Shown here: piece after piece, positions 1-46,375 of the stretch
Numbering within the stretch: the stretch's first letter is position 1
Layout: the number at the start of each line of letters is the position of its first letter
From: Acidobacteriota bacterium
GTDB taxonomy: Bacteria > Acidobacteriota > Terriglobia > Acidiferrales > UBA7541
DNA length: 46,375 nt
Assembly: GCA_028877145.1 (NCBI GenBank)
Contig: JAGWOX010000002.1
Location: 1 to 46,375, forward strand
Direction: 5' to 3'
Made by a program: the position numbers and the translations under genes
The notes under the pieces: generated by a model
The model's input: the letters and a program-made list of their open reading frames with translations, nothing else
The model's database searches: none
Told to the model about the DNA's origin: nothing

Positions 1-558
1 GTCGCCGAATCCGTTCCCGTCAAGCGCGCGCCGAATTGAACCCACTCGCCCGTCCATCATGTCCGAAGGCGCCACCACGTCCGCCCCGGCCCGCGCGTGG
101 GAAAGCGCCGCCTGCGCCAACAGCTCGATCGAGGGATCGTTCAGCACCTCGCCGTTTTCCACCACGCCGCAATGCCCGTGGCTCGTGTATTCGCAAAGGC
201 ACACGTCGGTCATCACGATCAGGTCGAGTTTCGCCTTTTTCACCGCTTCGATGGCTCGCTGCACCGGCGCGTCCTTCGCCCACGCCTCCGATCCCTGCTC
301 GTCCTTCTTCTCCGGCAGGCCAAACAGGATGATCCCGGATATGCCGAGTTGCTCGACTTCGCGGCATTCCTCGAGGAACCGATCGACCGATTGCTGGTGA
401 ATGCCGGGCATCGAGGGAACCTCTTCGCGGACGCGCTTGCCCGGCACAACGAACATGGGATAGATGAAATCGCCGGTTTCGAGCGTCGTCTCGCGCACGA
501 GCGAGCGGAGGCGCTCGCTACGGCGCAAGCGTCGTGGCCGGTGAGTGGGAAAACTCAT
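1..558 (-). CDS. hemB: Delta-aminolevulinic acid dehydratase (porphobilinogen synthase), N-terminal part, truncated by window edge
   Basis: Minus-strand translation begins MSFPTHRPRRLRRSERLRSLVRETTLETGDFIYPMFVVPGKRVREEVPSMPGIHQ and continues DVCLCEYTSHGHCGVV...ADVVAPSDMMDGRVGSIRRALD, which are HemB hallmarks. The ATG overlaps the hemD stop (ATGA, 555-558). Confidence 0.95.
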   Translation of the reverse strand, partial: MSFPTHRPRRLRRSERLRSLVRETTLETGDFIYPMFVVPGKRVREEVPSMPGIHQQSVDRFLEECREVEQLGISGIILFGLPEKKDEQGSEAWAKDAPVQRAIEAVKKAKLDLIVMTDVCLCEYTSHGHCGVVENGEVLNDPSIELLAQAALSHARAGADVVAPSDMMDGRVGSIRRALDGNGFGD

Positions 559-1436
559 GTGTGTTTCCCTCCGGTGGCGGAATTCTTTGAAAAATGTGTG
601 GCGATGGCAGCGGCCAGTCCCGCGGCGGTTGAAATCTCCGCTTCGATCGTCACGTCGAACCCGGCGCGCCGAATTGCCGCGGCGGTAGTTGGCCCAATCG
701 CCGCTAGCCGTGCCGCACCCGCCAGCCGTCGAAAGGTTTCGGCCCCCAAACGCTCCCCAAGGGCCAGGAAAGCCGAAGGGCTGGCAAAACTCACCACGTC
801 CACTTCGCCGCGCTCGATCCTTTCCAGAATCGCGGTATCGACGTTACCCGAGGGAACGGTCCTGTAGGCGACGACTTCGACCGGCGTCGCTCCGGCCGCG
901 GTGAGAGCCTGCGGAAGTTGCGATGTGGCGCGGTCGCTGCGAGGCAGCAAAACCCGGCAGCCCTCGATCTGGCGGCCCAGTTCCCGCGCCAGGTCGATGG
1001 CTCCGTGCCCCGAGGACACGCGATCGATTCGCCATCCTTCCGCGATCGCCGCTCTCTCGGTCATCTCGCCCACCACGGCCACTTTCGGGCGCGCTTTCGA
1101 CGGCCCGAGTTTCGCCCCTAGGTCGACATGCTGGCTTCCGGCGCGAGCGGCCACGAAACGCACCGCATTCTGGCTGGTCAGCAGAAGCCAGTCGAAGCCT
1201 CCAATGTCGCGAAGAGCGCGATCGAGCGCTCCACTGTCCTGGGGAGGAAGATATTCGACGAGCGGCAGAAGCAGCACTTCGGCGCCGAGCGTCCCCAATC
1301 GCTCCGCCAGTTCCGACGCCTGTTCCGCCGCGCGTGTGACCACCACACAGCGCCGCGCGAGTGGTTTGTCTTCTTCCGGCATGTGTCCTCGCGGAAATTC
1401 CGGCGTTTCGTGCCCGTCAGGATGGGCTGTGTTCAC
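555..1436 (-). CDS. hemD: Uroporphyrinogen-III synthase
   Basis: 293-aa ORF located between hemC and hemB; VVVTRAAEQASELAERLGTLGAEVLLLPLVEY start and C-terminal VVSFASPSAFLAL...AAIGPTTAAAIRRAGFDVTIEA typical of HemD. Confidence 0.88.
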   Translation of the reverse strand: MNTAHPDGHETPEFPRGHMPEEDKPLARRCVVVTRAAEQASELAERLGTLGAEVLLLPLVEYLPPQDSGALDRALRDIGGFDWLLLTSQNAVRFVAARAGSQHVDLGAKLGPSKARPKVAVVGEMTERAAIAEGWRIDRVSSGHGAIDLARELGRQIEGCRVLLPRSDRATSQLPQALTAAGATPVEVVAYRTVPSGNVDTAILERIERGEVDVVSFASPSAFLALGERLGAETFRRLAGAARLAAIGPTTAAAIRRAGFDVTIEAEISTAAGLAAAIATHFSKNSATGGKHT

Positions 1437-2386
1437 GGAGCTCGTCCAAGGAGGCGAAGGATGCGGTCAGCGCCCGCCTCGATCAGTTGCCGGCCCAATT
1501 CGCGTCCCAGGTTCAGCGGGGTCCTGCGGTCCTGCAACTCCTCGGCTGTGGCTCGCCTAGAAAGCCGAATGTACTCGCTGCCGTCCGGAGACACGACGCA
1601 GGCATCGATCACGAAAGCGCCGTTCTCAAGCCGCGCCCACGCTCCCACCGGCACTTGGCATCCGCCCTCGAGTTCGCTGAGCAGCGCGCGCTCGGCATTC
1701 AGCGCGGCGCGCGTATCAACATCGGCGAGCGTTGCCACCAGCTTGCAGATGTGCGGATCGCCAGCACGCGTCTCGATCCCCAGCGCCCCTTGGCCCACCG
1801 CCGGCAAGACCACGTCGGCCCCAAGCACTTCCGTGATGCGTTCGGAAAATCCCAGCCGGTCGAGCCCGGCCTTGGCGAGAACGATGGCATCGAATTCGCC
1901 GCGATCCAGCTTCGCCAGTCGCCTATCCACGTTCCCGCGCAGCGGCACGATCTCGAGATCGGGCCGATAGTGGCGCAGTTGCGCTTGTCGGCGGACGCTG
2001 CTGGTCCCGATGCGAGCGCCGGCAGGCAGTTCGTCAAGCGTCGCCCCGTTCCCAGCCACCAGGCAGTCGCGCGGGTCCTCGCGCGAAAGTACAGCAGGGA
2101 ACGAAAAACTGGAATCGATCTCGGTCGGCACGTCCTTCATGCTGTGCACCGCCAGATCCGCGCGGCCGTCGAGCAGGGCCTCTTCCAGTTCCTTAATGAA
2201 AACGCCTTTCAGTCCCAGCTCGCCAAGATTGCCGGTCGTCTTTTCGGCGAAACGATCCCCGGAAGTCTTGATGACGACGATTTCCGTTGCGAGTCCGCAG
2301 CGGTCGGCAAGCAGGCGTTGCACGTGCTCGGCCTGCCAGAGGGCCAGCCGGCTGCCGCGACTGCCGATGCGGACGATATCCGTCAT
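1433..2386 (-). CDS. hemC: Hydroxymethylbilane synthase (porphobilinogen deaminase)
   Basis: IGSRGSRLALWQAEHV, AVHSMKDVPTE, GTSSVRRQAQLRHYRPDLEIVPLRGNVDRRLAKLD, LNAERALLSELEGGCQVPVGAWA motifs. Confidence 0.96.
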   Translation of the reverse strand: MTDIVRIGSRGSRLALWQAEHVQRLLADRCGLATEIVVIKTSGDRFAEKTTGNLGELGLKGVFIKELEEALLDGRADLAVHSMKDVPTEIDSSFSFPAVLSREDPRDCLVAGNGATLDELPAGARIGTSSVRRQAQLRHYRPDLEIVPLRGNVDRRLAKLDRGEFDAIVLAKAGLDRLGFSERITEVLGADVVLPAVGQGALGIETRAGDPHICKLVATLADVDTRAALNAERALLSELEGGCQVPVGAWARLENGAFVIDACVVSPDGSEYIRLSRRATAEELQDRRTPLNLGRELGRQLIEAGADRILRLLGRAP

Positions 2387-3657
2387 TTCTCCTCCGAGTC
2401 CAGCCCGAAAAGCCCGCGCAGAGTTTCCATGTGCTGCACGCGTTCGCGCCAGGTGCGCGCGTGGCGCAGCCGATCGGTCGGCTCTTCGAGCAGCTCGTCG
2501 ATCAACTGCGCCGTCAGTTGGTCGATGTGCTTGCGGTCCTCCGGATTGAGATGGGCGAAGGCCGCGGAATGGGCTTCCAAAATGCGCCGCCGCCGCGCGT
2601 CCAGTCGCGAGCGCAGGTCGTCGACCAGATCAATCGCGCTTCGGCCCGCACGCCATGTTTCGAATTTCGAAATCTGGTCCGCGATGATCGCTTCAGCCCT
2701 CGGAATCTCGCGTTCTCGCAAGCGCCGGTTCTGGTCGACGATCTCGGTAAGGTCGTCCAGATTGTACAGGTACAGGTTGTAGAGGTCGCTCGCGGCGGGA
2801 TCGATATTTCTCGGCACTCCCAGATCCAGAAGCAGCATCGAGCGATTGTCGCGCTCGGCCATCGCCTCGGTCAGCATCTCGGACGTGATCACCGGGTCTT
2901 CCGCCGCAACCGACGCCACGAGAATGTCCGCCCGGGCGAGCGAGCGAGGGAGCTTTTCCCAGGCGATCGTCTCCGCGCCGTTCGGCCCGGCGAGCGCCAT
3001 CGCATGCTCGCTGGTCCGGCTCGAGATCCAAAGCCACTTGATTCCACGCTGGCGTAGTTGCTCCACCGCTTGCTGGGCGATCTCTCCCGCTCCAAGCACG
3101 AGCGCCGAGTGGGTGCCCAGGTCGCCAAAGATCCGCTCGGCTAGCTTGACGCCCGCCGACGCCGCCGACATCGGCCGCGTGCCCAGCTCTGTTTCCGACC
3201 GCACACGCCGTCCCACTTCCACCGCGCCTTGGAACAGCCGGTTCAGCACCGGCCCGGTCGCGCCACCATCGGAAGCGCGGCGATACGCTTCCCGCACCTG
3301 CCCCAGAATTTCCGCCTCTCCGAGCAGCATCGAATCGAGTCCCGCGGCCACGCGGAACAGATGTTCGATGGCCTCGCGATCGCGCCGGGCATAGAGGCAC
3401 CCGTTCAGTTGCTCCCGAGATATGCCGTGAAAATCGGCCAGGAAATTCTGGATCGCGCCGGGCTCCTCGGTCGCGTCTCGGCGCACCCCGTAAAGCTCGC
3501 TGCGATTGCAGGTTGAGAGCACCACAACTTCTTCCATGCCGCACTGCGAACGCAGTTCCGCGGTCGCCCGCTGCGCATCCTCGACGCTGAACGTCACTCG
3601 CTCGCGCAATTCCAGCGGCGCGGTGCGGTGGTTCAATCCGATGAGCACGATCTGCAT
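2383..3657 (-). CDS. hemA: Glutamyl-tRNA reductase
   Basis: MQIVLIGLNHRTAPLELRERV, VVLSTCNRSELYG, LLGEAEILGQVREAY, LVLGAGEIAQQAVEQL, DLGVPRNIDP motifs. Confidence 0.96.
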   Translation of the reverse strand: MQIVLIGLNHRTAPLELRERVTFSVEDAQRATAELRSQCGMEEVVVLSTCNRSELYGVRRDATEEPGAIQNFLADFHGISREQLNGCLYARRDREAIEHLFRVAAGLDSMLLGEAEILGQVREAYRRASDGGATGPVLNRLFQGAVEVGRRVRSETELGTRPMSAASAGVKLAERIFGDLGTHSALVLGAGEIAQQAVEQLRQRGIKWLWISSRTSEHAMALAGPNGAETIAWEKLPRSLARADILVASVAAEDPVITSEMLTEAMAERDNRSMLLLDLGVPRNIDPAASDLYNLYLYNLDDLTEIVDQNRRLREREIPRAEAIIADQISKFETWRAGRSAIDLVDDLRSRLDARRRRILEAHSAAFAHLNPEDRKHIDQLTAQLIDELLEEPTDRLRHARTWRERVQHMETLRGLFGLDSEEK

Positions 3658-3759
3658 GCCTACTGTGCCTCTCGTCCGTGCCGGGCTCCGCGCAGCGCCG
3701 TCATGGCGCTTCCCCTGACGTTATCCTGTGGCCGGAATGTGGATTCGCGCGCATGCTCT

Positions 3760-4572
3760 CTAGAGGTAACGGTGAAAATGCGACAGGTAAAGGTTCACTA
3801 CGGCGTAGCTGAAAATTACCAACAAAAACGTGAGCACGCACATAAGCGAGGCCCGCGCCCCACGCCACACGCCGCGCTCGGACAGCCGTAAATAACCAGC
3901 GTAAAGCACGAGGATCACCAACGTCACCAGCACCTTCGGATCGGTGAGCAAAAACGTGTGCCGGATGTGCAATTGCCAGTAAATCCCCATCGCTGTCCCG
4001 ACCACCAGCGAGACCAGCCCCACGCGGACGCTCCCGCGGCTCATTCGCTCCAGGCCGTCGAGCGGCGGGAAGCGCCACACCATCCGTCCCGGATGCCGCC
4101 GCCGCAGATGGCGGTCCTGCAGCAAGTACACCACGCTCAAAACGAAGGCCAGCGCAAAAGCCGCATACGCGAGCACGCTCAACGTCACGTGCAACGCGAA
4201 CAACGCTCCCTGCTCTTGCCGTGTCGCTGCCAGATCGTGTCCCGGCCACGTGCCCAGCGCGAAGAGCGCCAGCACGCACGGCAACACGAATGCGCCCATC
4301 GACCGCTGTTTGTAATAGAGTTCAAGTCCGAGGTAGGTGGCAGCAAGCAGCCAGCCGAAAAGGGAGAGTGAGCCGTACAGGTCGTCGTAGGGAACCGAGT
4401 GCACCCAGTGCGAACGCTCGAGCAGCGCCAGATAATGGCTCCCGAGTCCTAGTGCCAGTGCCAGCGCCGCCAGCCGCCCCGTCTGCTTCCGGCCCGTATA
4501 TAGAAAACGCACGTACAGGCCCAGGCTGGCCAGGTAAAGCACCAACGTAATGTAGCTCCAATGTCCCGGCAT
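3760..4572 (-). CDS. Cytochrome c assembly (CcsA/HemX-like) membrane protein
   Basis: 270-aa multi-TM protein upstream of hemA; motifs ALFALHVTLSVLAYAAFALAFVLSVVYLLQDRHLR and IYWQLHIRHTFLLTDPKVLVTL...FSYAVVNLYLSHFHRYL fit the CcsA/HemX family. Confidence 0.83.
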   Translation of the reverse strand: MPGHWSYITLVLYLASLGLYVRFLYTGRKQTGRLAALALALGLGSHYLALLERSHWVHSVPYDDLYGSLSLFGWLLAATYLGLELYYKQRSMGAFVLPCVLALFALGTWPGHDLAATRQEQGALFALHVTLSVLAYAAFALAFVLSVVYLLQDRHLRRRHPGRMVWRFPPLDGLERMSRGSVRVGLVSLVVGTAMGIYWQLHIRHTFLLTDPKVLVTLVILVLYAGYLRLSERGVWRGARASLMCVLTFLLVIFSYAVVNLYLSHFHRYL

Positions 4573-4869
4573 CTCTCGGCTGGCAGTCCCTACCGGCCCC
4601 GTGCGAGCCTGAACGGTGCCGCCAAACGTGAATTATAGCAGCCGATTCCGCATACTTCCGCCCAAAATCCCTCCCGGCCAAGGTTGTCTCCCGGAATCCT
4701 AAATTTGCAAATGCAGATTGCGGCCTAGCAGACCGAAACTGGGGTCGTAGGGACGACCCGGCGGTCGGCCCGCGCATCGCCCCGTTGAAAGTTCCCGAAT
4801 GAACGTATACTGTCCGAGCCTGAGCGAATCTCCGTAATCCAAACGTTTGTGGAGGAGACAGCGACCCAA

Positions 4870-5814
4870 ATGAAGCTTCGGAATCTGGGTAAATCCGGTC
4901 TGAAAGTCTCACTGGTTGGGCTCGGCTGCAATAATTTTGGCCGGAGCGTCGACCTCGAAACGGCGCGCAACGTGGTCGATAAGGCCCTGGAGATGGGCAT
5001 CACGTTGTTCGATACCTCGGATTCCTACGGCAATCGCGGCGGATCGGAAATCTTGCTCGGAAAAATCCTGGGCCCGCGGCGCAAGGACGTTGTCCTGGCG
5101 ACGAAATTTTCCAGCCAGATGGACGAGGAGGGCCGCCTGAGGGGCGCCTCGCGCCACTACATCATGAGCGCTGTCGAAGCCAGCCTGCGCCGCCTCCAGA
5201 CCGACTATATCGACCTATATCAGCAGCACCGGCCCGACCCGGACACTCCGATCGAGGAAACACTACGCGCGCTCGACGACCTCATCCATCAGGGAAAAGT
5301 ACGCTACATCGGCAACTCAAATTTCGCCGCCTGGCAGGTTGTCGATGCGCACTGGACCTCCCGCGATCTGGGCATCAATTCTTTCGTCTCCTGCCAGAAG
5401 GAGTACAGCGTGCTCGTGCGAGATGCGGAACAGGAACTGATCCCCGCAATGGAATCTCTTGGCCTGGGCCTCTTGCCATATTTCCCGCTCGCCTGTGGCC
5501 TCCTCACTGGAAAATACAGACAGGGCGCGCCGCCTCCGAAGGGTTCGCGCATGTTCGTTTGGCCGGAACTCGCCACGCGTTATTTCACGGAAGCGAACTG
5601 GAAGAAAGTGGAGCTGCTCGGGAAATTTGCCGCCGAGCGTGGCCACACCCTGCTCGAACTCGCCTTCAGCTGGCTCGCCGCGCGGCCCCACGTCGCAAGC
5701 GTAATCGCCGGCGCCACGCGTCCCGAGCAGGCCGAGCAAAACGCTCGTGCACCCGGCTGGGCACTCACGCAGGAAGAGCTTGGCGAAATCGATCGCCTCA
5801 CCATAGAGGCCTAA
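4870..5814 (+). CDS. Aldo/keto reductase
   Basis: MKLRNLGKSGLKVSLVGLGCNNFG, ALEMGITLFDTSDSYG.RGGSEILLGK, DYIDLYQQHRPDPDTPIEETLRALDDL AKR motifs. ATG at 4870 lies inside the longer ORF 4849-5814. Confidence 0.93.
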   Translation: MKLRNLGKSGLKVSLVGLGCNNFGRSVDLETARNVVDKALEMGITLFDTSDSYGNRGGSEILLGKILGPRRKDVVLATKFSSQMDEEGRLRGASRHYIMSAVEASLRRLQTDYIDLYQQHRPDPDTPIEETLRALDDLIHQGKVRYIGNSNFAAWQVVDAHWTSRDLGINSFVSCQKEYSVLVRDAEQELIPAMESLGLGLLPYFPLACGLLTGKYRQGAPPPKGSRMFVWPELATRYFTEANWKKVELLGKFAAERGHTLLELAFSWLAARPHVASVIAGATRPEQAEQNARAPGWALTQEELGEIDRLTIEA

Positions 5815-6029
5815 ACCACCTTCACCTTGCCCTCCGTCGCCCTTGCGTGCTCCATGCGCCGTAATTGCGCCTGGGGATTTTCGGCGCGATCAAGTCGTGT
5901 CCATGCCTAACACTCGGGCTGTCAATTCTGACAGTGTCCCCCACCCGGACCATCTAATTACGATCACTTGGCGGTCTTTTACCCTGCCCTATTGCAGTTG
6001 CCGCGTTGGAGGCAGAGTGCGCCTTTGTC

Positions 6030-6789
6030 ATGAAGTCTCGTCTACAAACGCGAATCAGGAAGGCTGGGCGTGGCAGCCTGTACGCGGTGGCCTTGCTTCC
6101 TGCATTCTGCGCGCCTCCGGTGCTGGCACAGGGCGACGCAGCGTCCGCCTCCCAAGAGGTCGTCTCCAGCCAGAAACCGCCGGAAGTTGAACGGGAGCTC
6201 GGCAAAAACTTCTTTAACCTTTTGAACATGGCAGGAAGGAACGAAAACCGCTGCCGACTTCACGCCGATGAATCAACGCGGCAGAAACCAGCTCTTCTTC
6301 CACACGATGGCCAATCCCCTAAACCTCGCGGGAATTGCATTCGTCGCTGGTATCGCCCAGTGGAGCAACAAGCCAGGCGAATGGGGGCAGGGAAGTCAGG
6401 CGTACGGCAGGCGATACGCCAATTTGTACGGCCAGTTCGCGATCGACCAGACCGTGACGTTCGCCCTCTCGAGCGCGCTCGACGAAGACAATCGCTATTT
6501 CAATTCCGGAAAGAAAGGCATCTGGCCCCGCACAGCGTACGCTCTCGAAAGCGGCGTCCTCGCCCGCCACCGCGACGGCCATCGCTCATTGTCTTTCTCC
6601 GAAGTAGGAGGCGGACTCGCAGGCGCCTTCCTGTCCCGCCTCTGGCTTCCCGCAAGCCGTAACACCCCAGGCGACGCCGCCATCAACTTCGCCATCGGCA
6701 CCGCTTCCAGCGTCGCCTTCGGCGTCGTCAAGGAATTCGTCCCCGACATCATTCGCGTGTTCGTCCGCAAGCCCAAACCACCTGACTAG
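6030..6789 (+). pseudogene. Secreted/membrane hypothetical protein, apparently split by a frameshift (N-terminal signal sequence in one frame, body in the next)
   Basis: Signal-peptide-like MKSRLQTRIRKAGRGSLYAVALLPAFCAPPVLAQG is in the frame of the 6006-6662 ORF. The body (TKTAADFTPMNQRGRNQLFFHTMANPLNLAGIAFVAGIAQW...) continues in the +1 frame, which is open from 6226. Confidence 0.5.
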
Positions 6790-6814
6790 CATCCCGCCGA
6801 TTCCCAACAGGCTG

Positions 6815-6860
6815 CCTCTGTGATCTCCGTGCCATTCTCCGTGCCCTCCGTGTGAACCCG
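6815..6860. repeat. Intergenic CTCTGTG/CTCCGTG-type dispersed repeat segment
   Basis: CCTCTGTGATCTCCGTGCCATTCTCCGTGCCCTCCGTGTGAACCCG; same style of unit as 15201-15244. Confidence 0.45.
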
Positions 6861-7170
6861 AGCCCCGTCGCCGTTGAAGGCAGGCCCCGATAGTACCCAT
6901 CCCTGCCCGGCCCCTGGCGCGCAGACACCGGTGGGATGATATGGCAGGTTGCGCATGCATCTCGCACGCCGGCGGAGACTTATGTTATTGTGAAAAGCTA
7001 GCTTGGGCCCGGTTTCGCTCCCCGTGTGCTCGGCCTGCACGTACTCTTGGGTCCCGGCAATTCCGCCGCATTATGCGGCAAATCGGCGAGCCGAGTTGCT
7101 TCCCGGTACACGCGTCTGGCGAAGTTCGCCCGGCGCCGCTCGGACGCAAAAACAGCAGGAGACAAACCCG

Positions 7171-8592
<1,422 letters not shown>

Positions 8593-8635
8593 AGCGCTCG
8601 GCCAAAGCAGGCACGCGTCTGCGCCCATTTCCCGT

Positions 8636-8658
8636 AGGGGCGGGGTCACCCCGCCCCT
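8636..8658. repeat. Perfect 11-bp-arm inverted repeat (AGGGGCGGGGT-C-ACCCCGCCCCT) between icd and mdh
   Basis: Direct reading: arms 8636-8646 and 8648-8658 are exact reverse complements with a 1-nt spacer; REP-like or terminator-like. Confidence 0.75.
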
Positions 8659-8743
8659 GCTCTAAAGCCTCGGCCGGGAATCTCCGGCAGCGGCCGGCTG
8701 ATCCAACGAAACGAAATCTGATGCTTACGAGGAGAATGCTCTG

Positions 8744-9682
8744 ATGCGCAAAAAAGTGACGGTTGTCGGCGGTGGATTCGTCGGTTCCACCACCGCCCAA
8801 CGGATTGCCGACGCCGGCCTTGCCGACGTTGTCTTGACCGACATCCTGGAAGGAGCGCCGACAGGCAAGGCGCTCGACATGCTCGAAGCGATGCCGATCC
8901 TGCGAAGCGATTCGCATGTAACAGGCATCAGCACCAAGGATGGCGATTACAGTGCCACGGCCGGCAGCGACCTTGTCGTCATCACCGCTGGTTTTCCCCG
9001 CAAACCGGGCATGAGCCGCGACGACCTGCTCAAAGCGAATTACGCCGTGGTGAAGGAAGTGACGGAAAAGGTCGCCAGGCTCTCGCCCGAGGCGATCATC
9101 ATCCTCGTCACGAACCCGCTCGACGTGATGACCCAGACCGCTTACCGCGTCAGCGGCTTCTCGAAGAATCGCGTGCTCGGCATGGCCGGCGTGCTCGATT
9201 CCGCGCGCATGCGCGCGTTCATCGCCATGGAGGTCGGCGTCTCGGTGGAAAACATCCATGCTTTCGTCCTCGGCGGCCACGGTGACGATATGGTGCCGCT
9301 GCCGCGCTATTCCACCGTCGCCGGAATTCCGCTGCCCGATCTTCTCCCCAAGGAGCGCATCGACGCCATCGTCGAGCGCACCCGTAAAGGCGGCGGCGAA
9401 ATCGTCAATCTGATGAAGACCGGCTCTGCCTATTACGCCCCCTCGGCCGCGGTCTACGAAATGGTCGATTCCATCCTGCGCGACCGGAAGAAGATACTCC
9501 CGTGCGCGGCGTTCCTCGAAGGCGAATACGGCCTGCACGACATCTACATGGGCGTGCCCGTCGTGCTCGGCTCGAACGGCGTCGAAAAGATCATCGAGAT
9601 CAAGCTCACCGATGCGGAACGCGCCGCCCTCGAAAAATCCGCCGCATCCGTCCGGGAAATGACAAAGGTCCTCGCCATCTAG
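8744..9682 (+). CDS. mdh: Malate dehydrogenase
   Basis: [90 protein letters not shown] motifs. Confidence 0.96.
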
Positions 9683-9689
9683 TCAAATC

Positions 9690-9718
9690 GGAAGGGGCGG
9701 CCAAGCGCCGCCCCTTCC
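9690..9718 (+). terminator. Strong hairpin just downstream of mdh (12-bp arms, 5-nt loop)
   Basis: GGAAGGGGCGGC-CAAGC-GCCGCCCCTTCC, perfect arms 9690-9701/9707-9718, starting 8 nt after the mdh stop; no T-tract follows. Confidence 0.6.
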
Positions 9719-9977
9719 CACAAGTCCACGTGGGAGCCAGTAGCGCAGTCACTCTTGGCTAAGGCCTTTTTCAAGCCAAATGGCACACCAAACCTTCCCT
9801 GCATCCGGTCCCAACTCTCACTCACTCGGACTAGGTGCGTGTGTGCCGATGTGAAACGGACTGTCGCATTCCCGCGAGTTGCCTCCCTACGACGACGGCA
9901 ACCATCATCACCGTCATTCCCCTAAGTCATTTCCTCCCCACATGCCCGCCAACCTTTCACGGCTTGGCCCTATCCTT

Positions 9978-10020
9978 GCACTTCAATGATCCTCCCGGTG
10001 GGGAGAATGGGTTGAAGTGC
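9978..10020. repeat. Nested hairpin in intergenic region (9-bp outer and 5-bp inner stems)
   Basis: GCACTTCAA (9978-9986)/TTGAAGTGC (10012-10020) and CTCCC (9992-9996)/GGGAG (10001-10005). Confidence 0.5.
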
Positions 10021-10387
10021 GCCAGTTGAGCGGCGCAAGAACATTGACTTCTTTCTCCCTTTCCGAAAGGTTCCCGCCGGACCGTGGCCATTTCGGTTCC
10101 GTTCCGACTGGAGATCTGGCAGTACTCGGGCGAGTCTTTGGATTGAGCGTTGTGCGGGGATGGTATGCCGCGACGTTCAAAGGTCCAAACGCCCGACACC
10201 GGCTTCACGCCAACCGAGTGATGGTCGCCGTGATCCTGATGGTTGGCGTGGTGGAATGATGGGAACGTTCGGTGTGGCTGGGTGACGGAATCAGGGCCAG
10301 AGCTAGTTGGCGGTTCCGACAGCCATGTACTGCCAGATTCATTTCGAACGTTGGCACCGGCGGGAAACGATTGTGCCCTCCATGAGA

Positions 10388-11572
10388 TTATTTACCTGAA
10401 CTCTGCCTCCAGGTGAGCCTGTCACCGGCAAAGAGCACTAGGCGATGGGCCGCCGGATCGTCGCGCTTGAACTCCAACTCGTACGGCTTGCCGCGAAAGA
10501 GCCGCCAAATTTGGAACGTGTTCCACGCTTCGGCCGACGCTTTTGGCGGGAGCGAGCTCAACAGCGAGTCCACCGTTGTGTTTGCGGGCAAATACTCCTG
10601 CTTGCCGTTCACGAGAATGCCCACTTCCATGCTGGCGGAGACCATGCCCGCGAACGAGGCGCATGCGGTACCGTTCGTTGCGATGTGCGGGCAGGTGATT
10701 TCCGGATTTTTCTCGATTTTTTGGACCACCTCGGTCATGTTCTTCAGATCGCGAACACCGACGAGCAGTCCATTCCGCTTGAGAGCAGGCGGAACGTACA
10801 GCGTGAGATAAAAGAGCCGAATTGCGCCCATCGATTTGAAAGTGGGCTCGAGAGTGGCATCAGGAAATCTCCCGAGGTTTTTTGCTTTCAGCCCCTTGCT
10901 TTTCTGAACCCGGGTCAGTTTCAGGCCGATGTCGCCATTTCGGCGGCGGACTACGCGGTAATACACTTTCGATTCGCCGAGATAATTCTTGACTGTTTCG
11001 GCGCTTTTAGGCCGAAAGATTGAGCGCTCGACAAACAGTCTCATGCCCGGCTTCAATGTTGTGATCCCTTGCCTGCCAAGCGGGTCGCGGAAGAGGGAAG
11101 CAAGTGCGACAGGAGCGGGAAAGCTTTCCTCAAGCCAATTCCTCGCTCGCTCGTATGCTTTGGGTGCGATGCAGCCTTCGGTCTCGAGTTCGTTCATTTG
11201 GGCAAGGAAGAGATCCCAATCCGCCTGACTGCGGGATACGAAGCTCCGGTCACCCCACGCGCGGGGAGCCGGCAAACGTGCGACCCACCTATCCTCGGAA
11301 TCTCCGCGGTCCAAAGAGAACCATCGATCGTGGATCGAGCAATTCACGTCAGGTCTCGAGGCACCGTTTCCTCCCAGGTTTCCAAGTGGCATCGGCGTCT
11401 TCAGCGCGCCATTCGAGTTCTGGGAAAAATCGGGAGGAAGCAGGAAGCTTACCGTGTCGATTTTTGTCAGCCGATAGCTTTGGTACGGGGCGGCTCGGCG
11501 TGCGGCGCACCCGTAGCAAGCGCTTAGAGGGACCAGCGCCGCAATTGCCTTGAGCAAGGATCGTGAGAACAT
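10388..11572 (-). CDS. Hypothetical lipoprotein with a C-terminal region resembling a soluble-ligand-binding fold
   Basis: 394-aa ORF; N-terminus MFSRSLLKAIAALVPLSACYGCAARR with an LSAC lipobox; C-terminal VGILVNGKQEYLPANTTVDSLLSSL...FAGDRLTW. No family recognised with confidence. Confidence 0.6.
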   Translation of the reverse strand: MFSRSLLKAIAALVPLSACYGCAARRAAPYQSYRLTKIDTVSFLLPPDFSQNSNGALKTPMPLGNLGGNGASRPDVNCSIHDRWFSLDRGDSEDRWVARLPAPRAWGDRSFVSRSQADWDLFLAQMNELETEGCIAPKAYERARNWLEESFPAPVALASLFRDPLGRQGITTLKPGMRLFVERSIFRPKSAETVKNYLGESKVYYRVVRRRNGDIGLKLTRVQKSKGLKAKNLGRFPDATLEPTFKSMGAIRLFYLTLYVPPALKRNGLLVGVRDLKNMTEVVQKIEKNPEITCPHIATNGTACASFAGMVSASMEVGILVNGKQEYLPANTTVDSLLSSLPPKASAEAWNTFQIWRLFRGKPYELEFKRDDPAAHRLVLFAGDRLTWRQSSGK

Positions 11573-11891
11573 CCTATGAGACCCTTAGCCGCACTCCTCA
11601 GCGGTCACTGCAGGGTTCCCGAACAGCGCAGCCAGCGGGGATTATGGCAAGGATTGCGTGTGGTTGAAAGAGTGGCGAGAGCTCGTGCCGCAGAACCGGT
11701 TATCGGTGTTAAGGAGGGGCCGTTAGGTCCGCGACCTCGAGGTCGTGCGCAGAAGATCTTCCCATCGCCGGGAAGCGTGGTGATGGGACGACGCAGGCCC
11801 TAACCAAAATTTAAGTCTTGCACGCTTTCGACGCGCCATTTCATCGCCGGTCGGTGTAGAATCCGGCCGACCCTGAAGGAGGGAAACGGGT

Positions 11892-14800
11892 ATGAAGCAA
11901 ATCATTCGCCGCAGGCACGGACTCCGCTGGAGTCTGGCTTTGGCGGCTCTCCTGAGTTTTTGCCCCGTGGCGCGTGCGCAGCAAATCAAGAAGGACACGC
12001 TGTCTGGGATGAAGTGGCGTTTGGTCGGTCCGTATCGCGGCGGCCGCACGGAAGCAGCTGCCGGAGTTCCGGGCACGAATACTTACTATCTGGGCGCGGT
12101 AGCCGGAGGCGTGTGGAAATCGACCGACGCGGGTACCACCTGGAATCCCATTTTCGACAAGGAGCCGATCGCTTCGATCGGAGCGATCGCGATTGCTCCG
12201 TCTGACCCGAACGTTGTTTACGTGGGCACCGGAGAGCCGGACATCCGCGGCGACATCAGCTACGGCGACGGCATGTGGAAATCGACTGACGCGGGCAAAA
12301 CATGGACGCATATCGGTCTAGATGACACGCGCCACATCGCGAAAATCCTGGCCGACCCGCGCGATCCGAATGTCGTACTCGTCGCCGCGATCGGCCATGC
12401 CTATGGTCCGAATGCCGAGCGCGGCGTTTTCCGCACGACCGATGGAGGCAAGACCTGGCAGAAAGTCCTGTACAAGGACGACAAGACCGGCGCCGTGGAC
12501 CTGGCCTTCGATCCGAATAATTCGAGCATCGTCTACGCCGCCCTGTATCAGCAAGTGCGCCTGCCATGGGACTACATCAGCGGCGGCCCGGGCAGCGGAA
12601 TCTATAAATCCACCGACAACGGCGCCACGTGGAAGCAGTTGAAGGGTGACGGGCTGCCGGAGGGAATCCTTGGACGCATTGGCCTGGCTGTGGGCGCCGA
12701 TTCCGAGCATGTCTACGCGCTGATCGAGGCGGAGAAGGGCGGGCTCTACGCCTCTGAGGACGGCGGCGAGCATTGGCATTTCGTCACCGGCGATCATCGG
12801 TTCCGGCAGCGGGCATGGTACTTCACCAACGTCATCGCCGATCCGAAGAATCCTTTCACGATCTATATTCTCAACACAGGCGTCGACCGCTCGACCGACG
12901 GCGGCCATACATGGTCGTCGATCCGCGCTCCTCATGGCGACAATCACTGCCTGTGGATCGATCCGACGAACCCAAATCACATGATTATCGCCAACGATGG
13001 CGGCGCGTCAGTTTCCCTGAATTGGGGCCGCACGTGGTCGACGATGGATAATCAGCCAACGGCCGAGTTTTATCATGTGGCTGCCGACAATCGTTTCCCC
13101 TATTACCTCTACGGCGCGCAGCAGGACAATTCGACGGTGGCCATCCCCAGCCGCGGAGATCCGAATGACTACTACGACGTTGGCGGCGGCGAGAGCGGAT
13201 GGATCGTGCCGGATCCCTCGGGCGATACGGTCTATGCCGATTCTTATTCCGGCGAAATCACCCGCTTCGATCGCAAGACCGGGCACAGCACCGAAGTATC
13301 GCCTTGGCCGCTCAACCCGATGGGCCATGGCGCCGCGAATCTGAAATATCGGTTCCAGTGGACCGCGCCGGTTGCCGCTTCGCCGTTCGACCCGAAGACG
13401 ATCTATTTCGGCGGGAACGTTCTGTTCAAGACGACCGACGCCGGCCAGAATTGGACCATCATCAGTCCCGACCTCACCCGCAACGACAAGTCCAAGCAGC
13501 AGTCGGCCGGCGGCCCGATCACCAAGGACAACACCAGCGTCGAGTATTACGACACGATCTTCTGTATCGCTCCCTCACCGCTCGATCGCGGCGAGATCTG
13601 GGTCGGATCCGACGACGGCTTGATCCATCTCACCCGCGACGGCGGCCAGCACTGGCAGAACGTCACGCTGAAAGACCTGCCGGAGTGGAGCAAGATCAGC
13701 ATCATCGATGCCTCGCCCTTCGCCGCCGGCACCGCGTACGCGGCCGTCGACCGCTCGAAGAACGACGACAACGACCCCTACATCTACAAGACCACCGACT
13801 TCGGCAAGACGTGGACTCGCATCAACAACGGCATCCCCCACGGCGCATTCGTTCACGCGGTCCGCGAAGATACCGTGCGCAAGGGCCTGCTCTTCGCCGG
13901 CACCGAATTGGGCGTCTACGTCTCGTTTGACGACGGCGCGAATTGGGCTCCGCTGAAGATGAACCTGCCCACCGTCCCCGTCCATGACCTGATCATCAAG
14001 GGCAACGATCTCTTGATCGCAACGCACGGCCGCGCGTTCTGGGCGCTCGACGACATCACTCCGCTGCGCCAGCTCACCGCGCAGGTCCAGGATGCGCCGG
14101 CCTATCTGTTCAAACCCGAACCCGCCTATCGCGCCCGTTTCGGCGGAGGCTTCTTCGGCGGCGGCTCGGCCAACGCAACGATCGACTACTGGCTCCAGTC
14201 CGCGCCCAAGGGCGATGTCACGCTCGAAATTCTCGACGCCAAGGGCAAACTCGTACGCAAGTATTCGAGCAAGGGCACGGGCCTTCCGCCGGGTATTCCG
14301 CCCGAATTCGCGCGCTTCTTCCATTTCCCGCATTTGACCAAGGATGCGGGCGTCAATCGCTTCTCCTGGGACCTTCGCTATACGTCGGCGCGCTCAGTTC
14401 CCGGCACGATAAGCTGGGGCGGGTCGCCTTTCGGGCCGTTCGTTGTGCCCGGCGCGTACCAGGCGAAGCTCACCGTCGACGGAAAGAGCTACACGCAGCC
14501 GGTCACGGTGAAGGAAGATCCGCGCGTCAGCGTGACGCAAACCGAACTCGAAAAGCAGCTCGCTCTCGCGCTCGAAATTCAGGCGTCGGTCAATTCGGCG
14601 AATGACGCGGTGAACGAGATCATCGGGCTGCACGCGCAGCTCGAGCCTCTCCAAAAACGCGTGGCGGCCTCCAACAAGGACATCGCCGACGCCGCCAAGG
14701 CGCTCGATGAAAAAGCGGTGGCCATCGAAAACAACCTCATCCAGCCGAAATCGAAGAGCGGGGAAGATCCGTTGAACTATCCGATCAAGCTGGCCGACCA

Positions 14801-15017
14801 GATGATGGCGCTGAGCAGCACGGTCGAAACGAACGACGCAGGGCCGACGGCGGCCGATTACACCGTCTACAATCTGCTCAAGGGCCAGATCGACGCACAG
14901 GTGGCGGCGTGGGGCGAGTTGCAGAAGAAGGATCTCGCCGCGCTAAACGAGATGATGAAGAAGGCCAACATCGAATTCATCTCCGTAACGCCGCCCAAGG
15001 GCGCCGAAGCGATGTAG
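11892..15017 (+). CDS. Secreted VPS10/sortilin-like BNR-repeat beta-propeller protein ('glycosyl hydrolase' family in annotation pipelines)
   Basis: 1041 aa; signal peptide; repeated BNR/Asp-box motifs (STDAGTTWNPI, STDAGKTWTHI, TTDGGKTWQKV, STDNGATWKQL, TTDFGKTWTRI). RBS GAAGGAGG precedes the ATG. Confidence 0.88.
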   Translation: MKQIIRRRHGLRWSLALAALLSFCPVARAQQIKKDTLSGMKWRLVGPYRGGRTEAAAGVPGTNTYYLGAVAGGVWKSTDAGTTWNPIFDKEPIASIGAIAIAPSDPNVVYVGTGEPDIRGDISYGDGMWKSTDAGKTWTHIGLDDTRHIAKILADPRDPNVVLVAAIGHAYGPNAERGVFRTTDGGKTWQKVLYKDDKTGAVDLAFDPNNSSIVYAALYQQVRLPWDYISGGPGSGIYKSTDNGATWKQLKGDGLPEGILGRIGLAVGADSEHVYALIEAEKGGLYASEDGGEHWHFVTGDHRFRQRAWYFTNVIADPKNPFTIYILNTGVDRSTDGGHTWSSIRAPHGDNHCLWIDPTNPNHMIIANDGGASVSLNWGRTWSTMDNQPTAEFYHVAADNRFPYYLYGAQQDNSTVAIPSRGDPNDYYDVGGGESGWIVPDPSGDTVYADSYSGEITRFDRKTGHSTEVSPWPLNPMGHGAANLKYRFQWTAPVAASPFDPKTIYFGGNVLFKTTDAGQNWTIISPDLTRNDKSKQQSAGGPITKDNTSVEYYDTIFCIAPSPLDRGEIWVGSDDGLIHLTRDGGQHWQNVTLKDLPEWSKISIIDASPFAAGTAYAAVDRSKNDDNDPYIYKTTDFGKTWTRINNGIPHGAFVHAVREDTVRKGLLFAGTELGVYVSFDDGANWAPLKMNLPTVPVHDLIIKGNDLLIATHGRAFWALDDITPLRQLTAQVQDAPAYLFKPEPAYRARFGGGFFGGGSANATIDYWLQSAPKGDVTLEILDAKGKLVRKYSSKGTGLPPGIPPEFARFFHFPHLTKDAGVNRFSWDLRYTSARSVPGTISWGGSPFGPFVVPGAYQAKLTVDGKSYTQPVTVKEDPRVSVTQTELEKQLALALEIQASVNSANDAVNEIIGLHAQLEPLQKRVAASNKDIADAAKALDEKAVAIENNLIQPKSKSGEDPLNYPIKLADQMMALSSTVETNDAGPTAADYTVYNLLKGQIDAQVAAWGELQKKDLAALNEMMKKANIEFISVTPPKGAEAM

Positions 15018-15123
15018 CCAGTCGCGGAAGACGCTCAAAGGAATGAAAGCGGGCCTCGGCGCAATGCACCGGGGCCCGTTCTCTTTTGCTGTGGGCGCTA
15101 GGGAAGGGCAAGGGCAAAGATTT

Positions 15124-15244
15124 GAACACAGAGTTCAAAGAGGTAAACCGGAGGTCACAGAGAAAAACATCAGCGTGCATGCCAACGGAAGAGATGGTTT
15201 CCTCAGTGCCCTCAGGCTTTTCTCTGTGCCCTCTGTGTGCCAGC
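15124..15244. repeat. Intergenic inverted arrangement of ACACAGAG/CACAGAG-type repeat units between convergent genes
   Basis: CACAGAGAAAA (15156-15166) pairs exactly with TTTTCTCTGTG (15218-15228); flanking ACACAGAG (left) and CTCTGTGT (right) units extend the symmetry. Confidence 0.6.
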
Positions 15245-15267
15245 TTTTGACTTTGAATTGTTCCCGG

Positions 15268-16500
15268 TTAGGTAATTTCAGTGCCGTGCGTTTCAGGTAG
15301 TAGTGCCGCGGTGGCGGCGGCGAGGCCGAAAGCGAGCCCGCAGAGAAGGAAGGCACCCGCGAGGCCATGGGACTGGCCCACGGTGCCGATGATGAGTGGA
15401 GCAAGTGCGCTCAGGCCCCGCGCCACGTTGTAACTCGCGCCGAGAGCAGTCGCGCGAATCGCGGTCGGGAAGAGCTCGCTGCCCACAATGCTCGATCCCG
15501 TGAAGAAACCGGTGCCGAAGAAGGCCACCAGGCACGCAGCCACAAGAATCATTCCCGGCCGCCGTGCCGTAGCGAGCCAAGGCACAAGCACAGCCGCCGC
15601 GACAAGGTAGATGATCAGCGAGCGCTTGCGTCCGTACCGGTCGGCGAACACCCCGAAAAGCAGATAACCCGGCAACATGCCCACCAGATTCAAGCCGAGC
15701 AAGAACCATGTTGTACCGAGCAGGTTGAAGCCACGCCCGCCCTGCGCGATCGGCAATTCCAGATAAGCCGGAATCCATGTGAATAAACCCCACCAGGCGA
15801 ACATGCCGAATGTATTCATTGTGAGGAGCACAATGAGGTTCCGGCCGTTCATGCGCCACAAGCTGCGGCGCTCGGCCGGCGGCGGAGGCGTTGTCACTTG
15901 CCGCCGCCACACCTCGGGTTCAGGCACGCCGCGTTGCACCCACAGCGCAACGAGCGCCGGCAATACGCCAACGAAGAACACCCACCGCCAGCTTGCATGC
16001 GCCAGAACCACGCCCGCCGTCACCGCCGCCAGCGCGTAACCGATCGCCCAACTGCTCTGCACGATGCCCAACGCACGCCCGCGCCACTTCGCCGGCCAAG
16101 TTTCCGCAACGAGCGCTGCCCCGGAATTCCATTCACCGCCCATGCCCAGGCCGAGGACGAAACGGAAAACCGCGAGTATGAAGATCGTGGAGGAAAAACC
16201 GCATGCGAACGTGGCGAAGGAATAGATCAGGATGCTCATGCTGAGCATGCGGCGGCGGCCGTACCGGTCGGCCAGAATGCCGATGATTACGCTGCCAATG
16301 GCCGAGGCGACGAGAGTGAGCGTGTTGAGCAGGCCGGCGGTTTCCTTGCTCATGCCGAACTCGCGCATCAGCGTCGCCAGGACCAGCGAGTAGAGCATCA
16401 CATCGTAAGCGTCCAGCATCCAGCCGAGTCCCGCGGCGACCAGCGTGCGGCGTTGGGCGGATGTGGTTTCCTGCCAGCGAAGAGGTGCGGTTTCGATCAT
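15268..16500 (-). CDS. MFS transporter (metabolite:H+ symporter-like)
   Basis: MIETAPLRWQETTSAQRRTLVAAGLGWMLDAYDVMLYSLVLATLM, ILADRYGRRRMLSMSILIYS, GLGMGGEWNSGAALVAETWPAKWRG, GVFADRYGRKRSLIIY. Confidence 0.92.
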   Translation of the reverse strand: MIETAPLRWQETTSAQRRTLVAAGLGWMLDAYDVMLYSLVLATLMREFGMSKETAGLLNTLTLVASAIGSVIIGILADRYGRRRMLSMSILIYSFATFACGFSSTIFILAVFRFVLGLGMGGEWNSGAALVAETWPAKWRGRALGIVQSSWAIGYALAAVTAGVVLAHASWRWVFFVGVLPALVALWVQRGVPEPEVWRRQVTTPPPPAERRSLWRMNGRNLIVLLTMNTFGMFAWWGLFTWIPAYLELPIAQGGRGFNLLGTTWFLLGLNLVGMLPGYLLFGVFADRYGRKRSLIIYLVAAAVLVPWLATARRPGMILVAACLVAFFGTGFFTGSSIVGSELFPTAIRATALGASYNVARGLSALAPLIIGTVGQSHGLAGAFLLCGLAFGLAAATAALLPETHGTEIT

Positions 16501-16709
16501 GGTTCGATTTTGTGGCCGCCCAGTATCCGATGAGGGAGAGATTGCGGCAAGCGTTTCCTTGGTGGGACGCATTCACGGAGTGAAGGGGCCGCCCGGCTAT
16601 TGCAATGAAAAGTCGCTCAGCGTATCCTCCCGTTAGACTGGGTAGCCCAAACAGGGTCTAATCGTAAATTCTGATCGATTCGTTCATGCGCGGAGAGGAG
16701 CAACGGCAT

Positions 16710-17165
16710 ATGTACAGGATATTGATCGCGCTCGTAGCTGTGACCCTCGTGTCGGCGCCCGCGGCCGCGTCGGAAAAGACCGATGTGATGGCGACTGTGC
16801 GTCAATTCGTGATGGCCTTCAATCAGGGCGACGCAAAGACGGCCGCAGCGGCTTGCGCCGCCGAAGCTTACATCATCGACGAATTTCCACCCCACGAGTG
16901 GCATGGTGAAGGCGCTTGCGCGAAATGGATGAACGATTACGATGCCGACGCCCGAAAGAACGGAATCACCGACGGATCCGTTACCCTCGGCACCCCGCTG
17001 CACGTGGATGTAACGGCAGACCGCGCCTACCTCGTCGTTCCCGCGAACTACACTTTCAACCAGAAGGGGAAGCGCGTCCGGGAAACGGGCTCGACACTGA
17101 CCGTCGTATTGCAAAAGATGGGGGCTGGTTGGCGAATCATTGCATGGGCGTGGACGAAGCGCTAG
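16710..17165 (+). CDS. Secreted SnoaL/NTF2-like (DUF4440-type) protein
   Basis: Signal peptide MYRILIALVAVTLVSAPAAASE followed by DVMATVRQFVMAFNQGDAKTAAAACAAEAYIID...STLTVVLQKMGAGWRIIAWAWTKR. Confidence 0.72.
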   Translation: MYRILIALVAVTLVSAPAAASEKTDVMATVRQFVMAFNQGDAKTAAAACAAEAYIIDEFPPHEWHGEGACAKWMNDYDADARKNGITDGSVTLGTPLHVDVTADRAYLVVPANYTFNQKGKRVRETGSTLTVVLQKMGAGWRIIAWAWTKR

Positions 17166-17258
17166 CCACACACGGAACTGCGTGGTTGGCACAACCCTTT
17201 CTATCTCTTCCACGCTGACGAGAGACAGGAAGCAGCACTCTGCGTTCCGCTTAGCGGG

Positions 17259-20200
17259 CTATTTGTCTTCCACTCCCGGCCCCGCCTTGATCGTCCACTT
17301 ATCAGGCAAAATCGGCCGCTCGCGGCTGATCTGCCATGTTACGGCGTTGGAGTAGTCCTTCTCCTCGCGCTTGATTTTCAGGTTGCCATTGGCGAGGTAA
17401 TCCAGGTGGACCTTGTCATAGGCGAGGCCCATGCCCGCGACCAGATGCAGGTACGCCCCGTGCGCCGTTTCGTCAGGAGCTTCGGTGTATCCTTCGTCCC
17501 ATGTGACGTCCGGGAAACGCTGCATGAACCCGCCGCCTCCGGGCGCTGCCTTCTGTCCCTTGAGTGACATGTAGATTCGCACGCCGTCGTGGATGGGTTG
17601 CTGGAAGCGCCGCGGCTCCCAACGCACGCCGTAGCGTTCGTAAAGGCTATTCTCGCCGGCGTCGAGCGCGGCGGCCCCGGGAACCTGGTTGATGGCCTTG
17701 GCGATCCGATCGCGGAGTTCGTAGGCGATGTCCTTGCTCCATTGGTGTTTTGGATCGGAAAGGTAGCTGAGACTGGTGAACCAGCCACGCGGAATCCACC
17801 AGCTATAGGTGGATTCCACTCCCATTCGCCGAATCATCCACGCTGTGTACCCGGAAAACGGCTGTACCCATTCATGCGATGGATATCCATGTGGATTGAG
17901 GAACGCGTCGGGCAACCATGATTGCCATAGCAGCCGGCGCGTGCGCGATTCGGGATAAATGGGATCCTGGTCCCAAAGGGCAGTCTGCACGTCGGCGGTA
18001 AGTGAACCGTGATAGCCGGGATGCAGGAAATAATTCGGCGTGATGTGCATCAGATCGATCGATAGATTGGCGCCGTCGGGATTGTCGATTGGGTGAATCA
18101 CGACATTCACTTTCTTCAGTTCGGCGCGCATTTTCGGGTCGCGCACGAGTTCCTCGGCCAGCCGCAGGATGTGACTGGTGCTCGAAACTTCATTCGCGTG
18201 CTGTCGGCCTGAATACATCAAGACGGCCTTGAGCGTTTCGAGCTTTGCCACCGAGCGTAGTTTTGCCGGTGAAGGCTCTAGGACATCGGCCGCCCAGATG
18301 TTCGTTCCGAGATAGGTACGGCCCATCCAGTAAACGGTGACGCCGGGGAATTTCGCCAGACGCGCGAGAATTTCGGCGCTCTGCTTCGGGCTGATCGGTT
18401 CCTCCCACCGGACGATGTGGCCGGAGGCGGAAGCTGGCAACGGCGCCGGCGCGTAATCGGTAATCTGCGGGCGCGGCGTGGCTGGCTTGGGTACCGGCCA
18501 ATCGACAGTGACAAATGTCGGACGCGACTTCTCCGGAGCGAGCAAGGGCCGGGGCAGTTGGAATTCCATCGCCAGATGCCGGAGATCGGGATAGGCGAGC
18601 GAATCGGGATAAAGGCCGGCCACGTGCATCGCGGCGAGCCAATGCACCTGGCCTTCGCCTTGCTCGGCGGAAAACATCGTGTGCTCGACTACCGAGGCCG
18701 GCTCACGCCGGATCCAATCTTGATAGAGCTGTTTGTCGGCATCGGCCGGTATCTCCCAGGTCAGCGTATCGACGCCTGAAGCGCCGGCCCGCACGCGCGC
18801 CGCAACCAGCCGCGGAATCTCCATCTGTAGTGCGGGAAGATCGCGCCTCTCCTGACGCTCGTGGCCTGTCGCGTCCGTCCACGCCAGCCGAACCAGCGGA
18901 TGCGGCCCATCCTTCGCGTAGAACTGAATTTTGATATGGCCGTCCTGGCCGTCGGTCGAGGGATAGACAACGGGAATCACGCGGCCAAAGTAATCGAAAA
19001 TGCCGGTCGATTCGAGCGTGCCCAACATGTAGAAGAAATTCGAGGTGGAATACAACGTGTCTTCCTGGAGCGATTCGAGCGACGAAATGCGTCCGTGATC
19101 GAAGCCAAGGCTGACGTCCGGTTCGCTCATGTGAATTTCCAGCCGCAGCGTATCGAATAGCGGCTGATATTCGATGACGGGTTTACCGTCATTCTGTTCC
19201 ATGATGAAATGGAAAATGCGCGGCAGCGTGATGGTCTGGTCGTGGTCCCAGAACATTTCGACGTCGGTTTCGACCCGCTGATTGAGCAGCGATTTGCCGC
19301 CGGAATCCAGACGAACCCATCCCGTATCCAGCTGCACCTGGTCGTACTGCGGAAATTCGCCGCTATAGGGACGCACGGCTGTGTGAACGGTAAAGTCGCG
19401 CGATAGCAACTCGCTGCCATTGTCCGAGTACACGTGAACGCGGTAAGTCGGGCCGCCCGCATCGTGCATTTCGCGGAATGCGATGGTGGCGAGAGGAATG
19501 TGAAGCGTTCGCGCGAGCATCGCGTCCACCGGATAGAGTTCTTGTAGCCATCGCGCTCGCGAGTAGAGCAGGCTGGTATGCGTTGGGTCGATGTCCGGCT
19601 GGAATTCGATGACGATTTTCGATACCGCCTTCCCTTTGATCAATGGTGCGATTTCGTCCATCAGCCAGCTATAGCCGGGTTTGTAAGCCGAAAGTACCTC
19701 GACGTGCGTGTGGTTCGCGTCGGCACCCGCTTTCAGGAGAATGGACCGCAATTCAGCCGTGAGCTTTTGCCGCTCGGCGGGCCCTTCGCTGACTTCCGCC
19801 AGCAAATCCGTGGGCTGTCCGCGTTCGATTCCAGGAGCCGCCTTGCGCACAGCATTCAGCAGCCTGCGGCCCTCCCAGGGAATTGTGAAATCGTCACTGA
19901 AGGTTGGCTTCGCCTCAACAAAAGGATGGATGCGCGAGATGTAGTGCAGCGGAGGATCGGCTTCGCAGCATTTCAGCCCGGCGTGGAGGCCGCCCGTTTG
20001 CACCGTCACTTTGGCACCGGGTTCACTTTGCTCGATTTGGTTGCGGATGAAGCCCGCGAGTTTGGGATCGGCGTGATCGACATATACCGTCGCTTCGATG
20101 GCGGCCGGTTTGGCGTCGGATTTCTTCATGGCATCAAGCCACCGGCTGAGGTGAAAAAGCGCCGCGCTGGCTTGGCCCGCCGCGGAGCGCAGCGAGAAAA

Positions 20201-21545
20201 AACGGTGCAGGCTGTAACGCATCTCGTCGATCGATTCGTAGCGCTTGTCCGGCTGCCAGAGGAAGGGAAGGTGACCGGCGGCGTAATCGAGCGCGGCCGC
20301 CTGCCCAGCGGCGTCGCCGCGCACCAGAATTGCCGAATGCTTCCCAAATGCGTGATCGATAGCACGCAGTTCGCCCTCACCCTCGGGAAGCGGCTGCAAA
20401 ACCGTTTTCGCAAACGAAGCGCCTTCGTCGTTTTTCGCGGCGGTCAGTTCGTTCACAAGTTGCCTGCCCAGGGGAGAATCGGCCGTAACGACTGCCTGCT
20501 CCGGCACGTCAGAGGGCGCGACGCCTTCCGGCACATAGGCCAGCGGCAAAGTGATTCCGGTGGTTTCGAGTCCCACGCGCGCCGCGAGATTCGCCATCGC
20601 AATGCCGGCATTTCCCGCGGGAACGTAAAGACGCGCGTCGACCGAGGCCGGAACCGGCATCTCCTTCGATCCCCCCAGTAGGCCCTTGATGCTGTAGAGC
20701 TGTCCAAGGTCGAGCGGCTTCGGCCCGGGCGTTTTCAGCGCGGAGAGCGACGGCGTGGCAAAAGGCGTGGAATTCACCAGCGTGACGGGCGGCGCGTTGC
20801 CGACGAGGAGCACCAACTCCTTCACGGCAGCGAAGCGAACGGTCTTGCCCGCGCCCGTGAGCGCCTTGCGAACGGCTTCCGTCTCTGCGGTTCCGGAGAC
20901 TCGCAGGATGGCGCGGCGAATACCGGGCTCCTGGTTGACGTAGGTGAGGCCCACGAGCTGCGCTGTGGCCTTGAGTTTGGCCTCGGAAAAAGCTTTGTCA
21001 ATGGCTTCAGCAATCGACTGAAGCGTATCGCCCGGCGTATTCCATTGATAGGGCGCGCGCGCGGCGTAGTTGATAGCCACGGCAAGCAGGCCCGGCGCGT
21101 CGGACCCGATCACTGCCAAATTCTTATTCGCCAGAAATACGCCACCTTCGCCCGGCCCGAGTAGGGAACTGAGCGGGGCAATCGCGGCGGCGGTGCCGGA
21201 ATCGAGTGCTCCCGCGCCTACGAAGATTTTCGGCGACGGTTCGGCGGTCTGCGGCAAGCTCTCGACCACCGGCAGGGACAATCCGCTCGTACCGTAGCCC
21301 ATGCGCGCGGCTAGATTCGCCGCCGCGGCATTTTCTGCCGCGCTCGGGCTGGCGGGCACTACGACGTGACCTCTTAGGAAATTGGCGATCCCATCGCCGT
21401 TCGTATCGGTCAGCATCCAGCCTTTTCGAAATGCATCTTCGAGAGGACTCGGCCGCGTGATTGTGTTCATCGGCGTTGCGGGCCGGCCCGCGGCGCTCAG
21501 AGAAAACACAAACAGGAAAAATACCGAACCAGAAAGAAAGCGCAT
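17259..21545 (-). CDS. Large secreted M14-family zinc carboxypeptidase-like protein (1428 aa)
   Basis: Signal peptide; LMYSGRQHANEVSSTSHILRLAEEL (HxxE zinc motif) and VVIHPIDNPDGANLSIDL typical of M14 peptidases. Confidence 0.85.
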   Translation of the reverse strand: MRFLSGSVFFLFVFSLSAAGRPATPMNTITRPSPLEDAFRKGWMLTDTNGDGIANFLRGHVVVPASPSAAENAAAANLAARMGYGTSGLSLPVVESLPQTAEPSPKIFVGAGALDSGTAAAIAPLSSLLGPGEGGVFLANKNLAVIGSDAPGLLAVAINYAARAPYQWNTPGDTLQSIAEAIDKAFSEAKLKATAQLVGLTYVNQEPGIRRAILRVSGTAETEAVRKALTGAGKTVRFAAVKELVLLVGNAPPVTLVNSTPFATPSLSALKTPGPKPLDLGQLYSIKGLLGGSKEMPVPASVDARLYVPAGNAGIAMANLAARVGLETTGITLPLAYVPEGVAPSDVPEQAVVTADSPLGRQLVNELTAAKNDEGASFAKTVLQPLPEGEGELRAIDHAFGKHSAILVRGDAAGQAAALDYAAGHLPFLWQPDKRYESIDEMRYSLHRFFSLRSAAGQASAALFHLSRWLDAMKKSDAKPAAIEATVYVDHADPKLAGFIRNQIEQSEPGAKVTVQTGGLHAGLKCCEADPPLHYISRIHPFVEAKPTFSDDFTIPWEGRRLLNAVRKAAPGIERGQPTDLLAEVSEGPAERQKLTAELRSILLKAGADANHTHVEVLSAYKPGYSWLMDEIAPLIKGKAVSKIVIEFQPDIDPTHTSLLYSRARWLQELYPVDAMLARTLHIPLATIAFREMHDAGGPTYRVHVYSDNGSELLSRDFTVHTAVRPYSGEFPQYDQVQLDTGWVRLDSGGKSLLNQRVETDVEMFWDHDQTITLPRIFHFIMEQNDGKPVIEYQPLFDTLRLEIHMSEPDVSLGFDHGRISSLESLQEDTLYSTSNFFYMLGTLESTGIFDYFGRVIPVVYPSTDGQDGHIKIQFYAKDGPHPLVRLAWTDATGHERQERRDLPALQMEIPRLVAARVRAGASGVDTLTWEIPADADKQLYQDWIRREPASVVEHTMFSAEQGEGQVHWLAAMHVAGLYPDSLAYPDLRHLAMEFQLPRPLLAPEKSRPTFVTVDWPVPKPATPRPQITDYAPAPLPASASGHIVRWEEPISPKQSAEILARLAKFPGVTVYWMGRTYLGTNIWAADVLEPSPAKLRSVAKLETLKAVLMYSGRQHANEVSSTSHILRLAEELVRDPKMRAELKKVNVVIHPIDNPDGANLSIDLMHITPNYFLHPGYHGSLTADVQTALWDQDPIYPESRTRRLLWQSWLPDAFLNPHGYPSHEWVQPFSGYTAWMIRRMGVESTYSWWIPRGWFTSLSYLSDPKHQWSKDIAYELRDRIAKAINQVPGAAALDAGENSLYERYGVRWEPRRFQQPIHDGVRIYMSLKGQKAAPGGGGFMQRFPDVTWDEGYTEAPDETAHGAYLHLVAGMGLAYDKVHLDYLANGNLKIKREEKDYSNAVTWQISRERPILPDKWTIKAGPGVEDK

Positions 21546-22088
21546 ACCACCTCCAACACCAAAAAGACGGAATCCTTACCCTTATTGGGCGGAAATGCAA
21601 GGGGCATTGTTGTGCCGAGCGTCGTGTTGCCGCCATCAGAGGAGAAAGGAATGAAAGGCATGCGTCGGCCTCTTCAAAGATGCATCCAGGAACGCCTTGG
21701 TTGGTGCATTGCAGTGCCGGTCTCTGAACTTCTTAAAGCGATGTTTCGCTGAAGGCGGAAACTGTTTGCCTCGCGTATACGATCCAGGAGAAATGAATCT
21801 TCAAATCTTTCGAAACGTAGTTCGTCTCCCCAACGTCTTGACAGATGGGTATGCTTCTTGGAGACTGTGCCATTGTATGTGCGTAATATACTTGTCCGTG
21901 GCGTTCCTGATGGCTGCATCTTACCTTTTTGCAAACTTTTTCGTGTTCTCAGGCTCTTCACCTACCTCGTGTCAGGGCGCAGGAGTCCTCCCACAACAGG
22001 CCCAACGCTCGGCATTTTCTTCCTCCCGCCTCCTGTGCTCGAGGCGTGAAACGGATACAACGGGAATACTGATAGGGACAAGATTTTC

Positions 22089-24056
22089 ATGCGGATTGCT
22101 ATCGATACGGGCGGCACATTCACCGATTGCGTATTCCTTCGCAAGGGTCGACTGGAAGTTCTGAAAATTCTTTCCACTCCGGCCAATCCGGCCGAAGCGA
22201 TACTGACGGCAGTGAGGCAAATCGATCCCGGCCCTCAGGTGGAAATCCGGCACGGCACAACGGTAGGGACAAACACGCTGCTTGAACGCTCGGGCGCCCG
22301 CGTGGCGCTGGTTACGACGCGCGGATTCGAGGATGTCATTGCGATCGGGCGGCAGGCGCGCCAGAATCTCTACGATTGGCTCGCCACTCCCGAGCCTCCC
22401 CTCGTCCCCCCTGAACTGCGATTCGGGGCCGAGGAACGCACTCTGTGGAACGGTGAGGTGGCGCGGGAGGTGGATTCGGCCGAGCTGCAGAGTCTGCTCC
22501 AGCGGGTGTCCGCGTCGCGCCCGGAAGCCATTGCACTTTGCTTGCTCTTTCCCTTTGCCAATCCCTCGAACGAGCGGCGAATCGCCGGCGCCCTGGCGTC
22601 GCTCGGTGTTCCGCTCTCGGTCTCGCACGAGATCCTTCCTGAATTCCGCGAGTACGAGCGTGCCTCGACGGTTGTCGTGAACGCGTACCTCGCCCCGAGG
22701 ATGGGGAGCTACCTGAGAGACCTCGGGCAGGCCGTCGACAGCGAATTTCCCGATGCGCGCCTGCACGTGATGCAGTCATCGGGTGGAATCGTATCGGCCG
22801 GGCTCGCCGCGCGGGAGCCGGCTCGCACGATCCTCTCGGGTCCGGCCGGAGGGGTCGTGGGAGCGTATCAGGTCGCGCGCTTGGCTGGTTTCGAACGAAT
22901 CATCACCTTCGATATGGGCGGAACATCCACAGATGTCGCCCTGGTCGACTCGAAGTCGAACGGCGGTTTGGGAACGACGAACGAATCCGTGGTGGCGGGT
23001 CATCCGATCGGCGTGCCCATGCTGAATATCCACACAGTTGGTTCGGGCGGCGGGTCGCTGGCGTGGTTCGACGAAGGAAACGCGCTGCGCGTCGGCCCGC
23101 AATCGGCGGGCGCGGACCCCGGGCCGATCTGTTATGGCAGGGGAACGCGGGCCACGGTTACGGATGCCGATCTTGCCCTGGGCCGGCTCGATCCCGAATT
23201 CTTCCTCGGCGGCGGCATGCGACTCGATGAAGAGCGAACGCTCGAATTCATGACGCGGCAAAGGGACTCGCTGCCGGATGTCGATGCTTTCGCGATTGGG
23301 ATCGTGCGCGTGGTCCAGACCACGATGGAGAAAGCAATCCGCGTCATCTCCATCGAGCGGGGCCACGATCCTCGCGATTTCACGCTGGTGAGTTTTGGTG
23401 GCGCGGGCCCGGTGCATGCCTGCGCGATGGCGCGGGCGCTGCGAATTCCGCGCGTGGTCGTGCCTCGTTTCCCGGGCGCGCTGTCCGCGCTGGGCATCCT
23501 TCTCTCCGATGTCGTTCGCGATTCCTCGCGCACCGTGATGATGGCGCCCGATGACCGTCGGTTGGAAGGGGCCTTCCGTGATCTCGAGAAGCGGGCGAGC
23601 CTGCAAATGCGCGCCGAGGGATGGAAGGGCGTGGGGTTTCGCTCGGTGGACGTGCGCTACGTCGGGCAAGGCTACGAGTTGAACGTGCCTTGGGGTCCCG
23701 GCCTCCTTGCCCGATTTCACGATGCCCATCGCAAACGGTATGGCTATTCGGACGTGGCGCGACCCGTGGAAGTGGTCAACGTCCGCGTGCGATTGGTGGC
23801 CCCCACAGGCTCCGTTCCCCTGCGGCGGCGCTCGCCCGGCGGAAAGGACGCGAGCAAGGCCATCGTGAAGCAGCGGCGCGCTTGGTTTGCCGGACGGCGC
23901 GTCAACGTCCCTGTCTACGACCGGGAACAGCTTCGGCCCGGAAACCGGTTTACCGGATCGGCCTTGGTCGTTGAGTACAGCGCGACGACTGTTGTGCTCC
24001 CGGGTTGCCGCGCGCGTGTGGATGGATGGGGCAATCTCATCATCGAGGTTTCCTGA
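22089..24056 (+). CDS. Hydantoinase/oxoprolinase subunit A (N-methylhydantoinase A family)
   Basis: MRIAIDTGGTFTDCVF, RHGTTVGTNTLLERSGARVALVTTRGFEDV, QSSGGIVSAGLAAREPARTILSGPAGGVVGA, FDMGGTSTDVALV, SFGGAGPVHACAMAR motifs. Confidence 0.94.
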   Translation: MRIAIDTGGTFTDCVFLRKGRLEVLKILSTPANPAEAILTAVRQIDPGPQVEIRHGTTVGTNTLLERSGARVALVTTRGFEDVIAIGRQARQNLYDWLATPEPPLVPPELRFGAEERTLWNGEVAREVDSAELQSLLQRVSASRPEAIALCLLFPFANPSNERRIAGALASLGVPLSVSHEILPEFREYERASTVVVNAYLAPRMGSYLRDLGQAVDSEFPDARLHVMQSSGGIVSAGLAAREPARTILSGPAGGVVGAYQVARLAGFERIITFDMGGTSTDVALVDSKSNGGLGTTNESVVAGHPIGVPMLNIHTVGSGGGSLAWFDEGNALRVGPQSAGADPGPICYGRGTRATVTDADLALGRLDPEFFLGGGMRLDEERTLEFMTRQRDSLPDVDAFAIGIVRVVQTTMEKAIRVISIERGHDPRDFTLVSFGGAGPVHACAMARALRIPRVVVPRFPGALSALGILLSDVVRDSSRTVMMAPDDRRLEGAFRDLEKRASLQMRAEGWKGVGFRSVDVRYVGQGYELNVPWGPGLLARFHDAHRKRYGYSDVARPVEVVNVRVRLVAPTGSVPLRRRSPGGKDASKAIVKQRRAWFAGRRVNVPVYDREQLRPGNRFTGSALVVEYSATTVVLPGCRARVDGWGNLIIEVS

Positions 24057-25660
24057 TGGCGGACAAGAAGAAGAGAGATCCTGTGGAACTGTCCGTTTTT
24101 CAGAGTCTGTTCCATTCGATCGCCGAGGAGATGGGAGCGGCGCTCCGCCGCACGGCCTTCTCCCCGAACATCAAAGAGCGGCGCGACTACTCGTGCGCGG
24201 TATTCGATGGCGCGGGAGAAGTCGTCGCCATGGGCGATCACATGCCGGTCCACCTGGGCTCGATGCCCATGTCGGTGCGAATCGCTATCGACTCGCTCGA
24301 TCTCGCCCCGCGCGACATCGCTATCCTGAACGATCCCTACGCCGGTGGCACCCATCTGCCCGATGTCACGATGGTCCAGGCGGTCTTCCTGCGCCGCATG
24401 AGGAAGCCGATGTTTTACGTGGCCACGCGCGCCCATCATGCTGATATCGGAGGAATGTTTCCAGGCTCGATGGGGCCGTGCACGGAAATCTATCAGGAGG
24501 GAGTGAGGATTCCGCCGGTTAAATTCGTGCGCGCGGGCAAAATCGATGCGAGCCTTTTGCGGCTCATCCTGGCCAACGTGCGCACTCCGATGGAACGCGA
24601 GGGCGACCTGACGGCGCAACTCGGCGCGTGCCGGATTGGGGCGCTTCGCTTGGAAGAAATGGTGGAGAAATACGGTGTGTCCCGTGTCCGCAACAACATG
24701 GCCACGCTGCTCGATTATTCCGAACAGTTTCTGCGGGCCGAGTTGGGGCGGCTGCCCGCGGGCTCCTTCTGCGCGGAGGATTTTCTGGACGATGACGGCG
24801 CGGGCAGTGGCCCGATTCGGATCGCCGTAACATTGCGCCTCGACCCCCGGAAGCGCCGAGCCGAAGTGGATTTCACGGGCACGGATCCTCAGGTCGATGG
24901 AAGCATTAACGCCGTCTACGCCATCACTTATTCGGCCGTTTACTACGCGTTTCGCTGCCTGCTCGCAGCCGACACTCCGGCGACCGCCGGGCTCATGCGG
25001 CCGATCTGTCTGGTAGTTCCCAAGGGCACCGTCGTGAATGCTCACCCGCCGGCCGCCGTGGCGGGCGGGAACGTGGAAACTTCGCAACGCATCGTCGATA
25101 CGTTGCTGAGGGCGCTGGCGCAAGCTGCTCCCGATCGCATTCCTGCTGCCAGTTCCGGGACAATGAACAACCTCACCATCGGGGGCATCGATCCGCGGAA
25201 CGGAAACTCCTTCGCTTACTACGAAACGATCGCCGGGGGAATGGGAGCGCGGCCCAACGCCGACGGCCTATCCGGTGTGCACACGCACATGACCAACTCC
25301 CTGAACACGCCGATCGAAGCCCTCGAGTATTCCTACCCCTTCCGCGTGCATTCTTACAGTTATCGCAAAGGTTCGGGAGGCAAGGGAAAATTCCGCGGCG
25401 GCGATGGGCTTGTACGCGAGATCGAGCTGCTCGCGGACTCACAAGTAACCCTGCTCGCCGACCGGCGACGCTTACAGCCTTACGGTCTTTCCGGGGGTGA
25501 GCCGGGAGCTTCCGGCCGTGGTTACCTGTTCCGGGTCGACGGGCGCGCGGAAGAATTGCCCGGGAAATGTACGTTTTCGGCGGGGGCAGGGGACCGCGTG
25601 CGAATCGAAACGCCCGGGGGCGGTGGCTGGGGTACGGAATCAGATCGCAAGAGCGACTGA
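24056..25660 (+). CDS. Hydantoinase B/oxoprolinase family protein
   Basis: [97 protein letters not shown] motifs. The start ATG overlaps the hyuA stop (TGATG). Confidence 0.94.
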
Positions 25661-25930
25661 GCGCCAGGCCCACTTGGTCTTGCTAGCCGTCAGCCACCCC
25701 TGCGAGCGTTTCCGCAGAGTAACTCCCTTTACTTCTCTCGCCGGTATTCAGGGAAAGCGGCGGCTGGGGTTTTCGCGACCGAGAGGTTGTGATTGTTTCA
25801 TGACTGGCGAACGAATTCAGGATTTCAAGAGACGAGAAATAGTACGAGTAGGACCATCAAGCGATAGGATTGCCGGAATATCGGCATCCAGAATTTCTGG
25901 TGTGTAAAGTTCGCGATCAATGCCGGTATC

Positions 25931-26041
25931 TCAGCCAGATAGGACTAAGTTAAGGGGATGGGGCTCGGCCCCGGTCGCCTCTGACCTGAGGATGAGGTGC
26001 CCGTGGGAGGCGAAAGCAGGTTGGCTGCTTTGGCTGGACAT
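25931..26041 (-). CDS. Candidate 36-aa small ORF (MSSQSSQPAFASHGHLILRSEATGAEPHPLNLVLSG)
   Basis: ATG at 26041 preceded on the minus strand by GGGAGGAGATC (RBS-like); sigma70-like promoter upstream (TTGACA 26176-26171, 17 nt, GTATAC 26153-26148). Confidence 0.35.
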   Translation of the reverse strand: MSSQSSQPAFASHGHLILRSEATGAEPHPLNLVLSG

Positions 26042-26147
26042 GATCTCCTCCCAGTGCCCGGGGTCGGCCTGGTCTTCAAGAGACGATCGGAGGAGTCGCG
26101 GGGAACGCCCCGCCACGGGCAGCCTCAGGTCGTGTTGTATGCTGTGT

Positions 26148-26176
26148 GTATACCGGATAAGGCCTAAACGTGTCAA
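26148..26176 (-). promoter_or_regulatory. Sigma70-like promoter (TTGACA-N17-GTATAC) overlapping a GTATAC palindrome, divergent from gntR
   Basis: Minus strand reads TTGACACGTTTAGGCCTTATCCGGTATACAC. Confidence 0.45.
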
Positions 26177-26276
26177 GAATTTTTTTTAACTTTCTGTGTT
26201 GTCTGTTATGACCCGGTGCTTGACAAGGCGTGGGTGCTACCGCAGACTACCCACAGACCTTGGGGGAAAGTGAGGA

Positions 26277-27071
26277 ATGAAGCGGAACACACGGCCCGCG
26301 CAGACCAGTTCGGAGCGCGTTTACAGGCACCTCAAACACGACATCGTCACCTGCGATTTCCTCCCGGGAAAATCTCTTTCCGAGCAGGAACTCTGTCGCC
26401 GTTATCACACCAGCCGTACACCCATTCGCGAGGCGTGCCGTCACTTGGAAAAGGACGGCCTGATCAAGATTATTCCCTTTCGTGGTTATTTCGTCGCGCC
26501 GCTCACCATGGCCGAATATCACAACCTCAACGAAGTGCAGTTGATTGTCGAACCGGCGGCGGCCGCCCTCGCCGCGCAACGCGCCACTCCGGACCAGTTA
26601 CATAAGATCCAGGAATGGGCTGAATACGTCTATCGTGTTGGAAATCAGAAGAGTTATTACACTTTTCTCGACCGAAATTACAGTCTTCACGTGGGCATTG
26701 CCTCCGCTTCCGGAAACGATTCGCTCTTCGACATTGTTTCCGAGGTCCACACACGGCTGATGCGATTTTTCTATCTCGTGATCTCCGTGGATTCCTATGG
26801 TCCGGAACTGGTCACCGAGCACCGCGAAATCGTCCGCGCCATCGGCAATCGCGACCCCGAGTGCGCCCGCCAGCGCACCGCGGAGCACATCATTCGCACG
26901 ATGCAGCGGAGCGCCAATCTCCTTCTGACCTCGACTCGTTCCCAGTTGGGTTTCCTCGGACAGGCGACAGAATGGCCCGCCCTGGCGGCGCCCTCTGCAT
27001 CCGAGGTGCAGCCGTTTTCCGGGGCGGTGGAATTGGAAGAAGATCCGCAGCAGCGCCGCACCAACCGTTGA
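26277..27071 (+). CDS. GntR family transcriptional regulator (FadR/FCD type)
   Basis: N-terminal wHTH SSERVYRHLKHDIVTCDFLPGKSLSEQELCRRYHTSRTPIREACRHLEKDGLIKIIPFRGYFVAPLTM followed by an FCD-like helical domain (IVEPAAAALAAQRATP...LHVGIASASGND...EHREIVRAIGNRDPECARQRTAEHI). Confidence 0.93.
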   Translation: MKRNTRPAQTSSERVYRHLKHDIVTCDFLPGKSLSEQELCRRYHTSRTPIREACRHLEKDGLIKIIPFRGYFVAPLTMAEYHNLNEVQLIVEPAAAALAAQRATPDQLHKIQEWAEYVYRVGNQKSYYTFLDRNYSLHVGIASASGNDSLFDIVSEVHTRLMRFFYLVISVDSYGPELVTEHREIVRAIGNRDPECARQRTAEHIIRTMQRSANLLLTSTRSQLGFLGQATEWPALAAPSASEVQPFSGAVELEEDPQQRRTNR

Positions 27072-27106
27072 TGAGAGGTCCCGGGCCCCTTCTCCTGGGA
27101 CGTTTA

Positions 27107-27116
27107 CCGGTATACC
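27107..27116. promoter_or_regulatory. GGTATACC palindrome downstream of gntR (candidate GntR/FCD operator)
   Basis: CCGGTATACC at 27107-27116; the 9-mer CCGGTATAC is also present on the minus strand at 26156-26148. Confidence 0.35.
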
Positions 27117-27430
27117 TATTGTTACCAAAAGTCGACTGTAACCGTTTTGTAACCTATTTCGGCATACAGGCGCCGGCGGTCCAACCCCATTTGGGGATTC
27201 GCTCCAACCGAAAATGCGGCTGAATAGGCAATGGATGCGTTGCCTCAACCCGCACATCAGTGTACTCTAGCCGCCGTAGTTAGGGGCCTTGGAAGGCCGC
27301 TTCGGCGCTGGGAATCTGGTCCGGTGTCCTAACCTCTCGCAAGAGTTAGGTTCGGCGAACGCACGGATTCGAAGCGGATCAGACTTCTGGGCCTTTTTCA
27401 CGATTCCCCAAAGTAACGGAAGGCACCCGC

Positions 27431-28237
27431 ATGGACTTGCACTTGGACGCCTACGACATTGCCTACAGCGACATTGGGCAGGAAATGCTGCGTAAGGTGG
27501 GTGAAGAAGTCTACGGCGAGTACATCGGCCAGCTCAGTTGGATGACCACCGAGGAGTATCGCCGCTTCATCGCCCGGCTGGCACCGACGGCCGATTCTCA
27601 CGTCCTGGAGATAGGCAGCGGGAACGGCGGCGCGGCAGTCTATCTGGCGACGACGACCGGGGCGCGGGCGACTGGCCTCGATAACAACGAAGCAGGCATC
27701 CAACGCGCCGTAGCCTTGGCGAAGGAAAAAGGGCTGGAAGATCGCGTCCATTTTCGCTTCGGTGACGCGATGCGGCCGCTGTCTTTCGCCGACGGCACGT
27801 TCGACGCGATTTTCGCGAACGACACGTTCAGCCTCCTGCCCGATCGCATCGGCCTGCTTCGGCAATGCCACCGCGTGCTTCGGCCGGGAGGCCGTCTGCT
27901 CTTCACCGATCCCATGGTTTTGGTGGGCATCGTCACGAGCGACGAAATCGCCGTGCGCACCTGGGCCGGCGCCGCCTGTCTCATCCCCCAGGGCGAAAAC
28001 GAGCACCTGCTGCAGCTGGCGGGCTTCGAATTGCTTTCCTGTGAGGACCTGACGGAAAGCGTGGTGACAGTGGCACGTCGCCAAGCCGCGGCTTTCGAGA
28101 AGTTCCGCGATGAACTTATCAACAGCATGGGGCAGGAGATTTGCGACGGACTCATTAGCTCCACGGCGATGGCCGAAACGCTCGCCGACCAGAAGCGCCT
28201 GATCCGAATCGCATATCTTGCACGCAAGGCCACCTAG
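27431..28237 (+). CDS. Class I SAM-dependent methyltransferase
   Basis: HVLEIGSGNGGAAVYLATTTGARATGLDNNEAGIQRA...FRFGDAMRPLSFADGTFDAIFANDTFSLLPDRIGLLRQCHRVLRPGGRLLFTD. Confidence 0.93.
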   Translation: MDLHLDAYDIAYSDIGQEMLRKVGEEVYGEYIGQLSWMTTEEYRRFIARLAPTADSHVLEIGSGNGGAAVYLATTTGARATGLDNNEAGIQRAVALAKEKGLEDRVHFRFGDAMRPLSFADGTFDAIFANDTFSLLPDRIGLLRQCHRVLRPGGRLLFTDPMVLVGIVTSDEIAVRTWAGAACLIPQGENEHLLQLAGFELLSCEDLTESVVTVARRQAAAFEKFRDELINSMGQEICDGLISSTAMAETLADQKRLIRIAYLARKAT

Positions 28238-28293
28238 CTCGGTCCTGACGCAAGAGAAGTCGCCCGGAGCCATGTCACTGCCACGTCGACGGG

Positions 28294-28950
28294 TCAGTGG
28301 CCCTGCCGGGCGGCGTAAAGGCGCAGAGTACCGAAAACCGTTGCGAAACTTGCGGTTTCGCGCACGTCTCTGAGGCCCACCTCCGCCATCATCTTTTCCA
28401 ATAGGCCGCGTGCGTTGTCCTCGGTGTTCTCCATTCCGTCGAATTTCCGGACCAGACCGAAGCCGGCCCGAGCCAGCCAGTTCGCCGGACGCCCGAAATC
28501 TGCCATATGAAACTCGCCGCCTGGCGCGAGTACGCGCACGACTTCGCGCAGCGCGGCCACTTTGCCGTTGTGGCTCAGGTGGTGCAGAACCAGAGTCGAG
28601 AGAACGCGATCGAAGGATCCGTCGGGGTAGGGAAGCTCTTGTACGAGGGCCAGGTGAAGTTGTACGTCGACGTTTTCACGGGCGATTTTGCGGTGTGCGA
28701 GCCCGATCGCGGTCGGGTCTCCATCGACGCCAATGACGGCTGCGTCCGGTTCGGCGCGCTTGGCCATCACCGCCAGCGTCCCGGTGCCGCAGCCGAGGTC
28801 GAGCACGCGGAACCCGGGATGCAACCCTGCTTCTGCGAGCAGGCGCCGCTTGAATCGGCGCTCTCGCATCGTGATGCGAATCAGCGGATCGTAGAACTCC
28901 AGGCGTGAGCCGTGACCCATCGCCGGCCGGTATTCTTCGCCAGCAGTCAT
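28294..28950 (-). CDS. Class I SAM-dependent methyltransferase
   Basis: FRVLDLGCGTGTLAVMAKRAEPDAAVIGVDGDPTAIGLA...LPYPDGSFDRVLSTLVLHHL...LREVVRVLAPGGEFHMADFG. Confidence 0.93.
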   Translation of the reverse strand: MTAGEEYRPAMGHGSRLEFYDPLIRITMRERRFKRRLLAEAGLHPGFRVLDLGCGTGTLAVMAKRAEPDAAVIGVDGDPTAIGLAHRKIARENVDVQLHLALVQELPYPDGSFDRVLSTLVLHHLSHNGKVAALREVVRVLAPGGEFHMADFGRPANWLARAGFGLVRKFDGMENTEDNARGLLEKMMAEVGLRDVRETASFATVFGTLRLYAARQGH

Positions 28951-28989
28951 AGACTGTCATTTTAAAGTATGTCGCGTGGGTTCTTTGCG

Positions 28990-29019
28990 TTGACACCGGT
29001 GAAATGCACTGCCTAAGAT
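28990..29019 (+). promoter_or_regulatory. Sigma70-like promoter TTGACA-N18-TAAGAT upstream of first C45-like hydrolase
   Basis: TTGACACCGGTGAAATGCACTGCCTAAGATGGC; near-copy upstream of the paralog at 30731. Confidence 0.6.
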
Positions 29020-29060
29020 GGCTTCGTCATCATTCATCAAGATTTATCGAGGAGGTCTTC

Positions 29061-30572
29061 ATGCGGTGGTTTGCGGCCAAATGGATTCCAGCGGTGACGC
29101 TGGCGGTCGTAATCGGTGCGGCGGCCTTTGCCTGGGGAGCCCGGCGTGCGCCGATCCGGGCAACGAGCATTCCGGCAGTGACGAATAGCAGCCACGGCCG
29201 TCTATCGCCGGATAAGGACCCTCGATTGAAGGGGGCCTATCGCTTCACGGAAAATGGCTGGATCTACGTTCATCTGCAGGGCACGCCGGAAGAGATCGGT
29301 TTCCAGCATGGCTATCTGCTGGCGTCGGAGATCGAGGACGCGTTCAAGGCCGTGCGTCTTGAGGACGTCCATAACACCCGTCACGACTGGGCGTTCTTTC
29401 GTGAGGCGGCGCACAACATGCTCTGGCCCAAGATTTATCCCGAATATCAAGCCGAGTTGCAGGGAATTGTCGAAGGCCTCCACGCGCGCGGCGTCAAGAT
29501 GGATCTGGACGATATCGTCGCGCTGAATGCGTTCGAGGAATTGCCGGGCTATTACGTTCCCTGGTACGACGCCCAGCACAAACAGCAGGAGGCCGCAGCT
29601 GGATTCAAGCCCGCCTCGCCCGACCCCATCAGTCTCGAACACTGCAGCGCCTTCGTCGCCACCGGCAGCTATACGAAAAAGCACGACATCGTCATGGCGC
29701 ACAACAACTGGACCACGTACGTTGACGGAGAGCGCTGGCGCATCATGTTCGATATCGTGCCCGAGCACGGCTTTCGCATGCTGATGGACGGTTTCCCGGG
29801 CGTGATCACGAGCGACGATGATTTTGTGATCAATTACGACGGGATCATGGCCACCGAAACCACGATCTCCGATTTCCATGGTTGGGACCCCAACGGAATT
29901 CCCGAGTTCGCCCGGTCACGAGAGGCCATCCAATACGCGACGTCGATCCCCGACTACGTGAAACTGATCAACAAGGGCAATAACGGAGGCTACGCGAACG
30001 ACTGGCTGTTGGGCGACCGGAAGACGGGCGAAATCGCGCGCTTCGAGCAGGGACTGAAGCACACGCGACTCTGGACGACCAAGGACGGCTATTTCGTCGG
30101 CTCGAATTTCCCAAGCGATCCCGAAGTAACCAAGGACGAAACGACGTTCAACGTCGACGACATGTCGAACTCGGCAAACGCTCGCCACGTCCGCTGGGAC
30201 GAGTTGATGAAGCAGTACAAGGGAAAGATCGACACGAAGCTCGCCGAGAAATTCGAAGGCGATCACTACGACAGCTATGAGAAGAAGATCGATCCGGACG
30301 AGCGCACCCTCTGCGGCCACATCGACAACTCGCCTCGCGGAACTCACCCGTACGAGCCCTTCGGCGCGGTGCAGAGCAAGGTCACCGATAGCGAGATGGT
30401 GGCGCACATGACCCTGATCGCGCACCTGGGTCATCCCGGCGGCGAGAGCTTCTACGTGAAGCCGTTCCTGAAGGCGCACCCCGAGTACGACTGGGAAAAA
30501 TCCATCCTGCGGGACATGCCGGCCTACCCCTGGACGACATTCCTCGCGGGCGAACAAGGGGGGGCGAAGTAA
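29061..30572 (+). CDS. Secreted C45/phospholipase B-like Ntn-hydrolase (copy 1)
   Basis: Signal anchor MRWFAAKWIPAVTLAVVIGAAAFAWG; EEIGFQHGYLLASEIEDA; candidate nucleophile Cys in EHCSAFVATGSYTKKHDIVMAHNNW; GGYANDWLLGDRKTGEIARFEQG. RBS CGAGGAGG upstream. Confidence 0.78.
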   Translation: MRWFAAKWIPAVTLAVVIGAAAFAWGARRAPIRATSIPAVTNSSHGRLSPDKDPRLKGAYRFTENGWIYVHLQGTPEEIGFQHGYLLASEIEDAFKAVRLEDVHNTRHDWAFFREAAHNMLWPKIYPEYQAELQGIVEGLHARGVKMDLDDIVALNAFEELPGYYVPWYDAQHKQQEAAAGFKPASPDPISLEHCSAFVATGSYTKKHDIVMAHNNWTTYVDGERWRIMFDIVPEHGFRMLMDGFPGVITSDDDFVINYDGIMATETTISDFHGWDPNGIPEFARSREAIQYATSIPDYVKLINKGNNGGYANDWLLGDRKTGEIARFEQGLKHTRLWTTKDGYFVGSNFPSDPEVTKDETTFNVDDMSNSANARHVRWDELMKQYKGKIDTKLAEKFEGDHYDSYEKKIDPDERTLCGHIDNSPRGTHPYEPFGAVQSKVTDSEMVAHMTLIAHLGHPGGESFYVKPFLKAHPEYDWEKSILRDMPAYPWTTFLAGEQGGAK

Positions 30573-30730
30573 GGCCCTCTGTGAGCGTGCCGCCCCCGTC
30601 GGTCGCCACAAGGGGCGAGACATCGGCGAATACGACCACGCGACGGCGCCTCCGGCGCAACACGCTCGGAACTCGGGGTGTTCTTCGCAGGTCCTTTGCT
30701 AACGATGTCAATTCGATGCGCCCGGTTCGG

Positions 30731-30760
30731 TTGACACCGCCCGACGCCGCTGCCTAAGAT
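30731..30760 (+). promoter_or_regulatory. Sigma70-like promoter TTGACA-N18-TAAGAT upstream of second C45-like hydrolase
   Basis: TTGACACCGCCCGACGCCGCTGCCTAAGATGGC; same architecture and flanks as 28990-29019. Confidence 0.6.
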
Positions 30761-30790
30761 GGCGCCGCCGAACCGATCGGGAGGTGGCGC

Positions 30791-32287
30791 ATGCGTTTGA
30801 CGACGAAGCTGATTCCGGGAGCCCTGTTCCCTGTGATTGTGGCCTTGGGAGCATTTGCCTGGGGTGTGCACCGGGGACCGATGCCTGCGATGTCGCTGAC
30901 CGTCACCGCGACTCCTCCCGCCGCAGCCCAGAAGACTCGACTGGAGGCCCGACTCAAGAGTTCCTACCGCTTCGACGAAAATGGCTGGATCTTCGTGCAT
31001 CTCGAGGGTACGCCGGAAGAGATCGGCTTCCAGCACGGTTACCTCCTGGCGGCTGAGATCGAAGACGCATTCAAGGCCGTTCAGCTCGAGGATGTGCACG
31101 ATACGCATCATCCCTGGTCGTTTTTCCGCACGGCGGCCCACGACATGTTGTGGCCGAAAATCGATCCCGAATATCAGGCCGAATTGAAGGGCATCGTCGC
31201 GGGACTGCAGGCCAAAGGCGCGAAACTCGATCTCGACGACGTCGTGGCGCTGAACGCGTTCGAGGAATTGCCCGATTACTACGTGCCCTGGTACGACGCT
31301 CGCCACAAGACGGCCGGTGCGCCTCACCTCACGAGCCCCGGCAACTGCAGCGCCTTCGTCGCCACCGGCAGCTACACGAAAAACCACGACATCGTGATCG
31401 CCCACAACAACTGGACCAACTACGCCAACGGCGAGCGCTGGCGCATCATGTTCGATATCGTGCCCCAGCATGGTTTCCGCATCCTGATGGATGGTTTCCC
31501 CGGCGTTATCACGAGCGACGACGATTTCGGCGAGAATGCCTACGGCATCATGGTCACCGAAACCACCATCTCACAGTTTAACGGCTGGAATCCCGATGGT
31601 GTCCCGGAATTTGAGCGCTCGCGCAAGGCGCTCCAATACGCCACTTCCATCACGGACTACGTGAAGATCATGAACGAAGGCAACAACGGCGGCTACGCCA
31701 ACGACTGGCTGCTCGGCGACCGAAGGACCGGGGAGATCGCCCGCTTCGAGCAGGGGCTGAAACACACCCGACTGTGGACCACCAAGGACGGCTACTTCGT
31801 CGGCTCGAACTTCCCGAGCGACTCAGAAGTGACGAAGGACGAAACAACATTCAACGTTCACGACATGGCAAATTCCGCGAATGCTCGTCATACGCGTTGG
31901 GACGAGCTGATGAAGCAGTACAAAGGCAAGATCGATATCCAGCTCGCGGAACAGTTCGAGGCGGATCACTTTGACGCGTACGCGAAAAAAGAAGGCGCTG
32001 ACCAGCGCACGCTCTGTGGCCACGTGGATACTTCGAGGCACGGCGTGCCCATCTGGGATTGGGGACCGTATTACCCGGGCGGAGCGGTGCAGGGCAAAGT
32101 GACCGACAGCGAAATGGCCGCCCGCATGAGCCTCATCGCGCGTCTTGGTCATCCGTGCGGGGAAAGCTTCTACGCGAAGCCGTTCCTCGCCGCTCATCCC
32201 GAGTACGACTGGCAGAAATCGATTTTGCGCGACATGCCCGGCCATCCCTGGACCACGTTCACGGCTGGAGAAACGCGGAAACAATAA
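30791..32287 (+). CDS. Secreted C45/phospholipase B-like Ntn-hydrolase (copy 2, tandem paralog)
   Basis: Collinear and highly similar over its full length to 29061-30572; GNCSAFVATGSYTKNHDIVIAHNNW. Confidence 0.78.
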   Translation: MRLTTKLIPGALFPVIVALGAFAWGVHRGPMPAMSLTVTATPPAAAQKTRLEARLKSSYRFDENGWIFVHLEGTPEEIGFQHGYLLAAEIEDAFKAVQLEDVHDTHHPWSFFRTAAHDMLWPKIDPEYQAELKGIVAGLQAKGAKLDLDDVVALNAFEELPDYYVPWYDARHKTAGAPHLTSPGNCSAFVATGSYTKNHDIVIAHNNWTNYANGERWRIMFDIVPQHGFRILMDGFPGVITSDDDFGENAYGIMVTETTISQFNGWNPDGVPEFERSRKALQYATSITDYVKIMNEGNNGGYANDWLLGDRRTGEIARFEQGLKHTRLWTTKDGYFVGSNFPSDSEVTKDETTFNVHDMANSANARHTRWDELMKQYKGKIDIQLAEQFEADHFDAYAKKEGADQRTLCGHVDTSRHGVPIWDWGPYYPGGAVQGKVTDSEMAARMSLIARLGHPCGESFYAKPFLAAHPEYDWQKSILRDMPGHPWTTFTAGETRKQ

Positions 32288-32341
32288 TCCCGGTTTCCGC
32301 GTCTCATCGAGTGGGGCAGCTCGGCCGCCCTCGGTGAACCC

Positions 32342-34150
32342 TTGGCTGTCCAATCGCACGAATCGGCCTCGTCAGACCCGGCTCGCCATCCGGCTCTTCC
32401 CCTCACAACGGCGCGAGCGATTGCGTTCACGCTAGCGATCGTCTATCCAGCCTTCTGGCTCGCCCAATTCACGATCGACTCGCTTCCGGGACTAGTGCGA
32501 ATAGTGTTTGCCGGGAACGAACTGAAATGGGTGAGGATCTCAGTGCTGGGATCGTATGTGGCAAGCGCCGCGTCAAACGATCCGCCGGGTGGCCCATCGT
32601 TTGGGATGAGGGGGCTCGGCGGGGAAACGTTGTTAGGCATTGTTGTGGTGGTTGCCCTGGGCGCGCTGGTGCTGTACCTGTCGCGGAGACGCGGCATGAT
32701 GGCATGCGGTCTATTCGCTGCTCTCCTCGGGTATGGCGGGTTCGAGCAATTGCTGCGGCGCCTCTGGGTCGCGTCTCCCGACGCGGGCTGGATCGCAAGT
32801 GGATTGCTGCTCGGGGCACTGTGGACGATGGGGCTGCGCCGGCTGGTGACAGCGACTGCGCCGCTCCCGTCCCGCTACGGATGGCGCTTTACCTCTGCCG
32901 TTCTCTTCTTCACTCTGCCGCTGGCCGCACTCCTGCTGGTCTTCCACTGGGCGGTGGGCATGCCTCTGCTCACGCGATTCGTTTGGGTTTTCATTCCCGG
33001 CCTCGTGCCTGGGGCGCTGGCGGGTATAAAACCGGTTTCGCCTGGAACCGGGAACACCGAGGAGATTTCGTGGAAAGCAATTGCCGTCGGCGGGTTGGTG
33101 ACGGCCGTGCTCGCGGCCGCGGTCGCGTTCGCCGGCCGCCCGATCGAAACCTCCTTCGTCCATGAACGCGCGGCACGGGCGCGCGCGATGGTCTCCTCGC
33201 TTCCGTTGGTCCCCGTCGATGACCCGTACCCAAGGCAATTCTTTCAAAAGGGCGTCAATTTCACCGCGGAATTCGGCGCCCCGTACGCTTCAACCGACGC
33301 ACTCGAAGCGCTCAAGCGTCTCGTGCCGTACGGAGTGAATGCGGTCGCGCTCGTGCCCTATGGCTGGATGCAGGAGGGCCAGCCCGTGGTCCGTGTGAAC
33401 CGCGGCCTCAACGTGTGGGAGAGCGACGAAGGCCTCGAGGATGTCGCGCGAATGGCGCATTCGCTCGGCATGAAAGTCTTCCTCAAACCTCAACTATGGG
33501 CGCGCGGAGGCTCGACCACTGATCTAGATTTCCGCGATCCGGCCGAGCGCGAGCAATGGTTCCAGCAGTACGGCCGTTTCATCGACCACTACGCACGCCT
33601 CGCCACGCGTATTCACGCCGATCTGTTCGCGGTAGGCGTCGAGCTTGGCATGATGTCACGCTACGACGCAGAATGGCGGGGAATCATCGCCGGTGTGCGC
33701 TCACTCTATCCCGGGCCGCTGGTCTATGCGGCGAATTTTGGGCCGGATTTTCAGGACGTCACCTTCTGGGACGCGCTCGACTACATCGGACTCGACGAAT
33801 ACTATCCGCTGCCCGAAAACCTCTCGACGGTGGAACTCGTCCGCAGGATTGAGCGCGTGGCCATCAATTACCACCGCCCGGTCCTCTTTACCGAAGTGGG
33901 ATTTCCGAGCCTGGTCGACCCTCAGCGCCGTCCCTGGGATCAATCCCCGCGCCCGATTTCGCTCGAGGCCCAGGCCCGCTGCTATCAGGCAATTTTCCGC
34001 GCGTTTTACGGAAAGCCCTGGTTCGCAGGCATGTACTGGTGGAAGGTGGGCACGAATGGCGAAGGCGGCCCGGACAACGGTTCCTTAACCCCATGGGGCA
34101 AGCCCGCGATGGGAGTGGTACGCGGGTGGTATACGCAGGGTGGCCGCTGA
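32342..34150 (+). CDS. Multi-TM membrane protein fused to a GH113-like TIM-barrel glycosidase domain
   Basis: N-terminal hydrophobic segments (AFTLAIVYPAFWLAQFTI, LLGIVVVVALGALVLYL, SAVLFFTLPLAALLLVFHWAV, AVGGLVTAVLAAAVAFAG), then FFQKGVNFTAEFGAPYAS...VELGMM...YIGLDEYYPLPE...FTEVGFPSLVDPQ...MYWWKVGT. The start codon is uncertain (TTG at 32342). Confidence 0.7.
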   Translation: MAVQSHESASSDPARHPALPLTTARAIAFTLAIVYPAFWLAQFTIDSLPGLVRIVFAGNELKWVRISVLGSYVASAASNDPPGGPSFGMRGLGGETLLGIVVVVALGALVLYLSRRRGMMACGLFAALLGYGGFEQLLRRLWVASPDAGWIASGLLLGALWTMGLRRLVTATAPLPSRYGWRFTSAVLFFTLPLAALLLVFHWAVGMPLLTRFVWVFIPGLVPGALAGIKPVSPGTGNTEEISWKAIAVGGLVTAVLAAAVAFAGRPIETSFVHERAARARAMVSSLPLVPVDDPYPRQFFQKGVNFTAEFGAPYASTDALEALKRLVPYGVNAVALVPYGWMQEGQPVVRVNRGLNVWESDEGLEDVARMAHSLGMKVFLKPQLWARGGSTTDLDFRDPAEREQWFQQYGRFIDHYARLATRIHADLFAVGVELGMMSRYDAEWRGIIAGVRSLYPGPLVYAANFGPDFQDVTFWDALDYIGLDEYYPLPENLSTVELVRRIERVAINYHRPVLFTEVGFPSLVDPQRRPWDQSPRPISLEAQARCYQAIFRAFYGKPWFAGMYWWKVGTNGEGGPDNGSLTPWGKPAMGVVRGWYTQGGR

Positions 34151-34157
34151 ACGGCGG

Positions 34158-36783
34158 CTATTCGTATCTCAGCGCGATCATGGGGTCGACGCGGGTGGCG
34201 CGGCGCGCGGGGACGTAACAAGCGGCGAGCGCGATGAAGATGAGGACCGCCGTAGCGCCGGCGAAAGTCACGGCGTCGGTTGGTTTCACTCCATAGCGTA
34301 GACTGGCCATAAGGCGCGTCAGGCCATAAGCTCCCACAACGCCCACGGCCGTGCCCGCGGCCGCCAGGCGCGCTCCTTGGCCCAAAACCATCCGGACCAC
34401 CGCGCCTCTGCTGGCGCCGAGCGCCATGCGAATGCCGATTTCCTGGCGGCGTTGGCGCACCGTGTAGGCAACGACTCCGTAGATGCCCACGGCCGTGAGC
34501 GCCAGGGCGAGCACGGCGAAAGCGGACAGAAGAAACAGATTGAATCGCTGCTCCGCCAGGGAAACCGACAACAACTCGTCCATCGTCTGGGTGTCGTTGA
34601 CGGGAATCTGGTTGTCTTGGCTCCAGATTGCCTGCTTCACGGATTGGACGAGACTCGCCGTGGCGGATGGCACGCGCAATGCGAGACCCATCCAGCGTCT
34701 CCACGCTTCGTCCGATTGGGCGAATGGCGTGAACACCGTGGGCAAAGCTGGCCGCTTGAGCGAGATCTGCTTCACGTCACCGACCGCCCCGACGATGGTC
34801 ATCCATTTCGGCGGGCCGGGTGAGCGGGCCCAACGAATTCGCGCGCCGATGGGACTCTCATACGGAAAGTACGCCTTGACGAAAGCCTGATTCACTACGG
34901 CGGCCAGCGGATGGCCTTCCCGGTCTTCTGGACCAAGGGCTCGTCCCTCAAGAACTGGAATGCGCATCACATGGAAGTAATCGCCCATGACGCATTCAGC
35001 TCCGACTTCGGGCTCGTCGCCGACGGGGACAGGCGGACGGCCCTCAATCACGAAATTGTGCGTCAACCAGTTGCCGCCGAGAGGCAGGTCACTCGCCATC
35101 GCGGCATTGACCCCGGGGAGGGAATTCAGGCGAGCGAGCACCGCGCGACGATATGCTGTCTGTTTCGGAATCGCGGCATAGCGGCTCGCTGGGAGTTGAA
35201 TCTGCATCGTTAGAACGTTGTGAGGATCGAAGCCGGGGTTCACGGTGCGCAACTGCGAGAAGCCGCGAAGCAGCAGCCCGGCTCCCACAAGCAGAATCAG
35301 CGACAGGGCGATTTCCCAGACCACCAATAGCTGGCGCAGGCGGCCACCGGAATGCCCGGTTGTGGTGGAGCGGCCCGCGTCCTTCAGCGCCTCGGCGACG
35401 TTTGCATGCGCTGCGGCCCAGGCAGGCAAGAGGCCAAAGACGACGCCTGTGAGAATCGAGATGGCGAGCACAAAGAAAAGCACACGGCCGTCCACGCCGA
35501 TGGCGTTCAGCCGGGCCAACTCGGTCGGCTTCAGTCCCAGCAGGAATTGAGTGCCCCAGACGGCGACCAGCAAACCGAAACCGCCGCCGAGGACCGACAG
35601 CAATAAGCTCTCCGTCAATGCCTGGCGGACTAGTCGCCCGGGCCCGGCCCCCAGCGAAGCGCGAACCACCAGTTCGCGTTGGCGCGCCACGGCGCGCGCG
35701 AGCAAGAGGCTGGCAAAGTTCGCGCAGGCGATCAGCGGCACCAGACTGACCGCACCGAAGAGAATCAATAATGCCGGGCGCACGTCTCCCGTCAACCACT
35801 CCCGCAACGGAACCAGTTGGGTGTGCCGGCCACGTTCCTCGTCCGGATACAGGCGGGCGAGCCTTTCGTCGACAGGCCCCATGGAGGATTGTGCCTGCCG
35901 CAGACTGAAGCCGGATTTCAGCCGCCAGTACGTTCGCATGAAATGCACGCCGCGCTGCGTTGCGGCTTCCGGATACGCGACGCGAAGGGAGACGTAGAGG
36001 GCGACGTCGGATTCCGGCAACGCGAAGCCGGCGGGCATCACGCCGATGACGGTGTAGCGGTCGCCGCTGAGCGGGATCGTGCTGCCGAGAATGTTCGGGC
36101 CGCCGCCAAGCGAATTCTTCCAGAAGCGATAGCTGAGAACGACGTTGCGCGGACCATTCAGCTGGTCGTCCGCTGGCGAGATGACCCGGCCGAGCAACGG
36201 TGGGACGCCGAGCGCCTCGAATAGGCCGGGCATTGACGTATCCCGCTTGCAGGCGAAGTGGTTCCGGCCCGCCCGTGTAATCCATGGTTTCCACATTGAC
36301 CGCGCCGCCGGCGCTGAAAGCACGGCATTGCTCGCCTACGTCCGTAACGTCGGGCAACGATTGGTTCGCTTTGAATGTGACTAGGCTCCCCGGGTTCGCG
36401 TAGGGAAGTGGCGTGAGCAGAACGGCGTCGATCACACTGAAGATGGCCGTGTTCGCGCCGATGCCCAGGACGAGGGTCAGAATGGCGACGGCCGCAAAAC
36501 CGGGCGCATGGGACAGTGTCCGTGCTCCATAGCGCAGGTCGAGCCAGAACGACTCGATCCAGGCCCCAACGCGTGCCTCGCGCACCTGCTCCTTGACCTG
36601 TTCGATTCCTTCCATATCGATTCTTGCGGCCCGCTCTGCCGCTCGGGGATCCATTCCTCGCGCCCGCTTTTCATCGGCAAGCAGTTCGACGCAGGAACGC
36701 AGTTCCGCGTCGAGTTCGCTCTCCACGCGCTGCCGGTGGCGGAGGCGCCGAAAGAGGCTGCGGATCAGGGAAGGGAGACGCAA
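34158..36783 (-). pseudogene. MacB/FtsX-type ABC transporter permease (ADOP-like, with N-terminal DUF-like region), interrupted by a single-nt frameshift near 36228-36230
   Basis: The N-terminal frame (35089-36783 ORF: ...[50 protein letters not shown]...[17 protein letters not shown]) joins the second frame (34158-36323 [25 protein letters not shown]...) if one C is removed from gcccggc on the minus strand. Confidence 0.85.
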
Positions 36784-36798
36784 GGCGTATTCCCCCTT

Positions 36799-37131
36799 TT
36801 ACGAAGTAGCCAGAGCTCGTGCAATGGCGACCGAAACGCGTGTCCAGCGCTCGGCTTCGGTATCGAGTTGTTTTCGCCCGGCCTTGGTGAGCCGGTAGTA
36901 ACGGGCCCGGCGTTTGTTCTCCGATTCTCCCCATGCTGCCGCCAGCCAGCCTTCCTCCTCCATGCGATGCAGGGCGGGGAAGAGAGAACCGGGCTTGACC
37001 TGGAACGTTCCGCGGGTCATCTGCTCGATACGCCCGGAAACGCCGAGCCCGTGCAGGGGACCGAGGGCCAGCGCCTTCAGGATGAGCAGATCGAGAGTGC
37101 CCCGGAGGAGTTCGGTCTGGAGTTCGGTCAT
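36799..37131 (-). CDS. PadR family transcriptional regulator
   Basis: ELLRGTLDLLILKALALGPLHGLGVSGRIEQMTRGTFQVKPGSLFPALHRMEEEGWLAAAWGESENKRRARYYRLTKAGRKQL is a classic PadR sequence. Confidence 0.95.
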   Translation of the reverse strand: MTELQTELLRGTLDLLILKALALGPLHGLGVSGRIEQMTRGTFQVKPGSLFPALHRMEEEGWLAAAWGESENKRRARYYRLTKAGRKQLDTEAERWTRVSVAIARALATS

Positions 37132-37136
37132 GAAGC

Positions 37137-37195
37137 TTCTCCTATAGAAATACTGTATGAGGGTAGCCGATTCCTACAGAATGTCAATAGGAGAA
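37137..37195. repeat. 9-bp inverted repeat spanning the padR upstream region
   Basis: TTCTCCTAT (37137-37145) and ATAGGAGAA (37187-37195), exact reverse complements. Confidence 0.4.
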
Positions 37196-37307
37196 TGGGG
37201 AGCGGGAGGGGAAGCTGCGGGCGTGGCGGCCCGGCCCACAATAACGGGCCGGGCCCTCACGGAAGACTGTCCTGCCGGCAGCCGCGAGAGGCGGCATGCC
37301 GGAGCGA

Positions 37308-38078
37308 TCAGTGATTTTCGAAAGTGAAGTCGGCCGTGGTAGCCTCCCCGGCGCGCACCACCAGGTTGCGTTCCTGCGCGCCGAAGGTCGCGGTCCAGAC
37401 TTCGATGGTGTAGTTGCCGGGAGGAAGGCCCTTCAAGGCGAAGCTGCCATCCTTGCCGGTGACGGCGTAGAACGGATTGTCGACCACGCCGATATAGGCC
37501 TTCATCCACGGATGCACGTTACAGCGAACCGGAATCATCGTCTCGGTATGCTGCAACCTGCGCACTACCGAGGGCGATCCGGGCTGCTGCGAGACGTTCC
37601 ATTCCCGATTGGATTTCGGGATCACGTGAACGTTGTGGGTGGTCGGATCGAGATTGATCACCTCAAACGGCTGCCCCACCATCACGCCCACCACGTGCGG
37701 ATCGTACTGGCAGCCTCTCTGGGTGAGAGTGACAGGATTCCGCGGCGCCGTGGAAGGAAGTGTCGCCGAGCTGTGCTTGATGTAGATGAACGCGTTCGGC
37801 AGTGTGCCGTCCGCGTTCACTTCGCCGTCTTGCGCGTACACCGGTCCTGTGTGCAAGGAGGCGCAGACCGAGTCCTTTCCCATGTCGATCGGATGGGGCT
37901 GCGGTTTCGGTCCCTGGAAATGGATCTTCCCGGTGATCTCGCCGCGATTGCTGCTCTGCGGCCTTTTCGCGCCTGTGGCGGCTCCGGCTGTCACACTTCC
38001 AGCCAGAAACGCGCCGCAACCGACGAAAAGCGCCAGCGCCATCAACTGCGTTCTTGGAAAACTGCTGCACTTCGCCAT
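37308..38078 (-). CDS. Secreted amicyanin-like cupredoxin with C-terminal carboxypeptidase-regulatory-like domain
   Basis: Signal peptide; DPTTHNVHVIP and VRCNVHPWMKAYIGVV (His...Cys-x2-His-x2-Met type-1 Cu ligand set as in amicyanin CTPHPFM), then GKDGSFALKGLPPGNYTIEVW. Confidence 0.75.
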   Translation of the reverse strand: MAKCSSFPRTQLMALALFVGCGAFLAGSVTAGAATGAKRPQSSNRGEITGKIHFQGPKPQPHPIDMGKDSVCASLHTGPVYAQDGEVNADGTLPNAFIYIKHSSATLPSTAPRNPVTLTQRGCQYDPHVVGVMVGQPFEVINLDPTTHNVHVIPKSNREWNVSQQPGSPSVVRRLQHTETMIPVRCNVHPWMKAYIGVVDNPFYAVTGKDGSFALKGLPPGNYTIEVWTATFGAQERNLVVRAGEATTADFTFENH

Positions 38079-38186
38079 TTCTCTGGAAACCTGCCTTTCT
38101 CTGTCACCGCTTCGCGGGCTCCCTAGAGGAGCCCCGGCGGCGGCGAGGAATATGTTTTTCCACTCCGGCTGTTTGCGGCCGGAGGT

Positions 38187-39590
38187 TTAAAAGATCAGGC
38201 CGAGGTACAGGTACATCGCGTTGTTGTCGCTGGCATTGCGGCCGGAGCCATCGTAGTTGGTTGAAGCGCCATTGAAGGACGTATAGGCCGTGTACTGGGC
38301 GGCAAGGCGGACGTTTTGCACCGGCCAGTAGGTGAAATTGAGGTTGAATCCTGCACCCAGGGGATTGCCATTATTGCTGCCGTCCACCGGATCGGGCGGG
38401 TAGAGCAGCGGATCGGCCGTGCCCGTGGTTCTGAAGTACTGAATGGAGGGGATGTAGCGGTAGCCGAAATGGTAGATGCCATCCACTCGGACCGTGTTCA
38501 GGTGATGCGGCACAAGGCTGGCCGCGCCAGCGCCGAAGAAGGCGTTCAGGTCGGAATTCTCGCGGATGTACGTTACGTGAAGTGTGAGGATGTCGTTCGC
38601 CAGTTTGGGCAACACCTGCTCGTATTGGGAATCGACAGCCACGTCGGTGTACGTATTGGTCGGCCCAGTCACCGTTTGCGGCGTGCTGGCCACGTGCATC
38701 CCGTAGGTGCCGAACTCGAGGTAGGAATTGCCCATGCTTTGTTGCCACGCGACTCGCCAGTAGGGCGCGGCTCCCTGGATGTTGAAGTCGAAGCCTTCAC
38801 CGGTATTCGGAAGCGGCTGGCCGAGATGCGCCGAGCGGTAGATCTCGAAGTCGCCGTATAAGTGGTCGTTCCACATCGCGTATCCGCCGATTCCGGCGGC
38901 ATCCTGGGCAAGCGTTCCATCCACCACCGTGGCAGCGGCAGGTGTCGGCGCCGATGCGGACGCGATGAAAGGGAAGCCCCAGGCCGGCGTGTCGTTCCAC
39001 AGGTCCTCGACCGTGGGATTGTTGTTCAGGTCGATGCCGTAGACGAACGTCTTATTGCCGAGCAGCGTGTTGCGCGCGTAGCGGATGTCCGTATTGTCCC
39101 AGCTGAAGTGGTCGGCCTGAACGTCGTAGGTGGCCTGAATGAACCCTCCAGCGTGGGTTGAGAACGCTCCGGCCAGGAACAGGGACACGTCTTGTGGAAG
39201 CGAATAGTCCCAGTTGGACTTGCCGGGCTGGGGCTTGTTCAACCCGGTGGTCGAGGCTTCCAGCCAGGCGGCCAGAGGCAGATAGGAGAGCAACTGCAGT
39301 CCCGGTGTGCCCTTTGCCGGTGGAGCGCTGATCACCTTGATCCCGGTCATCGTGTAACCGTTCAGCTTGAAACGCCGTCCGAGCGGAGTTAGCTCGGGCG
39401 GATTGATATGACACGAACTGCACGCCAGACCCGTCTGCCGCGCGAAACTCGGCACGGCCTCGGCCCGGCGCGGCAGCCCGACGAGCAGCAACAACACCGC
39501 CGCTGCCTGCAACAGGAATAATGCGCCGGAACCGCATCCCGGCCATCTTGCACACCTCTTGTAATCGATTCTTTGAGCGGTCATCTTCAT
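38187..39590 (-). CDS. Cyc2-like fused monoheme cytochrome c/outer-membrane porin
   Basis: ATG at 39590 with GGGGGAG RBS; N-terminal VPSFARQTGLACSSCHINPPELTPLGRRFKLNGYTMTGIKV (CxxCH heme motif with FARQTG...LxPxGRxFKLxGY context of Cyc2), then beta-barrel-like alternating aromatic strands, ending AMYLYLGLIF with terminal Phe. Confidence 0.72.
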   Translation of the reverse strand: MKMTAQRIDYKRCARWPGCGSGALFLLQAAAVLLLLVGLPRRAEAVPSFARQTGLACSSCHINPPELTPLGRRFKLNGYTMTGIKVISAPPAKGTPGLQLLSYLPLAAWLEASTTGLNKPQPGKSNWDYSLPQDVSLFLAGAFSTHAGGFIQATYDVQADHFSWDNTDIRYARNTLLGNKTFVYGIDLNNNPTVEDLWNDTPAWGFPFIASASAPTPAAATVVDGTLAQDAAGIGGYAMWNDHLYGDFEIYRSAHLGQPLPNTGEGFDFNIQGAAPYWRVAWQQSMGNSYLEFGTYGMHVASTPQTVTGPTNTYTDVAVDSQYEQVLPKLANDILTLHVTYIRENSDLNAFFGAGAASLVPHHLNTVRVDGIYHFGYRYIPSIQYFRTTGTADPLLYPPDPVDGSNNGNPLGAGFNLNFTYWPVQNVRLAAQYTAYTSFNGASTNYDGSGRNASDNNAMYLYLGLIF

Positions 39591-39619
39591 CTCCCCCTTT
39601 CGTTTTCCCGCTGCCGAAT

Positions 39620-40378
39620 CTAGGATCCGAGTTTGAAGGTGACCGTAGTTGTTTTGCCAGCCTGTACGACGACTTGCTGCTCCTTGGTCCCCAGCTTCTC
39701 CTGCCAGATTTTCAAGTGATACGTGCCGGCCGGGACGTCGGTCAGTGTGAACGCGCCACCGGACTTGCTCATCGTGTAGTAGGGGTTCTTGGCGACGACG
39801 ACATAGCCCTGCATCCAGGGGTGAATGTCGCAGCGTACCATCACCGTCTCCGGCCGCATCAGCGTCAGTTCCACCGGGCTGCTGCTGGGCGCCATCATGT
39901 GGTTCGAGGTGCGATTGAAGTGGGCATATACGTGAATGTTGTGCGTCACGGGATCGCTGTTCAGAATTTCGACCTGTCCTGGTTGCATCAAGACAACGTC
40001 GGGGGAGAACATGCACTTCTTCTGGTCGAGAACCGGCTTCGGAAAGGAGAACGCCTTCCCATGCGTAATGTCATCGAGCCAGACCACCGCGCCGGCCACT
40101 CCTCCCTGCTCCACCTGGATCGGGTACATCTCCTTCATGCTGCCGCACGCTGACTGGTCCGTAGTCACGGCGAGCTTTTGCGGTCGCACCGGCTTGCCGG
40201 CCCAGAGAAGCTTCCCTTCGATCGTGCCTCCGGGCGCCGATTGCACCGTGTAACCCTCTTGCGGCGGAACGGCTGCTCTGCCCGGCTTTCCATAAATGGC
40301 GAGCCCGCCGACAAGGGCCAGCACTGCTGCCACAGTCACGCAGAACGTACGTCTACTCATCCCTGTTGATTTGTCCAT
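39620..40378 (-). CDS. Secreted amicyanin-like cupredoxin with C-terminal carboxypeptidase-regulatory-like domain (paralog of 37308-38078)
   Basis: MDKSTGMSRRTFCVTVAAVLALVGGLAIYG signal; DPVTHNIHVYAHFN, VRCDIHPWMQGYVVVAKNPY, SGGAFTLTDVPAGTYHLKIWQ. Confidence 0.75.
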   Translation of the reverse strand: MDKSTGMSRRTFCVTVAAVLALVGGLAIYGKPGRAAVPPQEGYTVQSAPGGTIEGKLLWAGKPVRPQKLAVTTDQSACGSMKEMYPIQVEQGGVAGAVVWLDDITHGKAFSFPKPVLDQKKCMFSPDVVLMQPGQVEILNSDPVTHNIHVYAHFNRTSNHMMAPSSSPVELTLMRPETVMVRCDIHPWMQGYVVVAKNPYYTMSKSGGAFTLTDVPAGTYHLKIWQEKLGTKEQQVVVQAGKTTTVTFKLGS

Positions 40379-40739
40379 ACACACAAACTCCCTTCGAGAG
40401 TATCGAGGATTTCGCGTCCGCCTCTCGTCGAATCTCACAGCCTGCCTCCGGCACTTTGTCACCACCGGACAGCGGAAGCTGTGACCTTGAGCACAAAGCA
40501 CTGAAAAACCCACCGCTAGTCTACTCAAAATACTTCCCGAGTGAAAATTTTCTCTGTGCCGCATCGTCTAGACTGGCAACGAGATATCGGACTTTGTAGG
40601 TCCGCGATGTCGGCTCTTTGCCGCGCGGCGCGCGGGCCTGAAAGCGAAAAATCCTCTCTCAGGCCATACCAACATTCATCTCTCTGCATGCATCTTAACC
40701 GCCGAACGAAAATAGAAGTGTCAAGCCGGGAGGAGCCAG

Positions 40740-41171
40740 ATGCGTGAATTCATTCCAGGATTTCTCAGGAACCGGCGGTCAGATCGTCCGCGCTTAGGAG
40801 TGCTGTTGATTTTCGGATTAGCCGTATTGTCCTTGGCTGCGGGCCAACTCTACGCGCAAGGAAAGCCGAAAATTCCGACCGTCGACGCCGGCGTTGGCTC
40901 GTGTTCGGCCGATTTTGTCGTACGGGATGGAAACAACAAACCGCTCTACAACGCCAGCATCGATCTCACGTTCCGTTATGGCCTTTTCAACCTCCACAAA
41001 GTCTCGCTCGAGGCCTTCACCGATTCAAACGGCCGCGCACACTTCAAAGGTTTGCCGGACGCACCGAAAAATCCGCTCGCCTTCGACGTTCGCTACGGTG
41101 ACCGCCAGAAGACGCAGACCGATAACCCGCTCTATACCTGCAAGGCCAGCTACGATGTCGTCCTTCCGTAA
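40740..41171 (+). CDS. Small secreted beta-sandwich-like hypothetical protein
   Basis: Signal MREFIPGFLRNRRSDRPRLGVLLIFGLAVLSLAAGQLYAQG; two Cys in the mature region; VRDGNNKPLYNASIDLTFRYG...EAFTDSNGRAHFKGLPD resembles a transthyretin/CarboxypepD_reg-type fold. Confidence 0.6.
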   Translation: MREFIPGFLRNRRSDRPRLGVLLIFGLAVLSLAAGQLYAQGKPKIPTVDAGVGSCSADFVVRDGNNKPLYNASIDLTFRYGLFNLHKVSLEAFTDSNGRAHFKGLPDAPKNPLAFDVRYGDRQKTQTDNPLYTCKASYDVVLP

Positions 41172-41308
41172 CGCTCGCCGAGTGTGACGGGAAGCGGGAC
41201 CGGCCGCGGCGCAGTCGTCGCGCACGCGGCCGGCGCGCAATTTGTCAACGAGGTATTCGAGCCCGCCCTGCCTTCCCGCGGGGCGGACTCGCCTTCACTC
41301 CTTCGTGG

Positions 41309-42103
41309 TTATTCCGGCAATCGGCGGCGCAGCGTTAATCCGAGCAGCAAGAGCCCCGTGCCTACCAAGGCGAGCGTTCCGGGTTCCGGAGCAACTCCAA
41401 CGGTCACGGCTTCGCTCAATGGGGTCGTGTCGGTCATCACGCACGGGCCCGTTGAGCAGGATTGGTTCGTCAGAAATCCCCAGAAAATCGTGCCCTGGGG
41501 AAAGGAGGCGATGTTGTTGAATGTGATCGTGAGCGGAGTGCCGGTGAATGCGCCGAGATCGTACACCGAGACCGCAAAAGCGCTCGTGGAAACGCCGACC
41601 TGCGCGGCGGCCGTGGCGAAGGCGCTGAAATCCTCGTTTCCGCCGGCGCCCGAGGCCAGGCTCAGGTTGCCGACGTTCGCGGCGAGAAAGTCGGTGAAGG
41701 CCCCCGATGTGAAGCTCGAACTCGCCGTACCCACCGCGCCGTTTCCGTTCACGGTGAATGCCGGCAGCGAGCCCCCCGCCGGGACGAGAATCGCCAGGTA
41801 GGCTTCGCCGGTGTCCGTGCCGCCGCTCGTGAGCTGGAAACTGAGCGTGGGCAGCATGTCACTCGTGATGATGGTCGTCGTTCCCGAAATGCCGTTGCAG
41901 CCGCTGCCGCACAGCCGCACGTCGGCCGGATCCACGAGTGTCGTGCTCGTGCCGCTGTCTAAGTTTGTCGTCAAAGGCGGTGTTGCGTACCCATTCGTCG
42001 TCGCGGTCTGAGTCGCCGCGGCTTTCGCCGAGGTCCCGCCGAATAGCAGCAGGCAACAGCCCAATCCAATCCCCAGCCATCTCCTCGCTCTAGCGTGCTT
42101 CAT
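41309..42103 (-). CDS. PEP-CTERM sorting domain-containing secreted protein
   Basis: Signal peptide plus C-terminal APEPGTLALVGTGLLLLGLTLRRRLPE (PEP motif, TM, basic tail). Confidence 0.92.
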   Translation of the reverse strand: MKHARARRWLGIGLGCCLLLFGGTSAKAAATQTATTNGYATPPLTTNLDSGTSTTLVDPADVRLCGSGCNGISGTTTIITSDMLPTLSFQLTSGGTDTGEAYLAILVPAGGSLPAFTVNGNGAVGTASSSFTSGAFTDFLAANVGNLSLASGAGGNEDFSAFATAAAQVGVSTSAFAVSVYDLGAFTGTPLTITFNNIASFPQGTIFWGFLTNQSCSTGPCVMTDTTPLSEAVTVGVAPEPGTLALVGTGLLLLGLTLRRRLPE

Positions 42104-42246
42104 CGTTTTTGCTCTCCTCAAGAGTGTCGTTTGCCCGACTCAAACGGCGCGGGCCTGGCTGCCGTTCCTCCTTGCAGGCAAGTAACCAATGACGGTCCGT
42201 TTTGACGGTCGCGCATCCGCCTCAAAATCAATCTGTTGCACGACAG

Positions 42247-42260
42247 GCGCACGACATGCC
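42247..42260 (-). promoter_or_regulatory. Possible sigma54-type -24/-12 element (GG-N10-GC) upstream of the PEP-CTERM gene
   Basis: Minus strand AGGCATGTCGTGCGCC: GGCA.G...GC spacing matches GG-N10-GC. Confidence 0.2.
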
Positions 42261-42329
42261 TGATGGCTTGGCGCGGATATATAAAATCTTGTCCATACAG
42301 TCTCTAATCGGTTGTCTATAGCCTCGCCG

Positions 42330-44666
42330 TCAGTGATTCTGTGCGTCTTCCATCGACGGGAGCGCCTTCAACGCGGCCGCCTTTTCACTCGCAGTCAGAC
42401 CCAGGTTGAGTGCCAGCGCGAGTCTCTCCCGCGCCGTCCGTTTCCGCCCCGTGGCCAGCAGTTCCATCCCCAGGTGGTATTCGACGAGTCCGTCCCGCGG
42501 CAGTGCGTGCGCGGCTGATTCCAGTTGCTCGACGGCCAGCGGATGGATGCCTTTCTCGTGGTAGATCCACCCGAGCGTATCGGCGACCTGCGGGTTCTCT
42601 GGGAAGCGCGACTTCAGCGCTTGCGCGAGAGCGAGCGCCTGATCGAGGTTCGCGCCGCGTTCGGCCCAGCAACGTGCCAGCGCCAGTTTGATGGCGTCGG
42701 AGTTCGGCGAGGCAAGCCGGCCCGAATCGAAATACGATTCAGCCTGCTCGTAGCGTCCTTCGCGCATAGCCATGTTTCCGGCGAGCAAGTACCCGGCGAC
42801 GCTCGCCGGGTCGTTCTGGATTGCCGCGGCGTATTCGGATGCTGCCCGGTCGTTTTCTCCCCGTCGCTCGAGGATTTCGCCCAAGAGTTCGTGCGCGGTC
42901 GAGCGGATCGGGCTTTCGGCAAGCGACTGGCGCACCGATGCCTCCGCCTTGGCATACTGGCCGGTGTTGAAATACAGCCGGGCCAGCAATTCGAGAAGCG
43001 CGGGATTCGTCGGCGAGGACGCGAGGGATTCCTGCACGCTGGCGATGGCGCGCGGCACTTGGCCAGCCGATGCCAGAGCCGAAGCGTACCATTCGACGAG
43101 CGGCGCGGGATCCGGCGCGCCGTCCATCACCTGGGAGAATTCGCGGTCGGCTGCCGGAAAATTCTTGCGCGCGATGTCGTAGCGCACGGCAACCTCGCGA
43201 AATGCTCGCGGCTCGTTCTCTATCTTCTCGCCCACGTCGATGATCTGCCCGGCCCCGTTCAGGTCGCCGTGCATCACGTCGGCTTGCGCGAGCAGCAAGT
43301 AGCCATCCACCGCTCCGGGATTGATTGCTAGAACCTTCCGCGCGTATTCGGCTCCGAGCCTCCAGTCGCCCGAATCGAGCGCGATTTGCCCGAGGCGGAC
43401 GTACGCTCCGAGAAACTTGCCATTGGCCTCCACGCATTCGCCGAATGCTCCCTTGGCGCGGTCGGTCTGCCCCGTCGCGAGCCACGTCAGTCCCAGGTAA
43501 AAATTGGCCAGAATGGAGCCCGGATTCTCCTTGAGTGCCGCCTCGAGCGTCGCGCCCGCTTGCGAATAGTCTCCCTGCAAGTATTCGAGCGCCCCGAGCA
43601 AGGCGCGAGCGTCCGGGTCGCTGGGATCGCGCAGCAGGACAGCGTGCGTGTATCGCGAGGCGCGGGGAACGTCCCGCATCGTCAAGTACGCGCTTGCCAG
43701 GTTCTTTTCCACCAACTCGCTCGGCGCGGCGGCTTCGGCGGCGCGGAATTCGGCCACGGCGCGCGGCAGCTCGTTTCGCCACAACCAGAAATTGCCCAGC
43801 GCCACCGGCAGATTAGGAAATGTTTTCGGCGCACGCACGAGCGAGGCGAAGAGTCTGTCGGCCTCGGCCAGCCGGCCGTGCCGCACATAGAGGTCTGCCA
43901 GACACAGATTCAGATCGAGGGAGTCGGGGTGGCTTTTGACACCGCCCGACACGAGCGCCTCGGCCTCGTCAGTTTTTCCCTCGAGATCGAGCAGGTTCGC
44001 CAGGTTCCGGTAGTTCTCGGCGGAACCGGGCTCGATGCGCAGCGCCTCGCGAAAATCCTGCTCCGCCGCCGGGTACTGCTTCTGGCCGGTCTCCGCGAGG
44101 CCGCAGAGCGCGTACACCTCATCGTCGGCCGGCGCGAGTTGCTTCAGCACGGCGCATTGTTTCGTGGCTCGGTCGAGCTCGGAAGTTCCGAGATCGAGTT
44201 TCATCTCGACAATCTCCATGCGAACGCTCTTGGGGTCGAGCCGCCGCGCCTGCTCGAGCTGCTCCTGCGCGAGGCGGGATTGGCCGGCGGCGACATATAA
44301 CTCGGCCAAGTCGAGTCTCGCGGGCGCGAAGGAAGGCTGCGCCGTGACAACCGATTTCAGGTCGTTATACGACGAGCGCCATTCGCCGAGCCGGTTCTCG
44401 ACTTGCGCGAGCTGGTAGCGTGCCTTCCAGTCGCTCGGGTCCTTTTGCAAAGCGTTGTGAAACTGGATCGCCGCTTCCCGGTATTTCCTGTGCGCCAGAT
44501 AGCGGGCGCCACTCGCGAGGTAGGCGCGAGCCGCGGCCTTGGGATCGGTCTTGCAACCCGCACCGGCCAGCGCGAAAAGGGCCAGCAGCAGCGTCGCCGC
44601 CCAGGCTCGGCGCCATGCCGCGCGATGCATGGCCCCGATTCCAATGCCAACTTGTCTGATCTCCAT
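42330..44666 (-). CDS. TPR-repeat lipoprotein of the exosortase/PEP-CTERM system (PrsT-like)
   Basis: Lipobox LAGAGC; many TPR units across about 780 aa; adjacent to epsI/exosortase. ATG at 44666 within ORF 42330-44684. Confidence 0.82.
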   Translation of the reverse strand: MEIRQVGIGIGAMHRAAWRRAWAATLLLALFALAGAGCKTDPKAAARAYLASGARYLAHRKYREAAIQFHNALQKDPSDWKARYQLAQVENRLGEWRSSYNDLKSVVTAQPSFAPARLDLAELYVAAGQSRLAQEQLEQARRLDPKSVRMEIVEMKLDLGTSELDRATKQCAVLKQLAPADDEVYALCGLAETGQKQYPAAEQDFREALRIEPGSAENYRNLANLLDLEGKTDEAEALVSGGVKSHPDSLDLNLCLADLYVRHGRLAEADRLFASLVRAPKTFPNLPVALGNFWLWRNELPRAVAEFRAAEAAAPSELVEKNLASAYLTMRDVPRASRYTHAVLLRDPSDPDARALLGALEYLQGDYSQAGATLEAALKENPGSILANFYLGLTWLATGQTDRAKGAFGECVEANGKFLGAYVRLGQIALDSGDWRLGAEYARKVLAINPGAVDGYLLLAQADVMHGDLNGAGQIIDVGEKIENEPRAFREVAVRYDIARKNFPAADREFSQVMDGAPDPAPLVEWYASALASAGQVPRAIASVQESLASSPTNPALLELLARLYFNTGQYAKAEASVRQSLAESPIRSTAHELLGEILERRGENDRAASEYAAAIQNDPASVAGYLLAGNMAMREGRYEQAESYFDSGRLASPNSDAIKLALARCWAERGANLDQALALAQALKSRFPENPQVADTLGWIYHEKGIHPLAVEQLESAAHALPRDGLVEYHLGMELLATGRKRTARERLALALNLGLTASEKAAALKALPSMEDAQNH

Positions 44667-44712
44667 GTCTCTCCTCCCGTCCAATACGCTCCGCCTGTTC
44701 GGCGGATTCGCT

Positions 44713-45408
44713 TCAATTCGGAATGAATTTCACGAGATGCGGAAAAACAATCCGCAGAAACTCCGTTGTGCGGCGCTCGGCCGGGCCGATTTCACGGCCG
44801 GAGTTGGCGATCGGCGTGGTCACGCGTACGAGCGCGCCATCGGTCCGGTCCCGTGTCAGGGCATCGGCCGTGAGCCAGAATTTCGCCGCGTATTCGCTGG
44901 TGACGTCACGCCCGCGCTCCTGGTACCAGTAAAGGACGAGGACATGCGCCGTGTCGCGCGCCACGTCGTATTCGTTCACGAGGAGCGGGGCCGTGCCGGC
45001 CATCGGGATCGCCAGGCGGCGCGATTCCACGGGCTGCCAGCCCGTTCCCGGCAGGCAGTTCTTCGGCGAATGAATCGTGTGCCCCGTGCGCTGGCCGCCG
45101 TAGTAGCTGATGTAAAGCGTCACCGGAGCTTCCGAGCCGTCGGAATAGATTCGGTTCAGATAATCGTCAAGTCCCACCGCGCGCACGATTCGCTCCGGCA
45201 ACGGAACGTTCTCGCCCGACCAGCGGCCAAGGACTATCGGAAATTCGGCCAGCGGCGCGTGCGCGGGTACTTTTTCGCCATGGTTCAGCCGCCCCATCGA
45301 CAAGATGCCGCACCCCAGCACCGCGGCGGCGAGCCACAGGCGTCCTGCGGATCCCACCCTACCCACGAAGCGCCTCGATTCGGCCCGAGAGCCATTTGAG
45401 GAGTACAT
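44713..45408 (-). CDS. EpsI-family protein (exosortase-associated C-terminal domain, DUF3485-like)
   Basis: FPIVLGRWSGENVPLPERIVRAVGLDDYLNRIYSDG..APVTLYISYYGGQRTGHTIHSPKNCLPGTGWQPV is typical of EpsI. Confidence 0.92.
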   Translation of the reverse strand: MYSSNGSRAESRRFVGRVGSAGRLWLAAAVLGCGILSMGRLNHGEKVPAHAPLAEFPIVLGRWSGENVPLPERIVRAVGLDDYLNRIYSDGSEAPVTLYISYYGGQRTGHTIHSPKNCLPGTGWQPVESRRLAIPMAGTAPLLVNEYDVARDTAHVLVLYWYQERGRDVTSEYAAKFWLTADALTRDRTDGALVRVTTPIANSGREIGPAERRTTEFLRIVFPHLVKFIPN

Positions 45409-46303
45409 GCGCCCCGAGCATCAGCACCGCCGCCGTAAGGAAAATCAACCAGCCGGAGAACTCGTGAAAGAAACCTTGGGCCAGCCGTGGCGAGATTTCC
45501 GCGGTCAGCGCGCCCGTGCCGAAAATCCGAAACGCATTGCTCGCCACCGCAATCGGCACCATCAGCGCCACCAGCATCGCTCGCATCCGCATTTGTTTCT
45601 CCGCCAGATAGGCGTAAGCCACCGCGACCGTCACCAGCGAAACGAGCGAGCGAATGCCGCTGCACGCCTGCGCCACCTCGAGCGTGTAATTCGCGAGGAT
45701 CAGCAAATTGCCTTCGCGCAGCACCGGAATGTGCACGGCGGCAAGCGCCGCTGCCGCCCAACGCGACGCGAGGATTTGCAGCGGCAGCGTTACCTCGGCA
45801 TACAGGACGCCGGGCCAGGGAATCATGAATACGAGGTACCCCAGAGGAAAAGCGACCGCGCCGAGCCTGCGCCAGCCTGCGAGGTACAAGACGAGCGAGG
45901 CGAGCAGGACGACGAACGAAAACCGCGTCGTGAAAAGCTCCGCCGCCAGCGTCCCGACAACCAGCAGCACGACCGCCCACGCAATTCCCACCAGCCCCAG
46001 CCAACTGCCGCCATTTCCCGTTCCCAACCACCGCCGCCGCTCGCGCCAGAGCACGAATCCCGAAAACGCCGGAACCAGAAATCCGTGACTCCAGTTCGGA
46101 TCCTCCCACCACTGCCTCGCCATCAGCCCAAACACCGGCGCATATAGCAGGACGATCAAGACAATCAGTGTCCCGGCGGCGAGCATGACTTGATCGCCCC
46201 AGACCAAGTTCAGTGTCCAGCTTTGGCCTCGCGCCTCAGGGGCTCCATCACAATCGACTCGCAAACGTACTCCTTCACCAAAGTTTCGCCTCCCCCATTG
46301 CAA
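45359..46303 (-). CDS. Exosortase (transmembrane transpeptidase)
   Basis: Multi-TM with AQACSGIRSLVSL (catalytic Cys), SNAFRIFGTG (Arg) and FFHEFSGWLIF (His). Overlaps epsI by about 50 nt. Confidence 0.94.
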   Translation of the reverse strand: MQWGRRNFGEGVRLRVDCDGAPEARGQSWTLNLVWGDQVMLAAGTLIVLIVLLYAPVFGLMARQWWEDPNWSHGFLVPAFSGFVLWRERRRWLGTGNGGSWLGLVGIAWAVVLLVVGTLAAELFTTRFSFVVLLASLVLYLAGWRRLGAVAFPLGYLVFMIPWPGVLYAEVTLPLQILASRWAAAALAAVHIPVLREGNLLILANYTLEVAQACSGIRSLVSLVTVAVAYAYLAEKQMRMRAMLVALMVPIAVASNAFRIFGTGALTAEISPRLAQGFFHEFSGWLIFLTAAVLMLGAHVLLKWLSGRIEALRG

Positions 46304-46375
46304 GAGCCGTGCCGGTCATGAATCTTTGTGGATGACAAATCGGGATCGCCGGCTAACGGGTGCCCTAAGATTAAA

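Follow-up and report, generated by a model that had tools for sequence, protein, structure and literature searches.

A Cyc2-like cytochrome-porin gene between two cupredoxin genes: a candidate electron-uptake module of Acidobacteriota

Results

Three neighbouring genes of a soil-type Acidobacteriota genome are predicted to encode a fused monoheme cytochrome-porin of the Cyc2 kind and, on either side of it, a copper protein of the cupredoxin type. We consider it probable (roughly 0.6) that they form an outer-membrane electron-uptake module with the copper proteins as periplasmic acceptors, Fe(II) being the least certain element of this reading. The middle protein has the anatomy and the signature of Cyc2, the copper sites of both neighbours are intact, the pairing is conserved, and relatives carry these genes in a respiratory neighbourhood.

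The cupA-cyc2-cupB locus

The window, i.e., the whole stretch of DNA that was analysed (46,375 nucleotides), comprises positions 1-46,375 of the forward strand of contig JAGWOX010000002.1, assembly GCA_028877145.1 (Acidobacteriota; Terriglobia; Acidiferrales; UBA7541). The host assembly has a size of 3.88 Mb in 349 contigs and is 91% complete. Genes around the locus were called with a codon-usage script. On the minus strand the order is CupA, Cyc2-like monoheme cytochrome-porin, CupB, with gaps of 29 bp (CupA/Cyc2) and 108 bp (Cyc2/CupB). A first-pass annotation of this DNA had named three same-strand genes for a cupredoxin, a cytochrome-porin and a second cupredoxin, and all three were recovered at the same positions:

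39620..40378, minus strand: CupA, 252 aa, probably exported cupredoxin with an amicyanin-type copper domain (residues 98-196, approximately) and a C-terminal CarboxypepD_reg domain (profiles, AlphaFold, Foldseek)
39812..39943, minus strand: type-1 copper ligands of CupA, H146, C183, H186 and M189 (conserved throughout the alignment of 40 family members)
38187..39590, minus strand: Cyc2-like fused monoheme cytochrome-porin, 467 aa, C-terminal Phe (motif, 16 modelled strands, matches to 16-stranded porins)
39432..39458, minus strand: Cyc2 signature AVPSFARQT, a strict match by direct reading to the consensus AXPXFAR[QK][TY] (PMC8406198)
39408..39422, minus strand: CSSCH at residues 57-61, the attachment motif for heme c, with P-E-L after it (motif, invariant columns in 17 divergent homologues)
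37308..38078, minus strand: CupB, 256 aa, probably exported cupredoxin with a CarboxypepD_reg tail (Pfam; 34% identical to CupA; separate clade)
37503..37637, minus strand: type-1 copper ligands of CupB, THN...C-NV-H-PW-M (direct reading, invariant alignment columns)

The operon is followed by genes for a PadR regulator and a large membrane protein. The window locus consists of just cupA-cyc2-cupB, with neither cyc1 nor cox genes, and no oxidase or bc complex adjoins the operon in the host genome.

A small secreted-looking orphan (40740-41171, 143 aa, without Pfam match) is divergent from cupA and has a homologue at the same position in the related genomes L044, L045 and L049. Beside the operon lies an exosortase cluster (41309-46303) with EpsH (PF09721), an EpsI-like DUF3485 protein, a large TPR protein and a likely PEP-CTERM-type protein. 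The stretch 29061-34150 encodes two tandem Phospholipase B-like proteins (PF04916) and a GH113 domain protein; it is likewise found next to the Cyc2 operon of L045 and of L046, and in L044 next to a Cyc2 that lacks cupredoxins.

The middle protein carries the Cyc2 signature

According to the published test, a Cyc2 protein is no shorter than 365 residues, comprises a 16-stranded porin, and has the motif AXPXFAR[QK][TY], which is said to be unique to Cyc2, before CXXCH and a PXL motif after it (PMC8406198). The resemblance to Cyc2 that had been seen in the N-terminal context holds to the letter: the protein reads AVPSFARQT-GLA-CSSCH-INP-PEL, an exact fit to this signature. An N-terminal hydrophobic export-like segment is soon followed by CSSCH, the only CXXCH of the 467 residues, with the PXL motif (PEL) shortly downstream. 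The C-terminus is YLYLGLIF, so that the single heme motif and the terminal Phe noted earlier are both present. When 17 highly divergent homologues, 14-70% identical to the window protein, were aligned, the invariant columns proved to be mostly signature residues, among them C57, C60, H61, P65 and L67. The known members of the family (Mariprofundus PV-1 Cyc2, Acidithiobacillus Cyc2 and Leptospirillum Cyt572) share with the window protein the AXPXFAR[QK][TY] motif, one CXXCH with PXL after it, a length of more than 365 aa, a predicted 16-stranded barrel and the C-terminal Phe; the window protein differs from them in its Acidobacteriota host and its gene neighbourhood.

Pfam and NCBIfam searches gave no family match for the Cyc2-like protein, which is unsurprising because the barrel of Cyc2 proteins is poorly conserved (PMC8406198), and a search of PDB sequences with a Cyc2 profile also gave no match. 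An AlphaFold2 model built from 12 sequences shows 16 long strands at modest confidence (mean pLDDT 52, pTM 0.58). In Foldseek it matched the porins Vibrio OmpT, OmpF and PorB with TM-scores of about 0.4-0.6. Of the barrel with an N-terminal heme plug for which a structure prediction had been advised, the model reproduces a 16-strand barrel following the heme motif, while the heme domain itself is poorly modelled (residues 35-108 below pLDDT 50). Sequence and model together support the view that the middle gene product is a fused cytochrome-porin of the Cyc2 kind with a predicted 16-stranded barrel.

CupA and CupB have amicyanin-type copper sites

CupA and CupB share 34% identity. That both neighbours are cupredoxin-like, as had been annotated, is borne out by their type-1 copper ligands in the order H...C-x2-H-x2-M, which the 40 aligned family members share without exception. 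The ligand loop of rusticyanin is C-x4-H-x4-M, and the shorter C-x2-H-x2-M is that of amicyanin. A rusticyanin identity of CupA and CupB was rejected on the basis of this loop, which suggests that a rusticyanin-like role would be filled here by a different type of cupredoxin. No rusticyanin was among the listed profile and fold matches of the cupredoxins.

The earlier description of the two proteins as amicyanin-like stands for the loop spacing, for a profile from six family members, which matches PDB amicyanins at 1e-7 over the central domain, and for the fold of CupA (AlphaFold model, pLDDT 76; Foldseek matches to amicyanin and plastocyanin). It does not extend to the equivalog level: TIGR02657 (amicyanin) hit CupA weakly, with 17.7 bits versus a cut-off of 110.2, and gave no match to CupB. 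Both proteins carry, above cut-off, a C-terminal CarboxypepD_reg domain (PF13620) that had been missed. Thus CupA and CupB resemble amicyanin and plastocyanin in ligand spacing, profile match and central-domain fold, but are about 250 aa long, with an N-terminal extension and the C-terminal CarboxypepD_reg; unlike for amicyanin, no methylamine dehydrogenase context was seen. We regard both as predicted type-1 copper cupredoxins with an amicyanin-type site, the CupA model lending support for the fold. The signal of CupA contains SRRTFC; Tat export is not claimed, because CupA of L045 has no double arginine.

The pairing of Cyc2 with cupredoxins is conserved

Homologues were searched in 101 related genomes and in GTDB contigs. 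The search for the Cyc2-like protein gave close homologues at 50-81% identity and many distant ones that aligned at the signature only; the named close matches are Acidobacteria/Terriglobia metagenome-assembled genomes. Cyc2-like genes were present in 88 of 297 sampled Acidobacteriota genomes. For the pairing count, 59 Acidobacteriota Cyc2-like genes were fetched with their flanks and without regard to cupredoxins, and a gene was scored as paired if a cupredoxin family member was located immediately upstream or at most two genes downstream on the same strand. Such a neighbour adjoins 34 of the 59 genes (full sandwich in 9), and the conservation beside homologues on which the first-pass annotation had made its reading depend is thereby confirmed. 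The cupredoxin family has about 1-8 members per genome. Three full-length members are encoded in the host genome, two of which flank its only Cyc2. At a generous 1% per gene the pairing would arise by chance with a probability of about 1e-52, a value that treats related genomes as independent, which they are not. Chance pairing is excluded because intact homologues of other species (70-80% identity) keep both gene order and paralogue identity.

The cupredoxin tree separates the two types into clades that each keep to one position: the seven sequences of the CupA type all come from genes upstream of Cyc2 (support 98), and the CupB clade, with nine rows, contains downstream genes throughout (support 98). 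A second, distant set (L068, L070, L073) shows a cup-Cyc2-cup sandwich built from other cupredoxin subfamilies; judged from these sequences, the layout probably arose more than once. The pairing is also found in distantly related Cyc2 clades. It is not obligatory, since some close relatives (L034, L044, L055) have no cupredoxin neighbours beside Cyc2.

The distant set represents a second, distinct type of Cyc2 cluster. Here (L068 3176-8836, L070 and L073) cup-Cyc2-cup is followed by two COX2-like proteins, a rubrerythrin-family protein and a polyferredoxin-like membrane protein, and a sigma-54-type regulator and a hybrid kinase are encoded upstream.

Plasmid-borne homologues have other neighbours

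Full-length homologues with 31-39% identity are located on plasmids of Caballeronia, Paraburkholderia, Ideonella, Polymorphobacter, Methylocystis, Acidiphilium and one Acidithiobacillus ferrooxidans strain. In most cases they adjoin small c-type cytochromes, and the Caballeronia homologue has a HiPIP gene upstream; no cupredoxin is annotated beside those inspected. The Cyc2 tree shows at least five changes between a cupredoxin and a cytochrome c partner, a number that is only indicative because the neighbour labels were assigned by hand and this quick tree has several long branches. The proteobacterial c-type cytochrome partners and the tree suggest that the periplasmic acceptor may be exchangeable between cupredoxin and c-type cytochrome.

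On an A. ferrooxidans plasmid (L084, 7926-9293) the Cyc2-like gene belongs to the window group, has the variant signature FAAQTG instead of FARQTG, and lies near a c-type cytochrome gene and a transposase gene.

Respiratory genes adjoin Cyc2 in relatives

Representatives of the respiratory neighbour genes of relatives were checked with Pfam. In one group (L072, L076, L078, L080-L082, L108, L109) the order is Cyc2, cupredoxin, pyridine-nucleotide/4Fe-4S oxidoreductase, Rieske protein, cytochrome b and multiheme protein. A second group (L069, L077, L104-L106) encodes Cyc2, a diheme cytochrome c, a cupredoxin and a haem-copper oxidase (COX2-COX1-COX3). L033 shows the order COX2-COX1-Cyc2-cupredoxin, and in L037, L040, L050 and L064 Cyc2 adjoins Rieske/cytochrome b genes. 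The third cupredoxin of the host genome is encoded between split cytochrome b/8-heme genes and ctaA with a ctaB-like gene. By their position and by these neighbours of relatives, the placement of amicyanin-like proteins in the role of rusticyanin, as first suggested, appears reasonable.

Some further observations were made in these regions. L039 (11940-14972) and L040 (7004-9946) encode, beside Cyc2, a cytochrome b (980-1010 aa) whose long fused tail contains five CXXCH motifs, an unusual bc-type complex. One genome (G074) has two window-group Cyc2-like genes (L058 and L064), each by a Rieske/cytochrome b cluster. In the host genome, inspection by eye revealed a carbon-monoxide-dehydrogenase-like (CooS) protein near an aa3-type oxidase (L101, 11612-13555) and NarG/NarH-like nitrate reductase subunits (L102, 1-4240).

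Discussion

Our data support the earlier reading of the locus as a candidate outer-membrane electron-transfer module, for which we infer an inward direction of electrons and Fe(II) as donor. In this module a donor that is small and soluble would enter through the 16-stranded porin and be oxidised at the single heme c, which would plug the pore at its periplasmic end. From the heme the electrons may pass directly to CupA, CupB or both, and these would carry them over the periplasm to the respiratory chain, i.e., to a bc-type complex and/or a haem-copper oxidase. Dissolved Fe(II) would be the likeliest natural donor, yet it is the least certain part of the module reading; it is favoured because the functionally characterised members of the Cyc2 family oxidise Fe(II) (PMC8406198).

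This last point also weighs against the alternative that survives best, though we consider it unlikely: the same conduit, with cupredoxins carrying electrons inward, may serve a small reductant other than Fe(II), such as Mn(II), an organic or humic compound in reduced form, or a shuttle. For Ca. Manganitrophus, a role of Cyc2 in the oxidation of Mn(II) was proposed as well (PMC9040806), and the function of Cyc2 Cluster 3 was called most uncertain (PMC8406198). The host has two clear COX1 genes and encodes aerobic haem-copper oxidases, its assembly (91% complete) contains no match to RuBisCO (PF00016), and the lineage looks heterotrophic, all of which would suit another donor; the neighbourhood, however, points to no other substrate. 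Calvin-cycle autotrophy was rejected for the host assembly for lack of the PF00016 match, and because no RuBisCO is detectable, any oxidation would more likely supplement heterotrophy than drive autotrophy of this kind.

The same parts could in principle work in both directions, and amicyanin-type sites are usually lower in potential than rusticyanin, which would fit an outward conduit in which the cupredoxins feed respiratory electrons to the heme-porin for reduction of extracellular Fe(III) or a shuttle. We regard this as improbable, since the potentials of type-1 copper sites are usually too high for the reduction of Fe(III) minerals at neutral pH, and since the links of relatives to terminal oxidases, to bc-type complexes and to a pyridine-nucleotide oxidoreductase are the pattern expected for uptake. 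The links to respiratory genes also argue against a function in copper handling, in which copper would be oxidised or reduced by the heme-porin at the surface, and the cupredoxin-like proteins would serve as copper stores or chaperones. An outer-membrane pore flanked by two copper proteins may bring such a function to mind, and simple electron carriers do not usually have an additional CarboxypepD_reg domain, but no gene for a copper ATPase, efflux or chaperone was recognised adjoining the window operon, and it is complete type-1 sites, not copper-storage motifs, that are conserved; we give this explanation slightly less weight still. The least credible view is that of an ordinary porin whose heme is structural or a relic, with cupredoxins adjacent by inheritance and without dedicated electron transfer: the relatives lacking cupredoxin neighbours and the barrel-heme geometry, left open by the low model confidence, would allow it, but the heme motif with its surrounding signature is the most conserved part across deep homologues, and the pairing recurs in distant Cyc2 clades.

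The electron-uptake module that we favour is partly familiar. Cyc2 together with rusticyanin is well known, the order in the Acidithiobacillus rus operon being cyc2-cyc1-cup-coxBACD-rus (PMC10654088). As in that operon, Cyc2 is encoded at our locus with predicted periplasmic type-1 copper proteins, and oxidase genes are adjacent in some relatives; unlike it, the window locus has no cyc1 and cox genes, two cupredoxins bracket Cyc2, and these have the amicyanin-type C-x2-H-x2-M loop and a CarboxypepD_reg tail. Cyc2 homologues in Acidobacteriota metagenome-assembled genomes were already reported (PMC9671151, PMC10367259, PMC9769843), and the matches in PMC9671151 were placed in Cluster 3; in the parts of these three papers that we consulted, the Cyc2 gene only is listed and a pairing with cupredoxins is not described. 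Leptospirillum Cyc572 groups with homologues from Acidobacteria (PMC10654088). Many Cyc2 homologues, including those of Acidobacteriota, are from organisms not known to oxidise iron (PMC7029218, PMC9769843). The first-pass annotation knew of no operon with this exact layout, and a full-text search, which covers the literature outside subscription-only papers, likewise found no description of cupA-cyc2-cupB; in the single paper of these texts in which Acidobacteriota, cyc2 and cupredoxin occur together, the cupredoxins are multicopper oxidase domains. Within the searchable literature, the two-cupredoxin layout around Cyc2 is therefore what is new.

Cyc2 serves as a marker for iron oxidation, and the redox partners of many homologues are largely undefined. 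Here genetics indicates likely partners, namely two dedicated copper proteins and, in relatives, a connection onward to bc-type complexes and oxidases, so that a role of Cyc2 outside the classic iron oxidisers becomes testable with three small genes. More tentatively, and at somewhat less than even odds, copper-based electron uptake by Cyc2 may be widespread in Acidobacteriota, with amicyanin-like, CarboxypepD_reg-tailed cupredoxins having joined Cyc2 more than once and swapping with c-type cytochromes as periplasmic acceptor. Acidobacteriota are a dominant soil phylum, and the finding of the Cyc2-cupredoxin pairing in many relatives suggests that common soil members can draw electrons from outside the cell. 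If copper-based uptake is indeed widespread in the phylum, ordinary soil Acidobacteriota without RuBisCO would gain supplementary energy by oxidising Fe(II) or a different soluble donor.
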